This document shows positions 1 through 64,000 of a stretch of DNA of 64,000 nucleotides, piece after piece. Positions within the stretch are counted from its first letter, which is position 1, and each line of letters begins with the position of its first letter. The DNA is from Micrasema longulum (Eukaryota; Arthropoda; Insecta; Trichoptera; Brachycentridae). The notes beneath the pieces were generated by a model. The model searched no databases. It saw only the letters and a program-made list of their open reading frames with translations, and had not been told where the DNA came from. The translations under genes and the position numbers were made by a program. The stretch spans positions 62,001 to 126,000 of the forward strand of contig JAGVSM010003594.1 in NCBI GenBank assembly GCA_022494885.1, given 5' to 3'.

Positions 1-40
1 CACACTGTGTAACATTCACCATTTTGTCCATGTTTGAACA
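1..40 (+). mobile_element. H1 palindromic element, arm fragment at window edge
   Basis: The first bases (CACACTGTGTAACATTCACC, then a CCATTTTGTCCATGTTTGAAC-like stretch) match the inner part of the left arm of the H1 repeat seen about 20 times in this window. The element is cut by the window edge. Confidence 0.6.
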
Positions 41-1010
41 AACATATTCAAAACATATTCAAGTTTTTACTTATTCACTAGCCATTTGGCTATTCTTTAA
101 TTTTAATTGTATTATTTTCCTCTATTTTCTAGTTAAGTTTTTTCTTCTTCTAATATTTTTAAAGCATCAAAAACAAAATAATATATGTTCATTATTTTAT
201 ACGTATTATGTCTGTACTCTTTAATTTGATTAATAATTAAAACTAATGTCTGAGCCCCCGATGACAAAATATTATTTAATAATTTATTGAGACAAAATAT
301 GTTCCAATATTCTGTTTTCTTTATAATGTATTTAAATTGTAGTAATGTGTGTATTCTATTGATGAAAGACTATATGAAAAAAAAAAAGTTGGTCTACATT
401 CCGATTAATACTGAACAAAAATACCTTTAAATCCTTTTCCTGTAAAATCCCGTTTTGTGGGTTAAGATATTATACGTAGGAAATGTCGGTATTTAGGGTA
501 AGTTGACGGTGATGGTAAAGTAGTTGATCGTATTGTCCCAGCGTTTTGTCCTGTGGGGTCGAGGCTGTCCACGGAGCTGGGACATGACAATATTGCCATA
601 TCTATTTAGAAAAAGAAACTAGAAGTTCAGGCAAGGTAGGCGAACTTATCTCCATATCTTCAAGGCGGACTTATCTCCACGCGTTTTCGATTGTTTTCTT
701 TAAGGAATTTTACTTGAAAGCAGTATCGAGTCTAAAACACTACTCTACGGTTCTTGCTTGTTCTATTTCACATAGAAAACTGTAGTATTTTACTGGGCCC
801 GGATACGGAAATTGAAGTACCGATACTGTGCCCTATGCACCAATGGGTGTGGGCAGGGACGTTTTTTTATAAAGTAGTAAACTGAATCAATGTTGACTGT
901 TTTATTTTAGTAAATTTAAATAAAAATTAATAGTAGATTTTACATTTATTTAAATAAAAATAAAATACCGTTTTCATAATTGACCCAAATATTGAATCTT
1001 TGGGGGGCAT
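41..1010. other. No recognisable feature
   Basis: AT-rich DNA with short A runs. No frame with recognisable protein similarity, no tRNA-like boxes and no clear repeat family was seen. Bases 520-850 are slightly more GC-rich, with no long frame. Confidence 0.4.
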
Positions 1011-1014
1011 TTTC

Positions 1015-1392
1015 AACGAGTTGTAAATAACTGATTATTCATAATCATCATTATTGACATTCCGCATCAAATGATGCATAGAACACCGCATTAGTAGACC
1101 AATCGCAGCATTTCTTAATCATTTTTGTAACCTGAAGATAAGATAATCAGTTTTACGGTGGTGCTAGTCTAGAGAATATAAAATATTGTAGCGTAAAATA
1201 CATTTTAAAATATAATACATTTCATGTCAGCCATGTTGGGAATCGAACCCGAGACCTCTTCCTCGGTAGGCAAACGCGCTGACTACTACACCACGAGGTC
1301 ACCATAAGAAAATGTGAATCAAGTTGGGGTACAGTGCGATTCGAACCTCTGATCCGTGAGTCAACGACAATAGCCATGGGACCACAACAAGA
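1015..1392 (-). mobile_element. SINE B, split by SINE A
   Basis: The tRNA-like head lies at about 1330-1392 on the minus strand (TTGTGGTCCCATGGCTATTG, then GAGGTTCGAATCGC as B box). The body end at 1015-1040 (CAACGAGTTGTAAATAACT) matches the intact SINE B at 12335-12475. Between head and tail sits a SINE A copy (1041-1300). The nesting follows from comparison with the uninterrupted paralogue. Confidence 0.7.
1041..1300 (-). mobile_element. SINE A, nested in SINE B
   Basis: A tRNA-derived SINE. Its 5' head (GACCTCGTGGTGTAGTAGTC as A-box region, GGGTTCGATTCCC as B box) ends at 1300. The 3' body carries the family signature around a GCATCATTTGATGCGGAATG-like segment and ends with TGATTATGA. The anticodon-arm-like segment resembles tRNA-Gly (CTACC loop), which is an inference. 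Confidence 0.8.
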
Positions 1393-1865
1393 TTTTTTGT
1401 TTATTCATTTATTTGTTGATGGTTTTAATCCATTTAAAAAATAGCAAACACAAATCTTTATAATACATACAGGCACAATTGAATAAAATTAAAATAAAAT
1501 AAAGCTAGGATCAAAATTAATAATAATTACTACATCAAGACAAGATCTGGTCTATTTTAGTGATTGTTTAAATCTAGAAAGACTTGAACCAAAAAAGTCC
1601 AGATCTTGTTTCAAGTTTACAATGCAACACAATCGGGACATTGGTGCATGCAAGCCATAGTTTGCGCTGTGCTGATCAAGGAACAGCACGTCATATTTCG
1701 CAACCGGCGGATCGGAACATTGAATGCCACTTGTTCCAGTAACGATGAAACATAAAATAAGCTATTCAGTAAATTAAACATAAATATGGAGTCAATGTTA
1801 TTTCTACGTTTTTGTAGACTTGGGATTTTTAACGTTGACTCCATTTCTCCGTAAGTTACTTGCAT
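1393..1865 (-). mobile_element. Jockey/R1-like LINE relic (family J1), 3' end
   Basis: Minus-strand frame 1865-1617 gives an 82-residue RT C-terminus with L-Q-K-R-R-N-N-I-D-S-I-F-M-F-N-L-L-N and V-A-F-N-V-P-I-R-R-L-R-N, the region after the RT domain in Jockey/R1-type LINEs. It is followed by a degraded LDLFGSSL-like tail and a 3' UTR ending in AATGAATAAA-type repeats near 1395. It is truncated at the 5' side and frameshifted, so inactive. Copies: 48688-49160 (+) and 11700-12110 (-). Confidence 0.7.
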
Positions 1866-2094
1866 TGACCGGTTTCGGAACTCTAAATGCTAGCTGGCTA
1901 TTACGTCACAGTGCTGGCAGACGAAATGTATAAACTGTCTCGTGAATCAGTTACAAAGAATAACAAAATTGCCTTGAACTAATTGTATAATCTGTTTTCG
2001 TTGAATTTTCTTCCGCTACGCAGTTCGCCGCCCTAGATATTGCGATCACCTGTCTTCAGACGGTAATTAGGTAGAGATGAACAATACACTGTCA

Positions 2095-2815
2095 CGTATG
2101 CTCTTAAAAGGCTGTGCTACAAAATTCCTTTACACGCGGTGATGTTACATTGTGTTACCTCAAGCAGATGATGGAATATTCTGAAGTTTTATTTTATTTA
2201 TTATTTATTCAACATTTTGTAGATAATTTTATTTGTAAAATGGCGGGCTTATTGCCAAACAGCAATTTCTTCCAACCAACAAATAAAATAAAAGTTTTAT
2301 TTGTATAATTCAAGTTACAGAAAACATTCAATAAAAAAAATAATTAAAAAGCTAAAGATATATAAAAATAGAAATAAACGTATTTGTTTATAAATTACCT
2401 TAAATCAAAACTATTGCTCAATGGAAAAAAAGGAAAAAAGAGGAAAAGGGAAAGGAGGAGAGTTTAAAGAAGAGAAAGGAGATGTTTCTTCAGACGTAAT
2501 TTAAACGGAGATAATGTAGTTAACATCTTTGATGGTGGATGGGAGATGATTCCACAGTCGAGCCGCATGGACACTTTATGAGTTAGAGAAGAAAGAAGAA
2601 TTGTGGATGGGGATCGATCATACCGCAAATGATGATGATAGCAAAACAAATTAAAAATCATGACTACGATGGTCATATAACTAGCGTGCACCCCAGCCTT
2701 CTGCCAGTAACCTGCTGATTGAACGATTTTTTTATCTTTCACACAAACACCGGCCACATAACAGCGTCTCTGTCTGCCTTGTTATAAGTTATATTCTCGT
2801 GCTCGTTTTGGCATC
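2095..2815 (+). mobile_element. Repeat W, split by a CR1-like LINE end
   Basis: Bases 2095-2185 (ACGCGGTGATGTTACATTGT, then GAATATTCTGAAGTT) and 2636-2815 (AAACAAATTAAAAATCATGA, CAGCGTCTCTGTCTGCCTTG) correspond to adjacent parts of the uninterrupted repeat W at 61745-62325. The gap holds a minus-strand LINE 3' end. Class unknown; no coding capacity. Confidence 0.6.
2186..2640 (-). mobile_element. CR1-like LINE relic, C-terminus and 3' UTR
   Basis: Minus-strand translation of 2640-2465 gives ...S-S-L-T-H-K-V-S-M-R-L-(W)-N-H-L-P-S-x-I-K-D-V..., the R-L-W-N-x-L-P block at the end of CR1-like RT proteins, with one frameshift. The 3' UTR continues to about 2190 and includes a stem-loop flanked by GGAAGAAATTGC and GCAATAAGCCCGCC. 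The same UTR recurs at 12800-12960. It sits inside repeat W. Confidence 0.6.
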
Positions 2816-2939
2816 ACTTTAATTAGTTTAATAATACTACTGAGTTTTCCTTAATTCTGACCTTTCTCTTGACGCTCAAATTAGTAGAACGATATGTTCT
2901 TGTTTTTACCAGCTGAGACAGATTAAATGCATACGCAAA

Positions 2940-4100
2940 AATATGTCAGTTGATGCCGTCCGTCAATTAATAAATGCATTTGTAATGTCTAGAGTCGATT
3001 ATTGTAATGGTATCTACGCAGGTCTATCAATGAATGAAATGACTCGACTACAGTCTGTATTGATTGCCGCAGCGAGACTTATTTTTGAAATCTCTAAGTT
3101 CAGCCATATCACTCCACTACTTCGAGAATTATACTAGCTACGTTTTCCACAGACGGTGAAATACAAACTCTGTTGGCTTATGTATAATTCACTGCACAAC
3201 TATGCTCTAGAATATCTAAGAAAACTCTGCATTCCAGATGAACTAGATGAAAGACGTATTACGTTTAGATCAGCTACATCTACGTCAAGAGGAAAAGTTA
3301 TTATACCTGTTTACGTGGGCAAACAGCGCACTAAATTCGGCGAACGCGCATTTGCGGTCGCAGGCCCTACGGCATTGAATGCTCTCCCAGCAGAGGTGCG
3401 AAACTATGAGAGTGAAGAGATGTTTCTCTTAATCATTTGAATAAATCCGTAGCATGTGATAAAAAAGTAAATTGTTTTGCTTAAATTACAAATGGCGCGA
3501 TATAATTTAACCATAATAATAAAAAAAAAAACACTATAAATACACACAAACGCACCCTTTTACATACATTTATACAGGGTGTTCTTTAAGCCCTGTCATA
3601 TCCAAAACCACGATGATCAGTATAACAAAAAAGGCATATTGGCACATTAAAATATATTTTAGAACGAATAAAATTTGCAAAAATAAAATATTTATAAAAA
3701 CAAATGGTTGCTTACTTCTGCAAGGGTGAAGCAAGGAGAGAGGAGGGGAGAGTCTGATACACCGTCATCGACGTGCCCACGCGCCCCTCGATTCTCCCCT
3801 GCAGAAGTAAGCAACCATTTGTTTTTTTGAACATTTTTTTTTTTAATTTACTGCATTCTAAATACTGTTTTAAATATGCTAATGTGTCTTCTTGCCCATC
3901 TGATCATCGTGGTTTCGGATGTGACAGGGTCTGAAGAACACCTTTATATACGAACGCACACATTTTAAAATCTACCATAATTTAATATTTATGATTTTTT
4001 TTTCGAAACTTCGCTGGTCTGTCTTTAAACCTAATTTGTATCATGTAATAAAATCATTGTTGACTGTATGTTTCTGTAAAATAAATAAATAAATATCCGG
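2940..4100 (+). mobile_element. L2-like LINE relic with nested MITE
   Basis: Two consecutive frames (2943-3137 and 3156-3440) encode an L2-like RT C-terminus: R-V-D-Y-C-N-G-I-Y, H-I-T-P-L-L-R-E-L, Y-K-L-C-W-L-M-Y-N-S-L-H, R-T-K-F-G-E-R-A-F-A-V-A-G-P, N-A-L-P-A-E-V-R. One in-frame stop at 3135 separates them. The 3' UTR (GCTGGTCTGTCTTTAAAC, AATAAATAAATAAAT end near 4097) is split by the palindromic MITE at 3575-3945. A second copy of the ORF end is at 22560-23060 (-). Confidence 0.8.
3575..3945. mobile_element. Palindromic mariner-like MITE
   Basis: The two halves are inverted copies. CAGGGTGTTCTTTAAG with a nearby CCACGATGATCAG at the left matches, inverted, CTGATCATCGTGG with CTGAAGAACACC at the right. 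The pairing extends inward to AAACAAATGGTTGCTTACTT versus AAGTAAGCAACCATTTGTTT. The flanks contain TA. The CAGGGTGTTC start resembles mariner ends (inference). No transposase frame. Confidence 0.6.
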
Positions 4101-4735
4101 AATACGAATAAAAATATGATATTTATCTTACATGCATAGGTAAATTATACAAACCGCATACATAATAATAATATATTTATGTATGTATGTACAATTGTAT
4201 CAGGTGTTGAAATAAGTTCTGTCCGTTTTTTGCCAAATTTAAAAATGAATTTATTGGGAAGAAAACTTTGTGCTTTACAAGACATTGTATTTGCTTTTAC
4301 GCTACATATATTGTAAAAATGGTTTTTTAGCCTTCAAGGTGGAATGTAAATTAGGCAAAAGTGAGCATTTTCGATACCTCTTACGGTTCGCGTTCAACCA
4401 AGGGAATGAAGCTGCAAAGCTGCCCACGATATTTGCGCAGTGTACGGTGAAGATGTTATGAATTATTGACTTATTTGTTGTATTATAATAAAGGAGAATA
4501 CATTACTGACTAAATTGTAGTAGTTGTCTGTTTTTAAACCAATTTTTCGTAGGAATTATTTATTTTTACTAAAAAATAGAACTTTTGAACGGTAATTCGA
4601 GGAGACGTGAAATTAAGAATGAACACGTAAAATGCCTTCAACTCAATTTTTTAGTGGTAGGTCGAAAAAACCAGAAATGATTTTTTTTTAATACAAAGAA
4701 AACGCATTATGTATAAATACAATGGTTAAATATTA
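4101..4735. other. No recognisable feature
   Basis: AT-rich sequence. A 63-residue frame at 4270-4461 shows no family motif, but its C-terminal stretch (LGKSEHFRYLLRFAFNQGNE-like) partly recurs near 52840-52910, so it is probably an old repeat. Confidence 0.35.
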
Positions 4736-4965
4736 CTTAAACAATATTTTGAGTATGTCGAAATGTTTGCAGATAGGCTGGAATTCCTCCCTACAGAGTC
4801 ATTTAGATCCAAAGTTGTTACGACAGAGGGATAAAATATTTTAAAGAGGGGAATATGAAAGTCTAGGCATTTACATGACGTATGACCTTCATTGGGTGGT
4901 TTTAGTGGCCACTTTATATACTTTGTAACATTCACGATTCTGACTAAGGTTACAAAAAAAAGTTC
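4736..4965 (+). mobile_element. H1 element, left arm
   Basis: Starts AACAATATTTTGAGTATGTC, continues through CAGATAGGCTGGAATTCCTC and a GACAGAGGGA segment, then GAAAGTCTAGGCATTTACAT and GTGGCCACTTTA. This is the outer and middle part of an H1 arm. No second arm is adjacent. Confidence 0.65.
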
Positions 4966-5019
4966 ATAAGACCAATGCCTAGAATTCCATACACCCATAA
5001 AATTCCCTTCTCGAAAACG

Positions 5020-5375
5020 TAATATTTTTATTTTTTATACATTAAACGCCCATAGGGCTTTTACAATACAAATTTACTTACATAAAAAATAATAAAGTTT
5101 ATAAACAAAAATAGATAGTAGTTATACGAGTACAGAGAAGAAGTTTAAGAAGTTATAGTAGAAGTAATTCAAAAGTTCGTTATTTACTCGTTACAAAGTT
5201 TAATTTAATATGTCTGAACGAGTAAAAAAAAAAAATTAAAAGCAAATACACATATTTATATAAACAAATATAGAAAAGTTATTTTATCACTATAATAATT
5301 TAGTAACAAGGGAGAGACTAATCTAAACATTAATTTAACTGGTAACTTATTTCATTGTACTAAACATAATTTTTT
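5020..5375 (-). mobile_element. LINE 3' UTR fragment
   Basis: Minus-strand tail pattern (ATAAAAAATAAAAATATTACG preceded by GCCCTATGGGCG, a short stem-loop). Related 3' ends with different stem sequences lie at 7560-7900 and 28217-28400. No ORF remains. Confidence 0.4.
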
Positions 5376-5735
5376 ATTTAATTAAAGCAGGCGAAGTATT
5401 AAATATATCAAAATGATGGTTAAATTTGTTGGCATATAGGTAAAATCGAACTAACGGAGAGAACTGAGCATAATTTGTTTGGAATGATTTAGTATGGAAA
5501 TTACATATAAGCCCGGTGGTTTTAAAGAAATTCTAAAATTTATTTCATTTACCAAGCATGGACAATCTAAAGCATTATTTACAATATTGTATAGTGTGAC
5601 AACATCGGCTACTATGCGTCTAGTTGAAAGGGAGGATTTGGTTTCCCCCTTTGTTGCAACAAATTTGGATGTATTACTGAAAATTTAATTTATATGTCAA
5701 CTGTACTAGTTTCGAGTTCAATTTGACTCGATATA

Positions 5736-6594
5736 GGGTCAGAGCACCAGTAAATGACCACCCCCCAGTAAATGACAGTTGGTGAATAAAACACAATATA
5801 ATAAGAATTGCTACATGTGTCCAGTCAAGAAACTATGATAAAAGCAGTAGGCGGACACAGTTTTTGGTAAGAAACAAATCTATCAGTTTTGAACTGTAAG
5901 TTGTCAAAAGGTAATAGTGCGTCTTCCCGTTATTGTTCTGAGATTGATAGTGTTTTTATAAGGAAAGATTTGTTAAGTGTTTTATTTGATGCTGTTTCTT
6001 ATGCAATTCTTTGAATATATCCATATTTTAATGTGTTGGGGTGTTTTATAATGTTATGATGTAACTAAATCTAAGTATTATTTTTACTGGAGTAGTAGTG
6101 GTCATTCACTGGTGATTCTGTTACTTTTTAGAGTAATATTAATTACAAATTATTATGAAAATAAAACTTTGTTATCAGTGTTACACAATTTTATTCTTTT
6201 ACAAGAACACAACTATAGTTTCGGGAGAGCACTCCTACCATCGACGGGTGATATAAAATAGTTTTATATCACCCGTCGATGGGAGGAGTGCTCTCCCGAA
6301 ACTATAGTTGTGTTCTTGTAAAATAATAAAATTGTGTAACACTGATAACAAAGTTTTATTTTCATAATAATTTATAATGAAGTGTTACGAAGTGAATGCC
6401 GATTCAATTAAAAATATAATATTAATTACAATTGTAATACTCGTATTTCAATAAAAAAAGTAAAAGTACTTAAAAATTGATGTGTTTTTAATTGTTTTCT
6501 TTTATTTTGTACGCTTTAATAATGAAATTTATACCTTCATGTGGATTTCACTACAAGCTGAACCTTAAACAATCAATAATTGGTGCTTTGACCC
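5736..6594. mobile_element. TA-flanked element X, first copy, carrying H2
   Basis: Ends GGGTCAGAGCACCAGTAA and, inverted, GGGTCAAAGCACCAATTATT, with TA on both sides. The body matches the second copy at 60375-60978 over its length, apart from a 283-bp insertion (H2 plus duplicated target). TA targets and GGGTC ends suggest a Tc1/mariner- or CACTA-unrelated MITE-like element (inference). No transposase frame. Confidence 0.7.
6149..6416 (+). mobile_element. H2 hairpin element with 15-bp target duplication
   Basis: Two 110-bp arms (6149-6258 and 6262-6371) are near-perfect inverted copies with about two mismatches, separated by 3 bp. An unpaired 3' tail of about 45 bp (6372-6416) follows. The element is flanked by TAATATTAATTACAA at 6134-6148 and 6417-6431. 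The unoccupied paralogous site in element X at 60375-60978 has this target once, which confirms the insertion limits. No reading frame. Confidence 0.85.
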
Positions 6595-6645
6595 TACATA
6601 GATTCTAACTTTTCTTTTGTTCTCTTTTTTGAAACCGGGTTGTGG

Positions 6646-6741
6646 TCCCGTGGCTAGTGTCGTGGACTCACGAATCAGAGATCCGAGGTTCGCACCCCGC
6701 TCTGCTACAACTTGGTTCCCAATTTCTAATAGGTAAATCAT
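6646..6741 (+). mobile_element. SINE B head
   Basis: Plus-strand tRNA-like head: GTTGTGGTCCCGTGGCTAGT, then CCGAGGTTCGCACCCCGC. The body then reads ACAACTTGGTTCCCAATTTC, the family's normal continuation. It is interrupted by SINE A from 6742. Confidence 0.75.
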
Positions 6742-6915
6742 CACCATAATCATCAACGTTCCCTTTCTGCGCCTAATCGTGCGTAAGGCACTAAATTGTT
6801 ACACCAATCGCAATGTCTCTTAATCATTTTTTTATGCAGGAAGGTAAGATGATGACAACCATGTCGGGACCGAACCCGAGACCTGTAGACCACTGCATTA
6901 CGAGGCCGACCAATG
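6742..6915 (-). mobile_element. SINE A with 10-bp target duplication
   Basis: Minus-strand SINE A (GTCTCGGGTTCGGTCCCGAC B-box region; 3' body with GATTGGTGTAACAATTTAGT) flanked by GGTAAATCAT at 6732-6741 and 6916-6925. It has lost part of the head near the anticodon-like arm. Insertion is into SINE B. Confidence 0.75.
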
Positions 6916-7263
6916 GGTAAATCATAAGAACGAAAATATTTTATTTTTTTAATTAAAATAAAAATGGCCACAACTAATGTTAACACCTTATACGAGAACG
7001 TATCAAAAAAATACAAGGAAAGAAAATTAACAGTCTGTGTATTGTATTATAAGTGCTATATTAGTGTGCGTGACCTACATTTTCGATTTCATAGAGCTAT
7101 TTAAAATAAGCGTTCGAACGTTTTTTAATGCGTTCTGTTCTCTTTTCAAACGTTTAAACATAGAACGTTTAAAAAATGTTCCGAATTATTCCTAAACGCG
7201 TAATTCGGCGCTAGGTAATATAAAAGTTACGCGGATTGGATTAGTTGCATCATACCCGTATCG

Positions 7264-7490
7264 GCACCTGATGATGCTTAAGGCACTGTATTCGAACAGC
7301 AAATGTAGTGAACTTCGATCATATGTTGCGTGAGAGTAAGGAGATCAGTCGTACGCTTCAGGTTCCAGTTCAGAGACAGTGAAATACTGCAGTGATAAAC
7401 CACCTTAAAAACAAATATTTAACTATAATATTTTAAGTTTGTGCTTAGGGCACCATATTGGAACAGCAAATGTAGCGTACTTCGATCTTA
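7264..7490 (-). mobile_element. SINE A body remnants
   Basis: GGCACCTGATGATGCTTAAG and GGCACTGTATTCGAACAGC, followed by CAGTCGTACGCTTCAGGTTC, match the SINE A body. A partial repeat of the first part follows at 7441-7485. No head is left. Confidence 0.45.
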
Positions 7491-7559
7491 TTTAAAATTT
7501 TTAAAAAAACATTTTTTCTCTTAAACTTTATATAATTACATTTTGTATTTTTTGTGTTC

Positions 7560-7900
7560 AATCTATTGAAAAAAGGCTTTTACATGTTTTAAATCTATAA
7601 ATAAAAAAACAGACGCGTATTTTATACAAAACTATCAAAAATTAAAATTAATTTAGAAAAATATAAAAAACCGCTTAAAATTTTTGTGAAACATATATTA
7701 GTATATATATAATACATACATATATTTATTTATTTATCTAAACACCTTATAGGCTTTTACATGTTTTACATACATAAATACAAATAAAGTCAGACATGTA
7801 TTTTACACAGAAGTAGCAAAAAATAAAAATATTTAAAAAAATCATCCTAACATATTAGTATAAAATATATGGGTATACTTAACATACATATATTGCATTT
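7560..7900 (-). mobile_element. Two LINE 3' ends in tandem
   Basis: The segment GGCTTTTACATGTTTTA and the following approx. 100 bp occur at 7576 and again at 7750, diverged. Both look like minus-strand LINE 3' UTRs with (ATAAATA)n tails. No ORF remains. Confidence 0.4.
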
Positions 7901-8059
7901 TTTCCCATCATTTATATTAATAGAATCTTAAAATTAGAAAAATAATTATTTACAATACAGATATAAGTCAATAAAAGATAAACAATATTAATTAAAAAAG
8001 TTTTATTTAGGTAATTAAATTTGAAGATAATAAATTAATATGCATGTAGGGGGTTGTCT

Positions 8060-8300
8060 ACTAAAAGCATGTGATAATGAAACGGCATGGTACTTTTATT
8101 TTTTTGTGCAACAACAACTGCGGTCAAGGTGTATAGTGGATTTTGCAAGTTAGTTTAATTGGTGTCCTGACGAAGAGACGGGTACGTCTCGTAATCGGTA
8201 GACATAGAAAAGTCGGTGAGTGGATATATACAAATATTCAATAACGTTTAGTAAAATGTTTGACAACAAAGTTTGAATATTAATGAATATTAATAATAAA
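8060..8300. mobile_element. Repeat U, copy 1
   Basis: About 240 bp shared with 32130-32350: GCATGGTACTTTTATTTTT, GGTGTATAGTGGATTTTGCA, AATCGGTAGACATAGAAAAG, AATGTTTGACAACAAA. It contains CTGACGA and a GAGACG/CGTCTC stem, a hammerhead-like arrangement (see findings). Class unknown. Confidence 0.55.
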
Positions 8301-8765
8301 ATCATTTTACATGCTAAACAATAAACTTCGCATGCTAATTAAATACGATAAAATATGAGTAGTTGATATCACGAGAACCTACGTAATAGTTGTTAGTACT
8401 TTCTTCTGCCCACAATCCGGAACAAACCGTTATTTGCCACACAAAAAGAGTTGTTATGCCTGCGTCACCGTTACGAGACAAGAACAATGCAGGTTCGAGT
8501 ATCGCATGACCACAAGGATGTGAGATGTAACCTTATTGAGAATTACGTCAGACTATGCTACCCAAATACATATCATTAATATGGTTATTTAATTTTTCGC
8601 CCCCTTTTTTCATTGAATTATTTAAATTTGGTCTTAAAATAGTAAAGGCATAATTAAATTTAGTTTTATTAATTATATATACGGCGTTAGCCAATTAAAA
8701 CAGCTACTTCACAAAGAAACCATTTACAAGAAACTGGACAATGCTTTAATGCTTATTTATTATTT

Positions 8766-9010
8766 ATTTATTTATTTTAAAGAAACAAACAGTCGACAAT
8801 GATAAAGTAACATTAAAAATACAGTTTAAAGACAGACCAGCAAAGTTTCTAAATAAGAATCATACATATTATTAACTTGTGTTACACAAACGGGTGTGTT
8901 TATGTGTAATTTGTATGAGAGTAAGTGTAGGTGTGTGTTTTTGTGTATTAGTATAGGAGTAAGTGTTCAGGTGTGTGTAAGTGTGAGCATCATTAAATAG
9001 TAAGTGGTAT
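8766..9010 (-). mobile_element. L2-like LINE 3' UTR
   Basis: Minus-strand equivalent of the 3' UTR at 4000-4100: GACAGACCAGCAAAGTTTC, a TG-rich segment and a TTATTTATTTATTTATTTTA start as the inverted tail. ORF part absent. Confidence 0.5.
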
Positions 9011-9154
9011 CGTATCGCAGCTGGAAATATGGAGTCTTAATTTATTTAAAAATAAATTAAGGGGCATGTAAAATATATCAATAGATGAAAAAAAAAACAT
9101 TATAATTAGAGCAAGAACGATAGAGGAAAAAGTTTGTGCATAGTTAGTGCTATT

Positions 9155-9385
9155 TAAAAATCTTTGATTATTGAGTACTTGAAAATAACATTTTTATCTG
9201 TATAAATTGTATGTATTTATTTGATATGTAATATATATTTTCTTTACTAACTTTGTATACTATGTGGAAATCTGTTATTAGTTCTGAGTTTATACACTAT
9301 ATCTGTTTGTTTACTAAAAATATATATGTAGAACTGTTGATTTCCCTAATAAAATAAAATAAAATAAAATAAAAAATTTAAAAAA
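9155..9385 (+). mobile_element. LINE 3' end (family T), plus strand
   Basis: Ends in GTTGATTTCCCTAATAAAAT followed by (AAAAT)n. The same about 200 bp occurs inverted at 25678-25900, where the tail is shorter. The conserved end plus simple tail indicates a LINE 3' UTR. Confidence 0.55.
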
Positions 9386-9485
9386 ATAGACTGGCAGATG
9401 GAACAAATACTTATTTCTTGTCTCGCGAATGAGGACATTAAGATTAATTTTGGATGGTAGGTTAACGGAATGTACTCTAATCATG

Positions 9486-9575
9486 CTCTAATTTTTACCG
9501 CGCGCAAGAAAACATTTTTTATATAAAAATTTCCCGTAGGGCTGATGTTCCTCATTGACTACTGCACATGTTTAA
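9486..9575 (+). mobile_element. Repeat V fragment
   Basis: TTTTTACCGCGCGCAAGAAA and TTTCCCGTAGGGCTGATGTT match the end of repeat V at 20540-20612. Confidence 0.45.
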
Positions 9576-9742
9576 GTAAGATTTTATGTGATAACGTCAC
9601 GCAATCATTCTTCCGGATAATTGGAGTTTTACAATTTATTCAATTTTGTGGATTTCGTTGTCAGACGATAACATTTGGATTTCGTATTAAATATCGAAAT
9701 AATTCAAATAATTAGGTAATATTTCTACCGTTAACAAAATAA

Positions 9743-10482
9743 CAACGTCATGGTCTTTGAAAGAAATGTAACTATGACTGAATGTAAGATTGTAGTAAAT
9801 GGAGATAGTTTGAAACAGGTCGAAGAATTTGTATATCTGGGTAGTATGTTTACTAGAGATGGAAATATGGACAAGGATATTGAAAGGAGGGTTAGTGCCG
9901 GTAACAGAGTTAATAGTGCCTTAAAGTCTGTGTAGCAAATAAGTGTCTATCGCAAGAGGCTAAATTAGCAGTTCATAATGGAGTTCTGGTACCAACCCTA
10001 ATGCATGGAAGCGAAGCATGGAGTTGGAAAAAAAGGGACGAAAGTAGACTGAATGCTGTTGAAATGCGATCCCTCAGGCGAATGTGCGGAAAAACAATGT
10101 ATGATAGGTGCCCTAATGTCGAAATTAGAGCAGAATGCAAGGCTGAGTTAAGCATTATCGACAAAATTAAGAAAGGTCTTTGCGATGGTTCGGTCATGTG
10201 GAGCGAATGAATGATGAAAGAACGGCACGGCTAAAAAGATTTATGATGCGAATGTGTCTGGTTGTAAAAGTCGAGGAAGGCCGAGAAAGACATGGCATGA
10301 TCAAGTACAACAAATTCTTGAAAGTGGTCATGTGAAAAGTCGAAATAATCGACATCGCATGAGAAGATGTATGAATGTGAAGGAAGCAAAGGAAGTGTGC
10401 CAGGACAGAGTGGTGTGGCGTTCTATCCTCTCTGCCTACCCCTCTGTGGAAATGGCGTGATGGTTAGTTAGTTAGTTAGTTA
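9743..10482 (+). mobile_element. RTE-clade LINE, 5'-truncated copy with 13-bp target duplication
   Basis: This is the C-terminal part of an RTE-type reverse transcriptase in three frames: M-V-F-E-R-N, V-E-E-F-V-Y-L-G-S, D-I-E-R-R-V-S-A-G-N (9750-9935), then L-M-H-G-S-E-A-W-S-W, E-M-R-S-L-R-R-M-C-G (10001-10210) and G-R-P-R-K-T-W-H-D, W-R-S-I-L-S-A-Y-P-S (10254-10460). A stop near 9935 and a frameshift near 10200 disable it. The 3' end is a (GTTA)n run. GTTAACAAAATAA flanks it at 9730-9742 and 10483-10495, as expected of target-primed insertion. No RT catalytic core remains. Confidence 0.85.
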
Positions 10483-10499
10483 GTTAACAAAATAAACAT

Positions 10500-11030
10500 C
10501 TATCAAAAAGTTAATATTTTCATCTATATTTCATGTCCACGGTGTCGGGAACCCGAGTTCTCTTATATGTTACGCAAGCGCGCTAATCATAAAACCGCGA
10601 CGCGGACATAATTTATCGAAGTAGATTGAAATCCTTTACGGGAAATTCTATGCAGATTTTTCGATATATTTAATTTATTTTTCTTAATGACCTCATAACA
10701 CATAGTCTTTAAAATTAAATCAAGTATGACCTAAATTATGTCGAAAAGTTGACGACCTGCCAAAAAAACTGATATTTTTCTATTACTTTACACGTGTTCT
10801 ATGAGTTCAAAACATTAAAATAGAAATTAACAATTGTTGGAGTATACTCAAATCTTTGTAGACAATTTTTGTTTTTTTTCTTGACAGGAATGTTATATTT
10901 TAAATCATATCTTCGTAATATCAGCATATGTTAATTTGGTTTTTCTTTTATTTTTCTTTTCTGTTCATGATCATGTCATGCCATATATATGAACTCTCCT
11001 CTGATTCGCTTGACGCGTAATTATGATTTA
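10500..11030. other. No recognisable feature, with possible SINE A remnant
   Basis: Bases 10535-10610 (ATTTCATGTCCACGGTGTCG, then GGAACCCGAG) look like a very decayed minus-strand SINE A head. The rest is AT-rich with no recognised element. Confidence 0.35.
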
Positions 11031-11039
11031 TTTTTCAAT

Positions 11040-11475
11040 CACATAGACATATTTAATTGCAGTAAACTCACTTTTAAAACCAAAATTAAAAAACTATTAT
11101 TTGAAAAAAATTATATTTCGTTATAAAAAAAAAAATATATATTTTTACATTATAATTTTAAATTGTTTCTATTCACTCATATCAAATACACACTTACCCT
11201 GTCTTTAAACCTACCCTCACACCCTTAAACCAACAATCACACACATATTCACATACCTACCAAAACCACACTCCACTTTTTTACACACGCATCCTCACAC
11301 ACAAAAAAAACTCGCACACATGCACTTCTATGAATTATATTTAACTGAACTGGATTTTTATAATTGTATTTATGTGGAAAACTGATTTGGCTTTATTTTA
11401 TGTTTTTTTATAATGTTGTGTATATTTTTTTGTATTGCTGTTGTTTTTCTTAATAAACAAAATAAATAAATAAAT
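11040..11475 (+). mobile_element. L2-like LINE 3' UTR
   Basis: After a short S-L-K-T-K-I-K-K-L-L-F-like peptide end (about 11068-11110), a CA-rich segment (CTGTCTTTAAACCTACCC, CACACACATATTCACATACC) leads to AATAAACAAAATAAATAAAT at 11453. It is the same UTR type as 4000-4100 and 8766-9010. Confidence 0.5.
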
Positions 11476-11696
11476 ATGTGCTATAAACTTTTTAATAATT
11501 AAAAAAGGAATGGCCCTCGCTCAGACGCTGTAGTCTTTGTGGGCATTTTTTCTAATTCATGTCATAACTTAATTTTAAGATGTATTTTTCTAAAGGGTAG
11601 TTTTGTGTTTATATTTCTATGTAAATTAATATATTTCAAAGATGATGAACGGTAATTGATATTTTTTAGATTACAGTGCTTTCTATGTTTACTTTT

Positions 11697-12110
11697 GTAT
11701 TTATTTATTTATTAACGGACATTGTCCATGTATACAATTTATAAGGTTTTAATATTACAATAAAATAATAGTTTAAAACATTTTTAAAAAAGAAAGAAGC
11801 ATTGACAAACATAAGGGACATCGAGACAAGATCTGGACTATTTATTTAGTGCTCGTTTAAATCGTTGTAAACTTAAACCAAAAAAGTCCAGATCTTTTTT
11901 TGAGTTAACAATACGACAAAGGCGGGTCATTGGAGAATTAAGGCCATAGTTTGTTCTATGCTGATCGATGAACAGTACTTCATTGTTTCTCAATTTACGA
12001 GTCGGAATATAGAATTTTACGTGTCCCAGTAATGATGGAACATCGATTATACCATTTAGTATGCCGAACATATATATGGAGTCAATATTACTTCTACGTT
12101 CTATGAGTAC
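11697..12110 (-). mobile_element. Jockey/R1-like LINE relic (family J1), 3' end
   Basis: Frame 12071-11838 encodes M-F-G-I-L-N-G-I-I-D-V-P-S-L-L, F-Y-I-P-T-R-K-L-R-N, D-Q-H-R-T-N-Y-G-L and D-L-D-F-F-G-L-S-L-Q-R-F-K, the usual end of Jockey/R1-type RT proteins, followed by a 3' UTR with an ATAAATAAATA tail at 11697. This is the best preserved C-terminus of the J1 family here. It is 5'-truncated. Confidence 0.75.
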
Positions 12111-12334
12111 TATTGTGTACCATATTTACGTGTATACTTATTTTTAAAATTACTTTAATTGTCATTATAATGCCTGTTTTTCTTTTTTTTTTTGATACAA
12201 AAGGATTTAATTGCATTTATTAAACTTATATTTTGTACCTTTAAAAGAAAAATATATAAAAATTATTTTCTAAATATCTAATAAACGCTGCTATGCAAAA
12301 CTAAAACTGAAACCAGACAACTACAGGTCATAAG

Positions 12335-12475
12335 CCCATCTTCAACGAGTTGTAAATAACTCACTATCAGAAAATAGAAATCAAGTTGAGGAAGAATGGA
12401 GTTTGAACCTCGGACCTATGACTGAACTTTTGCTAAATCTCCTCCTCCAAGCCCAGATCCGTAAAGCATTGGGCT
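12335..12475 (-). mobile_element. SINE B
   Basis: Body AACGAGTTGTAAATAACTCA and AAATCAAGTTGAGGAAGAAT, head with GTCCGAGGTTCAAACTCC on the minus strand. It is diverged and its head end is degraded. It serves as the uninterrupted comparison for the split copy at 1015-1392. Confidence 0.6.
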
Positions 12476-12520
12476 ATTAGGTAAGGAGCGACCTCATCAA
12501 CCTCCTTATATGATATAAAG

Positions 12521-12790
12521 GTGCTGGAAATGAGACAACTGTACCTGAAAGAAGCACTTACACACTTTTGGTCGAAAAATAAGGAGAGGTCTCAGCAAAA
12601 TGTCCGTACGTGGTTTTTTCAGAGCATGAATTATGTCATACCCAAAACCCGTACGATTTTTGCTCAGAGACATCTCTCACTTATCGCACCGAGAGTGATC
12701 AATATTTTGGAAGAGCGTATTAAGCTCTCGAGGACAAAAACTATTTTTAAGAAAGTAGTCAAGGACAGGATTATTACAAATATTTAATTT
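12521..12790 (+). mobile_element. LINE RT C-terminus relic
   Basis: An 88-residue frame with Y-V-I-P-K-T-R-T-I-F-A-Q-R-H-L-S-L-I-A-P-R-V-I-N. The layout P-x-x-R-T-x-x-x-x-R-x-L-S-x-x-A-P-x-x-x-N is that of non-LTR RT C-termini (the usual form is ...RAFSVAGPxxWN). Family not assigned. It ends next to a CR1-like 3' UTR. Confidence 0.5.
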
Positions 12791-12794
12791 TTTG

Positions 12795-12965
12795 TACATG
12801 TTATTTGTACATTGGCGGGCTTATTGCCAAATGGCAATTTCTTCCAACCAACCAATAAAATAAAACTTTTATTTTTATGAATTACCTTAAATCAAAACTA
12901 TTACTCAATGGGAAAAGGGAAAAAAGAGGAAAGAGGATTTTCCTAAGTGGAAGAGATTTGAGTAG
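12795..12965 (-). mobile_element. CR1-like LINE 3' UTR
   Basis: Shares GGCGGGCTTATTGCCAAATG, GAATTACCTTAAATCAAAAC and ACTCAATGGGAAAAG with 2215-2450, where the coding end lies on the minus strand. The TTGCCAAATGGCAA stem-loop is conserved. Confidence 0.5.
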
Positions 12966-13525
12966 GAAACTCCTTGATGATTTCCCGAATGTTTGAGTTT
13001 ACCGTGCACCATATTGATGTGCCATATATATATATACATTTATTTAAAAAAAATATATTTTGTATGTTTTTGATCCTATATTTGTGGTGATATACTCATG
13101 TGTCTGTGTCAACTAATTGAATGTAGTTATGCAGAAAGCAGCCAGCCATATAAAAATGAAACTGAGATAATAGCACTTTGTAAAATTAATGAATTATCAA
13201 ATCTAAACAACAGTTAGAATGTTTTTGACTTTAACAAATGATAAACAATGAATACATAAGTTTTTTTTTTATATTACAAACAGGAATCTTATTATGTATT
13301 TTACCAGTTTCAATGATTTTTTAAAAACCATAAGATTTTCCATAGATGTGGGTGTTTCCTGCAAATTGAGAAATGCTTTTTTTGTGTTCGACACCCTTTT
13401 TAGAAGGTGATCAATACAGTTTTTTGAACGAAAGCGGTCTGGTTGTTTTAAGCAAAACATAGAATTGACCTTCTTGCACCCGATAACATCAATATGTAAT
13501 TTCTTCAAAATTGTGGACTTTCTGC
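12966..13525. other. No recognisable feature
   Basis: Holds a 79-residue minus-strand frame (13508-13269, M-K-K-L-H-I-D-V-I-G-C-K-K) without a family match that I can see. It may be an old LINE tail, because the sequence downstream (13530 on) is a LINE 3' end. Confidence 0.3.
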
Positions 13526-13529
13526 ATAA

Positions 13530-13640
13530 CTACATTCAATTGCAAGTCCCATCTCAACACGGGACTTTTAGTCGCATGAAGTTGAGACTTATGTCTCAAA
13601 TAATTTACAATAAACTTATGTATGTCAATAAATAAATCAT
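13530..13640 (+). mobile_element. LINE 3' end (family S)
   Basis: ATCTCAACACGGGACTTTTA and AATAAACTTATG with an AATAAATAAAT end. Related to 31790-31945 (TCGACTCAACACAGGGCTCT) and the tandem copies at 36173-36768 (AACTCAACACAGGACTTTTG). Confidence 0.4.
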
Positions 13641-13644
13641 CACA

Positions 13645-14050
13645 TTCATGCAGAATGTGTATAGGTGTTTCCTCATCTAGAAGTTTCGGAAAGGTTCATT
13701 CCAGCAAGGTGTTTGTTCAATCTGCAGTGCCCTGGGCGGGCTTTAGTGATAACCCTCGCTTCATTAGGTCAAAACCAAAACTTTGCGAGTACCCTTTTAT
13801 CAGTTCCTTTGCATGGTGCTGATCAGGTACTTTTTGCCAGAGCATTACGCTCTGCTTCCTGGCCCATGACCTTAGCTCAATACGAAGAGCGCATTTTATT
13901 TCTTTTACGCCAAGATGTATTGGAATTGTTAAAGAACGAACTGAAAAGTGGGACATGCACACGTCGAGAAAATTGCCATTGTCGTAAAGTTCTGTAGCTC
14001 AATCACATATAACTATCGACGTCCTAATAAGCGACGTGATAACATTTAAA
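13645..14050. other. More complex sequence of unknown role, 110-residue frame
   Basis: A plus frame at 13665-13997 and overlapping frames on both strands, with higher GC than the surroundings. I see no motif, signal peptide or conserved block. The frame is likely by chance, but the base composition is unlike the neighbouring repeats. Confidence 0.25.
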
Positions 14051-14057
14051 CTTATTG

Positions 14058-14160
14058 CAACAGAGCAGTAAAACATTTTCGAGAAGGGAATATGGGAGTC
14101 TAGGCATGTGTTTTCCCTCTCTGTTGCAATAAATTTAAATAACTTCTCGGCTTTATCAAT
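14058..14160. mobile_element. H1 element, collapsed copy
   Basis: TTATTGCAACAGAGCAGTAA ... GGGAATATGGGAGTCTAGGC meets CTCTCTGTTGCAATAAATTT at once. The two arms are short and the middle of the element is missing. Confidence 0.6.
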
Positions 14161-14176
14161 AGAGTGACGGCGGACT

Positions 14177-14865
14177 TCAAAAATATTAATACCATCAAAA
14201 CTCTTTATTGCTCACTAGTTCGACCCCATCTAGAATACGCTTCTCCTATTTGGTCTCCATTCTACAGAACTCATATTGACCATATCAAGTCTGTCCAACA
14301 CCGTTTTTTAAGAAAAGTGGCATGATTGCTCGGATAACAAAGGGGTAATTATTCTTATTTTGAAATAGAGCAATCTCTTAATCTATCTTCATTGGAGAAA
14401 CGTAGAACTGAGATGGACCTTATATGCATTTTCAAAATACTTAATGCTTTAAGTGATGTCCATCTCTGTTGCAATCAATTTCTTTTCATGTTCCCAACCG
14501 TGTCACCAGAAGTCAAAATCTGCTATTTATAAAATCTGCTAAGAGCAACTTTGGTTTTATGCCCCAATGTCCAGAATGTGTAGATTAGTCAATTCATCAC
14601 ACGACTTGGAATTTTTTGGGATAGATCTTCCGGCTTTTCGTAGATCTCTTCGTGACTAAACAGTGTGGGATGAAGTTGGATTGGCATGGTTTAGCTCATA
14701 GTTTTTGATCTTTCGTTTTTATGAATATATTGTATATAATTATTGTTTTGCCCTTGTTTGTCTTTGCTAAATAGTTTTATGTTCTTTTTGTTCAGTTTCT
14801 TGCATTTTTGTTTCTTCATGTAACTGTTGTAATTGGCCTAGGCCGTATATATATAATAAATAACC
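14177..14865 (+). mobile_element. Jockey/R1-like LINE relic (family J2)
   Basis: Translation gives S-L-V-R-P-H-L-E-Y-A-S-P-I-W-S-P-F-Y and K-S-V-Q-H-R-F-L-R-K-V-A, then S-L-E-K-R-R-T-E-M-D-L-I-C-I-F-K-I-L-N-A and, after a frameshift near 14460, H-D-L-E-F-F-G-I-D-L-P-A-F-R. These are ordered C-terminal blocks of a Jockey/R1-type RT. The 3' UTR runs to a CGTATATATATAATAAATAA end at 14865. Stops at about 14322, 14334 and 14345 disable it. Copies: 35600-35885, 53410-53950 (+), 49148-50066 (-). Confidence 0.75.
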
Positions 14866-15234
14866 ACTCACATCCGTGAACAACTAATATTACATGTAAA
14901 AATATTTTCGTTTCGCGACGTATAATCCTGCTGCGCGATCACATATTTGAATTTCACCGGTATAAATATGGGAAATATTCCAATACTGCTATTTTTATTT
15001 ATTTATTTATTATTTATCATGCTACATATTGCATATAGCCGGCGGCTGACCAACCAAATGTCAAGAAAAGCGGTCGCCATAGGAATTATAATTTAATTTT
15101 TCCTTTTTTGTATTAGATACTCCTTACTATTTTATCTTTTATGGCAAACGCCGATTTTTCGCCAATGAATCGTATTTACTTACGAGGAAAAAACAAACCG
15201 ACACAAGCTTTGACTTAGAGATTATTTATTTATT

Positions 15235-15700
15235 TATTTGATTTATTTAGCACTTTATGTAAATATACAATACATATAAATAAAAGTTCATTAATTTCTT
15301 CCCACATAACCAAACCGTTCAGCTTGAGAAAATTACAAGTACATGGACATATTGAATCTTACAATTTTATTCAAAAATTAAAAACAAAGATTACGAAAAT
15401 AAAAATACATAAAAAATAACACTATAATTTTTAAGAAAGGAGAGAGGATGGGAAGGAAAGAAGAAGGATAAAGGAACAATCGAGCAGCTACTACTGTTAA
15501 AGAGGAGGTAAGAAAATTAGAGCGATGAAGGGTATTAAAAGGGTTCTCTCGTCATTAGAACGAAGAGAAAGACCGTGTTGTGATAGAAGTTGGAAGAGCT
15601 CTCTCAGATAAACAGGCGAAATGGGATTATTTAAAATATTGTGAAAAAGTGATAGAATGTGAAAAAAAAATAACACTACTATGAAGAGAGGAGAGGGTTA
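15235..15700 (-). mobile_element. CR1-like LINE relic (family Z)
   Basis: Minus-strand C-terminus and 3' UTR related to 32340-32935: GTTCTCTCGTCATTAGAACG, GATAAACAGGCGAAATGGGA. A piece of the UTR (CTATGAAGAGAGGAGAG) occurs again at 15678, so the copy is rearranged. Confidence 0.55.
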
Positions 15701-15759
15701 CTGCATTAAGGTTAAGCATGTTTACTATTGTTCATTGCATGTTTTTAAGCACGTCGGTA

Positions 15760-16260
15760 TTTATTTGTGATTAGCTACTGTCCGTGCTCGTTCTCCCGAG
15801 GATAACACGGCCGCGCGCGTGGGGGTAATCAGTGTTCCGCGGAGATAGCCTGCTCGCCTACCTCTGTGAGAATGCCTCGGAACAATATCCTGCCCGACAA
15901 ATGTATGCTTATTGGTGGGCCGTGTTATATTATCCGCTTTTATCTTTGTTTTAAGATCCGTCGAGATGTCCCGTTGCATATTATTATACGGAGAAAAGTG
16001 TGTTGGCTGTTTGTAGCGACCAGGGAAAGTGCACAATGCAATGTAACAAAATGGATGCCGCATAACCTCAAATAAGTCTAGCGTGAAGTGCGTCAATGAT
16101 TTAATGATAAGCGAATCTTTTTCTAGCTTCGTTTCAATTTTCTTTCGATCGGCAACCTACTTTCGCCATTATGCAGAGATCGCTCTTAGATTCTTGTTAC
16201 TTCTAATGTCACAGCGGCGGATTTCACACATAAACCGTACCCAGTAAGCGTTTAACAAAC
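15760..16260. other. GC-richer single-copy-looking segment
   Basis: Bases 15780-16100 include a CGGCCGCGCGCGTGGGGGT-like stretch, and overlapping frames of 111 (minus) and 69 (plus) residues with no motif. I cannot call a gene. It is one of few stretches not explained by repeats. Confidence 0.25.
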
Positions 16261-16271
16261 GTCCATTTAAT

Positions 16272-16860
16272 GTTAACATATTACAACAGAGATGAAGAAC
16301 ATTTAAGAAAAGGTAATATAGAAGTCTAGGCATCTACAGGGCTAATGACCTGTCATTGGCTGGTTTAAGTGGCCACTTTACACACTGAGTAACATTCACC
16401 ATTCTGCCTATATTTGAACATCTATATTCCTTCAATTCTTTCATCTGTTGATGTTTGTGAAGTTAAAGATCTGAAACCTTTATTTATGCGGGTGAGATTC
16501 ATCCAATTGAAATTTTTCACCTACATACTAGGCCTGAAAATATTATTTTTTCAATTTCTATACTTCTTCATGGACCAGGTAATTTTATCAACAATATTTT
16601 GAGTTTGTCCAAATTTTGAAAGAAAGAATTGAGAGGAATATAGATGTTCAAATATGGGCAGAATGGTGAATGTTGCACAGTGTGTAAAGTAGCTACTTAA
16701 ACCAGCCATTGACAGGTCATAAGCCCTGTAGATGCCTAGACTTCTATATTACCTTTTCTTAAATGTTCTTCATCTCTGTTGTAATATGTTTATGTAAACG
16801 GCTCCCCAGGGAGTTGAATCCAGTCCTTGTCTACAAAAATTTGGACAAACTCAAAATATT
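16272..16860 (+). mobile_element. H1 palindromic element with 11-bp target duplication
   Basis: The left arm begins at 16272 (GTTAACATATTACAACAGAG). The inverted right arm (CTCTGTTGTAATATGTTTA) ends near 16795. A tail of about 65 bp ends ACAAACTCAAAATATT at 16860. GTCCATTTAAT flanks it at 16261-16271 and 16861-16871. The arms carry CTACAGGGCTAATGACCTGT and GTGGCCACTTTACACACTG. The loop has a piece of the outer end (CAACAATATTTTGAGTTTGT). No coding frame. Confidence 0.85.
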
Positions 16861-16974
16861 GTCCATTTAATAATACTTGAAATATTGTAATGTGTTTCAA
16901 TTACAATAAATGCGGTCAAGCGTTCTACCGACCGGTTTCAAGCTCTTTATAAAGGTATTATTTACTAATAAATT

Positions 16975-17095
16975 CTTTACAGGGTGTAATGTGGCCACCT
17001 TAGTCAGCCAACAACAAGTCATAAGCCCTGCATATGCCTATACTTCTATATTCACGTCTTTTAAACGTTCCTTATCTCTGTTGGCTCATAGTTGG
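16975..17095 (-). mobile_element. H1 fragment, right arm
   Basis: GTGTAATGTGGCCACCTTAG, CAAGTCATAAGCCCTGCATA and CCTTATCTCTGTTGG follow the right-arm order of H1. Confidence 0.55.
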
Positions 17096-17569
17096 CTCTG
17101 ACACAGTTGTATAAAAGTTACGCATTTATTATGTATGTATCAATTTTGACCATAAACTCTTTTTAAACATAGCTCTTTTATTAACAAATAGGAAACATAT
17201 TAAACGTGAAGTAAACAACGAAAAATATGAGATTGATACCTTATCACTTGAACTCGAGGTTTATAAAAATTAGCTGAGTGTGATCCATTTTGATTTATAG
17301 ATTATAATAGCGGATTAGTTCGGAATATCAATCTGTATAGATTTTCCGTGTCTGGTGGAATGAAAAATACAGTTGTCTGTGAAATAGAATCAAAACCTTA
17401 GATGAGTGATGTCTACTCGATGGCTACTTTTTAAATCTAATATAAAAAGTACCTTTTTACGACATTCAGCACGTAAAAAAACTACAAATAACAATTGTGA
17501 ACACACCTTGCTTAAGACCACACGACAGAAGCAAAAACTTATATGGCGATTATAATCGATTCAAAATAT

Positions 17570-17920
17570 TACAACAGAGATGCAAAACATTTTAAAGAAG
17601 GGAATATAGAAGTCTAGACATTTACTGGGCGCAAAACCTGTCATTTGCCGGTTAAGGTGGCCTCAGGTTTTAAATCTTTAAATTCACAAACATCAACCGA
17701 TAAAAAAATTGAAGGACCATGTATGTGTACAAATATAGGCAGTATCGTGAATGTTACAGTGTGTAAACACAAAGAAAGATAATATGCCCTGCAGATGTCT
17801 AGACTTATGTATACCCTTCTCTAAAATGTTTCCTTGTTTAATATGTTAATAGTAACAGCTCCCTAGGGAGTTGAGCCCAGTCCTTGTCTACAAAAATGTT
17901 GTCAAACGCAAAAAATTGTT
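17570..17920 (+). mobile_element. H1 element with 12-bp target duplication
   Basis: Begins TACAACAGAGATGCAAAAC and ends ACGCAAAAAATTGTT, flanked by GATTCAAAATAT at 17558-17569 and 17921-17932. The left arm has lost the middle section. The right arm and tail (CTCCCTAGGGAGTTGAGCCC, TTGTCTACAAAAATG) are present. Confidence 0.8.
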
Positions 17921-18320
17921 GATTCAAAATATGTCAAATATATTTCAATAAAGATGATGTCGATAAATATGTTTTTATTTATGAGTTTTATGTGTTTTTA
18001 TTATGTTTTATATATATTTGAGATTATGATTTAATTATATTAAATAAGACATGTTTTGAAATTACATAAAATGTTTTCCTTGGCACGAGACACCCTAGTG
18101 TCGACGAAAATTTGAACAAACGCAAAAAATTGTTGATTCAAAATATGTTGAATATATCCCAATAAAGATGATGTCGATAAATATGTTTTTATAATTGAGT
18201 TTTTTTTTGTTTTATATGTATTTGATATTATGATTCAATGATGTTTTATAAAGCATGTTTCGAAATTGTATAATATGTCTCCCTTGGAACAGGACACCCA
18301 GTGAGGGAACATTACCATCA
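17907..18320 (+). repeat. 214-bp tandem duplication (H1 tail plus LINE 3' end)
   Basis: CGCAAAAAATTGTTGATTCA recurs 214 bp apart (17907 and 18121 region), with AAAGATGATGTCGATAAATA and CCTTGG(C/A)ACGAGACACCC in both units. The unit joins the H1 tail to a LINE 3' end of the GGCACGGGACACCCC type, so duplication followed the H1 insertion. Confidence 0.7.
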
Positions 18321-18348
18321 ATGTAAAAAAAGGAATACATACATAAAT

Positions 18349-18470
18349 AAAACACGAGTGATACTTTAATCCACAAATTTCACTCAATTCAAACAAGTAT
18401 CACTCGTGTTTTATTTACAATGAACTTCCATCAAGAATTTTCACTTACAAACTTAAATGTTTTAGATAAC
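18349..18470 (+). mobile_element. H3 small hairpin element
   Basis: Perfect 18-bp arms AAAACACGAGTGATACTT (18349-18366) and its complement (18395-18412) with a 28-base loop, then an unpaired tail containing TCCATCAAGAATTTTCACTT. ACATACATAAAT flanks at 18337-18348 and 18471-18482, though this target is low in complexity. A second copy is at 49677-49796. Confidence 0.65.
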
Positions 18471-18499
18471 ACATACATAAATTGTAAAATAACAAATAA

Positions 18500-18830
18500 A
18501 TAAATAAATTCAAATCTCAGCGTTTCGGGAGAGACGCGTTCAACATCCAGCATAAAAAGTTTACGTGGCGCGACCAAATTTTAAAACTTACAAGAAAACA
18601 TTCGACCAATAGCTTTCGAGGCGTGATTTTCCACTGCCGAGCGGCGTGCGGTTTATTCGCGTTTTCCATCACGTATTGCTCCAAAGAAAGTGTTACGCGC
18701 CAAGCGGCGTCCCACTTTCCCGCGCTCCGCCATCTTGAATAGTGAATGCCAATGTTTAGGTTTAGAGCAAGGCTAGACCACAAATCATAGAAATAACGCA
18801 AAATATAGTTCATTGCGAGTTATGCATATT
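18500..18830. other. Unexplained segment with a 98-residue minus frame
   Basis: Frame 18813-18517 starts at ATG and contains W-R-S-A-G-K-W-D-A-A-W-R-V-T-L. I recognise no domain. The region is more GC-rich than its neighbours. Confidence 0.25.
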
Positions 18831-18899
18831 AAGAAATCGTCGCCGCCATTTTTTCCGCATTTTACAAAACACGCTTCGCCAAACAATTTTTTTTGCTAT

Positions 18900-19080
18900 T
18901 TTAATCGCGTCAACAGGCAACATTTCTCTTTCTTCTCTAACTCATATAGTGTCTGTGCAGCTCGTCTGAGGAATCATCTCCCATCCAATATCAAAAATGT
19001 CTCTACAGCATCTCTATTTAAATCACGTCCAAAAAAACATCTCCTTTCTCTTCCTTTTTTATTCACGTGGAACTTACCGA
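18900..19080 (+). mobile_element. CR1-like LINE relic
   Basis: Frame 18813-19112 from about residue 30 reads S-V-C-A-A-R-L-R-N-H-L-P-S-N-I-K and F-K-S-R-P-K-K-H-L-L-S-L-P, the C-terminal A-A-R-L-W-N-x-L-P ... F-K-x-x-L-K-x-H-L block of CR1-like RTs. Truncated on both sides. Confidence 0.6.
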
Positions 19081-19800
19081 TACGATTTTTTTTATTTTCA
19101 AACTCTTTCTAAAGAATATTCGAATTTGGTTCAGTTTTGAGGTGCGGAAAGCGGGACAACGAAACGTCGATTTTATCTTTTCTAACAAAAGGTCCGACAT
19201 GCAGTTGTCTTTTTCGCCCAGTATCGGGGAGGCATCTGCAAGACAGTGACAGGAAAACAACGCTCAAATACATATTTATCGAAATTCCCTGTCACCGCGT
19301 ATCCTCACAATTTATGTAATCCGAAACACAAAAATAATAATATATACGTACATATCTAATTTGAACTAAATAAAATTGTAAATCCAGACTCGAGAAAAGA
19401 CACTCATTATTTTTCATAGCTTGAAAATTGTTAATGCATTTAATAAGGACAATATGATAGATATTAATTTTATTATGAATTTGTTTCAATTCAAATTTTT
19501 TGAATTTATTGATAAAAAAAGCAGATTTAAAAATGTTATTTTTTGAATGAATAGCATACTACTTGCTTTATTTATTAATTTTCTCATTTTTATCAACAAG
19601 AAAATTATGTTCTCATATAAACACTTACTTAAAAAAAAAAAATGTCTATCGTATTTTTCCAGTAGCCTTAATTTAAATTTAATGCAACTTTAAGAAATAT
19701 AATGTACTGTGTGATTTTTTTTTAGTTTATCTAATAGTTTTTTGTATTTGTTACTTATGTATAGTTATTGTAAAATGCATAGATAAATTTGTAATAATAA
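19081..19800. other. No recognisable feature; possible LINE 3' end
   Basis: AT-rich. The last 120 bp (AGTTTTTTGTATTTGTTACT to TTTGTAATAATAAAAAAAC) look like a plus-strand LINE 3' UTR by composition only. Confidence 0.3.
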
Positions 19801-19805
19801 AAAAA

Positions 19806-20215
19806 CGGCCTCCGAGATGTAGTGGTCAAGACGCTTGACTCACGCACGGAAGGCTCGGGTTTAATTCCCGGTGAGAACACAAAAATTCATCATCATTCCC
19901 TTTCCGCACCTAATGGTGCATAGGGCACTGCATTAGTACATCAATCGCAGCGTATATTGATAATTTTTTTTTACATGAAGGTAAGATGATCAGTCTTACG
20001 CTTGAGGTACCAGTCCAGGGACACCCTTTAAAAACACCCTTTAAGATAAATATTTCAGATCAACCATTTTAGGAATCGAACCCGAGACCTCTTGCATGGT
20101 AGGCAAACGCGCTGACCATTACACCGCGAGGCCGACAAACAAAAATGAACACAATAAAAATAATGTGAGTTTTCTCAAGCCTGGGTCTTCTGTGTAGTAA
20201 TTAACCACTGCAATA
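19806..20215 (+). mobile_element. SINE C, split by SINE A
   Basis: The head CGGCCTCCGAGATGTAGTGG and B-box region GGTTTAATTCCCGG are at 19806-19872. The body continues after the insertion as GTGAGTTTTCTCAAGCCTGG (20165). The full-length copy at 57990-58178 (-) has head and body contiguous. Confidence 0.75.
19887..20138 (-). mobile_element. SINE A, full-length, 8-bp target duplication
   Basis: The head ends at 20138 (GCCTCGCGGTGTAATGGTCA; GGGTTCGATTCCTAAA). The 3' body holds GCACCATTAGGTGCGGAAAG and ends TGATGATGA. ACAAAAAT at 19879-19886 and 20139-20146 flanks it. This is the best full-length minus-strand copy. Confidence 0.8.
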
Positions 20216-20280
20216 AAGAATTACAGTGTCTTCTTTTTCATTTGTTAAAAGATTATTAAACTAAGCCAAAATGAATACTT

Positions 20281-20650
20281 TTTTATTTTTATATATCGTA
20301 TTATGAGCGCTATGATTTTTCAAAGTTTTGTATTTCTGAAATAAATCCGCGTGTGACGTCAGAGATTCTTCTCTGCCAGTTTTTCCAGTTGGTTCGTTTA
20401 CGTTAAGCAAACTGGATATCCCTTACAGCTCTCATGTCATTGGTTGGTTCATATAAACAAGTGACGTCGTTCAAATTAGTCCTTTTTTATTATTTTTTTC
20501 GTACATTTTCTTGAAACTTTGCCGTACAATTTGATGATCTAAATTTTTACGGCGCGCAACAAAATATTTTTTATCAATCATCATCCAATTTCCCGTAGGG
20601 CTGAAGTTGCGCATTGGGCCCTCCTGGCCTGTTGTGGTGCAAAAAAAATA
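20281..20650 (+). mobile_element. Repeat V, copy 1, with SINE C-like 3' end
   Basis: Matches 63715-64000: ATTTCTGAAATAA, TGACGTCA at 20354, GGTTCGTTTACG, a second TGACGTC at 20462, TTTTTTCGTACATTTTC and ACGGCGCGCAACAAAA. It ends CCCTCCTGGCCTGTTGTGGT followed by an A run at 20650, the same 3' end as SINE C. Class unknown, perhaps a SINE or the 3' part of a LINE. Confidence 0.6.
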
Positions 20651-22080
20651 TGTAGAAAAAAACAATAATTGATATCATACTTTCGTTTGTGTCTAATTTT
20701 ATATTTACACGAGTATGTCATAGAATTAAGAATAGTCCAGAAACCGCATACGCACATCAAACAGAAGGCGACTCGACTATTCATAATGAGACTTTGGATT
20801 AAACAACGCCGTGGGGGACATTTGAATGACATTATCTTTAAAACATCAAATATTATTTAGCATGATATAAAAATATCCGTTTTGTGTCAAATAAAATTTG
20901 TTTTATATTTTAAGTTCAAAGTTCATAAATTAAATGACCCTTTATTTAACTAATCTGTTGGGTCGATCAATGTTTCCGCGTGCACAATAAAATTTTAGAG
21001 AAATTAACAGATTGCTTTTTTTTTTACCTTACATTTGTGTTATGATTTTTTTTTTCCCATCATGCAACATTACCCGGCGACTTAACGTATGCGCGGCGAA
21101 AGTGTGTCTAAGTGGGGGAATTATTGGACACAGTCAGATGTATTCAAATATGATTCTACGCTCCTTCTAGACTATTCTTAATTCTATGGAGTATGTACTA
21201 AAATCTGACAAGAGCAAAGCATTGCCGGATTCAGCGCGTTTATTATAAAGGAAACGAAGACATTATAAATAGCAGAAACATTACTGGTTCACTGAAGTAA
21301 TAGATGTTTCCAGCGGCATAATGCGATAGAGAAAACGTGCGGTAATCAGGAGAAATGCATCAATTATTATGTGTGATGAAAGTAACGTTGCTGTCGCCTC
21401 CATCTTGAACAAAAACAAGTGGTGGATGCACGAAGAACTTAGAATTCACTCAGCTTGGAAAATGGAAATCTTAGCTGGCCTACTTAAGAGGGTACGCGGT
21501 CTCTGACAATTTTGATGAACACGAATTAGAAACATTAATTTTAAATAACTTTTTCGAAAATACCTCTCCGATAATGTATTTCTATTGGTCGATTAAGGAC
21601 CCATGCAACTTGCGACTGTTAGACTTTACGACTACAATCCTCGATCAGTTGTTCAGGAAAGAGTGAAGCAGAAAAAGTACACAAAGCACAAGCACGAAAA
21701 TCCAACGTCAAGGGGCTATTCGAAGGTTCACATCATCAGCATCAACTTCTGCCACATTTCACAATTGTTTGGTCAGTTCAATGCCTCTCAGGCATTGAGC
21801 AACTGATAACGGCGTGATTTTAGTTTCGTGGACAGTGTGGAAATTGTTACTCACTTTTAAAGTTCTTCCGATTGTTTCTTATATGGAGCAGTTCACTATT
21901 GCTATAGCGCGGATACCGGTATCGTGTTGATGATGATGAACTGTATAATTTAGGTTGTTTATACAATACTAACTTTACTTTGTACAAAATATGCTGACGC
22001 AGTATATTATGATAAAGATTTATCAGAGAGACAACTTTTCACTTGCTCACGGGACGGTAGAAGAACAAGAATTTTGAAAT
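20651..22080. other. No recognisable feature
   Basis: Several chance frames on both strands; none has a recognised motif. The segment 21100-21850 is of ordinary complexity and not obviously repeated in the window. Confidence 0.3.
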
Positions 22081-22274
22081 AAGAAGGATTTGGGTAGGAA
22101 AGGAATATTTACAGTCTTATATAAGTTGCCAGTATAGAAAATGTAAAATCAGTACTTAATAGAAGTAATGGATCCAAACATCGTCGATTCGCAAGGATTG
22201 AGCGGATGAGTTTCGCCCATATTGGGAAAAATGTGAGGAGAAGAAGATACGTACGATCCAAATAAAGCTCACCA

Positions 22275-22540
22275 TGATTATTAATCTTTCGATTGTTGCC
22301 CGGTATTATTGACAACCCTGAAATTATGCGGAGCATTAGCTTTTATGTTCCGGATAATTACCTTAGACATCGTCAGCATAGACTGTTTCACATTCCAATA
22401 TACAGGACCAACCTGCCAATGATTATGCCTGTTGGAAGGGCTATCTCTATGTTCAACAATATTACTTTGGACATTGTCATTTTTCACGTCTCTGAGGGGA
22501 GTTTTTCGTTAAAAGATTATTTTACTTTTTAACATATTAT
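22275..22540 (+). mobile_element. Jockey/R1-like LINE relic (family J3), C-terminus
   Basis: Frame 22293-22532: G-I-I-D-N-P-E-I-M-R-S-I-S-F-Y-V-P-D-N-Y-L-R, H-R-L-F-H-I-P-I-Y-R-T-N-L-P and L-D-I-V-I-F-H-V-S. The same block is at 56185-56475 (-) and 58180-58515 (+). It is truncated to about 80 residues. Confidence 0.7.
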
Positions 22541-22559
22541 TTTCTGGATATTATTATTA

Positions 22560-23065
22560 AGGATAACTTATATGGCGCCATTTTCGTAATAAAATACCTC
22601 AAGGTCGCTTTGCATAGTGATTCTATTGTTAAATTAATTAAATTGAAGCTTTTAAATTTGTAATGTAATTAAAACAATTTATTTTGTTGTCACGTGCTAC
22701 GTATTTATTCAAATGATTTAGAGAACAAATGGGTTTTAAGTTTTTTCAGAAACATCACTTCACTTTCACAGCCTCGCACCTCTGCTGGGAGAGCATTCCA
22801 TGCCATAGGGCCTGCGACCGCAAATGTGCGTTCACTAAATTTAGTGCGCTGTTTGCGTAGAGGTATAATAACTTTTCCTCTCGCCCTAGACGTAGCTGAT
22901 CTAAGCGTGAGACGCCTGTCAGCTAGTTCATCTGGAATGCATAGTTCCCTTAGATATTCCGGAGCAGAGTTGTGCAGTGACTTATACATAAGCCAACAGA
23001 GTTTGTATTCGACCCTCTGTGGAAAACGTAGCCAGTGTAGTTCCCGAAGTAGTGGAGTGATATGA
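22560..23065 (-). mobile_element. L2-like LINE relic, C-terminus and 3' end
   Basis: Minus-strand frame 22989-22705: M-Y-K-S-L-H-N-S-A-P-E-Y-L-R-E-L-C-I-P-D-E-L, R-T-K-F-S-E-R-T-F-A-V-A-G-P-M-A-W-N-A-L-P-A-E-V-R, K-T-H-L-F-S-K-S-F-E then stop. Upstream, H-I-T-P-L-L-R-E-L is readable to 23065. The 3' UTR reaches the GGCGCCATATAAG segment near 22565. This is the best preserved C-terminus of the L2-like family. Confidence 0.8.
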
Positions 23066-23319
23066 CTGAATTATGTAAACTCATGAGTTTTTTTTTATAT
23101 ATACCTAATTTTACCTAATTGTTTTAATTAGTTCTAAATGTATAAATTTAGATATTCTATTTTGTAATGTACATATACATGAATACACAAAATTGAAAAA
23201 ATTGAAAAAAATGATTATGAAAAAAAAACATACAAGCGACCAATCAAAAATTTCCATGCACAACAGCTGTATTTTCATATTACTGTATGTTTTATAAATA
23301 TAATCTAAAACCATTTTTA

Positions 23320-24060
23320 AGCAAACAAACAAACCATCACGCCGTTTTCCCGTAAGGGTAGGCAAATACGATAAAACGCCACATCACTCTATCTTTGCAC
23401 ACAGATCTCGCTTCCTCTACATTTATACATATTCTCATGCGCGCGCGCCGATTATTCCGACTTTTAACATGTCCATCTTCAAGTATTTGTTAGATTTGAA
23501 AATGCCATGTTTTTCTCGGTCTTCTTTTATTTCTGCATCCATCAACAATCTCATTGTAAATACATGTCCAAATCAACGCAGAGCTCTTTTCTTGATGTTG
23601 TCAATAATGCCTATCTCAGCCTTACAAAGTATACGGATTTTATTTTATCCCTGTTTTTCCAAGTCCATACTTCGCTCCCATACATCAGGGTCGAGACCAG
23701 AACTCCATTGTGAACCGCTGATTTTGCCTTTTGTGACAAACATTTATTTGCCAAGATTTATTTAAGTGCACCGTTCACTCTGTTCCCGGCACTCACCCGC
23801 CTTTCAATATCTTTCTTTGTAATTTCATCCCTAGTTCGTACCCCTTTCTCAGTGATTTCACATTTAGTCATGCTTTCATTTCTTTCAAAAACCATCACAT
23901 TCGATTTGTCGACATTCATCAGCAAATCGCTTCCCTTGTATGCATCGTAGACCTTTGTTACCGAAAATTGTAGTTCCTCTTTGTTGTTAGCAAGAAGTAC
24001 AGCATCGTCAGCATACAAAAGACAATTGACAGCTAAATCGCTCATTTTTGCTCCCATTCT
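23320..24060 (-). mobile_element. RTE-clade LINE relic with RT catalytic motif
   Basis: Frame 24057-23758 contains L-L-Y-A-D-D-A-V-L-L-A, the RT active-site block (YADD), then S-N-V-M-V-F-E-R-N and D-I-E-R-R-V-S-A-G-N-R-V. Downstream on the minus strand are G-V-L-V-S-T-L-M-Y-G-S-E-V-W and a GGCGTGATGGTTTGTTTG 3' end at 23325-23345, the terminal GCGTGATGG of the family followed by a (GTTT)n tail. Frameshifts and deletions make it inactive. It overlaps 9743-10482 in content and extends further 5'. Confidence 0.8.
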
Positions 24061-24133
24061 TAACCTTTCAGTTTATTCATAAAGTTATCGATATAAACGT
24101 TTAACCATTTTTACTGTAGTATAATTAAATTTA

Positions 24134-24384
24134 GCCTCGTGGTGTAGTGGTCAGCGCGCTTGCCCACCATTTAAGAGGTCATGGGTTCGATTCCCGACAT
24201 GGTTCACATGAAATATTAATTTAAAAAGGAGTTTTCAGACTAGAATATTTCATAGTCTCTGGACTGGCATCTGAAGCGTAAGACTGGTCATCTTACCTTC
24301 ATGTAATAAAAATGATCATACTCTGCGATTGGTGTAACAATGAAGTGCCGTATGCTCTATTAGCTGCAGAAAGGGAATGATTAT
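24134..24384 (+). mobile_element. SINE A, full-length plus-strand copy
   Basis: Head GCCTCGTGGTGTAGTGGTCA (A box) and GGTTCGATTCC at 24184-24194 (B box), both good RNA polymerase III internal promoter matches. The body has ACTGGCATCTGAAGCGTAAG, CTGGTCATCTTACCTTCATG and GCGATTGGTGTAACAATG, ending GGGAATGATTATGA. Length about 251 bp. It is the cleanest copy and could serve as family reference. Confidence 0.85.
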
Positions 24385-25677
24385 GATAACGAACTTATTT
24401 GTCACAAATAAACCATGGCATTTCCAGATCGATTTGTGCAGTATTTTAGCGCACATATATTTTAGTAATTGCGAGGAGACAAACGTTCAAAAGCAGCCGG
24501 AGACTATTTGCAACAGACTGAAGTCCGTTCTATCAAACATATGCCAATTGGCCGTAGGTTGAGGGACCATATTTCGACCGATCATGCTTACTCTAGTTAT
24601 ATACCTCAAGCACCATATAAATGTCACATTATTATTGACTTACTGAATCATTTTATTTAGTTGTATTATAAAAATGAATTATTGAACTGAATGATGAAAT
24701 AATGATATCACAAATATAAGATGCATCATTTTAATTTTGTCGCACATTGTTTCATTAAATAATTTATTTACAACGGTTCCGACATCACACGAAATTTTCT
24801 AGTAAGTCGGGAAATAAAAATGAAAATAAAAATTATCCTATTATGTAATTGTGTATAAAATAAACAAACAATAAGTATCTCAATATGTCTTGCAGCAACA
24901 GCATCTGGTTGCGGTGAAATTATGGTTCAGATGTATTTCTCAAAATTCTTTGCTTATCTTGGTTCGAAAAGATAATTAATATTGAAATTACTTGATCAAA
25001 AAGTTATAATTATCATAGAACATGTTTTTCCTGTTTTTGTTTACGACCTAGTAAACAAGTTTGTTTGCTTCATGGTAAAAAATACTTTATTATTGGCGTG
25101 TTTACAGAATTTTCATTGTTTATTTGGAAATATACAGTTGTTTTTGAAATACGATACAAAAAATATTGAACAAATTTGGTTTTTTAAGTATTAACGGAAA
25201 CCCAGCTTTATTGAGTATTTCATCCTAAGGTTAAGTAATATTTTTCGGTGTTTTCAGAGAATGCCATAATTAATGTTAATATCGGCCGTCTAATTGCGTT
25301 CAAATTTTGCTAAAAACTTACTGTCGAAATGAAATATTTTCATTCAAATAATTGTACAATTTTTTTTTTTAAATAAAAAAGGGTAGGTATAAAATATAAT
25401 GTTTTAACCCTTTTTTTCTAAAAGACGATTATTAAAAGCACAATTTTACGTGGAATTAACGAAAAATACCACAAAATTTATGTAATTTTAAATGTTTGTA
25501 TTACTTTTCAGAAACAAAAAAATTATATTTTTAAGCAACAGTTTTTTGTTCGATTTATTGTTTTTAAATAATTTTATTTAAATTTACTTTAATTGTACAA
25601 GAATCAATCTACTAATTTTTTTCTTAATTTTCAGAGAGGTAATCTGTCGGTATAAAAGTAATTCTATTTTAAAATTT
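24385..25677. other. No recognisable feature
   Basis: AT-rich with T and A runs. The frames at 24377-24660 and 24982-25194 show no motif. Confidence 0.3.
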
Positions 25678-25900
25678 AAAATTTTTATTTTATTAGGGAA
25701 ATCAACAGTTCTACATACATATTTTTAGTAAACAAACAGATATAGTGTATAAACTCAGAACCAATAACAGATTTCCACATAGAATACAAAGTTAGTAAAG
25801 AATATATATATTACATATCAAATAAATACATACAATTTATACATATAAAAATGTTATTTTCAAGTACTCAATAATCAAAGATATTTTAAATATTAATTTT
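25678..25900 (-). mobile_element. LINE 3' end (family T), minus strand
   Basis: Inverted copy of 9155-9385: TTAGGGAAATCAACAGTTCT, AGATATAGTGTATAAACTCA, AACAGATTTCCACATAG, TTCAAGTACTCAATAATCAA. No coding part. Confidence 0.55.
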
Positions 25901-26039
25901 AAGAACATTAAGTTACTGTAAATTGGGCGGGATAAGGACAAAAATGCTTAATAACATAAAACTTTTTTAGGAAAACTCAACAAGTTTGGGTCTTAATATT
26001 TATACAAAAAAAACTCAGATTATGTGCAACAAAATCCTG

Positions 26040-26705
26040 TCCTGACCTCTAATCAGCCTCTATAATAATAGACAGAGGATTGAGAAAGTCGACAGCTTTA
26101 AATACTTGGGAGTTCACATAACTGAGGATGGAAGCATGCACAACACAAAGAGCTCGCAACCCGCCTAGGAATTGCTGAAGAAACTTTTAACATGATGCGT
26201 CTTATCCGGAACTCTAGTCTATATTCGGTAAAAACAAAATGCCGATTATTCAACTCTTGCATAATCCCAGTACTCGTATATGGGTGCGAATCTTGGCACC
26301 TTATCAAAGCTCAAAACACTACACTTTTTAGTTTTGAGAGTAAGTGCTTGAGAATATTAGGTATAAGGTGGTTCGATTTTATAGCTAACATTGAAGTCCG
26401 AGAACGGACGCAACAGCCTTCTATAACGAGCGTCTGTGGATGCGGCGGCGGACTTGGCTTAGACACGTGCTAGGCATGCCTCAGAAGATTCTAAACCCAT
26501 GTTGCCTATTCTTTAAACCTGCGGGCTCACGCCATCCTGGAAGGCCGTCCATGACGATCTTTCGACTTTATTCGGCGGAATTAAGGGGCGCTGGTTTGAC
26601 GTAGGATGAGGCGAAAATGCTGGCTGGCGATAAGGTCTCTTGGAGGCAACTGGTAATGTCCACATGCTGCACTTAGGAGCGGACGAGGAAAAGAAAAAGA
26701 AGAAA
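26040..26705 (+). mobile_element. LINE RT C-terminus relic (GRP family)
   Basis: Readable blocks: K-V-D-S-F-K-Y-L-G-V-H-I-T-E-D-G (26087 on), K-C-R-L-F-N-S-C-I-I-P-V-L-V-Y-G-C-E-S-W (26240 on), L-R-I-L-G-I-R-W-F-D-F, then in other frames a W-L-R-H-V-L-G-M-P-Q-like block, G-R-P-S-M-T-I-F-R-L-Y-S-A-E-L-R and S-W-R-Q-L-V-M-S-T. This is the post-RT region of endonuclease-type LINEs. Several frameshifts. Related ends: 55520-55770 (+), 52922-53225 and 41880-41990 (-). Confidence 0.65.
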
Positions 26706-26904
26706 ACTTTTTTGACAGAAATACATAATAAAATCAATGGTTGTATTAAAATTATAATGACCAAATTTTTTTATATCCTGCTATTTTGAATTAAAAGCGT
26801 TTTAAAATGGATTAATCGCGCGATTTCCTCACTTTTTTTGAGACTGCCTAAATTTGTCTAACTTTTTTTTTTTTTAATAATTTTTTATCATTGACATTCA
26901 ATTA

Positions 26905-27065
26905 ACTTTTCTTGGTCTATAAAAAGATCCTTAATACTTGTTAAATATATTGTACAAGTATATTGTTAAGTGTCCTTGGCACGGGTAACCCCCCAGTGAG
27001 GGCACATTATTTTTATTATTGTTTATAGATTGTAAGAGTAAAATATGAATGAATAAATAAATGAA
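26905..27065 (+). mobile_element. LINE 3' end (GGCACGGG family)
   Basis: TTAAGTGTCCTTGGCACGGG, then CCCCCCAGTGAGGGCACATT and a GAATGAATAAATAAATGAA tail. The same end occurs at 17933-18320, 43480-43640 (+) and 31375-31480, 59960-60070, 61130-61270 (-). Confidence 0.55.
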
Positions 27066-27139
27066 CTATTAACACTTTTATGCATCTATATCATTAAGCA
27101 ACAATTTTTGTTAGTATAAAAAGAAACTTTGGAAATATT

Positions 27140-27186
27140 TATGTTAGTTTGATAATGTCTTAACAAGACGAAACACGTCACACATA
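27140..27186 (+). ncRNA. Hammerhead-like motif, decayed or variant
   Basis: Possible stem I TATGT(TA)GT with AC-ACATA, core strand TTGATAA (27149-27155), stem II GTCTT/AAGAC (27157-27169), GAAA (27170-27173), then GTC at 27177-27179. Compared with the hammerhead consensus CUGANGA...GAAA, C3 is U and G8 is A, and there is one extra U before stem II. Activity is uncertain. Confidence 0.35.
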
Positions 27187-27276
27187 TTTTTTTAATTTTC
27201 AATTTTTATATTTTTTCATGAATGTATTTTGAAAATAGTATTTTCTAAAATAATAAAAAACTTTTTAAAATTTTAA

Positions 27277-27365
27277 TTATTTCATGTTAACCTTTACAAG
27301 AATCGAACCCTGAACCACTAGCATGGTAGGCGAAAACGCCAACCGTTTCCCTACCAGGCGGACTT
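27277..27365 (-). mobile_element. SINE A head remnant
   Basis: TTTCATGTTAACCTTTACAA, then AATCGAACCCTGAACC and AGCATGGTAGGCGAAAACGC match the minus-strand head of SINE A. The body is missing. Confidence 0.55.
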
Positions 27366-27959
27366 TTCCCCAATTCATTTCCTTTCATTTGACAATCAAA
27401 AAATAAAATATCACTTGTTACGCATGTTTCATAATATTACTTAAAACACATACGTTATAAAATTGCGTATTTGTAAACAGACACACGTTGGAGCAATATA
27501 ATCAAAAAGGTAAAAGAGAAATTGACGAATTGAAATAAATAAACAAAAAAGTGAACCATTGAAATGTAGGTCATAGGCGAGAGGCGGGTATTCAAATTAA
27601 GAACGCCGCAGACTTGACCTTGATTTTGAATTTACAAATGGCGAACGAGTTGTGAAATCGAACATGCGCGCGCACACGAAAAAAGTAACTGTCAAACCTG
27701 TCAAATAAACTCGAAGCGCACACAAAAAGCGACAGCCGAAACTTTAAACAAAAATTTTCAACGGTATTAATAGACCGGCATTTTTATTTTCTGCGGGTAA
27801 TTAAGTCATGTATTGAAATAAAATAGATGATTATTTTACAAGTTACTGCCTCTCGATTATATATTTTACGGGCTAATTTTGATGGAGTTTGCTTTCTCTA
27901 AATAGTATGCAAGAATATCAAATTTATGGCCACTTTAGATTTAATCATTTTTTTTTTAT

Positions 27960-28205
27960 CATTTATTTAATACATTATATAATTATGTATTTACATTTTT
28001 ATTGCCTTAAGGCAATTTCTTCCTACCTACCCACACCATTTAGTTTGAGAAAATAAGAAATACTTAGAGTATATCTTCACTTTTCTATATCTGGTTGCTT
28101 TCCACATAACTAGTTTAAATGTCACTATCTATATATTTTAGTTATTCCTTTCCCCTTCTTCTTTCCTCCCCGTCTCTTCTCCACTCTTTAAAGTATAGTG
28201 TAGGT
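27960..28205 (-). mobile_element. CR1-like LINE 3' UTR (family Z)
   Basis: TTGCCTTAAGGCAATTTCTT, ACCATTTAGTTTGAGAAAAT and a CTTCTTTCCTCCCCGTCTCT segment. Same UTR as 32343-32580, with its tail (TATTTAATACAT side) on the left. The lower part seems rearranged, since the last 60 bp read in the opposite sense. Confidence 0.5.
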
Positions 28206-28214
28206 TTTTATTTA

Positions 28215-28400
28215 ATTTTAACGGCTTTCGCCTATGACAAAGTATAAAATAGTATTGAAAAACAATTATAATGAAACAAAACACATGTACACAAGTATAC
28301 AAAATATAGATACATAAAATATTATTTCATAAAACGAAATTAAAAAGGAAAATTAAATAAGAAATTATAATAGTACGTATGATTTTCTTGTTGTATAACA
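28215..28400 (-). mobile_element. LINE 3' UTR fragment
   Basis: AACGGCTTTCGCCTATGACA stem-loop region followed by AT-rich UTR; similar in layout to 5020-5375 and 30005-30300. Confidence 0.35.
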
Positions 28401-28670
28401 TTAGCATGTTTTATTATTTAATTTTGGTTTTTACGTTTACTCTTGTATTGTTTAAACTTTCTACTGAATATGCTGTATAATTTTTAGGTTATTTTTTTTA
28501 AATTTAAATCTTGTAAAATTTTTAGGTTTAATTTTTTTATAAATCTTGGGTTAAAGGAAATTTATGTTTAAAAAAAAATACTTAGCCAAATATGTTAGTA
28601 ATATAAATTTTTGTAAAAGGCAGATATTAAAATAAAATAACATAGGTATGCAGCAAATTAACAATAAAGT

Positions 28671-28775
28671 GGCCACTTAAACCAGCCAACGACACGTCAT
28701 AAGCCTTGTGAATTCCTAGACTTCCATATTCCCTTATTTAAGGTATTCTCCATCCCTTTTGTAATTTGTTAATAA
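28671..28775 (-). mobile_element. H1 fragment, right arm
   Basis: AAAGTGGCCACTTAAACCAG, CACGTCATAAGCCTTGTGAA and CCCTTTTGTAATTTGTTAAT follow the right-arm order of H1. The tail is replaced by AATAAATAAATG. Confidence 0.6.
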
Positions 28776-28854
28776 ATAAATAAATGAATATTAAAAAAAA
28801 TAAAAAAAAGAGAAATACTTGAGTTCATATTATTTACTCAAATATTTCAATTTC

Positions 28855-28985
28855 CACACCATTTCCTAAAAGTCATAAATAACTTGTGCTGGAAAAATGG
28901 AAATCGAGTTGTGGTAGAGTGGGTTCTTGAACCTCGGACCTTTGGTCCGTGAGTCTACAATACCACTACGGGACCACGACCCGGT
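28855..28985 (-). mobile_element. SINE B
   Basis: Minus-strand head CGGGTCGTGGTCCCGTAGTG, with TAGACTCACGGACCAAAGGT and CCGAGGTTCAAGAACCC as box-like segments, and body CTCGATTTCCATTTTTCCAG. Confidence 0.65.
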
Positions 28986-29009
28986 TTATTAAAGTAACAG
29001 AGGCGATTA

Positions 29010-29330
29010 TCATAGTATAAACAGTAAAACAAGTGTAATACTCACTACATTTTTATAATTTAGAAAAGAAGTCGTTAAAAAGTAATGATTTAAATTTATA
29101 TAAAGATTAATAAAATAAATGTATGTTTTCATGTTTGTTTGCCAACATGTGGAGCTGTGAAATAGGTGAGTATTTATCATAATTTGAACTATACAAACAA
29201 CAGCAAAAGAAGTATTTTGTCTCGTCCCACGCTGTCTCACATAAAAATTCACACAATTTAAAAGTTCGGGACTGTCAAGAACATTATTCAATAACCTGAA
29301 AAGCAGCACTAAATCTGAAATTTCCCTACT
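29010..29330 (-). mobile_element. Jockey/R1-like LINE relic
   Basis: Frame 29309-29010 begins M-L-L-F-R-L-L-N-N-V-L-D-S-P-E-L-L-N-C-V-N-F-Y-V, the same C-terminal block as J1-J3 but from another family. The reading frame then enters a 3' UTR-like region. Confidence 0.55.
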
Positions 29331-29694
29331 ATCACTAAAACATATTAATTTTTACTGCTTGATTAAACATTTATAGTTTAGCTCTTCAACTGTAATGTTC
29401 AATTTGAAATTAATAAATATTAAAAACTTATCTTGGACCTTCTCCATACTGTTTATATAGGTAACAAAATATTGGTCATATTATTTTATTTTGTTGTCTT
29501 TTGAAAGATAATTTCAATTGCGCCCTATTTATGAAAATCCACCTCAAGGGTTATTTCAGGGGTCTTTATTTATTTATTTATATTTGGATAATTTATATAC
29601 CGCCGTTTTTGTGAAAATCACCTCTTTTACGTCTGTTTTATAACCGGTTTTCCAGAAAGCGATCATGTATCTCAATTATCTCTTAACTTTTAAA

Positions 29695-30690
29695 AGACCG
29701 TGGTAAATAATCCCTTTGCGCGCGGTGATGTAACATCGTATTACCACAATTAAAAGATGGAACATTTTAAAGTTCAGACATTTGAAAAAAAAATAATATG
29801 GAGACATATTGCTTAGTAATTCCTTTTCCATAGTTTATGCGAATAAACATATTATTTAGGCCGGTTATAGCAAAATAAATTAAAAATCACAAATACGTCG
29901 CTCATGTTACGCGCGTGCGTTCCCCATCACTGTCATCAACTGACTGAAGACTGAATCTGTTTACAACACCATCCGTAGAACAGCGTCTCTGTCTTCCCTG
30001 TTATATTTTATAAACATAAACGGCAAATTTGCCTTTTACAAACATTTATAATATTAACATATTTGGCTTTATATTATTTTTTATTTATTAAAACATGAAT
30101 TTCCTTATACTCAAGATTTATAAAAAAAAATAAACTAAAAACAATACAAGATTTATATTTAAAAAAAATAACCTAAAAATTATACGGCATATTCAGTAGA
30201 AAGTTTAAATAATAAAAGATTCTACAGTAAAACAACAAGAACATCATAAATACTGTTTTACACAGCTAGGCAAAGTGAATAAAAAACTGTATATATATAT
30301 ATATTATGAAATGCATGAATAAATAAATATAATTACCATTCACCATCTTTGAAAAAGTTCAAAAAGTTTGTTCTATAGAAACAATACCTATTAACAATAC
30401 CAGGAACAACAATAATTATGCCATATCTTTTCGTACTTTCTCTATTATAAGGTATCTGTATAGATGTGTTGCTGAATTAGCGGACATTAATTCTTCGCGA
30501 TTTAAGGATAAATGTTTTTTGTATTAACATTTAGCATAGTTATACAAATTCAACTTTCCAAATTGGGTGTGAAAATGTCCATTTGAAGATTACAAAAAAT
30601 ACAAACTCATCATTAAAAAATTAAGAGAGACATATCAATTCTTGTGTCCTATGTTGATTACTGTGACATCACAGCTACACAAGAGTTAAC
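29695..30690 (+). mobile_element. Repeat W, split by a LINE 3' end
   Basis: 29695-30003 (GGTAAATAATCCCTTTGCGC, GATGTAACATCG, CAGCGTCTCTGTCTTCCCTG) and 30455-30690 (GTGTTGCTGAATTAGCGGAC, AAATGTCCATTTGAAGATTA, GTGACATCACAGCTACACAA) correspond to neighbouring parts of 61745-62325. The 450 bp between are a minus-strand LINE 3' UTR with an ACGGCAAATTTGCC stem-loop. Confidence 0.65.
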
Positions 30691-31370
30691 ATAAGCTTCG
30701 TACATCATGATTTTTTTTCCTCTTTTGGTGTGAGGTCTTTAAATTTGTAGAAAAGGCTATGTAATGAAGCTATTACCTTGATGCGTCATTGTGACTTATT
30801 ACGAAAATGATGCTCCTTAGATTTTCGCCAACGCTTCTACATCGTGCCTCTAGCTTATCTTTAATATTCGTTAGGGGCCTTCATGATTGATGATCATAAA
30901 CTAATGCAGTGCCCAATTCACCATCAGTTTCTTATATGAAAATGATGAACCAATAAAGATTGTTATTTTTCGATCTGTGAAAACAACAAGTTCACAGAAA
31001 AAGCGTCGTTATGCTGACTTACTTAAGTGGTATTATGGTGTGCGAAATTACAGATCTGGGCGTCCTTAGGCCGCGCTCGGGATGTGAACCTTGAATTCTG
31101 GTTTCTCAAGGCGGAACTCTCTACCATCTGCCTACAGTGATGCAAAAACGGCCTGGGAATGCAAATACTGCATTTGCGTGCAAAAATGCAGTGCTGTGTC
31201 AAAACGAAAACAAAAATGCTTAATTTACTTTTCATATAATTTGTCAAAATGAAATATTTATTTCTAAATTTGAATTATTTAATACTAAAACACGTACGAC
31301 GTTTGGTCAGAGGAATTTCTGTTTTGTGGCCCCAAGAGCGTTCGATGTCCTGGATGAATATATATACTTT
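30691..31370. other. No recognisable feature
   Basis: Mixed composition. The frame 31247-31023 (minus) has no motif. A tRNA-like look around 31040-31130 was examined and rejected. Confidence 0.3.
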
Positions 31371-31374
31371 TTAT

Positions 31375-31485
31375 TTTATTTATTTATTCATATTTTTTGC
31401 TTACAAACTATAATTAATAATAAAAATAATGTGACCTCACTGGGGTTACCCGTACCGAGGACACTTAACAATAGACTTTTTAAAA
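31375..31485 (-). mobile_element. LINE 3' end (GGCACGGG family)
   Basis: ATGTGACCTCACTGGGGTTA, CCGTACCGAGGACACTTAAC, preceded by a TTTATTTATTTATTCATATT inverted tail. Confidence 0.5.
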
Positions 31486-31789
31486 ATTACATTTGAGAAC
31501 AAACAAAGAAGACTAAATTCAAAAAACGAAGATAATTAACAAATATTCAGACAGTTTGAAAAAAAAGGTATTTATTTAAATCTATATTATTTATATTAAA
31601 AAACACACAATGAAATATATTTAGTTCTCCTAAACAAAAGCCGTTTTCAGAAAGAGTGTACAAGTTTGGATTTTGTCTAAGGGAAGAGACCATTGCAGGA
31701 GACTGCTGCGAGATATGGCATAAATGTATACGCAAATAATCTCATGAAGAAGAAATATATGTTTGTGCAATGATTTTTAATTTAAATTT

Positions 31790-31945
31790 TTGCTTTTATT
31801 AAATAATGTACATTTGTTTCCACTTTCCATTATGTTGTATCTCGACTCAACACAGGGCTCTTGGCCTTATAGGCTTTGGGATTCGTTTTTATTTTTTATT
31901 TGTAATATACGAGTATATGAATTTGTATAAATAAATAAAAAATAT
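31790..31945 (+). mobile_element. LINE 3' end (family S)
   Basis: TCCACTTTCCATTATGTTGT, TCGACTCAACACAGGGCTCT and a GTATAAATAAATAAAAAAT end; related to 36173-36768 and 13530-13640. Confidence 0.45.
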
Positions 31946-32129
31946 TTCGAAAAGCATTAACTTAGTGGTCAAACATTTTACTAAATGTTATTAAGTATTT
32001 ATAATGGCTTATAATGGTAACCCTACACCTATTAAACTCACGCCCCTCCCTTTACCCGTTTCCCCTCATTTTTCCACTATTTCTCCCACATTAAAAAATA
32101 TTTTTAAAACCTAATCAATGCGTGTAAGG

Positions 32130-32350
32130 GTAACATATTAAAATGCATGGCATGTTGATTTTACATTTTTGAGCATGTCACGGTGTATAGTGGGTTTTGC
32201 ATGTTGGTTTAATTGGTTTTCTGACAAATAGATGGGCCCGTCTCAAAATCGGTAGACATGGAAAAGTTGATAAGTAGTTATAACCAAATATTTCATAACA
32301 TTTAATAAAATGTTTGACCGCAAACTTAGTGCTTTAAATATTAATAATAA
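32130..32350. mobile_element. Repeat U, copy 2
   Basis: GCATGGCATGTTGATTTTAC, GGTGTATAGTGGGTTTTGCA, TTTCTGACAAATAGATGGGC, AATCGGTAGACATGGAAAAG, AATGTTTGACCGCAAAC. Collinear with 8060-8300. Confidence 0.55.
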
Positions 32351-32935
32351 TTTATTTATGTAACAATTTATATACATAATATACTATTTTTATACATAAA
32401 AGGCGGGTATATTGCCTTAAGGCAATTTCTTCCTTCCTACCCAAACCTTTCAGTTTGAGAAAATTACAAGTACATAGACATATTGAATCTAACAATTTTA
32501 TACAAAATTTAAAAACAAAGATTAAGAAAATAAAAATACATAAAAAATTTACACTATACTATGAAGAGAGGAGAAAGGATGGAAAGGAATGAAGAAGGAT
32601 AAAAGAACAATTTTAAAATGTAGATAGTGACATTTCAATCTTGACTTAAATGTAAATAAAAAAGGGGGGTCTTTAACATTAGTGGGTAGATTATTCCACA
32701 ATCGAGCAGCTACTACTGTTAAAGAAGAGATAAGAAAATCGGAGCGATGAAAGGGTATTAAAAGGGTTCTCTCGTCACTAGAACAAAGAGTTAGTCCGGG
32801 TTGTGATAGAGGTTGGAAGAGCCCTCTCAGATAAATAGGCGAAGTGGGATTATTTAAAATATTGTGAAGAAGTGATAGTATGTGAATGTTTCTTCTATGT
32901 CTGATAATGAGCCAATGTAGTTGCGTGCGATATTA
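32343..32935 (-). mobile_element. CR1-like LINE relic (family Z), best copy
   Basis: Minus-strand translation from about 32935 gives I-I-R-H-R-R-N-I-H-I-L-S-L-L-H-N-I-L-N, S-D-E-R-T-L-L-I-P-F-H-R-S-D, V-V-A-A-R-L-W-N-N-L-P-T-N-V-K-D and F-K-S-R-L-K-C-H-Y, the C-terminal blocks of a CR1-like RT. The 3' UTR has the ATTGCCTTAAGGCAAT stem-loop and ends in AAATAATTATTA-type repeats. Other copies: 15235-15700, 27960-28205, 44410-45010. Confidence 0.7.
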
Positions 32936-33945
32936 TTATTATTAATTTAGCTTTTAAAAGTTATTATTTCGTCACTTACCGCCACTGAATTATGAATACA
33001 TTATAAATTTAGATATCCCGAAACCATTTCAGAGCAATGTACTTCAAGTATTCATTGCCAAATCAAGGGACTCATGAAATGAGTAAATATCCCAATGATT
33101 TACATAACTTCTTTTTTTTAATCGTTATTTCTATGAGAAATCTTATGTAAAATGTATTTGCAATCCACGACTAGCAGAAAAATGATTTTATCACATTTCA
33201 GAAATATTGCAAGGAATTACAGGAATCTCATACAACTACAGTAATAAAGCCAGTTGATGTTAACTGAGTGAGAATACGGTCTGCTACAAGATAGATCGAC
33301 CAAATATAGGAACTAACATGGTCTTCAATAAACGCTCGCACTTCCCTTAACTTCGACCTAGATCGAGAATGGAAGCCATGCGCGGTCCGTCCATGGATTG
33401 AATGGAACCAAAGCTTCCATAAAAAATTTACTTCTAAACAATCAGTACTGATCGCGCCACTTGCCCGTTGGCAGATGAACGCTCGTAATTATCTGGTTGG
33501 CGGAATGTGTTATCTTTATGCTTTGCCACTGAACCCTAATACAATGAATGCAATTCCTACCTTGACCTGAGGTTCTGGTACCTTATTATTTTGAACTTGT
33601 CTCGCGGCAGTCAGGATCAGATCAGATCTTGTAGTCAGGAAGAAGGGGCAATTGACGTGGTTTCTTGATTATTCTTATTACACGACACTGTGAATTACAT
33701 AAATTATTAATTGCAAAAGTAACTGATTCGCGATCGCGGTGAGAAGCGAGAATTATCTAAGCACATGACTACTGACAGTTCGGTTATTAACAATTGTTCT
33801 TTTGTTATATGCATTTAAATAATTTTGAATATTTAATAAGTTGGGCCGGAGACAAAAATGTGGTACCTACCCATTGTAAGAAACGCAACATCTTAACCAG
33901 GGCCCAGTATGCAGCAAATAAATCCAGCAAAAATAATGTGGCGTA
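32936..33945. other. Complex sequence without recognised feature
   Basis: Bases 33260-33700 are more GC-rich and not visibly repeated in this window. No frame of 60 residues or more exists there. It may be intergenic single-copy DNA or an unfamiliar element. Confidence 0.3.
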
Positions 33946-33949
33946 GCCA

Positions 33950-34415
33950 AGTACCTGCAATATTTTGAATTTGTCCTAATGTTTGTGGATAAAAAACTGG
34001 ATTTCGCCCGCTAGGGAGTCATTAAAATTAACATTGATTATTACATATTTGTAATTTGTTCATCTTTATGACTCCGTAGAGGGTGAATACCAGTCTTTTG
34101 TCCCAAAATATTGTCATAAAACCAACTGGTCTAAGAAGAAGTAGAAAGATTGAAAAATTGTTTTTAGGCGTTGCCTAGTGTTTGAAATAATTAGATAAGA
34201 TGAATCTCTTCACAACAATAAAAGTTTCAGCTCTTTAACTTCAGTAAAATCAACAGATAGAAAAATTAAAAATATATGAATTTTCAAACGTACGCAAAAT
34301 GGTAAATGTTACACAGTGTGTAAAGTAGCCACTTAAACCGGCCAATGATAGGTCATAAGCCCTGTAAATGCCTAGATTTACATATTCCCTTCTCTTAAAT
34401 GATTATTGATCTAAT
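33950..34415. mobile_element. H1 element, diverged two-armed copy
   Basis: The left end GCAATATTTTGAATTTGTCC leads to an inner segment with TTTAGGCGTTGCCTAGTG and TTTCAGCTCTTTAACTTC. The right arm has TGTTACACAGTGTGTAAAGT, CCACTTAAACCGGCCAATGA and ATAAGCCCTGTAAATGCCTA. Ends not resolved. Confidence 0.65.
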
Positions 34416-35595
34416 CTTTTTAGTAATAACAACAAATATTTTTTGATAGTACTTTGAAGTAAAGTTAACTGCGTTCCGCCTTATTCCAAAAGAAGGAACT
34501 GTGTAAGTCAGGAGGTACTTTTCAAAAATGGTCATGTCCACTTTTGTTCAATTTGAGGAAATGTGACTTTTGAAAATAAAATTAAATCTTAAATATAGAA
34601 ACTTCAGAACCTAAGTGTTCATATTTAAGCAGAACAGTACAGAATTTGACCAAATTTGAAATGTGGCAATTGAAAACAATACTGATACATTTGAAGCAAA
34701 CGCGATGCTCGAAAATTGACGTACAAAAATATTCTGAAAAAACAAAAAAACTCGTTTTCTGGAGTTGACCATTTTTGAGGATTACCTCCTGAAGTCTGTT
34801 GATTTCTAAAAGGCGGTCGCCCAGTACTGAATTCACAAGAAAGCGCACGCGCAAATTGGGATCTTTAGTAACTCTGTGGAAGCAATTCTAACAAACCAAT
34901 CCATGTTTTGCGACTGTTTTATTACAAATTTAACACTTTAATCAGTTGACATGATCGTGTTATAATATTGAACAATGAAATAGATTTTTTTGTGCCGAAA
35001 TAACTGCTGAAAATCGATTTTATTTCTATGCACATAATTCGAATGACTGTGTTAGTATTAGGCACATATTTTACGTATATACTCGTAGCTAGTGACTGTG
35101 TGACCAGTATGACAAAGTGACTGCTTTCCTAATCAAAAACCTTTGCCCCTGATGGAGGCGTAACATAGTCCTAGTGTCTAATGACTTATATCCTCGAAGA
35201 CAACAATGCTCAGCATGAGCAAGACGAGAAAGAAAAATAAAGCAAGTTTTGGATCTTGTTTGATATTATTTTATTTTTGAATGGTTTTTTACACATTTGC
35301 AATCAAGAATAGAAAATTATGCATTTTGTGTTGTTTTGACATCCCTAAAATCAAACAATTCGGAGTGCAACGACATATTAAGGTGACGCGAGTGAGGAAG
35401 GTCTTTGGTTCGACTCCAAGGGCGACTGCAAAGGGAAAATCAATGAAGCGGTCTGTTTATTGTTCAGGAAATAAATAAAACATAACAATGTAACATTATT
35501 AACTCAACAATATGATACATATTACGACATAGACGGAGAACTTTTTTGAAAACGTTATACAACTAGAAGGAACCAATCGCTAAAAAACTAAATGA
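34416..35595. other. No recognisable feature
   Basis: Contains a 90-residue minus frame (34854-34582) and a 65-residue plus frame (35281-35478), neither with a family motif. Confidence 0.3.
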
Positions 35596-35599
35596 AGAA

Positions 35600-35885
35600 G
35601 TCTGTGTAGATTAGTCAATTCATCACATGCCATGGAATTGTTTGGGATAGATCTTTCGACTTTTTGTAGATCTCTTCGCGACCTCTTGGGATGTAGTTGG
35701 ATTGGCATGGTTTAGCTCGAAGTCTTAGGTCTTTCGTTTTTATGAATATATTGTAGATAATTATTGTTTTGCCCTTGTTTGTCTTTGCTAAATAGTTTTA
35801 TGTTCTTTTTGTTCAGTTTCTTGCATTTATGTTTCTTCATGTAACTGTTGTAATTGGCCTAGGCCGTATATATAATAAATAAATA
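35600..35885 (+). mobile_element. Jockey/R1-like LINE (family J2), 3' end
   Basis: TGTGTAGATTAGTCAATTCA through GATTGGCATGGTTTAGCTCG to TAATTGGCCTAGGCCGTATA and ATAATAAATAAATA, nearly identical to 14577-14865. Only the last codons and UTR are present. Confidence 0.7.
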
Positions 35886-36172
35886 AAAATATATATTTTT
35901 AATAATTTGGCTTTGTTCGATAGTCTACTAACAAATAAATAGATATATTCAACTTCCTCATTGTACAATGATTTATCCGAAGACAGCCTTCATATCATTT
36001 CAAATCAATCGAAAAATATGTTATCGACACGTTTTCTCATAATATAAAAAGTCAGTTGCAGGTAACGCCAGCGCGACATTGCATAAATTTATTAATTATT
36101 AATCACAATATGGTTCACTCACTGTGCTGCGTGTTGTTCATATAAGGAATTCATATTTACGTTGTCTATGCT

Positions 36173-36768
36173 ATTTTTCTATAATGTATGCTTCCACTTT
36201 CCCTTATATTTTATCCCAACTCAACACAGGACTTTTGGTTTAAAGGATTTTGGAATACGCAAATCTGTACCTTTGAAGATAAAAACAAGGGAGTCGACTT
36301 TTTGCTATTTTGTTTTTAAGTTGAATATGCAGAAATTACCGCATAAGCTATTTTATACGTGAATAAAACACCAGAGTCCAACAATGTTTGGTTATGTTCA
36401 AATGCTTGCAGACTGGCTGGATTTCCTCCCTAGGGAGTTGTTCATATTTTAATTTATTTCAAGAGAGAGGTATTTTTCTATAATGTATGCTTCCACTTTC
36501 CCTTATATTTTATTCAAACTCAACACAGGACTTTTGGTTTAAGGATTTTGAAATACGCAAATCTGTACCTTAGAAGATAAAAACAAAGGAGTCGACTTTT
36601 GGCTGTTTTGTTTTTAAATTGAAAATGCAGAAATTACCGCAATAAGCTATTTTATACGTGAATAAAACACCAGAGTCCAACAATGTTTGATTATGTTCAA
36701 ATGCTTGCAGACTGGCTGGATTTCCTCCCTAGGGAGTTGTTCATATTTAAATTTATTTCAACAGAGAG
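36173..36768 (+). repeat. 299-bp direct tandem duplication
   Basis: Unit 1 36173-36471 and unit 2 36472-36768 share TTTTTCTATAATGTATGCTT, AACTCAACACAGGACTTTTG, GATAAAAACAA(G/A)GGAGTCGA and an H1 outer end (CTGGCTGGATTTCCTCCCTA). Identity is high, with scattered substitutions and single-base indels. The unit is a family S LINE end joined to H1. Confidence 0.8.
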
Positions 36769-36815
36769 GGAAAAAAAATTGAGAGGGGAATATGGAAGTC
36801 TAGGCATTTACATTT
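36685..36815 (+). mobile_element. H1 fragment, left arm outer part
   Basis: CCAACAATGTTTGATTATGT, then GACTGGCTGGATTTCC, CAACAGAGAGGGAAAAA and GGAAGTCTAGGCATTTACAT. Confidence 0.65.
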
Positions 36816-36824
36816 TACAAATTT

Positions 36825-37300
36825 ATTTATAAACAGACACTATAAAGTATCTATCTTCAGTTCTTTTTTTTTCATTTGAAGATAATTCATGTTAATGATG
36901 GTTTGTGAGAGATCATTGAACAATCTTGGAACAACGCAATTTAATGTTCGCTCTCCAAAGTAATTTGTAATTCGAGGAACAAACAGGGAGCCCTTAGTTT
37001 TTAATCTAGTGTTATGGTGTGGGAAACTCTTTTTTTATATTCCAGATCAACAAAGTGATCTACAATCAATTTGTACCCACAAAGTTGTTTTACCGGCAGG
37101 ACATTACAGAATTTAAAATAAACACAATCGCCAATATGTTTCGCCTCGCGGATTATGCTTTCAGGTACAATCTCCCTCAACAGTCTCACCTGAATATCAT
37201 AAATATTACCCAGATGAGACTGGAAGGTGAGACCCCAGACAAGCACTCCGTAAGATATAATGGATTCAATGAGCGAGGTATATATGTGATAGTTGGTCCT
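36825..37300 (-). mobile_element. Non-LTR RT C-terminus relic
   Basis: Minus frame 37246-37001: V-L-V-W-G-L-T-F, I-Q-V-R-L-L-R-E-I, V-Y-F-K-F-C-N-V-L-P-V-K-Q-L, then after a stop L-R-A-P-C-L-F-L and a degraded A-P-x-L-F-N-D-L-S block down to about 36880. The order fits a Jockey/CR1-type RT end. The overlapping plus frame of 127 residues is a shadow. Confidence 0.55.
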
Positions 37301-38280
37301 AGAACTTACCTAGCAAAACAAAAAAGAGATTTCTGGCTGGTTCTGTCGACCAGATACACGGAAACACACCAACTTCAGCAAATCTGGACAGCCAATGAAT
37401 AAATTGATTACTTTATCAAGTAATCTTAGGCCAGTTAGGATTATTCTATCAGATTTTCTGAAGATAATAATTGATTATAATTAAATTATAATTGTTAGCT
37501 GTTTTAAAAATGCACAACAGATGGTAATAATATTTTTATGTAATAGGTTTAAGCATTTTGGGAAACAAAAAAATCTTCATTCTCAAAGTGGGCGGTGGGT
37601 CTAATATGTAATTTGACAACCTCTAATTTAGAACTACCTAAAAAAAATAAAATTTAAATAAATAAAAAAAATATTTCCAATTTTAGTAGTCTGTAGACGG
37701 ATACGGTAATTATGCAGATACAGTACTTATTGGGCCTCTCTCTTCCCGTCTTGCTCTTGCTTCTGGCAGCCATCTTGCTTTTCTGTTTCTCTTTTTAAAT
37801 TCAAAATTGGAACAATGGAGCGCCGTTGTTTTCGCGCGCGCGGGAAATCGAGGTCAAAGAAAGAGTTGCCATGTTATATTATTATTATACTTTTACCTAC
37901 AGGGGTAACAAACTTATAATATAAATGAAATAGATAACAATAAAATTACTTTGTTTTTTTCTATGTACCACTTATTTTTTAAATAATTTCATAAACAACT
38001 AGTTTCGGCAAAATACTATGTCTTCTTCAAGGTAAATTACAAACTTGCATGATATAAAATTTACACAGTAGAGTGGGTGTGAAACTAAGGATTTTTGTGT
38101 GGATTTAAGGAGAGAACATTCAAGTTGTCTTAAAAACAGTCATATTTTGGAGTTTGCAGATCACATTCTAACAAATATTCACTCATTCAACATTGAAAAT
38201 GGTCTTTTATTTTCAAACATAAACAAAAAAGAAAGGACACTCAATAGTAAGTACGACAATTACTATTAGATCAATAATAA
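37301..38280. other. No recognised gene; hammerhead-like core on minus strand near 38000-38045
   Basis: Minus-strand TTGAAGA (38031-38037 region) is followed after about 16 nt by CGAAAC (38008-38013 region), a spacing like the hammerhead core. Stem II does not pair well. A GC-rich patch lies at 37820-37860 (CGCGCGCGCGGGAAATCGAG). Confidence 0.3.
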
Positions 38281-38284
38281 TAAT

Positions 38285-38575
38285 ATGAATTTTAGTTTTC
38301 ACCATTCTGCCTAAATATCCACATTTCCTCAGCTCTTTTATCTGTTGTGAAAAAAATAATAAGTCATGTAAGACAGAATGGCGAATGTGTAAAGTAGCCA
38401 CTTAAACCAGCCAATGACAGGTCATAAGACCTGTAAATGTCGAGACTACCATATTCTCTTATTAAAAATATTTTCCCTCTGTTGCAACTAATTTAGATCC
38501 GAATTACTTCCTAGGGAGGTAATCCAGCCTGTCTGCAAACATTTGAACATACTCAAAACATTGTTGAAATAGATA
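38285..38575 (-). mobile_element. H1 element
   Basis: The left part has CACCATTCTGCCTAAATATC. The right arm has AATGGCGAATGTGTAAAGTA, CCACTTAAACCAGCCAATGA, CCCTCTGTTGCAACTAATTT and the outer end ACATACTCAAAACATTGTTG. Confidence 0.65.
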
Positions 38576-38699
38576 AAACATGTATTTTATTGGTTAGTTG
38601 GGTGAATTTAAAAGTTGTGAAAATAAGCAAACTTGCCAATTTACAAAAAGTTCATTATTCATTTAAATAAAAATAAAATAAAATAAAATAGATTTATGT

Positions 38700-39175
38700 A
38701 TTCATACCTTTAAGAAATATACTAAGGATAAAAGAACTGAAACAATTGTATTATGGATTGGTAAATTTAATACTGACATATGGTCTGATTGGCTGGGGAA
38801 GCTGCACTAAAACGACTATGGCTTCAGCAGCTATAGCTCAAAAATCAGTAGCGGTCACGAATCTCAAATACCGAACGGTTTGCCATGCTCATAATACTAG
38901 ACACTCCATTAAGGATCTGATTCTACAGAGATGAGTTAATACTTTTTTGGCTCAAAAGCAGCAATACTTTATAGGCCCGAGGATATCCCAGATTCATGGA
39001 AATGTGGTGGGATTGCCAGGCTGAGGAAGGTGTTGGCTGCATTTTTAATCTGTAATGGTCGGAGGGAGTCAGAGAAATTGTTGTCCAATGTAGAAGGACG
39101 TAAGCTGATTTCTTGTTTTACTAGTAATGACTTAGGACTTAGGATATGGAGATTTTGGTGTTGTTTATGTTTTCA
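38700..39175 (+). mobile_element. Non-LTR RT C-terminus relic
   Basis: L-K-Q-L-Y-Y-G-L-V-N-L-I-L-T-Y-G-L-I-G-W-G-S-C (38730 on) matches the S-L-V-x-P-x-L-x-Y-G-x-x-x-W-G block after the RT domain. It is followed by H-N-T-R-H-S-I-K and stops at 38932. Downstream frames are broken. Confidence 0.6.
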
Positions 39176-39742
39176 TTGTATATTTATTATTTACTTTTAA
39201 GACTGAAAAATCACACGTAATAAAAAAACTGTAATTACTTTTAATATTATTACAAAAAACATTATTTACTGCGTTAGAACGGGTAAGCTATCCCTAGTTA
39301 GGCAGTTTAGATGAACCACCAGCAAAATATATATATATATATATGTGTATACTTTCAATCAATTTGTTGTATAAATAAAATAAAAAAATAAAAATATAAA
39401 TTCATTGAAAAAAAATGAAAAAAAGTACTTTAATAAAATGAACAAAGAAAATTAAAAGTGCAACCGGGAATATAATATATTTAAGAAAAAAGTAAAAAGT
39501 TATATTTAAAATTCTTTTTTGTGTAGCATTGATAAAAAACATTTTTTTGTTGCAATTTATATTTTATCCTTAAAACATTAATAATTAAAAATAAAACATT
39601 CAAATTATTGTAAGACATCATACCCCGTTAAGTACACAAGAATAGTTTTTTCTTTTACGTAATGGGAAACGTTAATGTTAATATATGTATTGAATTTATA
39701 AAAAATGTATTAAGTAGTAATATTGTGTACTTATATTTAAAA

Positions 39743-39996
39743 CTTATAATATTAGAAATCAAACACTGATTTGAGTCTACTGAACACTTTATTTTATTTT
39801 TACAAATATAAAAACAAAAATTTCGTGTCAAAGACAAAAAAAAAACAAAAACATCTAATCGTCACATTCGTTTGAAAATGCCCTAACAAGGCGAAACAAT
39901 TGTCACGAAATTTTTGTTTTTATATTTTTTATATTTGTAAAAATAAAATAAAGTGTTCAGTAGACTTAAATCAGTGTTTGATTTCTAATACTATAA
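39743..39996 (+). mobile_element. H4 inverted-repeat element with hammerhead-like core between arms
   Basis: The left arm 39743-39830 and right arm 39901-39996 are inverted copies with about two mismatches and one 9-bp indel. Shared blocks include TTAGAAATCAAACACTGATT, GTCTACTGAACACTTTATTT and ACAAAAATTTCGTG. The 70-bp loop holds TTTGAAAATGCCC and AAGGCGAAACAATTGTC. No frame. Confidence 0.7.
39866..39911 (+). ncRNA. Hammerhead-like motif in H4
   Basis: Stem I ATTCGT with ACGAAAT, core TTGAAAA (39872-39878), stem II GCC..GGC (39880-39892), GAAA (39893-39896), GTC at 39902-39904. It has the same U3/A8 pair as 27140-27186 and the same extra base before stem II. Confidence 0.35.
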
Positions 39997-40119
39997 GATT
40001 AAATATGGAGTTCTCTAAAATAAACACCAAATCAATCAATACTTATATTTTGTTTATCTGAATAAACTAATAATTTGTGCGTCCCTTCACCAAGTAATAA
40101 TTTATTTATTTTTAATTAT

Positions 40120-40215
40120 TTCAACAGAGAGGGAAAACATTTTTGACAAGGGAATATGGAGGAAAAGAGGAAATCCAGCCAGTCTGCAAGCATTTGGACA
40201 TACTGAAACATTCTT
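40120..40215 (+). mobile_element. H1, collapsed copy
   Basis: ATTTCAACAGAGAGGGAAAA, GGGAATATGGAGG, then directly GAAATCCAGCCAGTCTGCAA and ACATACTGAAACATTC, i.e. left arm start joined to the outer end. Confidence 0.6.
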
Positions 40216-40604
40216 GAAAAAATATTTTTCAGAATGTTTGTTACCGCTGTTTAGGGCCCCGAGTAGTCGTTGTTACATTGAAAGTAAGAATTTACATAAA
40301 AATGCGTAACCATTCTCCATAATCTACTTTGGGAAGGCATTTCTCCGTCTTATGTCTGTTATTGTTTGTTATCATAATACTTGTATTGCTGCCTACAACT
40401 ACTTTATGTATTTTTATTTTTAGCATGATCGGAAAAACAGACATATAGCTCTTAAGCTCAATGTTTATTTCTGTAAATTTATTAATAATTTTTATTTGCT
40501 AGAATTTTTTTCGTTTATGCACTTTGTACCTGTAAGACGATTAGTAATATAGCTTCAATAGGTAAATGTTATCAACTCTCAAATATTTAAATTTAGTAAA
40601 TTGG

Positions 40605-40735
40605 GATTAGAATTCCAACAGTCCATGCGCTCAGTAGCTGCAAGACTTGTTGTTATCTAACTTCTATTTTTATAAATTTGTTTTTTATTTCATTTTTTAA
40701 ATATCACTAAAACTCTAAACATCATTGTCAAACAT
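40605..40735. repeat. Single unit of the 51.9/54.9-kb tandem repeat
   Basis: GAATTCCAACAGTCCATGCG, CTCAGTAGCTGCAAGACTTG and TATCTAACTTCTATTTTTAT are the inverse of 55141-55210. A lone, dispersed unit. Confidence 0.55.
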
Positions 40736-40737
40736 AT

Positions 40738-41352
40738 TACAACAAAGATGAAGAACATTAACGATAAGATAATATAGAAGTCTAGGCATCTACAGGGCTT
40801 ATGACCTGTCAATGGCTGGTTTAAGTGGCCACTTTACACATTGTTTAACATTCACTATTCTGCCCATATTCGAACATCTATATTCCTTCAATTCTTTCAT
40901 CTTCATGGACCAGGTAATTTATCAACAATATTTTGAGTTTGTCCAAATTTTTGTAGACAAGGACTGGATTCAACTCCCTGGAGAAGTATAGAAATTGAAA
41001 AAATAATATTTTCAGGCGTTGCCTAGTATGTAGGTGAAATAATTCAATTCGTTGAATCTCACCAGCATAAATAAAGGTTTCAGCTCTTTAACTTCACAAA
41101 CATCAACAGATGAAAGAATTGAAGGAATATAGATGTTCAAGTATAGGCAGAATGGTGAATGTTACACAGTGTGTAAAGTGGCCACTTAAACCAGCCATTG
41201 ACAGGTCATAAGCCCTGTAGATGCCTGGAACTCTGTATTACCTTCTCTTAGATGGTCTTCATCTCTGTTGTAATATGTTAATATAAACAGCTCCCCAGGG
41301 AGTTGAATCCAGTCCTTGTCTACAAAAATTTGGACAAACTCAAAATATTGTT
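40738..41352 (+). mobile_element. H1 element, long two-armed copy
   Basis: The left arm starts ACATATTACAACAAAGATGA. The loop contains the outer end (ATCAACAATATTTTGAGTTT) and CAGGCGTTGCCTAGTATGTA. The right arm goes from GAAAGAATTGAAGGAATATA through GTTACACAGTGTGTAAAGTG to CATCTCTGTTGTAATATGTT. The tail CTCCCCAGGGAGTTGAATCC ends ACTCAAAATATTGTTG. This is the fullest copy of the family. The target duplication is not clear here. Confidence 0.8.
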
Positions 41353-41384
41353 GATTTACCCAAATGTTTAAATTTTGCGAGCCA

Positions 41385-42740
41385 TTCTTAACAAGTTGTA
41401 TAGTATAAGAAAATCAGAATCATAATACTTTTTGACCCATTGCTCCCTGACAGTAAAAATTTGTCCAGGTGTAAAATAACTCATATATCTCTTACATGAT
41501 AATGCATTTGATAAAACTTATCACTGTCGGTACATATTTAGACATTTTTTAGAAGTGTCGGCTAGTTTGAAGTAGTTAGTTTCAAAAAATGACTCCTGGG
41601 GATCCGTTTTGCGTAGAGCTGTCACCCATTTGGCTGTGTAAAATTACCATTTCTTTACAAACCTCAATATTATAATTATGATAGCAAGTAAAAAAAAAAA
41701 GATTTTTTGTGGTTTGATTGTAATGAGGGTTTTTTATTTGTTTTTGTAAATATATATCCATGGATCCATACGGAGTAAACCCAGATCATCGTTTACTCCA
41801 TTCTTCTTTCAAACAAGAGAAAATAATTACTCTATGAAAGTAAACAAAAAAATAATAAAAATACATTATGGTAAAATTCATTATTATTCCATGTCCGCTC
41901 CCTTGCTAAAGCGTATAGTGTCCACAAGATTCTCTAAGCATCTCTGTCAAAATTAATGACACATTATAGTTAGAGCAGCAATATATTGATTTTATATACA
42001 TTTGCAATAAAAGTAATTAAAAGTAGTTTAAAAGTACAAAAACATGTCAATTCAGCAAAGAAAAAAAAAAAACAGGTATGGCAAGTTATCCGTAAAATTT
42101 AAAAACGCAATATAAGGAGAAGATTTTAAACCAAAGGTAGTTGATAAAATTTCATTAAAGCGATTTTAGCAGTAATACAAATTTCAGTAGAGAAATTTGA
42201 TTTAAAATAACAATATTAATGTATGTAATGTGAAGTGATGTAAGCGAAAAAGGGATCAACGGGACTTTTATTCAAAAGGGTTCTAAATTATGAAACAGTA
42301 CTCTTGTATGCTGCAGACTAGTGTATCATACCATGTGCGAATTGCATTAGTATTATTAAAATATCTAGAGAGTTTAGACGTACAAATCCCAGCAATATAT
42401 GTTTATATAAATTCGTTTGAAATGTCTGTACATCTCAATTTGCCGAAGTATTATTGAAACGTTAACAACAGTAAACGAGCTAACGTTATGGTCACGGTGC
42501 ATAGAGACTGCACATTTTTTGCTTCTTGAACAATCCAGAGTGCCAGAGAAAAGAGAATGAAACGTACTTTTGCGCTCTAGTTAACCCAGAATCCGTACGA
42601 CAGAAGAAAGTGCCCCGAAACCGGTCTAGTTATATGGACACCGTTACTCGTCTTTGCTACAAAGCGAAATGACGTTACAAAACTTGGTTTGTATGTAACA
42701 TAATCGTAATAAAAATGTTTCGAATATAAATAAAGATGTT
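41385..42740. other. Mostly unrecognised; RT C-terminus scrap at 41880-41990 (-)
   Basis: Minus-strand 41990-41880 reads R-C-L-E-N-L-V-D-T-I-R-F-S-K-G, the last residues of the GRP-type LINE end seen at 52922-53225. A SINE B tail scrap (CATTCTTAACAAGTTGTAT) lies at 41393. The rest has no feature. Confidence 0.4.
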
Positions 42741-42747
42741 TAAAAAT

Positions 42748-43050
42748 CGGCAACGTTTTGAGTATGTCCAAATGTATATAAACCAGCTAGATTTTCTCCC
42801 TAGGAAGTCACTTAGATCGTAATTTGTTGCAACAGAGAAGGAGAATATTTTTGAGAAGTAATACCTATAGATAGGAGAAAGGATTACTTTGTATTGTATT
42901 TAAATTTGTTGCAACAGAGAGGGAAAATATTTTTGAGAAAGGAAATATGGGAGTCTAGGCGTTTACAGGGCTTATGACCTGTCATTGGCTAGTTTAAGTG
43001 GCCACTTTACACATTGTGTAACGTTTACCATTCTGCCTATGTTATTATTT
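42748..43050 (+). mobile_element. H1 element, left arm with internal duplication
   Basis: CAACGTTTTGAGTATGTCCA, then CAACAGAGAAGGAGAATATT and, 80 bp later, CAACAGAGAGGGAAAATATT again, followed by CTTATGACCTGTCATTGGCT and GTGGCCACTTTACACATTGT. Part of the arm is duplicated. Confidence 0.7.
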
Positions 43051-43059
43051 AAATATGAA

Positions 43060-43236
43060 CAACTCCCTCCTCCTACGTGGCATGATCAGATAAACCAAAA
43101 TCTTAGGTCTGGTCATGTCAAAAGCAGATTGAACCGAAGGGCATGTATGACAAGATGTATAAATGTGGAAGAAGCTAGGAATGTATGCCAGGATAGACGC
43201 GTGGAAATGGCGTGATGGTAGTAGTAGTAGTAGTAG
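43060..43236 (+). mobile_element. RTE LINE, 3' end
   Basis: P-T-W-H-D-Q-I-N-Q-N-L-R-S-G-H-V-K-S-R and V-E-E-A-R-N-V-C-Q-D-R match the last 50 residues of the copy at 9743-10482. The terminal GGCGTGATGG is followed by (GTA)n at 43215-43236. It is truncated next to H1. Confidence 0.75.
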
Positions 43237-43479
43237 ACAATTAGTAAATACGCACAATATAAAATTGCTATAAATAAATGGATAGTGGTGGTGGGTTGCG
43301 CACGGATCGATGAGTGGATCAAGCCAAATAGGTAAAAAATTGTATCCTGATCATAAAATTTTGTCTACAAGTTTATCAGAATTTATTATGTTTTTGATGA
43401 ATATTTTAGTTTTATTTTGCTTATTATGTTAGCGTAAAAAATAGGTTAATTAGATGAATTACGTTTTTATTTTCTTATT

Positions 43480-43640
43480 ATTTTTAATATGTTAAATAAC
43501 TAATTTAAGACATGTTTCATTATGTACTTATTGTTAAATGTTTCTCTCGGCACGGGACACCCCATTGAGGGAACATTATTCTGTTTAAAAAAATATTGGA
43601 AATTTTTTTAAGTCTAAGTAAATAAATAAAATAAATAATT
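43480..43640 (+). mobile_element. LINE 3' end (GGCACGGG family)
   Basis: TTCTCTCGGCACGGGACACC, CCATTGAGGGAACATTATTC, tail TAAATAAATAAAATAAATAA. Confidence 0.55.
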
Positions 43641-44075
43641 TATTTAAATTTTAATTTTAATAGAACATCGTCACTAATCTTGAAGTCGCAATTATAAATG
43701 CCAAACATCTCGCGTTTTTCTAGTGACACATTTTTTTATAATTTATTTTTTTAAGTTGCGTATTTTTTGATTTTTTTATGCCAAAAAAACAGATTGGCAT
43801 GAAACTAAACAATTTATTAACTTAATCTAAAAAAATTTAAAATCTTTTCAAATTTACAAAAGGTCAAATTATGGCATAATCGTAAAAAACCACTTCTCCA
43901 CAACGTACCGTACATATTGATTTTGAAAATACAATTATTTTTTTAAATTCATTTCATATATTTTTATCGGTATTCTTCATGTGTGATATTTCCCTATTGT
44001 CAAATAAATAAATAAATTGTTTAATTTGTTATAGGCGGGTTGGGTATAGGTAATATTGGTACGTATCCATGAAGT

Positions 44076-44140
44076 ACAGTACCGGCCAAAAGTGTGCCAT
44101 CCACGATGGAAACGAAAGTGGCGGCCTACTTTCTGCCATA
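44076..44140 (+). mobile_element. Tc1-like terminal inverted repeat, lone end
   Basis: TACAGTACCGGCCAAAAGTG resembles the ACAGTNCCGGCCAAAAGT ends of Tc1-type transposons. I found no partner end or transposase. Confidence 0.45.
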
Positions 44141-44409
44141 ACTGTTCACTGCCGAGTATAACTGTATTATGAATGCTGCGGTCAATGCCGGAATTTTAAA
44201 CCTGTGACTGATTCCTAAAAGGGGCATTTTTACTAACTGTATTTTACAAACGTACATTTTCTTTCTTTTGACAGCAATATTATGAATACTTTTTTGAAGA
44301 TTTTGATTGAATTCTTATCAAAATCATCATTTATGGAATGTTATCAAAAAACTTGAGTCAAAATGAGTGCCTCAAATATAAATGATTGAGTTTTATTTAA
44401 TAAGGTAAT

Positions 44410-45010
44410 CCAACAAAAATGTTTATTTTTTTATTTATCACTTTATACATAAATGATTTATATACATATGAAGGCGGGCATATTGCTTTGAGGCAATTTT
44501 TTTCTACCTACCTAAACCGTTCAGATTGAGAAAATTACTAGCACATGGACATATTCTAAGGAATTAAGCTGAATCTTAAAGTTTAATGCAAAAATTTAAA
44601 ACAAAGATTAATTGAAAAAATACACTTTGCTATGAAGAGAGGAGAGGAGAGGTGATAGGAAGGAAAGAAAAATATCAGCCAGCCGTCGATGGGACAAGTG
44701 CTCTTCCGAAACTGGAGTGATGTAACACCGACAATACAGTTATATTTTTATAAAAATTCATAATAATTAAATTGAAAGAGGAACAACTTAAACATTTATA
44801 CAGTGAGATTTAATTCTTGATTTAAATGTAAATAAAAAAAGGGCACCTCATACATTAGTGGGTATATTATTCCACAATCAAGCAGCTACTACTGTAAAAA
44901 AGGAGGCAAGAAAGTTAGAGTAGTGAAGAGGTATTAAAAGGGTTCTTTCGTTACTAGGGCGAATAGATGGTTCATGTTGTGATAGAGGTTGGAAGAGAGC
45001 TCTTCCAACG
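44410..45010 (-). mobile_element. CR1-like LINE relic (family Z) with truncated H2 inside
   Basis: Same UTR and C-terminus as 32343-32935 (GAAGGCGGGCATATTGCTTT, CTATGAAGAGAGGAGAGGAG, TTAGTGGGTATATTATTCCA, AAGGGTTCTTTCGTTACTAG). It is interrupted at about 44694-44795 by H2-derived sequence. Confidence 0.65.
44694..44795 (+). mobile_element. H2 element, right arm and tail only
   Basis: GCCGTCGATGGGACAAGTGC, TCTTCCGAAACTGGAG and ATTCATAATAATTAAATTG match the right arm and tail of H2 at 6149-6416. The left arm is absent, as in a 5'-truncated copy. A possible short target duplication is GAAAGA. Confidence 0.55.
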
Positions 45011-45536
45011 TTTACAAACATTCTGCAATCATTCTAACTTATCAAGCAGTTCAGAATTTGCATCTGGGTAACAGACGTCTTTAAAAATATATACTCAAAA
45101 ACGTACAATTTGTAGGTTTGGTCGATGCAATTTCATATGTATTTCCAAACACACATAACATGACGGTATTACATTACTTCTTAACACAGAAATTACCAAT
45201 AATATTGATATTTCTACAATTATAATTGACTACTCTAATTCAGTTCATATAAGTTTTACTATGACAAAAAATATATACAGTCTTCATTATTTATCGTCCA
45301 TGGCCTCAAGATAGTGAAGTCTTCATAAACAAACAACAAAAAAAATATAGAGACTGTATTTTGGGAAACATTCATTTATTCTCTTGGGTTTATATTTTGT
45401 TTCTTATATCAAAATATTTATTCTGTGTATTTTTACTGTGTACGTGCTGTAACGTAAAACTGATTAAATAATTATTTATATTTACGCACAGGCTTTGTCT
45501 ACGTATATTTTATTATGTTTTATGTTATGTTTGTAT

Positions 45537-45741
45537 TAACATATTACAACAGAGATGAAGAACATTTAAGAAAAGGTAATATAGAAGTCTAGGCATCTAC
45601 AGGGCTTATGACCTGCCAATGGCTGGTTTGGCTGTTTGGCAATTGGCTGTCAATCTCTGTTGTAATATGTTAATATAAACAGCTCCCCAGGGAGTTGAAT
45701 CCAGTCCTTGTCTACAAAAATTTGGACAAACTCAAAATATT
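45537..45741 (+). mobile_element. H1 short copy with 13-bp target duplication
   Basis: Starts TAACATATTACAACAGAGAT and ends ACAAACTCAAAATATT, flanked by GTTATGTTTGTAT at 45524-45536 and 45742-45754. Most of the inner arms and loop are deleted. The tail is complete. This is the clearest target duplication of the family. Confidence 0.9.
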
Positions 45742-46079
45742 GTTATGTTTGTATGATATGTAATGAAAGAAAAAAATATAATAAATATTTTTAAAATATA
45801 GAATTACATCTGAGGTTTTTTTATTTTATGATTTCTTTTACAATATTTTATATAAAATAAGTTATGCATGTGTACTTGTTAACTAAGGTTTATTCCTAAG
45901 AGATTGTTCGTAAAATTTGGGAGAATGAGTATCATTAAACATGTCGATTTTGTTATTTCGGCAGTATAAGCTAAATTTCCGACACATGTATGCCAAAAGT
46001 GTGTAGTATGTTGCATTACGTTAAAATTAAGTCAGTTTTAATATGTTCTGCGCCGCGCCGCAAAACGCTCGCCACTATG

Positions 46080-46220
46080 AACAAAAACTTACACCAAAAA
46101 AGGCCAGATCCAGTTTCAAGTTTACAATCTGAAACTATCAGGACATTTGCGAACGCAAGGTATAGTTTGTGCTGTGCGGGTTGAGGAACAGTTCTTCATT
46201 ATTTTGTTATACTTTTTCCA
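46080..46220 (-). mobile_element. J1 LINE scrap
   Basis: ACACCAAAAAAGGCCAGATC, AATCTGAAACTATCAGGACA and TTGTGCTGTGCGGGTTGAGG are related to the end of the J1 coding region (1590-1690). Confidence 0.4.
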
Positions 46221-46465
46221 GTGATGATGGTTTTTTAATCAATCTTATAATAATATCAATATTACCAATGTCAATAAACCTTTTAACTCTTTTACCATCA
46301 TCATCATTTCCTTTCAGCACCTAATGGTACATACGGTTCTGCATTGGTACACAAACCGCAGAGTATCTTAATATTTTTTGTTACATAAAGGTAAGATGGT
46401 CATTCTCACGCTTCAGGTGCCAGTTCAGGGACTACGAAATATTCTAGTGTAAAAACACTTTTTTA

Positions 46466-46985
46466 AATTTATTTATTATTTATTCTATTCATTATTTATA
46501 TATTTTTAAATTTATTTATCAAGAGCATATAAAAATTAATATATAAATTATCAAGTCCCACTGAACTGCATAAAATGCAGTTCGTCAGCAGGTGCTTATA
46601 GTTAAGTTCTAATATATATACATAATCATATCTCTTAAATTCTATAAAAGAAAAATATGTACATCAACAATAAAAAAATTGTCCAAATAAAAAAGAAAAA
46701 CACAAAAAAATCAATATAAAAAACCACGTTCTTAAATAAATGATATTATTAAGACATTTTAGGCTGTGGCCGTGTCAAGCCATAAAAACCAACAAAAAAA
46801 AGTAATAAAATGAATTAAATTGTAATAACGTGTGATGCAACAGTAATAATAATGATTCACATACAATACATAAAAATATGTAAAAATAATAAAACAATAA
46901 ATAATAACATTACGAAGAAGATTTCATAAAAAAATAATCAGTTATGAATGTTAAAGTATAAAATATAAAATTACAAATAAACATT
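46466..46985 (-). mobile_element. LINE 3' UTR inserted in SINE A
   Basis: The minus-strand end is (AATAAATTTAAAAA)-like, with a TGAACTGCATAAAATGCAGT stem-loop at 46560-46582. No coding sequence. Confidence 0.45.
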
Positions 46986-47022
46986 TCATGCCAACCATGT
47001 CGGGAATCGAACCCGAGACCTC

Positions 47023-47227
47023 TGTTATACCCTATGGTGGTATATAAAGATCAATAATAAGGCTCATTGTAGTTGACTGTGGTTTATTATAAATGCTTAT
47101 TATATTGTGGTAAGAGAGCGACTGTTTGCTAGGAGAGACAAATCTAGAATGACTTGCCAAGCTGTGTGGGTATGCAGACGACTGTAGATATATTGTTGTC
47201 ATCAACAATATACCTACATTCCTTACA
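47023..47227 (-). mobile_element. Probable solo LTR (copia-like), 205 bp
   Basis: On the minus strand it starts TGTAAGGAATG and ends GGGTATAACA, i.e. TG...CA. It contains AATAAACCACAGTC, a candidate polyadenylation signal, and a TATATA-like segment near its end. It sits precisely in the SINE A head. I could not see a matching target duplication, so the call is tentative. Confidence 0.45.
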
Positions 47228-47504
47228 ATAGGCAAATGCGTTCACCACTGCACCACGAGGTAAACTCATTTACAGAAATCAAAATGTGATAAAATAAATA
47301 TGTGTAAGGCATTTAATGGCGAAAGATATTTATAGCGTTTTTTATATCACCGGTCGTTTTAAATAGTGTACATATTCACGCTTTGCCCTCAACATAGAAA
47401 TTTAACAGTTAAATCGTGATCCGAGCGATTACATATCGCCATTTGTTAAGAGATGCAAGTTCTAGGTCACTCGGATCGTTTACGGTAAGTTTCTCCACGA
47501 TCAG

Positions 47505-47625
47505 CACACACCGGTAACCGGTAACCGATATTCGGAACCGGTAACCGGTATTCGGAACTTGTAATCGGTATCTTAGAATCGAATATCGGCTACCGGTAAT
47601 TAGAACTCGTGAATGTCCGGTACCT
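47505..47625. repeat. ACCGGT-rich imperfect repeat
   Basis: ACCGGTAACCGG, ATTCGGAACCGGTAACCGGT, ATTCGGAACTTGTAATCGGT and TACCGGTAATTAGAAC form four or five imperfect units of about 20-25 bp, partly palindromic. Confidence 0.55.
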
Positions 47626-47804
47626 ATCGATCTTTTGTGAAGGAGTAGGCACAGCGTAATAACAAATATTTACGATTAAGTCAAATTGATATTTGAATCG
47701 CTAACTTTGTGATTTTCCATGTTAAATAATATAACGGAATACAAAATACTTTTTGTATTTAAATAATTATAAAAATAAGAAAAAATTAAGAAGACATACA
47801 CCGT

Positions 47805-48015
47805 GGCACCGTTGGTAAGACAGCTAACTGTGAAACTAGCGTCGCGGATTCGATTTCCGCCAGTTGCAAGAAAAAATCCAACAAATATTTTTTCTCAATT
47901 GGTCTGAGTGTTGTGGTATATTTTTCATAACTTCCTTCCATTTCCTATTTCCTACCTGCTGATAAGCACTTAAAGAAGAGGCTCAGCGGATTATTCCTTA
48001 ATTTTTTAAAAATAT
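47805..48015 (+). mobile_element. SINE D
   Basis: tRNA-like head CACCGTGGCACCGTTGGTAA, GCGGATTCGATTTCCGCC as B box. The body has CTCAATTGGTCTGAGTGTTG, CCTGCTGATAAGCACTTAAA and GAGGCTCAGCGG. Second copy at 50396-50640 (-). Confidence 0.7.
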
Positions 48016-48085
48016 TTTTTTGTGAAATCTCTAAATACATTAATTTTGTCTACCGGTTTCAGAAAATGACTGTTCATGAGAGTAC

Positions 48086-48285
48086 ATTACTACTACTACT
48101 GCCATCATGCCATCATGCCATCATGCCATCATGCCATCATGCCATCATGCCATCATGCCATTTATCCGTAAGGGTAAGCAGAGAGGATGGTCCGCCACGC
48201 ACGTCTATCCTGTCAGATATTCCTAACTTCTTTCCAATCATACATCTTTTTAAACATGCAGTTCGGTTGTGTCTGCTTTTGACAA
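48086..48285 (-). mobile_element. RTE LINE 3' end with 8-bp unit tail
   Basis: The minus strand reads (V)-R-N-I-x-Q-D-R-R-A-W-R-T-I-L-S-A-Y-P-Y-G and ends ATGGCA followed by (TGATGGCA)n at 48160-48101, then (GTA)n. It matches the C-terminus of 9743-10482. Confidence 0.7.
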
Positions 48286-48687
48286 TACATAATGACAAAA
48301 CATACTTCAGATTTTTAATACGGCTTGCTGTTATCTACAAAATGCTCATCTTACGTTGCGTGGTCAGCCGTACTTTAAAAATCATTAAAACTGGTCAAAT
48401 ACACAATGAAATTATTTTTCGTGGTACAAAAAACGAATGTATTAATTCTTTGTTATTTGTCAAAGTAAAAAACATTGCGACTGTTGTGCAGATTTGATTA
48501 TTCACTCTTTTCACAAAAGTGCTCTTATCTCACTATGGCTGGCTGCTTTACGTTCTTTTACAACGGGAATATGAAGAAACGAAATGTTCAAGAAACTGAA
48601 CAAAAATAACAAATAAAACTATTTAGAAAAGACAAACAAAGGCCATAAAATTATGGTATACAATATATTTAAAAACGATCAACATAT

Positions 48688-49165
48688 ATGATTACTCTTG
48701 GAGAAATGGAGTCAATGTTGAAAATCTCGAATCTACAAAAATGTAAAAGTAACATTCAATTCATATTTACGTTTAATTTACTAAATCGCTCAATTGATGA
48801 ACCATGGTTACTGGAACAAGTGGCATTTAATGTTCCGATCCGCCGGTTGCAAATAATAATGTACTGTTCTTTGAACAGTACAGCACAAACTGTGGCTTGA
48901 ATGCACCAATGTCCCGATTATGTCGCATAGTAAATTCGAGAAAGAACCTGGACTCTTTCAAAAATAAGTCTTTCTAGATTTGAACAATCATTAAGATTCA
49001 CCAGATCTTATCTTGAGGTAGTAATTATTCATTATTATTTTTGTCCTAGATTGAATTTCATTTACTTGTATTTCATTTCAATTGTACGTGTATATGTTAT
49101 AAAAAAATGTATCTACCGTTGTTAAATGGACTGAATATGTCCGTAAATAAATAAATGTAAGACTT
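48688..49165 (+). mobile_element. Jockey/R1-like LINE relic (family J1)
   Basis: Frame 48688-48900: S-N-L-Q-K-C-K-S-N-I-Q-F-I-F-T-F-N-L-L-N, L-L-E-Q-V-A-F-N-V-P-I-R-R-L-Q. It continues out of frame to a 3' UTR with an AATAAATAAATG end at 49157. Confidence 0.7.
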
Positions 49166-49328
49166 CGAGCTAACACATGTCAATCCATCTTCATCCACAC
49201 TGTATTGATGACGAAGAGATGTACAAAAAGCAGGAAGATCTACCCCAAAGAATTCCAAGTTGTACGACGAATTTACTAATCTACACATTCTGGACATTGG
49301 GGCGTAAAAACAAAAGTTGCTCTTAGAC

Positions 49329-49890
49329 CAGTGTTTCCAACGGTGGGGCGTACGCCTCACCGGTGGGGCATAACGCTTCAGAGGTGGGGCACCGAGATTC
49401 AGAGATGAGACAAGTCGGCATACGCGTAAAAAGGGGAATACTCATCGGTCATACGAAAAATGCCTGAGATATACATAATTGAAATATACGCCAAATTGTA
49501 CTTAAAATATAATGAAACCCGTTACAATTTCAATGATTATCTAAAAAATTTCAATTAGTTTTTTTAAATAATTTAAGTTATAATATACGTATAAGCATAG
49601 GGTTTATTTAATTTCATTGGAGATTCATATGTTTACAAACATATTAAAATATGATTTTAAAATGTACCTGCTGTTTTATTATATACATAAAACACGAGTA
49701 ATACTTTAATCCACAAATTTGGAATTTGGAAGTATCAGTCGTGTTTTATTTATATAATAAATGACAATGAACTTCCATCAAGAATTTTCACTTACATACC
49801 TGCTGTTTAATTAAAAAAGATACCGGTGGGGCATCTGACTTTTGAAAAGACTACGGTGGGGTATGGCATAAAGGAGGCTGGAAAACACTG
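49329..49890. mobile_element. hAT-type non-autonomous element with 8-bp target duplication
   Basis: Ends CAGTGTTTCCAACGG and, inverted, CAGTGTTTTCCAGCC. The target TCTTAGAC is duplicated at 49321-49328 and 49891-49898. Internal GGTGGGGC motifs recur near both ends. The 8-bp target and CAGTG ends are typical of hAT elements. No transposase frame. An H3 element is inserted at 49677-49796. Confidence 0.85.
49677..49796 (+). mobile_element. H3 hairpin element with 12-bp target duplication
   Basis: TACCTGCTGTTT flanks it at 49665-49676 and 49797-49808. The arms are AAAACACGAGTAATACTT and the near-complement AAGTATCAGTCGTGTTTT (two mismatches). The tail contains GAACTTCCATCAAGAATTTT and ends CACTTACA. 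Confidence 0.8.
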
Positions 49891-50074
49891 TCTTAGACGA
49901 TTTAATGAATAGCAGATTTTGACTTCTGGGGACACGGTTGGGAAAATGAAAAGAAATTTATTGCGAAAGAGATGGGACATCGCTTACAGTAGTATTTTGA
50001 AAATCCATGTAAGGTCCATCTCGATTTTACGTTTCTCCAACGAAGACAGCTTGAGAGATTGCTCTGAGAAATGT

Positions 50075-50335
50075 AATATGGAAGAATTGAATCGGCATAA
50101 TGGTGAATGCTACGCAGTGTTTAAAGTGGTCTCTTAAATCAGTTTAAGACATGTCATAAGGTCTGTAAATGCCTGGACTTCCTGGAAAACAGGAATTAAG
50201 TTGGGGTAGAGTGGGATTTGAACCACGGATGTTTGAGCCGTGAGTTGTGTTTTCCAACTCAGTTGTAATAATACATGTTGATCTGAATAACTGGCTGAAT
50301 TCCTGTTTTTGTGCGCGATTCAAAATATTGTTAAT
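50075..50335 (-). mobile_element. H1 element split by SINE B
   Basis: AGAATTGAATCGGCATAATG, GCAGTGTTTAAAGTGG, ACATGTCATAAGGTCTGTAA (right arm), then after the SINE B (50183-50256) CAACTCAGTTGTAATAATAC and the outer end GCGATTCAAAATATTGTTAA. Confidence 0.6.
50183..50256 (-). mobile_element. SINE B fragment in H1
   Basis: GGAATTAAGTTGGGGTAGAG, TGGGATTTGAACCACGGATG and GAGCCGTGAGTTGTG match the head and early body of SINE B. Confidence 0.6.
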
Positions 50336-50395
50336 AAGCTTTAAACATTATTATTTATTATTATTATTTTTTATCAAAAATATTATTTTAATTAA

Positions 50396-50640
50396 TTAAG
50401 TATTGTTGCTTTTTTTAAAAAAGAAATAACCCGCTAAGCCTCTATTTTGAGGCTTGTCAGCAGGTGGGATAGAGGGGATATGGAAAAAGGTAACGAAAAT
50501 TACACAACAACACCCAGACAAATTGAGAAAAAAATCTTTCTTGGATTTTTTATTGGCAATCGGCGGGAATCGAACCCGCGACGCCAGTTTCACAGTTGGC
50601 CGCCAAATCAACTGCGCCACGGCGCCTCTCTCCACGTTTT
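50396..50640 (-). mobile_element. SINE D, full copy
   Basis: Minus-strand head GGCGCCGTGGCGCAGTTGAT (A-box region) and GCGGGTTCGATTCCCGCCGA (B box), body CTCAATTTGTCTGGGTGTTG and CCTGCTGACAAGCCTCAAAA, GAGGCTTAGCGGG, ending in an A-rich end. About 245 bp. The box matches are excellent. Confidence 0.8.
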
Positions 50641-50727
50641 ATTTTAATAAACTATAATGAATAAATTTCATTGGATTACAGGCCCTATTATGAATTCTCT
50701 TTTTATTTTTATTTTACTGTTTGTATT

Positions 50728-51235
50728 CTAAATAAATAAAATGAAATGAAATTAAATGAAATAAAATGACATAAAATGAAATAAAATGAAATAAAATGAC
50801 ATAAAATGAAATAAAGTAAAATAAAATAAAATGAAGTAAAATAAAATAAAATATAATAATATAATATAAAATATGATAAAACAAAATAAAACAAGATAAA
50901 ATAAAATAAATCAAATGAAAGTAAGATGAAATTAAATAAAATAAAATAAAATAAAATATAGTAAAATAAAATAAAATAAAATAAAATAAAATAAAATAAA
51001 AGAAAATAAAAGAAAATAAAATAAGACGGAGTAAAACAAATTGAAATAAAATAAAGTATAATATATTAAAATAAAATGAAACAAATTAAAATAAAATAAA
51101 ACAAAACAATATAAAACAAACTACAATTTAAACATTTTTAAATGTAAAAATAAATTCAATAAAAAAATAAGTAACATTAAATTAATGAAATATGATAATA
51201 TGTAATAAAACAAAATAAAATGATAAACAATTTAA
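50728..51235. repeat. (AAAAT)n-type imperfect minisatellite, about 500 bp
   Basis: Long degenerate array of 5-bp and 10-bp units (AAAAT, AAATGAAATA, AAAATGACAT). Higher-order blocks such as AAATAAAATGACATAAAATG recur. It gives low-complexity frames of F/Y/I/L on the minus strand, which are not genes. Confidence 0.85.
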
Positions 51236-51239
51236 CTTC

Positions 51240-51895
51240 TTGTATCCCAATTTAATGACACGACGTATGTAATTTCACGTTATTAGCTATTATAATAGAT
51301 TTTATATACATGACTATCTATTTCTAACATAATGCACGTAAATAAACGCCATTCCATGTAATAATGTATAAGATATCTCGTTCCTCTAACGAGGCCACTT
51401 TCTATCGTTGCATTTTCTCTGCGAAGCGTGCGGTAAATCCGTGTCAAGACTCAAGATCACCGACAAGCGCAAAAAGAGACCGACCAGTCGGGAGAAGATA
51501 TATTTTGGCTGCGCGATAGCTGCTTCTTTTTTGCTGAAACCACCGCCGCCGTATTGATCTTGGCAAAGATGAAAGTTTTGCCGTAGTAAATAATTGTTCC
51601 GCTAGGCGAATTCGTATGCAGTTACAGCGTGCGTCTACTAGTCACCGTTAATTGAATCCGCGCTGCGACAAAAATCGTTGAAACATGAATTCCGTACGAA
51701 AAATTCCGTATTTTTTATTCCTTCTTTAACCCATTCTCTGCATTAGTTTTATACTTTTTTGTTTCTTGCACCAAAACAGGCTAGGAGACCAAAGAAAAAA
51801 GTGTTTTTATTTTAAGTTTTAAAATTTTTAAATTACACCGCTTGTGACGTCACGAGTTCAAGTCGTCGAGTTTTCCAGATATATATATATATAGT
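51240..51895. other. GC-richer unexplained segment with SINE C tail scrap
   Basis: 51380-51700 has no repeat partner in the window and no long frame (for example CCGACCAGTCGGGAGAAGAT, CTGAAACCACCGCCGCCGTA). At 51765-51800 CTTGCACCAAAACAGGCTAG is a minus-strand SINE C 3' end, and TGACGTCA occurs at 51845. Confidence 0.3.
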
Positions 51896-52340
51896 TGGAT
51901 AATTTATAAAGCGCCATTTTGCGAAAATCACCTCAAGGGCGCTGTACAATTAATAAATATCCCAGTACGTCTTCCAGCTACAGAGCGCATGGACGGTTGG
52001 GATTCTAGTTCCTCGTTTTCAATTAAGATCAATCAAAAATTTTAATAGATAGGAGCTAGATTACAGGACGTCTTGCAGCTACAGAGCGCATAGACAGTTA
52101 GAAATTTAGCCCCCATTTACACATTTTAAAAATTGACAAATAAATTCAGTGTATTACAAAATAATAATAATATGAATAGTAAAAAGGAGTAAGATTACAA
52201 CACGCCTTGCTGCTACTAAGCGCATAGACGATTGGAATTCTAGACCCCGTTTACAAAATTAAGGTATTTTAAAGTTGATATATTAAAGCTAGATAACCAA
52301 TCATCGTGCAGCTACAAAGGGAATGGATGAGAGGAATTCC
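51895..52340. repeat. Tandem repeat array 1 beside an L2-like 3' end
   Basis: After TTGGATAATTTATAAAGCGC and TCACCTCAAGGGCGCTGTAC come four diverged units with GTCTTGCAGCTACAGAGCGC and GGACGGTTGGGATTCTAG at about 51970, 52070, 52200 and 52300. Unit length is about 95-125 bp. Same arrangement at 54850-55325. Confidence 0.7.
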
Positions 52341-52921
52341 AGCAAAGTTAAAACAATATCAATAAATTTAAAAAAAATAGAGTATAGTAGTAAGTTGGTC
52401 AAGTGTTCATACCAAGAAGTAAGCAATAAAAAACTAAATAAATCAAACTCTGTTTCAACTCCATGGTTAACAAAGGGAGATAGATGTCCGAAGAGAAGCT
52501 TTTGTAGACAGTAGGTAGATATCGTCGCCATGTGGCCCGCTGGCTAGTAGATAGTTTCTGGAAACGCACGTGTGTAGTACTATTATGCCTTTTGTTCCAA
52601 TGATATTAAAGAGTAGAACCTCATACCCGTCAAAACACACTAAACGTCGAAAAACATGGCTACCCAAAAACCGGAAATCTAACACAACGCTATAATTGAT
52701 TAGAAATTGTAAGGACGTGTTCGTGTGAACTTGTTACGTTTCCAAGTATGTACTTTTTTTTCGTTTATTTTCGAAAAACCCCGCTGTATAATTAAAAGCT
52801 GTAATTTTTGTTTTAATCCTTTAAAATAAAATGTTAAATAGACGAAAGTAAGCATTTTTGACACCTCCTATTCGCTCTAAATTTTGGGAATAAAGCTGCT
52901 AAGGTTGCTCACGATATTTGT

Positions 52922-53225
52922 GCAGATCACAGTCATCATTCTATGTCCGCTCCCAGTTGGAGCATATTGTATCCACGAAGATCCTCCAGGCATCTCTGTT
53001 GGCTGCCAGCTCATGTGCATTCTCCCAAGTCAGTTTTGCGTCTCGTAGCTCTGACATGAACTGCCGACAAACTGTTAGCAGTGGACGTCCAGGACGTTGA
53101 GAAGCTGATGCCTAGTAAAATAGGCAAGCGTGGTTAAGGCTCTCAGGAGGCACACGCAGCACATGGACAAGCCAACCGCATCGCATCCGCTTGATAACAG
53201 TTGTCACCGGAGTTTGCTGCATCGG
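52922..53225 (-). mobile_element. LINE RT C-terminus relic (GRP family)
   Basis: Minus strand: C-G-W-L-V-H-V-L-R-V-P-P-E-S-L-N-H, G-R-P-L-L-T-V-C-R-Q-F-M-S-E-L-R-D-A-K-L, A-H-E-L-A-A-N-R-D-A-W-R-I-F-V-D-T-I. This is the G-H-V-x-R-M ... G-R-P ... A-x-D-R-x-x-W-R order of endonuclease-type LINE ends. Stops at 53115 and the end. Confidence 0.65.
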
Positions 53226-53409
53226 TCAAAAAAGTGTACAGAGGATGCTATGAATTCCATGGCTTAGATCTAAAAGGGCCAATATCGTGAATCGCAATAA
53301 CACAGAAGAGTAATTTTTCAGACATTTTATGGCGTTTTATGTAGGTGAAATAATTCAATAAAATGAATCTAACCCACATCAATAAAAGTTTCAGGTTTTT
53401 AACTTCACA

Positions 53410-53950
53410 AGCAATAACAATTTCTACAGGACTCATATTGACCATGTCGAGTCTGCCCAACACCGTTTTCTAAGAAAAGTGGCATGGTTGCTCGGATTAC
53501 AAAGGGGTTATTATTCCTATTTTAAAATAAAGCAATCTCTTAGTCTGTCTTCATTGGAGAGACATAGAACTGAGATGGACCTTATATGCATTTTCAAAAT
53601 ACTTAATGCTATAAGTGATGTCCCATCTCTGTTGCAATCAATTTCTTTTCATGTTCCCAACCATGTCACCAGAATTCAAAATCTGCTATTTATAAAATCT
53701 AGAATTTGGGATAGATCTTCCGGTTTTTCGTAGATCTCTTTGCGACTAAGCAGTGGGAGTGAAGTTGGATTGGCATGGTTTAGCTTGAAGTCTTCGGTCT
53801 TTCGTTTTTATGAATAAATTGTTTACAATTATTCCTTTGCCCTTGTTTGTCTTTGCTAAATAGTTTTATGTCCTTTTTGTTCAGTTTTTTTACATTTATG
53901 TTTCTTCATGTAACTGTTGTAATTGGCTTAGGCCGTATATATAATAAATA
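53410..53950 (+). mobile_element. Jockey/R1-like LINE relic (family J2)
   Basis: F-Y-R-T-H-I-D-H-V-E-S-A-Q-H-R-F-L-R-K-V-A-W-L-L-G, S-L-E-R-H-R-T-E-M-D-L-I-C-I-F-K-I-L-N-A-I-S-D-V-P-S-L-L, F-H-V-P-N-H-V-T-R. A deletion after 53700 removes about 100 bp compared with 14540-14640. The 3' UTR ends GGCCGTATATATAATAAATA. Confidence 0.75.
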
Positions 53951-53954
53951 AATT

Positions 53955-54100
53955 ACAGATGGAATTTTTTAAGAAATATAGATGTTTAAATATAGGCAGA
54001 ATGGTAAATGTTACACAGTGTGTAAAGTAGTCACTCAAACCAGCCAATTACAGGTCATAAGCCCTGTAGATCCTGCCATCTCTATTGTAATATGTTAATA
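53955..54100 (-). mobile_element. H1 fragment, right arm
   Basis: TAGATGTTTAAATATAGGCA, GTTACACAGTGTGTAAAGTA, TTACAGGTCATAAGCCCTGT and CCATCTCTATTGTAATATGT, directly after the J2 tail. Confidence 0.65.
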
Positions 54101-54109
54101 CAATGATGA

Positions 54110-54610
54110 CTTGCTTCATCGGCCGTTGCTCTATATTTCAGGTAGAATCATTGCAGGTGTATGTGTCATCGATCAATGGACTAAATCAGTAAATCTAGAG
54201 ACGTGCGACGGCCGTCCGACCGCCATCCGACAGTCGTGTACCAGTTATCCGGCAGTTTTGTCGTATCCGTACCACGCTGATAACCCCCGTAAATATTACG
54301 CGATATGTATAAAAAACGTAAAACTTTCACATCTCCCATAGATTGGATAGTAACATTAAATGAAACAACTATTGGTCTTATGGCTTCGGGCGTCATAACT
54401 ACTTTTTGCACTCGACTATATTTCTTTATTTTCAAATCTATTCGCAGTTTTGCGGCTAATCAGAGAGGGGAGAAAAATCAAAATGAACTTTCTTATTTTT
54501 TCATGTATTATATTTACTTATAATTTAAATTACTATTGATGTCTGCATTATTATTATTTGATATCTGGTCTCTACTCAAAGTATAATATGATGTTCACAA
54601 ATAACCTCCA
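54110..54610. other. No recognised feature
   Basis: Three overlapping frames (54111-54341, 54305-54523, minus 54435-54181). None shows a domain. 54200-54300 is relatively GC-rich. Confidence 0.3.
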
Positions 54611-54614
54611 GGCT

Positions 54615-54840
54615 TGATGAGGACGACGGGAACGCTTTGCCAAGAAGGCAAGTGTTGTTAAGAGGAAAGGCGGTCTGAATTTTATTCGGTCGAAGCTAAA
54701 CTGGCAGTGCACAATGGAATTTTAGCCCCAACACTTATGTATGGAAGTGAAACATGAAAATGGCAGAGGAAGGATGAAAGTCGAGTGAACTCGTTTGAGA
54801 TGCGATCTCGAATTATGAAATCAGGCGAGAGTGTAAATCT
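54615..54840 (+). mobile_element. RTE LINE relic
   Basis: E-A-K-L-A-V-H-N-G-I-L-A-P-T-L-M-Y-G-S-E-T, W-Q-R-K-D-E-S-R-V-N-S-F-E-M-R-S. It matches the centre of 9743-10482 with one stop at 54756. Confidence 0.7.
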
Positions 54841-54849
54841 GATATAAAT

Positions 54850-55325
54850 ATATATATATATACTTGGATAATTTAAACAGCGCCGTTTTTGTGAAAATCA
54901 CCTCAAGGGAGCTGTACAATAAATAAATATCCCATCACGTCTTGCAGCTACAGAGCGCATGCACGGTTAGGATTCTTGTTCCTCGTCTCCAATTATGATA
55001 TACAGGAGCTAGATTACAGCACGTCTTGCAGCTACATAGCGCATAGACAATAAAAAATCTAGCCCCTATTTACATTTTCTATTTTTTATATTTGACAATA
55101 AAGTTTAGAGATTAAGTGATATTTAAAAAAATAAATAAACAAATTTATAAAAATAGAAGTTAGATGACAACAAGTATTGCAGCTACTGAGCGCATGGACG
55201 GTTGGAATTTCATACCTAATTTACTTAATTAGGATATTTGATAATTGATAACATTTACCTATTGAAGCTAGATTGCTAATCGTCTTGCAGCTACAAAACG
55301 CATGGACGAGTGAAATTCTGGAAAC
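54850..55325. repeat. Tandem repeat array 2 beside an L2-like 3' end
   Basis: CTTGGATAATTTAAACAGCG and TCACCTCAAGGGAGCTGTAC precede four units (about 54940, 55020, 55175, 55285) with GTCTTGCAGCTACAGAGCGC-like cores. Collinear with array 1. Confidence 0.7.
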
Positions 55326-55365
55326 TTAAAATTATCAATAATATTACAAAAACAAACATTGATAA

Positions 55366-55520
55366 GACTAAAAAGGGGTTTCTGAGATGGTTTGGTCATG
55401 TAGAACGAATCGATGACAAAATAATGATAAAACAGGTATAAATGGCCAGAACGAACGGTAACGTGGGACGAGGACGACCAAGAAAGACGTGACACGATCA
55501 GCAAACCAAAAGCATAAGTC
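55366..55520 (+). mobile_element. RTE LINE relic
   Basis: K-G-F-L-R-W-F-G-H-V-E-R-I-D-D-K and G-R-G-R-P-R-K-T match the RTE W-F-G-H-V-E-R-M ... G-R-P-R-K blocks. Truncated. Confidence 0.65.
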
Positions 55521-55770
55521 TTCTTTAACTATAACGAGCGTCTCGAGGATGCGGCGGTGGACCTGGCTTGACACGTGCTGCGCATGCCTCAGGAGAACCT
55601 AAACCGTTGCCTCTTCTTGAAACCTGCGGGCTTACGCCGTCTTGGAAGGCCGTCGATGACGATCTTTTGACTTTATTCAGCGAAACTAAAGGGCGCTGAA
55701 TTAACGTGAGAGGAGGTGCCAGTGCTGGCTGGCGAAAGGGTCTCCTGGAGGCAACTGGTGATGTCCACAT
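55520..55770 (+). mobile_element. LINE RT C-terminus relic (GRP family)
   Basis: R-R-W-T-W-L-like block (55545 on), G-R-(P)-S-M-T-I-F-x-L-Y-S-A-K-L region (55650 on) and GGAGGCAACTGGTGATGTCC at the end. Near-identical in DNA to 26410-26665. Cut by an H1 fragment. Confidence 0.6.
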
Positions 55771-55771
55771 C

Positions 55772-55890
55772 CAATCTTACACAATGTGTAAAGTAGCAAC
55801 TTAAACCATGCAATGACAGGTCATAAGTCCTGTGGATGCCTAGACTTCTATATTACCTTCTCAAAAATGTTCTTAATCTTTGTTGTTATA
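55772..55890 (-). mobile_element. H1 fragment, right arm
   Basis: TTACACAATGTGTAAAGTAG, TGACAGGTCATAAGTCCTGT, GATGCCTAGACTTCTATATT, TTCTTAATCTTTGTTG. Confidence 0.65.
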
Positions 55891-55909
55891 TTAAAAAAAA
55901 ATGTCACTA

Positions 55910-55990
55910 CATTTGTTGGTTTTTGTTGGTGTACCCATGTAGTGCCCTATGCACCATTCGATGCGGAAAAGGGAACGATGATGTTAAATA
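55910..55990 (+). mobile_element. SINE A 3' body scrap
   Basis: TTGGTGTACCCATGTAGTGC, CCTATGCACCATTCGATGCG and GGGAACGATGATGTTAAAT match the SINE A 3' end. Confidence 0.5.
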
Positions 55991-56184
55991 TTTATTTTTT
56001 ACAAGTAGTGTAGGATTAGTTTTTTTACATTATGTATTACCGTATTTATTAGACCATCAGACGCTCTTTTTACTCTGAAAATTCAAACGAAAAGTGGGAT
56101 GTGTTTTTTTTAATTATTATTTACAAACATAAATTCAAGACGTACATATTATAAAAAGAAAAAAATACATCAAAGAGACTCATG

Positions 56185-56640
56185 TCAAAATAGTAGGAGA
56201 ATCCTGCTCCGGAAAACCACTTCGGATACATGGAACAGATCAACATCCAGAGCGATGTTGTTCAGCATAGCGGTAGCCCTTCCAACGGGCAGGGCGGTCC
56301 TGTATATCGGAATATGAAACAATCTATGCTGACGCTGTCTTAGGTAATTATCAGGAACATACAAACCAATGCTCATCATAATCTCAGGATTATCGCCCAT
56401 TCCGCGCAACAATGGATAAAAATGTGTAGTCAAATACAACTTCCTTCTAGTCTCTAAACTGTTGAAGCCAAGCATACCCTGGAGAAACTCAGTCGGGTAG
56501 AGCCAAGGATAACACCTGCACTTATATAGAGATATCTCAGAAACTTTTTTAGATTTTCTCTATCATAAGAGAGCTTATGGTTCGATGCGTTTTGTCGTTC
56601 GTTAAATACCGTAAATAAATTAATTATCAACAAAATAAAA
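56185..56640 (-). mobile_element. Jockey/R1-like LINE relic (family J3)
   Basis: Frame 56475-56185: M-L-G-F-N-S-L-E-T-R-R-K-L-Y-L-T-T-H-F-Y-P-L-L-R-G, I-G-L-Y-V-P-D-N-Y-L-R-Q-R-Q-H-R-L-F-H-I-P. An upstream frame (56600-56490) has K-K-F-L-R-Y-L-Y-I, the L-R-Y-L-Y block before it. A frameshift near 56480 separates them. Confidence 0.75.
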
Positions 56641-56672
56641 ATGAAGGTGGTTCTACAATGCAATATTTTAAT

Positions 56673-57327
56673 TATTTATTTTTTTTGGTATGTGTATTTT
56701 TGTACATACACAAATCTGGATTTCTCCCGAGGGGGAGTAGGTATATATTTTTTTATCAATATTCCTACAGAGATGAGGTAGAGTTTTTTCGAATTCAGGA
56801 TTATCGATATTCGAGCGTTTACAGGGCTTATGACCTGTCATTGGCTGGGAATATTGATAAAAAATATATACCTACTCCCCCTCGGGAGAAATCCAGATTT
56901 GTGTATGTACAAAAATACACATACCAAAAAAATAATGTTGTGTAATAAGATCTGGTCAAAATATAAGTATAAATAAATTGCAGAATCATCTGCAGGCGAT
57001 TACTAGTACTTAATTTAACTCGGAAGAGTCTTAAATATATAAAATAAAAGTAATATGCTAATTAAAAATACTTAACTTCAATATCAATACATAGATGGTG
57101 CTCCAACACGCTAGTGAATGCTTTCTCATTTAATAAGATATATACAAGAATCAAAATGATACCAATGTCGATATTCGCTAATAAGCGGAATGGGGAATGT
57201 TGTTAAAACGTAAAGTGGCCACTCAACCCAGCCAATGACAGGTCATAAGCCCTGTAAACGCTCGAATATCGATAATCCTGAATTTGAAAAAATTCTACCT
57301 CATCTCTGTAGGAATATTGATAAAAAA
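56673..57327. mobile_element. H1-variant palindromic element, 12-bp target duplication
   Basis: CAATATTTTAAT flanks at 56661-56672 and 57328-57339. Inside, arms 56681-56765 and 56848-56932 are near-perfect inverted copies (CACAAATCTGGATTTCTCCC and its complement) around the H1 core ACAGGGCTTATGACCTGTCA. A second inverted H1 core at 57205-57260 (AAAGTGGCCACTCAACCCAG) and the end TAGGAATATTGATAAAAAA follow. Confidence 0.75.
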
Positions 57328-57364
57328 CAATATTTTAATGTTTCAGTACTGAATGATCAGGTTA

Positions 57365-57475
57365 GCTTCCTTGTAACAAAAATGATCTAGATACGCTGCA
57401 ATTGGATCGCTAATACAGTAACCTATGCACCACTAGGTGCAAATAGTGGAATGATGACGACATATTTGAAAAATA
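57365..57475 (+). mobile_element. SINE A 3' body scrap
   Basis: CTTGTAACAAAAATGATCTA, ATACAGTAACCTATGCACCA, GGTGCAAATAGTGGAATGAT. No head. Confidence 0.5.
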
Positions 57476-57479
57476 TTTT

Positions 57480-57805
57480 ATCACCTGCGATTACAATCAT
57501 TTTTGTTAAGTAAACGCCACGTAATCGAGATGTTCCGAGTTCAACACACCGCGCGACGTGCGGATTTCACAAGGTGCCAAGTTCACTCGAGCTCCTTGTG
57601 ATGTGATACAAATGTGCCACAAGCGAGCACCGGGTGCTATATTCGGCACTTACTTTCTTTTCAGCGGGGTCGACGAAAGCAGAAGAGAAATTCTGCAAGA
57701 CAAACGAGTATTCGAAGTTCGATGACATTGTGACAAAACTGATGACTTAATTCGCAGGATCGTTGTTTGTGCGTTGATTCACTGACAGATAATCAGCGGT
57801 GGGAG
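57480..57805. other. GC-richer unexplained segment
   Basis: No repeat partner found in the window and no long frame; contains CACACCGCGCGACGTGCGGA and GTTCACTCGAGCTCCTTGTG. Confidence 0.25.
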
Positions 57806-57811
57806 ACTTTT

Positions 57812-57880
57812 TATTCAACAATGTTTTGAGTATGTTCAAATGTTTGCAGACTGGCTGGATTTCCTCCCTAGGGGCCACAT
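57812..57880 (+). mobile_element. H1 outer end fragment
   Basis: CAACAATGTTTTGAGTATGT, GCAGACTGGCTGGATTTCCT, CCCTAGGGG. Confidence 0.65.
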
Positions 57881-57884
57881 GAAC

Positions 57885-58635
57885 TGAAGTACTCTCTTAT
57901 GATAGAGAAAATCCAAAAGAAGTTTCTGAGATATCTCTACATGAGAGAGTGCGGGTATTATATATCTGTGTAGAATTTATATTACATTACATATTACTTT
58001 TTTTTTTTTTTTGCACCACAACAGGCCAGGAGGCCTAATTACAGTGGTAAATTACATCACAGAGCACCCAGGCTTGAGAAAAATCACATTTTAATTTTTG
58101 TGTTCTCACCGGAAATCGAACCCGGAACCTTCCGTGCGTGAGTCAAGCGTCTTGACCACTACACCACGGAGGCCGCCCGGCTGGCTCTACCCGACCGAGT
58201 TTCTCCAGGGTATGCTTGGCTACAACAGTTTAGAGACTAGAAGGAATGTGTATTTGACCACACATTTTTATCGATTGTTGCGCGGTATGATCGATAATTC
58301 TGAAATTATGATGAGCATTGGTTTGTATGTTCTGATAATTACCTAAGACAGCGTCAGCATAGATTGTTTCATATTCCGATATTCAGGACCAACCTGCCTA
58401 TGGTTATGCCTGTTGGAAAAGCTACCGCTATGCTGAACAACATCGCTCTGGATATCGATCTGTTCCATGTATCCGAAGGGGTTTTCCGGAGCAGGATTCT
58501 TCGACTACTTTGACATGAGTCTCTTTCGTGTATTTTTTTTTCTTTTTTAATAATATGTACGTATTGAATATATTTTTGTAATGTTTATGTTATATTTGAA
58601 ATAAATAAATTGAATTGAATTGAATTGAAAAAAAA
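57885..58635 (+). mobile_element. Jockey/R1-like LINE relic (family J3), split by SINE C
   Basis: I-E-K-I-Q-K-K-F-L-R-Y-L-Y-M (57903 on), then after SINE C L-Y-P-T-E-F-L-Q-G-M-L-G-Y-N-S-L-E-T-R-R-N, I-G-L-Y-V, and after a frameshift near 58335 Q-R-L-F-H-I-P-I-F-R-T-N-L-P and L-D-I-D-L-F-H-V-S-E-G, stop at 58511. The tail is AATAAATAAA(TTGAA)n at 58600-58628. Confidence 0.8.
57990..58178 (-). mobile_element. SINE C, full copy
   Basis: Minus-strand head GCGGCCTCCGTGGTGTAGTG and GGTTCCGGGTTCGATTTCCG, body AAAATGTGATTTTTCTCAAG, CAGAGCACC-complement and GGCCTCCTGGCCTGTTGTGG, A tail (T run at 57990-58012). About 190 bp. It interrupts the J3 LINE. Confidence 0.85.
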
Positions 58636-58647
58636 TTTAGATTTAAA

Positions 58648-58712
58648 TTGGTTGCAACAGAGAGGGAAAACATTTTCGATAAGGGAATATGGAAGTCTAG
58701 ACATTTACATTT
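58648..58712 (+). mobile_element. H1 fragment
   Basis: GGTTGCAACAGAGAGGGAAA, GATAAGGGAATATGGAAGTC, TAGACATTTACAT. Confidence 0.6.
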
Positions 58713-58852
58713 ACACCTATTTGTTTATAAATTTGTATAAACCAATTTACCTTTTTTTTAAATTAATTTAAAAAATTTAAAAAAAGCTAATAAAAAAAAA
58801 AAGTGGTTTGTACAAATTTATAAACAAATAAGTGTAAAATGTAATACCACAA
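58705..58852. repeat. H5 inverted repeat
   Basis: ACACCTATTTGTTTATAAAT with TTGTATAAACCA, and the inverted TGGTTTGTACAAATTTATAA with ACAAATAAGTGT, form arms of about 40 bp around an A/T-rich loop of about 60 bp. Mobility not shown. Confidence 0.6.
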
Positions 58853-58859
58853 AGTGAAA

Positions 58860-59255
58860 AATGTTTTTGATAATAATAATATATTTGCATTTACATTTAC
58901 TGGCCTTGACTATCACCTGGGGGCGTTTTGGTGCTCCAGAGAGTAGCAACTAACGTTTCCTATAACTGTCGACATAAAGAGGTTTGAAATGGGTGAAGGG
59001 TTTATTTATTTATTTTATTTATATTTCCCTATGTCTCTACCTTGTAGAGGATGAGGGGTGGTTTTAGAGAGACAGTGAAATTGACATTAAAAGTTGTAAA
59101 TGTAAATATTTGTTCGCGCTTTTCCTTACTGAATTTAGTTAGTAAAAGATGAAATATCAATTCGTAATGAAAAAAAAAACTGCTTGTTTGTATGAGTGAA
59201 TCCGAAGAAAGACATTTAGTCTTTAAAACGGATTAGGGTATGTGGTGGATGCTTT
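58860..59255. other. No recognised feature
   Basis: Nothing recognised. A LINE-tail-like TTTATTTATTTTATTTATAT lies at 59003. Confidence 0.3.
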
Positions 59256-59257
59256 CA

Positions 59258-59395
59258 ATAGACATTTACAGGGCTTATGACCTGTCATTGGCTAGTTTAA
59301 GTGGTCATTTTACAGACTGTGTAACGTTCACCATTCTGTCTATGTTTAAACATCCATATTTACTCAATTCTTCCTCGTTTGTAAAGTGTAAAAAT
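59258..59395 (+). mobile_element. H1 fragment, left arm
   Basis: AGACATTTACAGGGCTTATG, ACCTGTCATTGGCTAGTTTA, GACTGTGTAACGTTCACCAT, CTATGTTTAAACATCCATAT. Confidence 0.7.
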
Positions 59396-59954
59396 AATAG
59401 ATGACCCCCACATTTTATTCACCTTCCACATTCTATTCTATGTTAGGGATACGTTTTTTTTGAATTGTGTTTTCATTTGAGTAAACCAAAATAAACAAAT
59501 AAAATAACTCTAGAGAGAGATAGTATAATAAATCCTTTTGTCATATGCACATATATTTACTTTTTCTTGAACTATGTATTTTGTTTTTACTAGGAATTTT
59601 ATTGGGTTTTTAATATATTTTTATTATATCTTTTAGGATTTTTTTTATTTTACAACATTTTTTACTATGTTTTTGCTATTTATTTTACTATGTTTTCACA
59701 ACCTTTTTACCATAATTTCATTGTTTTTATGTATTGATTACTGTTTTTAAATACTTTTTGACTAGCTAAAAACACGGTAATTAACCATAGTTATATCATC
59801 AAAGCAATTTTGTATACATATATTATTTTATGAATGGAATATGGTAATAAATAAATAAAAAGCCAAAGATTTTAGCTTTTTTTTTATTTAAAAATATTTA
59901 TTTTGGAAAAATAGACAAATATACCCCTTTACCATCACACCACTACTTGACGTT

Positions 59955-60150
59955 TATTTATTTATTTAATCAATTTTAATTTTAATTTTAGGTAATGCTT
60001 TTTTTCTATGTAAACACCTCATTGGGTACAACCGGCATCGAGGCAATAATTAACAATCATTATTGTATGCTTCTAGTTATATTATTTAACTAATATATAC
60101 CTACACATGTTTGACCTTTCACACCAAGTGGTGCATAAGGCACTATCGTG
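59955..60150 (-). mobile_element. LINE 3' end (GGCACGGG family) and SINE A scrap
   Basis: CACCTCATTGGGTACAACCG, GCATCGAGGCAATAATTAAC is the diverged minus-strand LINE end. 60112-60145 (CCTTTCACACCAAGTGGTGC, ATAAGGCACTAT) is a SINE A 3' piece. Confidence 0.45.
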
Positions 60151-60235
60151 TCAGATGTATTGCATGTGTAGATATCGAGCCTAGAAACAAGTCACCGTCG
60201 GGGACTCTTTGACAGCTCTACACCTACAAACTCGT

Positions 60236-61080
60236 GATAATTCGGAATTTTATTTTGATGGATGTAGAAAACGAGGAAGACCGAGAAAGATATGAAATGA
60301 CTATATTCAACAAATACATAAAGATGGACTTATCAAAAATTGAGATAATCGGCGTACATTCATAAAAAGATGTAGGGTCAAAGCACCAGTAATTGACCTC
60401 CCTCCAGTAAATGACCATCGGTTAATAAAACACAATATAATAAGAATTGCTACATGTGTCCAGTCAAAAAACTTTTAACACCAGAAACTATGACAAAAGC
60501 AGTAGGCGGACACATCTTTTCGTAAGGAACAAATTTATCAGTTTTGAACTGTGAGTTGTCAAAAGGTAATAGTGCGTCTTTCCGTTATTGTTCTGAGATT
60601 GATAGTGTTTTTATAAGGAAAGGTGTGGTAAGTGTTTTATTTGATGCTATTTCTTATGCAATTATTTGAATATATTCATATTCTAATGTGTTAGGGTGTT
60701 TTATAATGTTATGATGTAACTAAATCTGAGTACTATTTTTACTGGGGTAGCTGTGGTCATTCACTGGTGATTCTGCTATTTTTTTATGGTAATGTTAATT
60801 ATAATTGTAATACTTGTATTTCAATAAAAAAGTAAAAATTCTTAAAATTATTATTAAAATTAATGTGTTTTTTATTGTTTTCTTTTATTTTTTACGCTTA
60901 AATAATGAAATTTATACCTTTAATGTGGATTTCACTACAAGATTAACCTTAAACGGTTATTCATTGGTGCTTTGACCCTATTTAGTATAGGAAACGATGT
61001 ATGTATTAAAACAAAAAAATATGTAACGTTCTATAATGTCTGCCTACCGCTACAGAATAAATGCGTGATGGTTTGTTTGA
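60236..61080 (+). mobile_element. RTE LINE relic, split by element X
   Basis: G-C-R-K-R-G-R-P-R-K-I and D-N-R-R-T-F-I-K-R-C (60262-60372) correspond to G-C-K-S-R-G-R-P-R-K and N-N-R-H-R-M-R-R-C in 9743-10482. After element X the 3' end continues from 60981 (GGAAACGATGTATGTATT) to TGCCTACCGCTACAGAATAA and GCGTGATGG(TTTG)n at 61063. Confidence 0.7.
60375..60978. mobile_element. TA-flanked element X, second copy
   Basis: GGGTCAAAGCACCAGTAATT at the left and, inverted, GGGTCAAAGCACCAATGAAT at the right, with TA at 60373-60374 and 60979-60980. It is collinear with 5736-6594 and lacks the H2 insertion. The single GTTAATTATAATTGTAATAC at about 60793 marks the unoccupied H2 site. No transposase frame. 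Confidence 0.75.
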
Positions 61081-61129
61081 AATTTAGCTATGTTAATTTG
61101 TTATTTGACAATTTATTTGCGATTTTTTT

Positions 61130-61270
61130 GCATTAAAGAAAATTTTTCTCTCACTGGAGTGTCCCGTGCCGAGATAAACATTTTATATAATTTTAAGACA
61201 TCCCTTATTAAACATAATTAAATTGTAGTTTCGAATATATATTAAACATAATTTGAACATGTATTTTTTA
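61130..61270 (-). mobile_element. LINE 3' end (GGCACGGG family)
   Basis: CTCTCACTGGAGTGTCCCGT, GCCGAGATAAACATTTTATA, GACATCCCTTATTAAACATA. Confidence 0.5.
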
Positions 61271-61484
61271 TGTTTGAAGCACTTACTTTGTGAGACATTA
61301 TCATTTGATATATTAAACTAGTTGATCAACATAAGTGGTACATAAAAACAAAGCGATTTTAGTTTAATACATGAAATAATGAGAACACATTGAACTCACA
61401 AATAAAAACGTATTTCTACGTATTCGGCCTGATCCATTCATCAATCGGTGCGCGTCCCACCTCCATTATCCATTTATTAACAGT

Positions 61485-61592
61485 GATATATGTCCTTAAG
61501 GACAATTAGTCAAAAAATTCCATTGTCCTTAAGGACAATTAGTCAAAACTATGAAAATAATAGTTTTGACTAATTGTCCTTAAGGACAATGG
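61485..61592. repeat. Perfect 33-bp-arm palindrome with GTCCTTAAGGAC
   Basis: Arms 61520-61552 and 61560-61592 are exact inverted copies around GAAAATA. Each arm contains the palindrome ATTGTCCTTAAGGACAAT. A further direct copy of TGTCCTTAAGGACAATTAGT precedes at 61490. Confidence 0.85.
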
Positions 61593-61744
61593 AAGTAGGT
61601 TGTAAGTTTTATTGAAGATGTAGACCAATCCTCTTTGACTGAAAGTTGTGTTTATTTTCTATTGCTTTCGCATAATCAGGGCGAAATGTCTAATAACTCT
61701 AGTAATTGTGTTTAGTGTCGTGGAAGGTATTGAAAAATTGATTA

Positions 61745-62325
61745 AATAATAATAACTTTTTAAATTTTAAAAAACTGTGGTAAATAATCCCTTTTCGCGC
61801 GGTGATGTAACATCGTGTTACCACTAGTAAAAGACAGAATATTATTAAGTTCAGACATTTGAAGAAGAAAAAAAATACAAACTGTTTAATAATTCTTTTT
61901 TAATTACTTATATAAATAAACATAATACAGCCCTGTTATATCAAAATAAATTCAAAATCATAAATACGCCGTTCATATTACGCGCGTGCGCCCCCCGTGA
62001 CTCTTTAACCGATTGAATCTGTTTTACACAACACCCGCCACAGAACAGCGTCTCTGTCTTCCTTGTGATGAATTCTATCTTCGTGCTCTCCAGATACAGA
62101 TGTGTCGCTGAATTAGCGGACATTCATTCTTCGCGTAGCAAGAATAAACATTTTTTGTAATAACATACAGCATAGTTATACAAATTTTACTTTCCAAATC
62201 CGGTGTGAAAATGTCCATTTGAAGATTTAAAAAATTGTGACTTCATCATTTAAAAAAATAAGAGAGACATATCGATTCTTGAATCCGATGTCGCCCAGTG
62301 TGACATCACAGCCACACAAGAGTTA
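61745..62325 (+). mobile_element. Repeat W, uninterrupted copy
   Basis: CTGTGGTAAATAATCCCTTT, GCGCGGTGATGTAACATCGT, ACGCGCGTGCGCCCCCCGTG, CAGCGTCTCTGTCTTCCTTG, GTGTCGCTGAATTAGCGGAC, AAATGTCCATTTGAAGATTT, GTGACATCACAGCCACACAA. Collinear with both split copies at 2095-2815 and 29695-30690. No coding frame, ends not resolved. Confidence 0.65.
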
Positions 62326-62685
62326 AATAAAATATTTTCACTATGCTGGGCAGATTTTTTCAGCCTTTATTTTATCTCGATTGAAATAATAATTACTACA
62401 TGTGGCGAATCGGATATTAATGTGATTTCTAATTCGCAAATTGCGAACGATTTGAAAGTAGCAGGTATGAATAGATACCTGCTAATTCTAACTCAAACTA
62501 GTCTCCTGATCACACGGGCGAAAGAAAGTTATATGTTGGCCGAACGAGGTCATTGTCATGGAGAATCGTGAAAACTTACCTCTAGGGGTCAAGAAACTGA
62601 TTGAAAAAAAACGAATCCATGATATCACAGGACATTTCTGCAAACAGTGAAATTCAACCTACATTCAAACTGCTTCTTCTTTTGC
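62326..62685. other. No recognised feature
   Basis: No motif or repeat partner seen. Confidence 0.3.
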
Positions 62686-62955
62686 CGCTCCTACCGGAGG
62701 TTGACGACCATCTTTATGAATTCATCACGACCCTGGGCCAATTTTATCAGCGCTGCTGCATCCGGCACACCGAACCACTGTCTGAGATTTCTGAGCCATG
62801 ATGCTCTTTTCCGTCCCATACCCCGCCTGGCTTCTATCTTTCCCTTCATAATAAGTTGGAGAAGGGCTTACTTCTCATTGCGGAAGATGTGGCCAAAGTA
62901 CGAGGCTTTTCTTCTTCTGACAGTGGTCAGACACTCCTTATCTTGGTTCATAATT
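62686..62955 (-). mobile_element. Non-LTR RT C-terminus relic
   Basis: Minus strand: L-T-T-V-R-R-R-K-A-S-Y-F-G-H-I-F-R-N-E, A-R-R-G-M-G-R-K-R-A-S-W-L-R-N-L-R-Q-W-F-G, A-x-x-R-D-E-F-I-K-M-V-V-N-L-R then stop at about 62702. The F-G-H-x-x-R ... G-R-K-x-x-S-W-L-x-N-x-R-x-W order is the end of an endonuclease-type LINE polyprotein. One stop near 62875. The overlapping plus frame of 112 residues is a shadow. Confidence 0.65.
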
Positions 62956-62989
62956 TTATTTCTTTATTTAACATGTTTGACATAATTTT

Positions 62990-63710
62990 AAATTGTACAT
63001 TGGTGGATTTATTGCCAAATGGCAACTTCTTCCAACCAACTGATGATGATGATTTCACTAAATAGAGGTATTATTTAGTAATTTAACTTTTTTAATATTT
63101 TGGTTTGATTGCTCAAAAAAACTTTAGCTTTTTATGTACTAACGTTGTATGAATTTTTTCATTACAATTATTTAGTTATTTTCAACTTCACTGTGTTATA
63201 TTATTTATATTTAGTATATAAGATTTTCTCATGGTTATTGCTAACTTTATTTAGAGATGTAATGTTTCTTTGTAACTTTTTGTATTATATGTTTACCAAA
63301 TTGTTTAGTTTTAATTATTCTATTATTTCATACTTTGTACTACATGATTGTTGTGCACTGCTGTGATTATTTCTGTAAATTATTATTTTTTTGTAAAATG
63401 TTATTTGAACCGTTGATGTATAAATAAATAATACTAGCAACTGTACTTCAAACTCCCTTTAATTTAATTTATTTAAAACTTCAAGTACAGTGACTAAATA
63501 CTTTGGCGGACTTAATGCTAAAAACAATATCTTCCAGCCATCAAAAAAACAGACTGGTAAAAAGAAGAGTTGGTTAAAAATGTGTACTAAAAAAACATTA
63601 ATGTGTATCAAAAGATAGAAACATAGAAAAAAACCTAATAAACTAACAAAAATAACAACAAGAGGAAGTTCAAGTGTTTTTTTAAATTTTTTAATATACT
63701 ATTAAACTCA
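62990..63710. mobile_element. CR1-like 3' UTR pieces and unassigned AT-rich DNA
   Basis: 62995-63055 (GTGGATTTATTGCCAAATGG, CAACTTCTTCCAACC, then (TGA)n) and 63505-63550 (GGCGGACTTAATGCTAAAAA, CAATATCTTCCAGCC) are diverged copies of the CR1-like UTR stem-loop. The hydrophobic 85-residue frame 63109-63366 between them is A/T-driven and not supported as a gene. Confidence 0.4.
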
Positions 63711-63714
63711 GCGG

Positions 63715-64000
63715 AATTTTTTTTTTTTTCATTCCGTATTATCAGCGCTATAATTTTATAAAGTTTTTTATTTCTGAAATAACTCCGCATGTGACGTCAG
63801 AGGTTGTTCTCTGTTAATTCTTCCCATTGGTTCGTTTACGGTAAGCCAACCGGATATCCTTCACAGCTCTTCCATCATTGGTTAGTTCATATGAACCAGT
63901 GACGTCAAACAAAGTGTGCGTTTTTATTGAAATATTTCCTCTAATTTTTTTCGTACATTTTCAAGAAACATCGAATTTTTACCGCGCGTGAGCAAAACAT
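63715..64000 (+). mobile_element. Repeat V, copy 2, cut by window end
   Basis: Collinear with 20281-20560. TGACGTCA at 63792-63799 and 63900-63907, GGTTCGTTTACGGTAAGCCA, TTTTTTCGTACATTTTC, TTTTTACCGCGCGTGAG. It continues beyond the window. Confidence 0.65.

Follow-up and report, generated by a model that had tools for sequence, protein, structure and literature searches.

The 64-kb window analysed here (the whole stretch of 64,000 nucleotides) carries many copies of a repeat, H1, which is probably a non-coding hitchhiker of a Penelope-like enzyme, built of tandem units and inserted head-to-head by priming on both target strands. This reading draws on what the copies themselves display, namely their anatomy, their flanking duplications, two empty sites, fixed outer ends, differing centre junctions and a cut motif, and on the presence of GIY-YIG Penelope-like elements in the genome; from these we infer an RNA intermediate, the order of the steps and the kind of enzyme involved.

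H1 is abundant and non-coding

A search with three sequence modules (A, M and T) identified 21 H1 clusters covering 3,783 bp across the window, in agreement with the earlier note, which had put the number at about 20 copies or fragments in 64 kb. In a 250-kb sample from the same 584-Mb genome, 35 clusters accounted for ~3.5% of the bases. This sample comprised 25 blind loci, 21 of them contig starts and 4 internal pieces, chosen independently of what they contain, and shuffled versions of both the window and the blind loci gave 0 H1 matches. Scaled from the sample, in which the contig starts may be repeat-enriched, a rough figure for the whole genome is ~82,000 clusters. The 589-nt H1 query returned 7,235 first-look candidates, 40 of which were scored.

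The window (C3419:62001–126000) is eukaryotic DNA of low GC content with one reverse-transcriptase fragment, and its recognisable gene fragments suggest an arthropod host. It contains no start-codon open reading frame reaching 150 amino acids, and no coding sequence was seen in any H1 copy inspected. RTE-like LINE 3' ends with GTT-, GTTA-, GTTT- or GTA-type tails occur at window positions 10435 and 40639 (minus-strand count) and at loci L006, L007 and L014.

H1 copies are assembled from three modules and carry a tail at one end

The building blocks of H1 are module A (181 nt), module M (140 nt) and module T (72 nt), which follow one another, with the tail at the right, in the order A+ M+ T- [A+ A-] T+ M- A- T+, the middle being partly missing. 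Reverse-complementing the right half, minus its last T, gives the left half. An inner junction at which CAAAATATTGTTG meets ATAAATTACCTGG lies in the direct half, which is therefore a tandem of [M- A- T+].

In the copy on which the earlier note centred, the inverted end is a module A without a tail that starts with TTAACATATT (16273..16453, plus strand), followed by module M (16454..16585, plus), an inverted piece of T within the loop (16589..16617, minus), the module A of the direct arm (16622..16790, minus) and a terminal T (16793..16860, plus) that comprises the hairpin CTCCCCAGGGAG, a second predicted stem and the end CAAAATATT. The arms at 16275–16431 and 16634–16790 are 96% complementary. 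The element had been described as palindromic with a one-sided tail; the tail is as described and terminates in ACTCAAAATATT, whereas the arms proved to be assemblies of A, M and T around a centre that was different in each two-ended copy examined.

Five of the other copies in the window were delimited as well. A short copy at 45536..45741 (plus) consists of A+(1–94), A-(21–1) and T, and another at 40729..41353 (plus) has an oppositely oriented loop with an inverted T at its centre. Older copies lie at 17561..17921 (plus), at 4740..4946 (minus; tailed, with T at 4740–4805 and A at 4818–4946) and at 33958..34412 (minus). Two further structures were observed: a larger palindrome (56620–57061 and 57164–57317) whose core resembles H1 and whose two ends both have tail-like sequence, and a tandem duplication at 36172–36769 of two 299-bp units that are 95% alike and bear one old H1 tail apiece.

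The outer ends were compared among 14 young clusters from the blind loci and the window, in which two L012 rows represent one split copy. A recognisable outer A end was present in 10 copies and lay at the first base of A in 8 of these 10, the other two (L018 and the window copy, at 40731) beginning at the third base; the left end is thus nearly constant, as had been claimed, and the untailed end has a sharp limit at TTAACA. All nine two-ended copies among the 14 young clusters had the tail at a single end (incomplete in L005 and L009), and the remaining clusters were single-ended (L013, L018), an internal fragment (L020 907–1442) or an older copy (L023). At the 24 loci L026–L049, where L026 is the reported window copy (L026 1502–1682 corresponds to window 16273–16453), 18 copies had one tailed and one untailed end, three had no outer tail at either end (L037, L039, L040) and three were truncated (L041, L043, L048).

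One tail sequence folded better than most of its shuffles (z -2.64). A covarying tail structure was rejected after 20 tails yielded just 3 conserved pairs without any double changes, as was an origin of the tail from an Rfam or tRNA-derived RNA, for which there was no match. An exact tail 22-mer had 0 occurrences in viral contigs.

Target duplications are short and variable in length

Flanking direct repeats were sought around 30 two-ended copies, obtained from 45 automatic start–tail pairs by removing 17 with a start or tail at an internal junction and adding two by hand (L029 and the second L012 copy); the tail of the 17561 copy was set to 17921. Copies with an end missing, cut or untailed (L005, L009, L013, L018, L037, L039, L040, L041, L043 and L048) fell outside this test, as did older fragments lacking both ends. 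An exact repeat of ≥8 bp was found at 22 of the 30 copies, compared with 20 of 870 control pairs in which flanks were exchanged between copies. Repeat lengths were 8 bp (three copies, one of them the doubtful 17561 copy), 9 bp (two), 10 bp (one), 11 bp (four), 12 bp (nine) and 13 bp (three). No clear duplication was evident at the other eight (both L012 copies, L022, L023, L024, L036, L046 and the window copy at 40729), with L036 and L046 showing imperfect candidates by eye. When the repeat was anchored at the element start, a test that permits 0–3 extra bases and is hence partly met by construction, a repeat of ≥7 bp was recovered in 19 of 28 copies and none in 9; it abutted the element exactly in 17 (7 bp in one, 9 bp in two, 10 bp in four, 11 bp in five and 12 bp in five) and left 1 or 2 extra bases before the element in two. 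The proposal that target duplications vary in length therefore holds, at 8–13 bp in the first test and 7–12 bp in the 17 start-anchored copies.

Two of the individual duplications listed previously are exact, namely the 11-bp GTCCATTTAAT of the reported copy (16261..16271 and 16861..16871) and the 13-bp GTTATGTTTGTAT at 45524/45742 around the short copy, for which the left duplication is delimited as GTTATGTTTGTA (45524..45535) and the right as GTTATGTTTGTAT (45742..45754). The string listed for 17558/17921, GATTCAAAATAT, is present; it is doubtful as a target duplication because it belongs to a repeat of ~90 nt found after 17900 and again after 18114 (window 17890–18200), and constrained tests there recovered 8 bp or nothing.

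Empty paralogous sites back two of the duplications. The target of the L044 insertion has uninterrupted paralogues at window 29314..29470 (minus strand) and L018 3670–3831, in which the duplicated bases occur once, and the target of the L042 insertion has a paralogue at window 15040..15141 (minus strand), in which the site itself shows mismatches and a gap of 3 nt. Together with the flanking repeats, these two sites make an RNA-primed insertion of H1 well supported. A separate H1 copy at L012 3600–4420 (minus strand) is flanked by the 12-bp repeat ACAAAAACGGTA and has ~38 extra bases past its tail, a possible 3' transduction.

These data also bear on whether H1 might be a DNA transposon of the foldback or Mutator kind, with TYAAC(A)ATATT as its short terminal repeats and private internal deletions arising from gap repair. 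That motif is recognisable by eye at both H1 ends (TTAACATATT and TCAACAATATT), the target motif is roughly symmetric, and gap repair can yield private deletions, as it does in P elements. Set against this, repeat lengths vary, one-ended copies exist, the left end is different in older H1 subfamilies (TAAATTT), and the position of the tail end shifts by several nucleotides, a looseness that disfavours a transposase with exact ends. A single fixed target length, which the earlier note regarded as the mark of a transposase, is disfavoured by the observed spread: a fixed duplication of ≤8 bp lengthened by chance was rejected, since 0 of 200,000 simulations were as extreme at a length of 8, and a fixed 9 or 10 bp would require end matches in most copies and mutation in others. 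What is left is a length near 10 bp combined with end microhomology and mutation, which is itself disfavoured, and the symmetric end motif keeps the transposon reading barely alive, as the least credible of the explanations weighed here. Known foldback and Mutator-like DNA elements (for example Tm1, as described in excerpts of PMC3169594) share long inverted arms with H1, which differs from them in its variable duplications, sliding tail end and differing centres.

Centre junctions differ in all 23 copies compared

When 23 two-ended copies were aligned to a reference half, every one had a distinct pair of centre end points. Left halves ran to 67–511 nt and right halves to 21–563 nt, with L049 lacking a right half. 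The two halves overlapped by 1–9 nt at 9 of 23 centres (by 1 nt at five of these) and were separated by gaps of 1–7 nt at 8 and 11–72 nt at 6, and microhomology at the junctions was weak. An apparent constancy of the summed left and right lengths near 520 in many copies was dismissed as selection by the 589-nt query. The pattern suggests that each H1 insert is made of two pieces with fixed starts and many stop points.

Left end points were found inside T in 9 of 23 copies and clustered to the extent that 7 of 23 lay within 13 nt, a concentration matched by 5 of 5000 random sets; right end points of the same 23 copies had no comparable cluster. This clustering is partly explained by the choice of copies, because most came from the top matches of the 589-nt query, which itself has its left point in the cluster; L001, however, was not chosen in this way. 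Shared ancestry of some centres, or a hotspot, may also lie behind it.

The clustered left points lend some weight to a rival in which a non-coding hairpin RNA was retroposed whole, so that the palindrome was inherited and the centres were lost later or during copying. Arms that are ~95–97% alike in good copies and constant outer ends agree with such a history. An inherited hairpin would nevertheless be expected to share centre junctions, and these differ in 23 of 23 copies; single-ended copies without a second half (L013, L018, L043 and L048) also tell against it, and we consider this rival very unlikely. The earlier note had proposed target-primed reverse transcription of a non-coding foldback RNA. 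Its first part is upheld by the variable repeats and the sliding tail end, and its second part, the foldback RNA as template, is not supported in view of the differing centres, with the clustered left points as a caveat.

The main rival to the Penelope reading is a LINE with twin priming, according to which a LINE, such as the common RTE-like LINE, would have moved H1 as a SINE-like RNA, the inverted halves of which would be products of ordinary twin priming. Differing junctions, some of them slightly overlapping, are compatible with twin priming, and the 8–13 bp repeats of H1 and its tail ending near GTTG can be set beside the 11–14 bp direct repeats and (GTT)n-like tails at 5 of 8 RTE-like LINE 3' ends. 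Twin priming starts at variable places, as known from L1, whereas the inverted outer end of H1 is nearly constant. The five LINE copies with such repeats are short (0.4–2.2 kb between repeats) and presumably 5'-truncated, the LINE 3' ends inspected by eye lacked T, and no tRNA or other known RNA head was detected in the window at tool thresholds (0 hits with ARAGORN and 0 at the Rfam gathering score for tRNA, 7SL or 5S heads, from which a decayed head could escape). On balance we regard the LINE explanation as unlikely, if less so than an inherited hairpin.

Outer ends and target sites point to two priming events

A linear tandem RNA with a second, fixed start site for reverse transcription accounts better for the constant left end than a foldback template does. 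In H1 the inner border of T marks the start of the inverted end, and its outer border that of the direct end. Both outer ends resemble start sites of reverse transcription, one on either side of the 72-nt T; judging from these end positions, the tail would be the sequence between the two start sites. At the tailed end, the remnant that follows ATATT was an exact prefix of GTTGAT, or was absent, in 15 of 19 copies, the four exceptions being GTTGTTG, ATTG, GG and GTTCAT. The tandem sequence GTTGATAAATTACC at internal T+/M- junctions continues T as the tail remnants do, and tails ending in a prefix of GTTGAT would be accounted for if synthesis started inside a longer tandem RNA.

Cut sites, compiled by hand from the duplication data, carried RTT directly after the cut at 7 of 19 bottom-strand and 7 of 20 top-strand sites, in every case as GTT. 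This preference had P values of 6e-5 (bottom) and 9e-5 (top), or 8e-4 and 1e-3 after correction for the choice of repeat ends, and of 7e-7 for GTT alone.

In the mechanism that we propose, H1 RNA would be a non-coding, linear tandem of a 393-nt unit [M- A- T+], on which a Penelope-like reverse transcriptase/GIY-YIG endonuclease would act in trans. The enzyme would nick both target strands 8–13 bp apart, favouring 5'-RTT right after the cut. The nicked bottom strand would prime one cDNA at the 3' border of T, around AUAUU/GUUGAU, and the nicked top strand another at the 5' border, between AAUAUGUUAA and UAUAAAC. Both cDNAs would extend toward each other, halt at variable points and become joined, and the product would be a head-to-head insert whose outer ends are constant and which has a single tail, a private centre junction and a short duplication.

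H1 shares its layout with Penelope-like elements

A purified Penelope-like protein has been reported to cleave and extend both strands, with 5'-ATT-3' as the most cleaved motif on each, and to start reverse transcription at two sites inside the RNA, the genomic tail being the stretch between them; start-site use did not differ between strands, and second-strand synthesis and later insertion steps were left to be validated (PMC11167929). For Adineta vaga, excerpts of PMC3846280 describe a layout of an inverted pLTR, a direct pLTR, an open reading frame or cargo and a further direct pLTR, with an optional one-sided tail, 8–10 bp duplications, cargo moved in trans, and head-to-head inverted copies that were attributed to self-priming. 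Direct pLTR-like repeats with an inverted copy at the opposite end are likewise found in H1 (L044 and L045, where A- T+ M- A- T+ is preceded by an inverted A+), and cutting of both target strands at ATT-like sequence is seen in the RTT counts given above.

Penelope-like elements with pLTRs (Pen2a_Av and others of Adineta vaga, PMC3846280; Poseidon PAc, PMC11167929) share with H1 an inverted 5' copy without a tail, direct repeats around an inner segment, a one-sided tail, tandem units, AT-rich targets, ATT-like cuts on both strands and short, unequal duplications. H1 differs from them in having no coding sequence, no detected hammerhead and a very high copy number; its tail measures 72 nt, as opposed to 30–40 nt in Penelope-like elements, and it uses one start site at each end, whereas no strand difference was seen in PMC11167929. 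A cargo mobilised by Penelope, an NRPS gene between pLTRs (excerpts of PMC3846280), resembles H1 in being non-Penelope sequence with a target duplication and differs in size and abundance, H1 being short and having reached a very large number of copies. Like SINEs, H1 is non-coding, abundant and RNA-primed and has a defined tail, but it has no detected tRNA-, 7SL- or 5S-like head and its inserts are mirror images. Animal and plant retrozymes are small, non-coding tandem units thought to use the enzyme of other elements; H1 differs from these in that no hammerhead was found in it and its inserts are head-to-head.

This genome contains at least 43 GIY-YIG matches, at least one of them bacterial, and among the matches listed, opposite-strand Penelope-like GIY-YIG neighbours 0.7–5 kb apart occurred on C5023, C403, C2333, C2237 and C3215. 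Relatives of one Penelope endonuclease were present at 5 of 25 blind loci (two of them, L023 and L013, weak), and at L018 an inverted pLTR piece could be seen by eye ahead of a truncated Penelope-like element. An open reading frame combining reverse transcriptase and GIY-YIG endonuclease was absent from the H1 copies inspected, and H1 is at most a non-autonomous Penelope-like derivative.

A weak search for coding elements bounded by H1 modules found none. The Penelope family at L050–L052 has a 3' region that differs from H1; an apparent occurrence of H1 modules at its ends was just an old partial H1 copy beside L051, and a resemblance of its 3' end to H1 was not significant, being equalled by 152 of 1483 matched controls. 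Rfam searches at E up to 10 found no hammerhead in H1 at three loci, and Rfam likewise gave no match (E up to 0.5) in L050–L052, where a hammerhead-like motif is visible by eye. One GIY-YIG match, on C3360 (L053, C3360:137150–138650), was rejected as a transposon, as it reads as a bacterial UvrC with a 653-aa open frame. The L053 uvrC has an inserted stretch that we take to be Rickettsia-like, and a contig from a symbiont seems to be part of the assembly (L053).

Implications for Penelope-like retrotransposition

In a literature search limited to titles and abstract openings, with most subscription literature outside its reach, no non-coding head-to-head hitchhiker of Penelope was encountered, and the phrase 'nonautonomous Penelope' was not seen in excerpts of PMC6685494. 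A broader reading of the finding, on which we are close to evenly divided, is that H1 serves as the SINE-equivalent for Penelope-like elements at tens of thousands of places, with one start site per target strand; such a division of labour has not been observed in vitro.

If our reading of H1 is true, its thousands of short inserts would allow the nick sites, start sites and joining of Penelope insertion to be mapped from sequence. How Penelope insertion is completed is poorly settled (PMC11167929), and H1, as a natural record of it, would help. It would also mean that an inverted repeat can arise anew rather than by inheritance, which calls for caution in annotating elements as 'foldback' or MITE-like.
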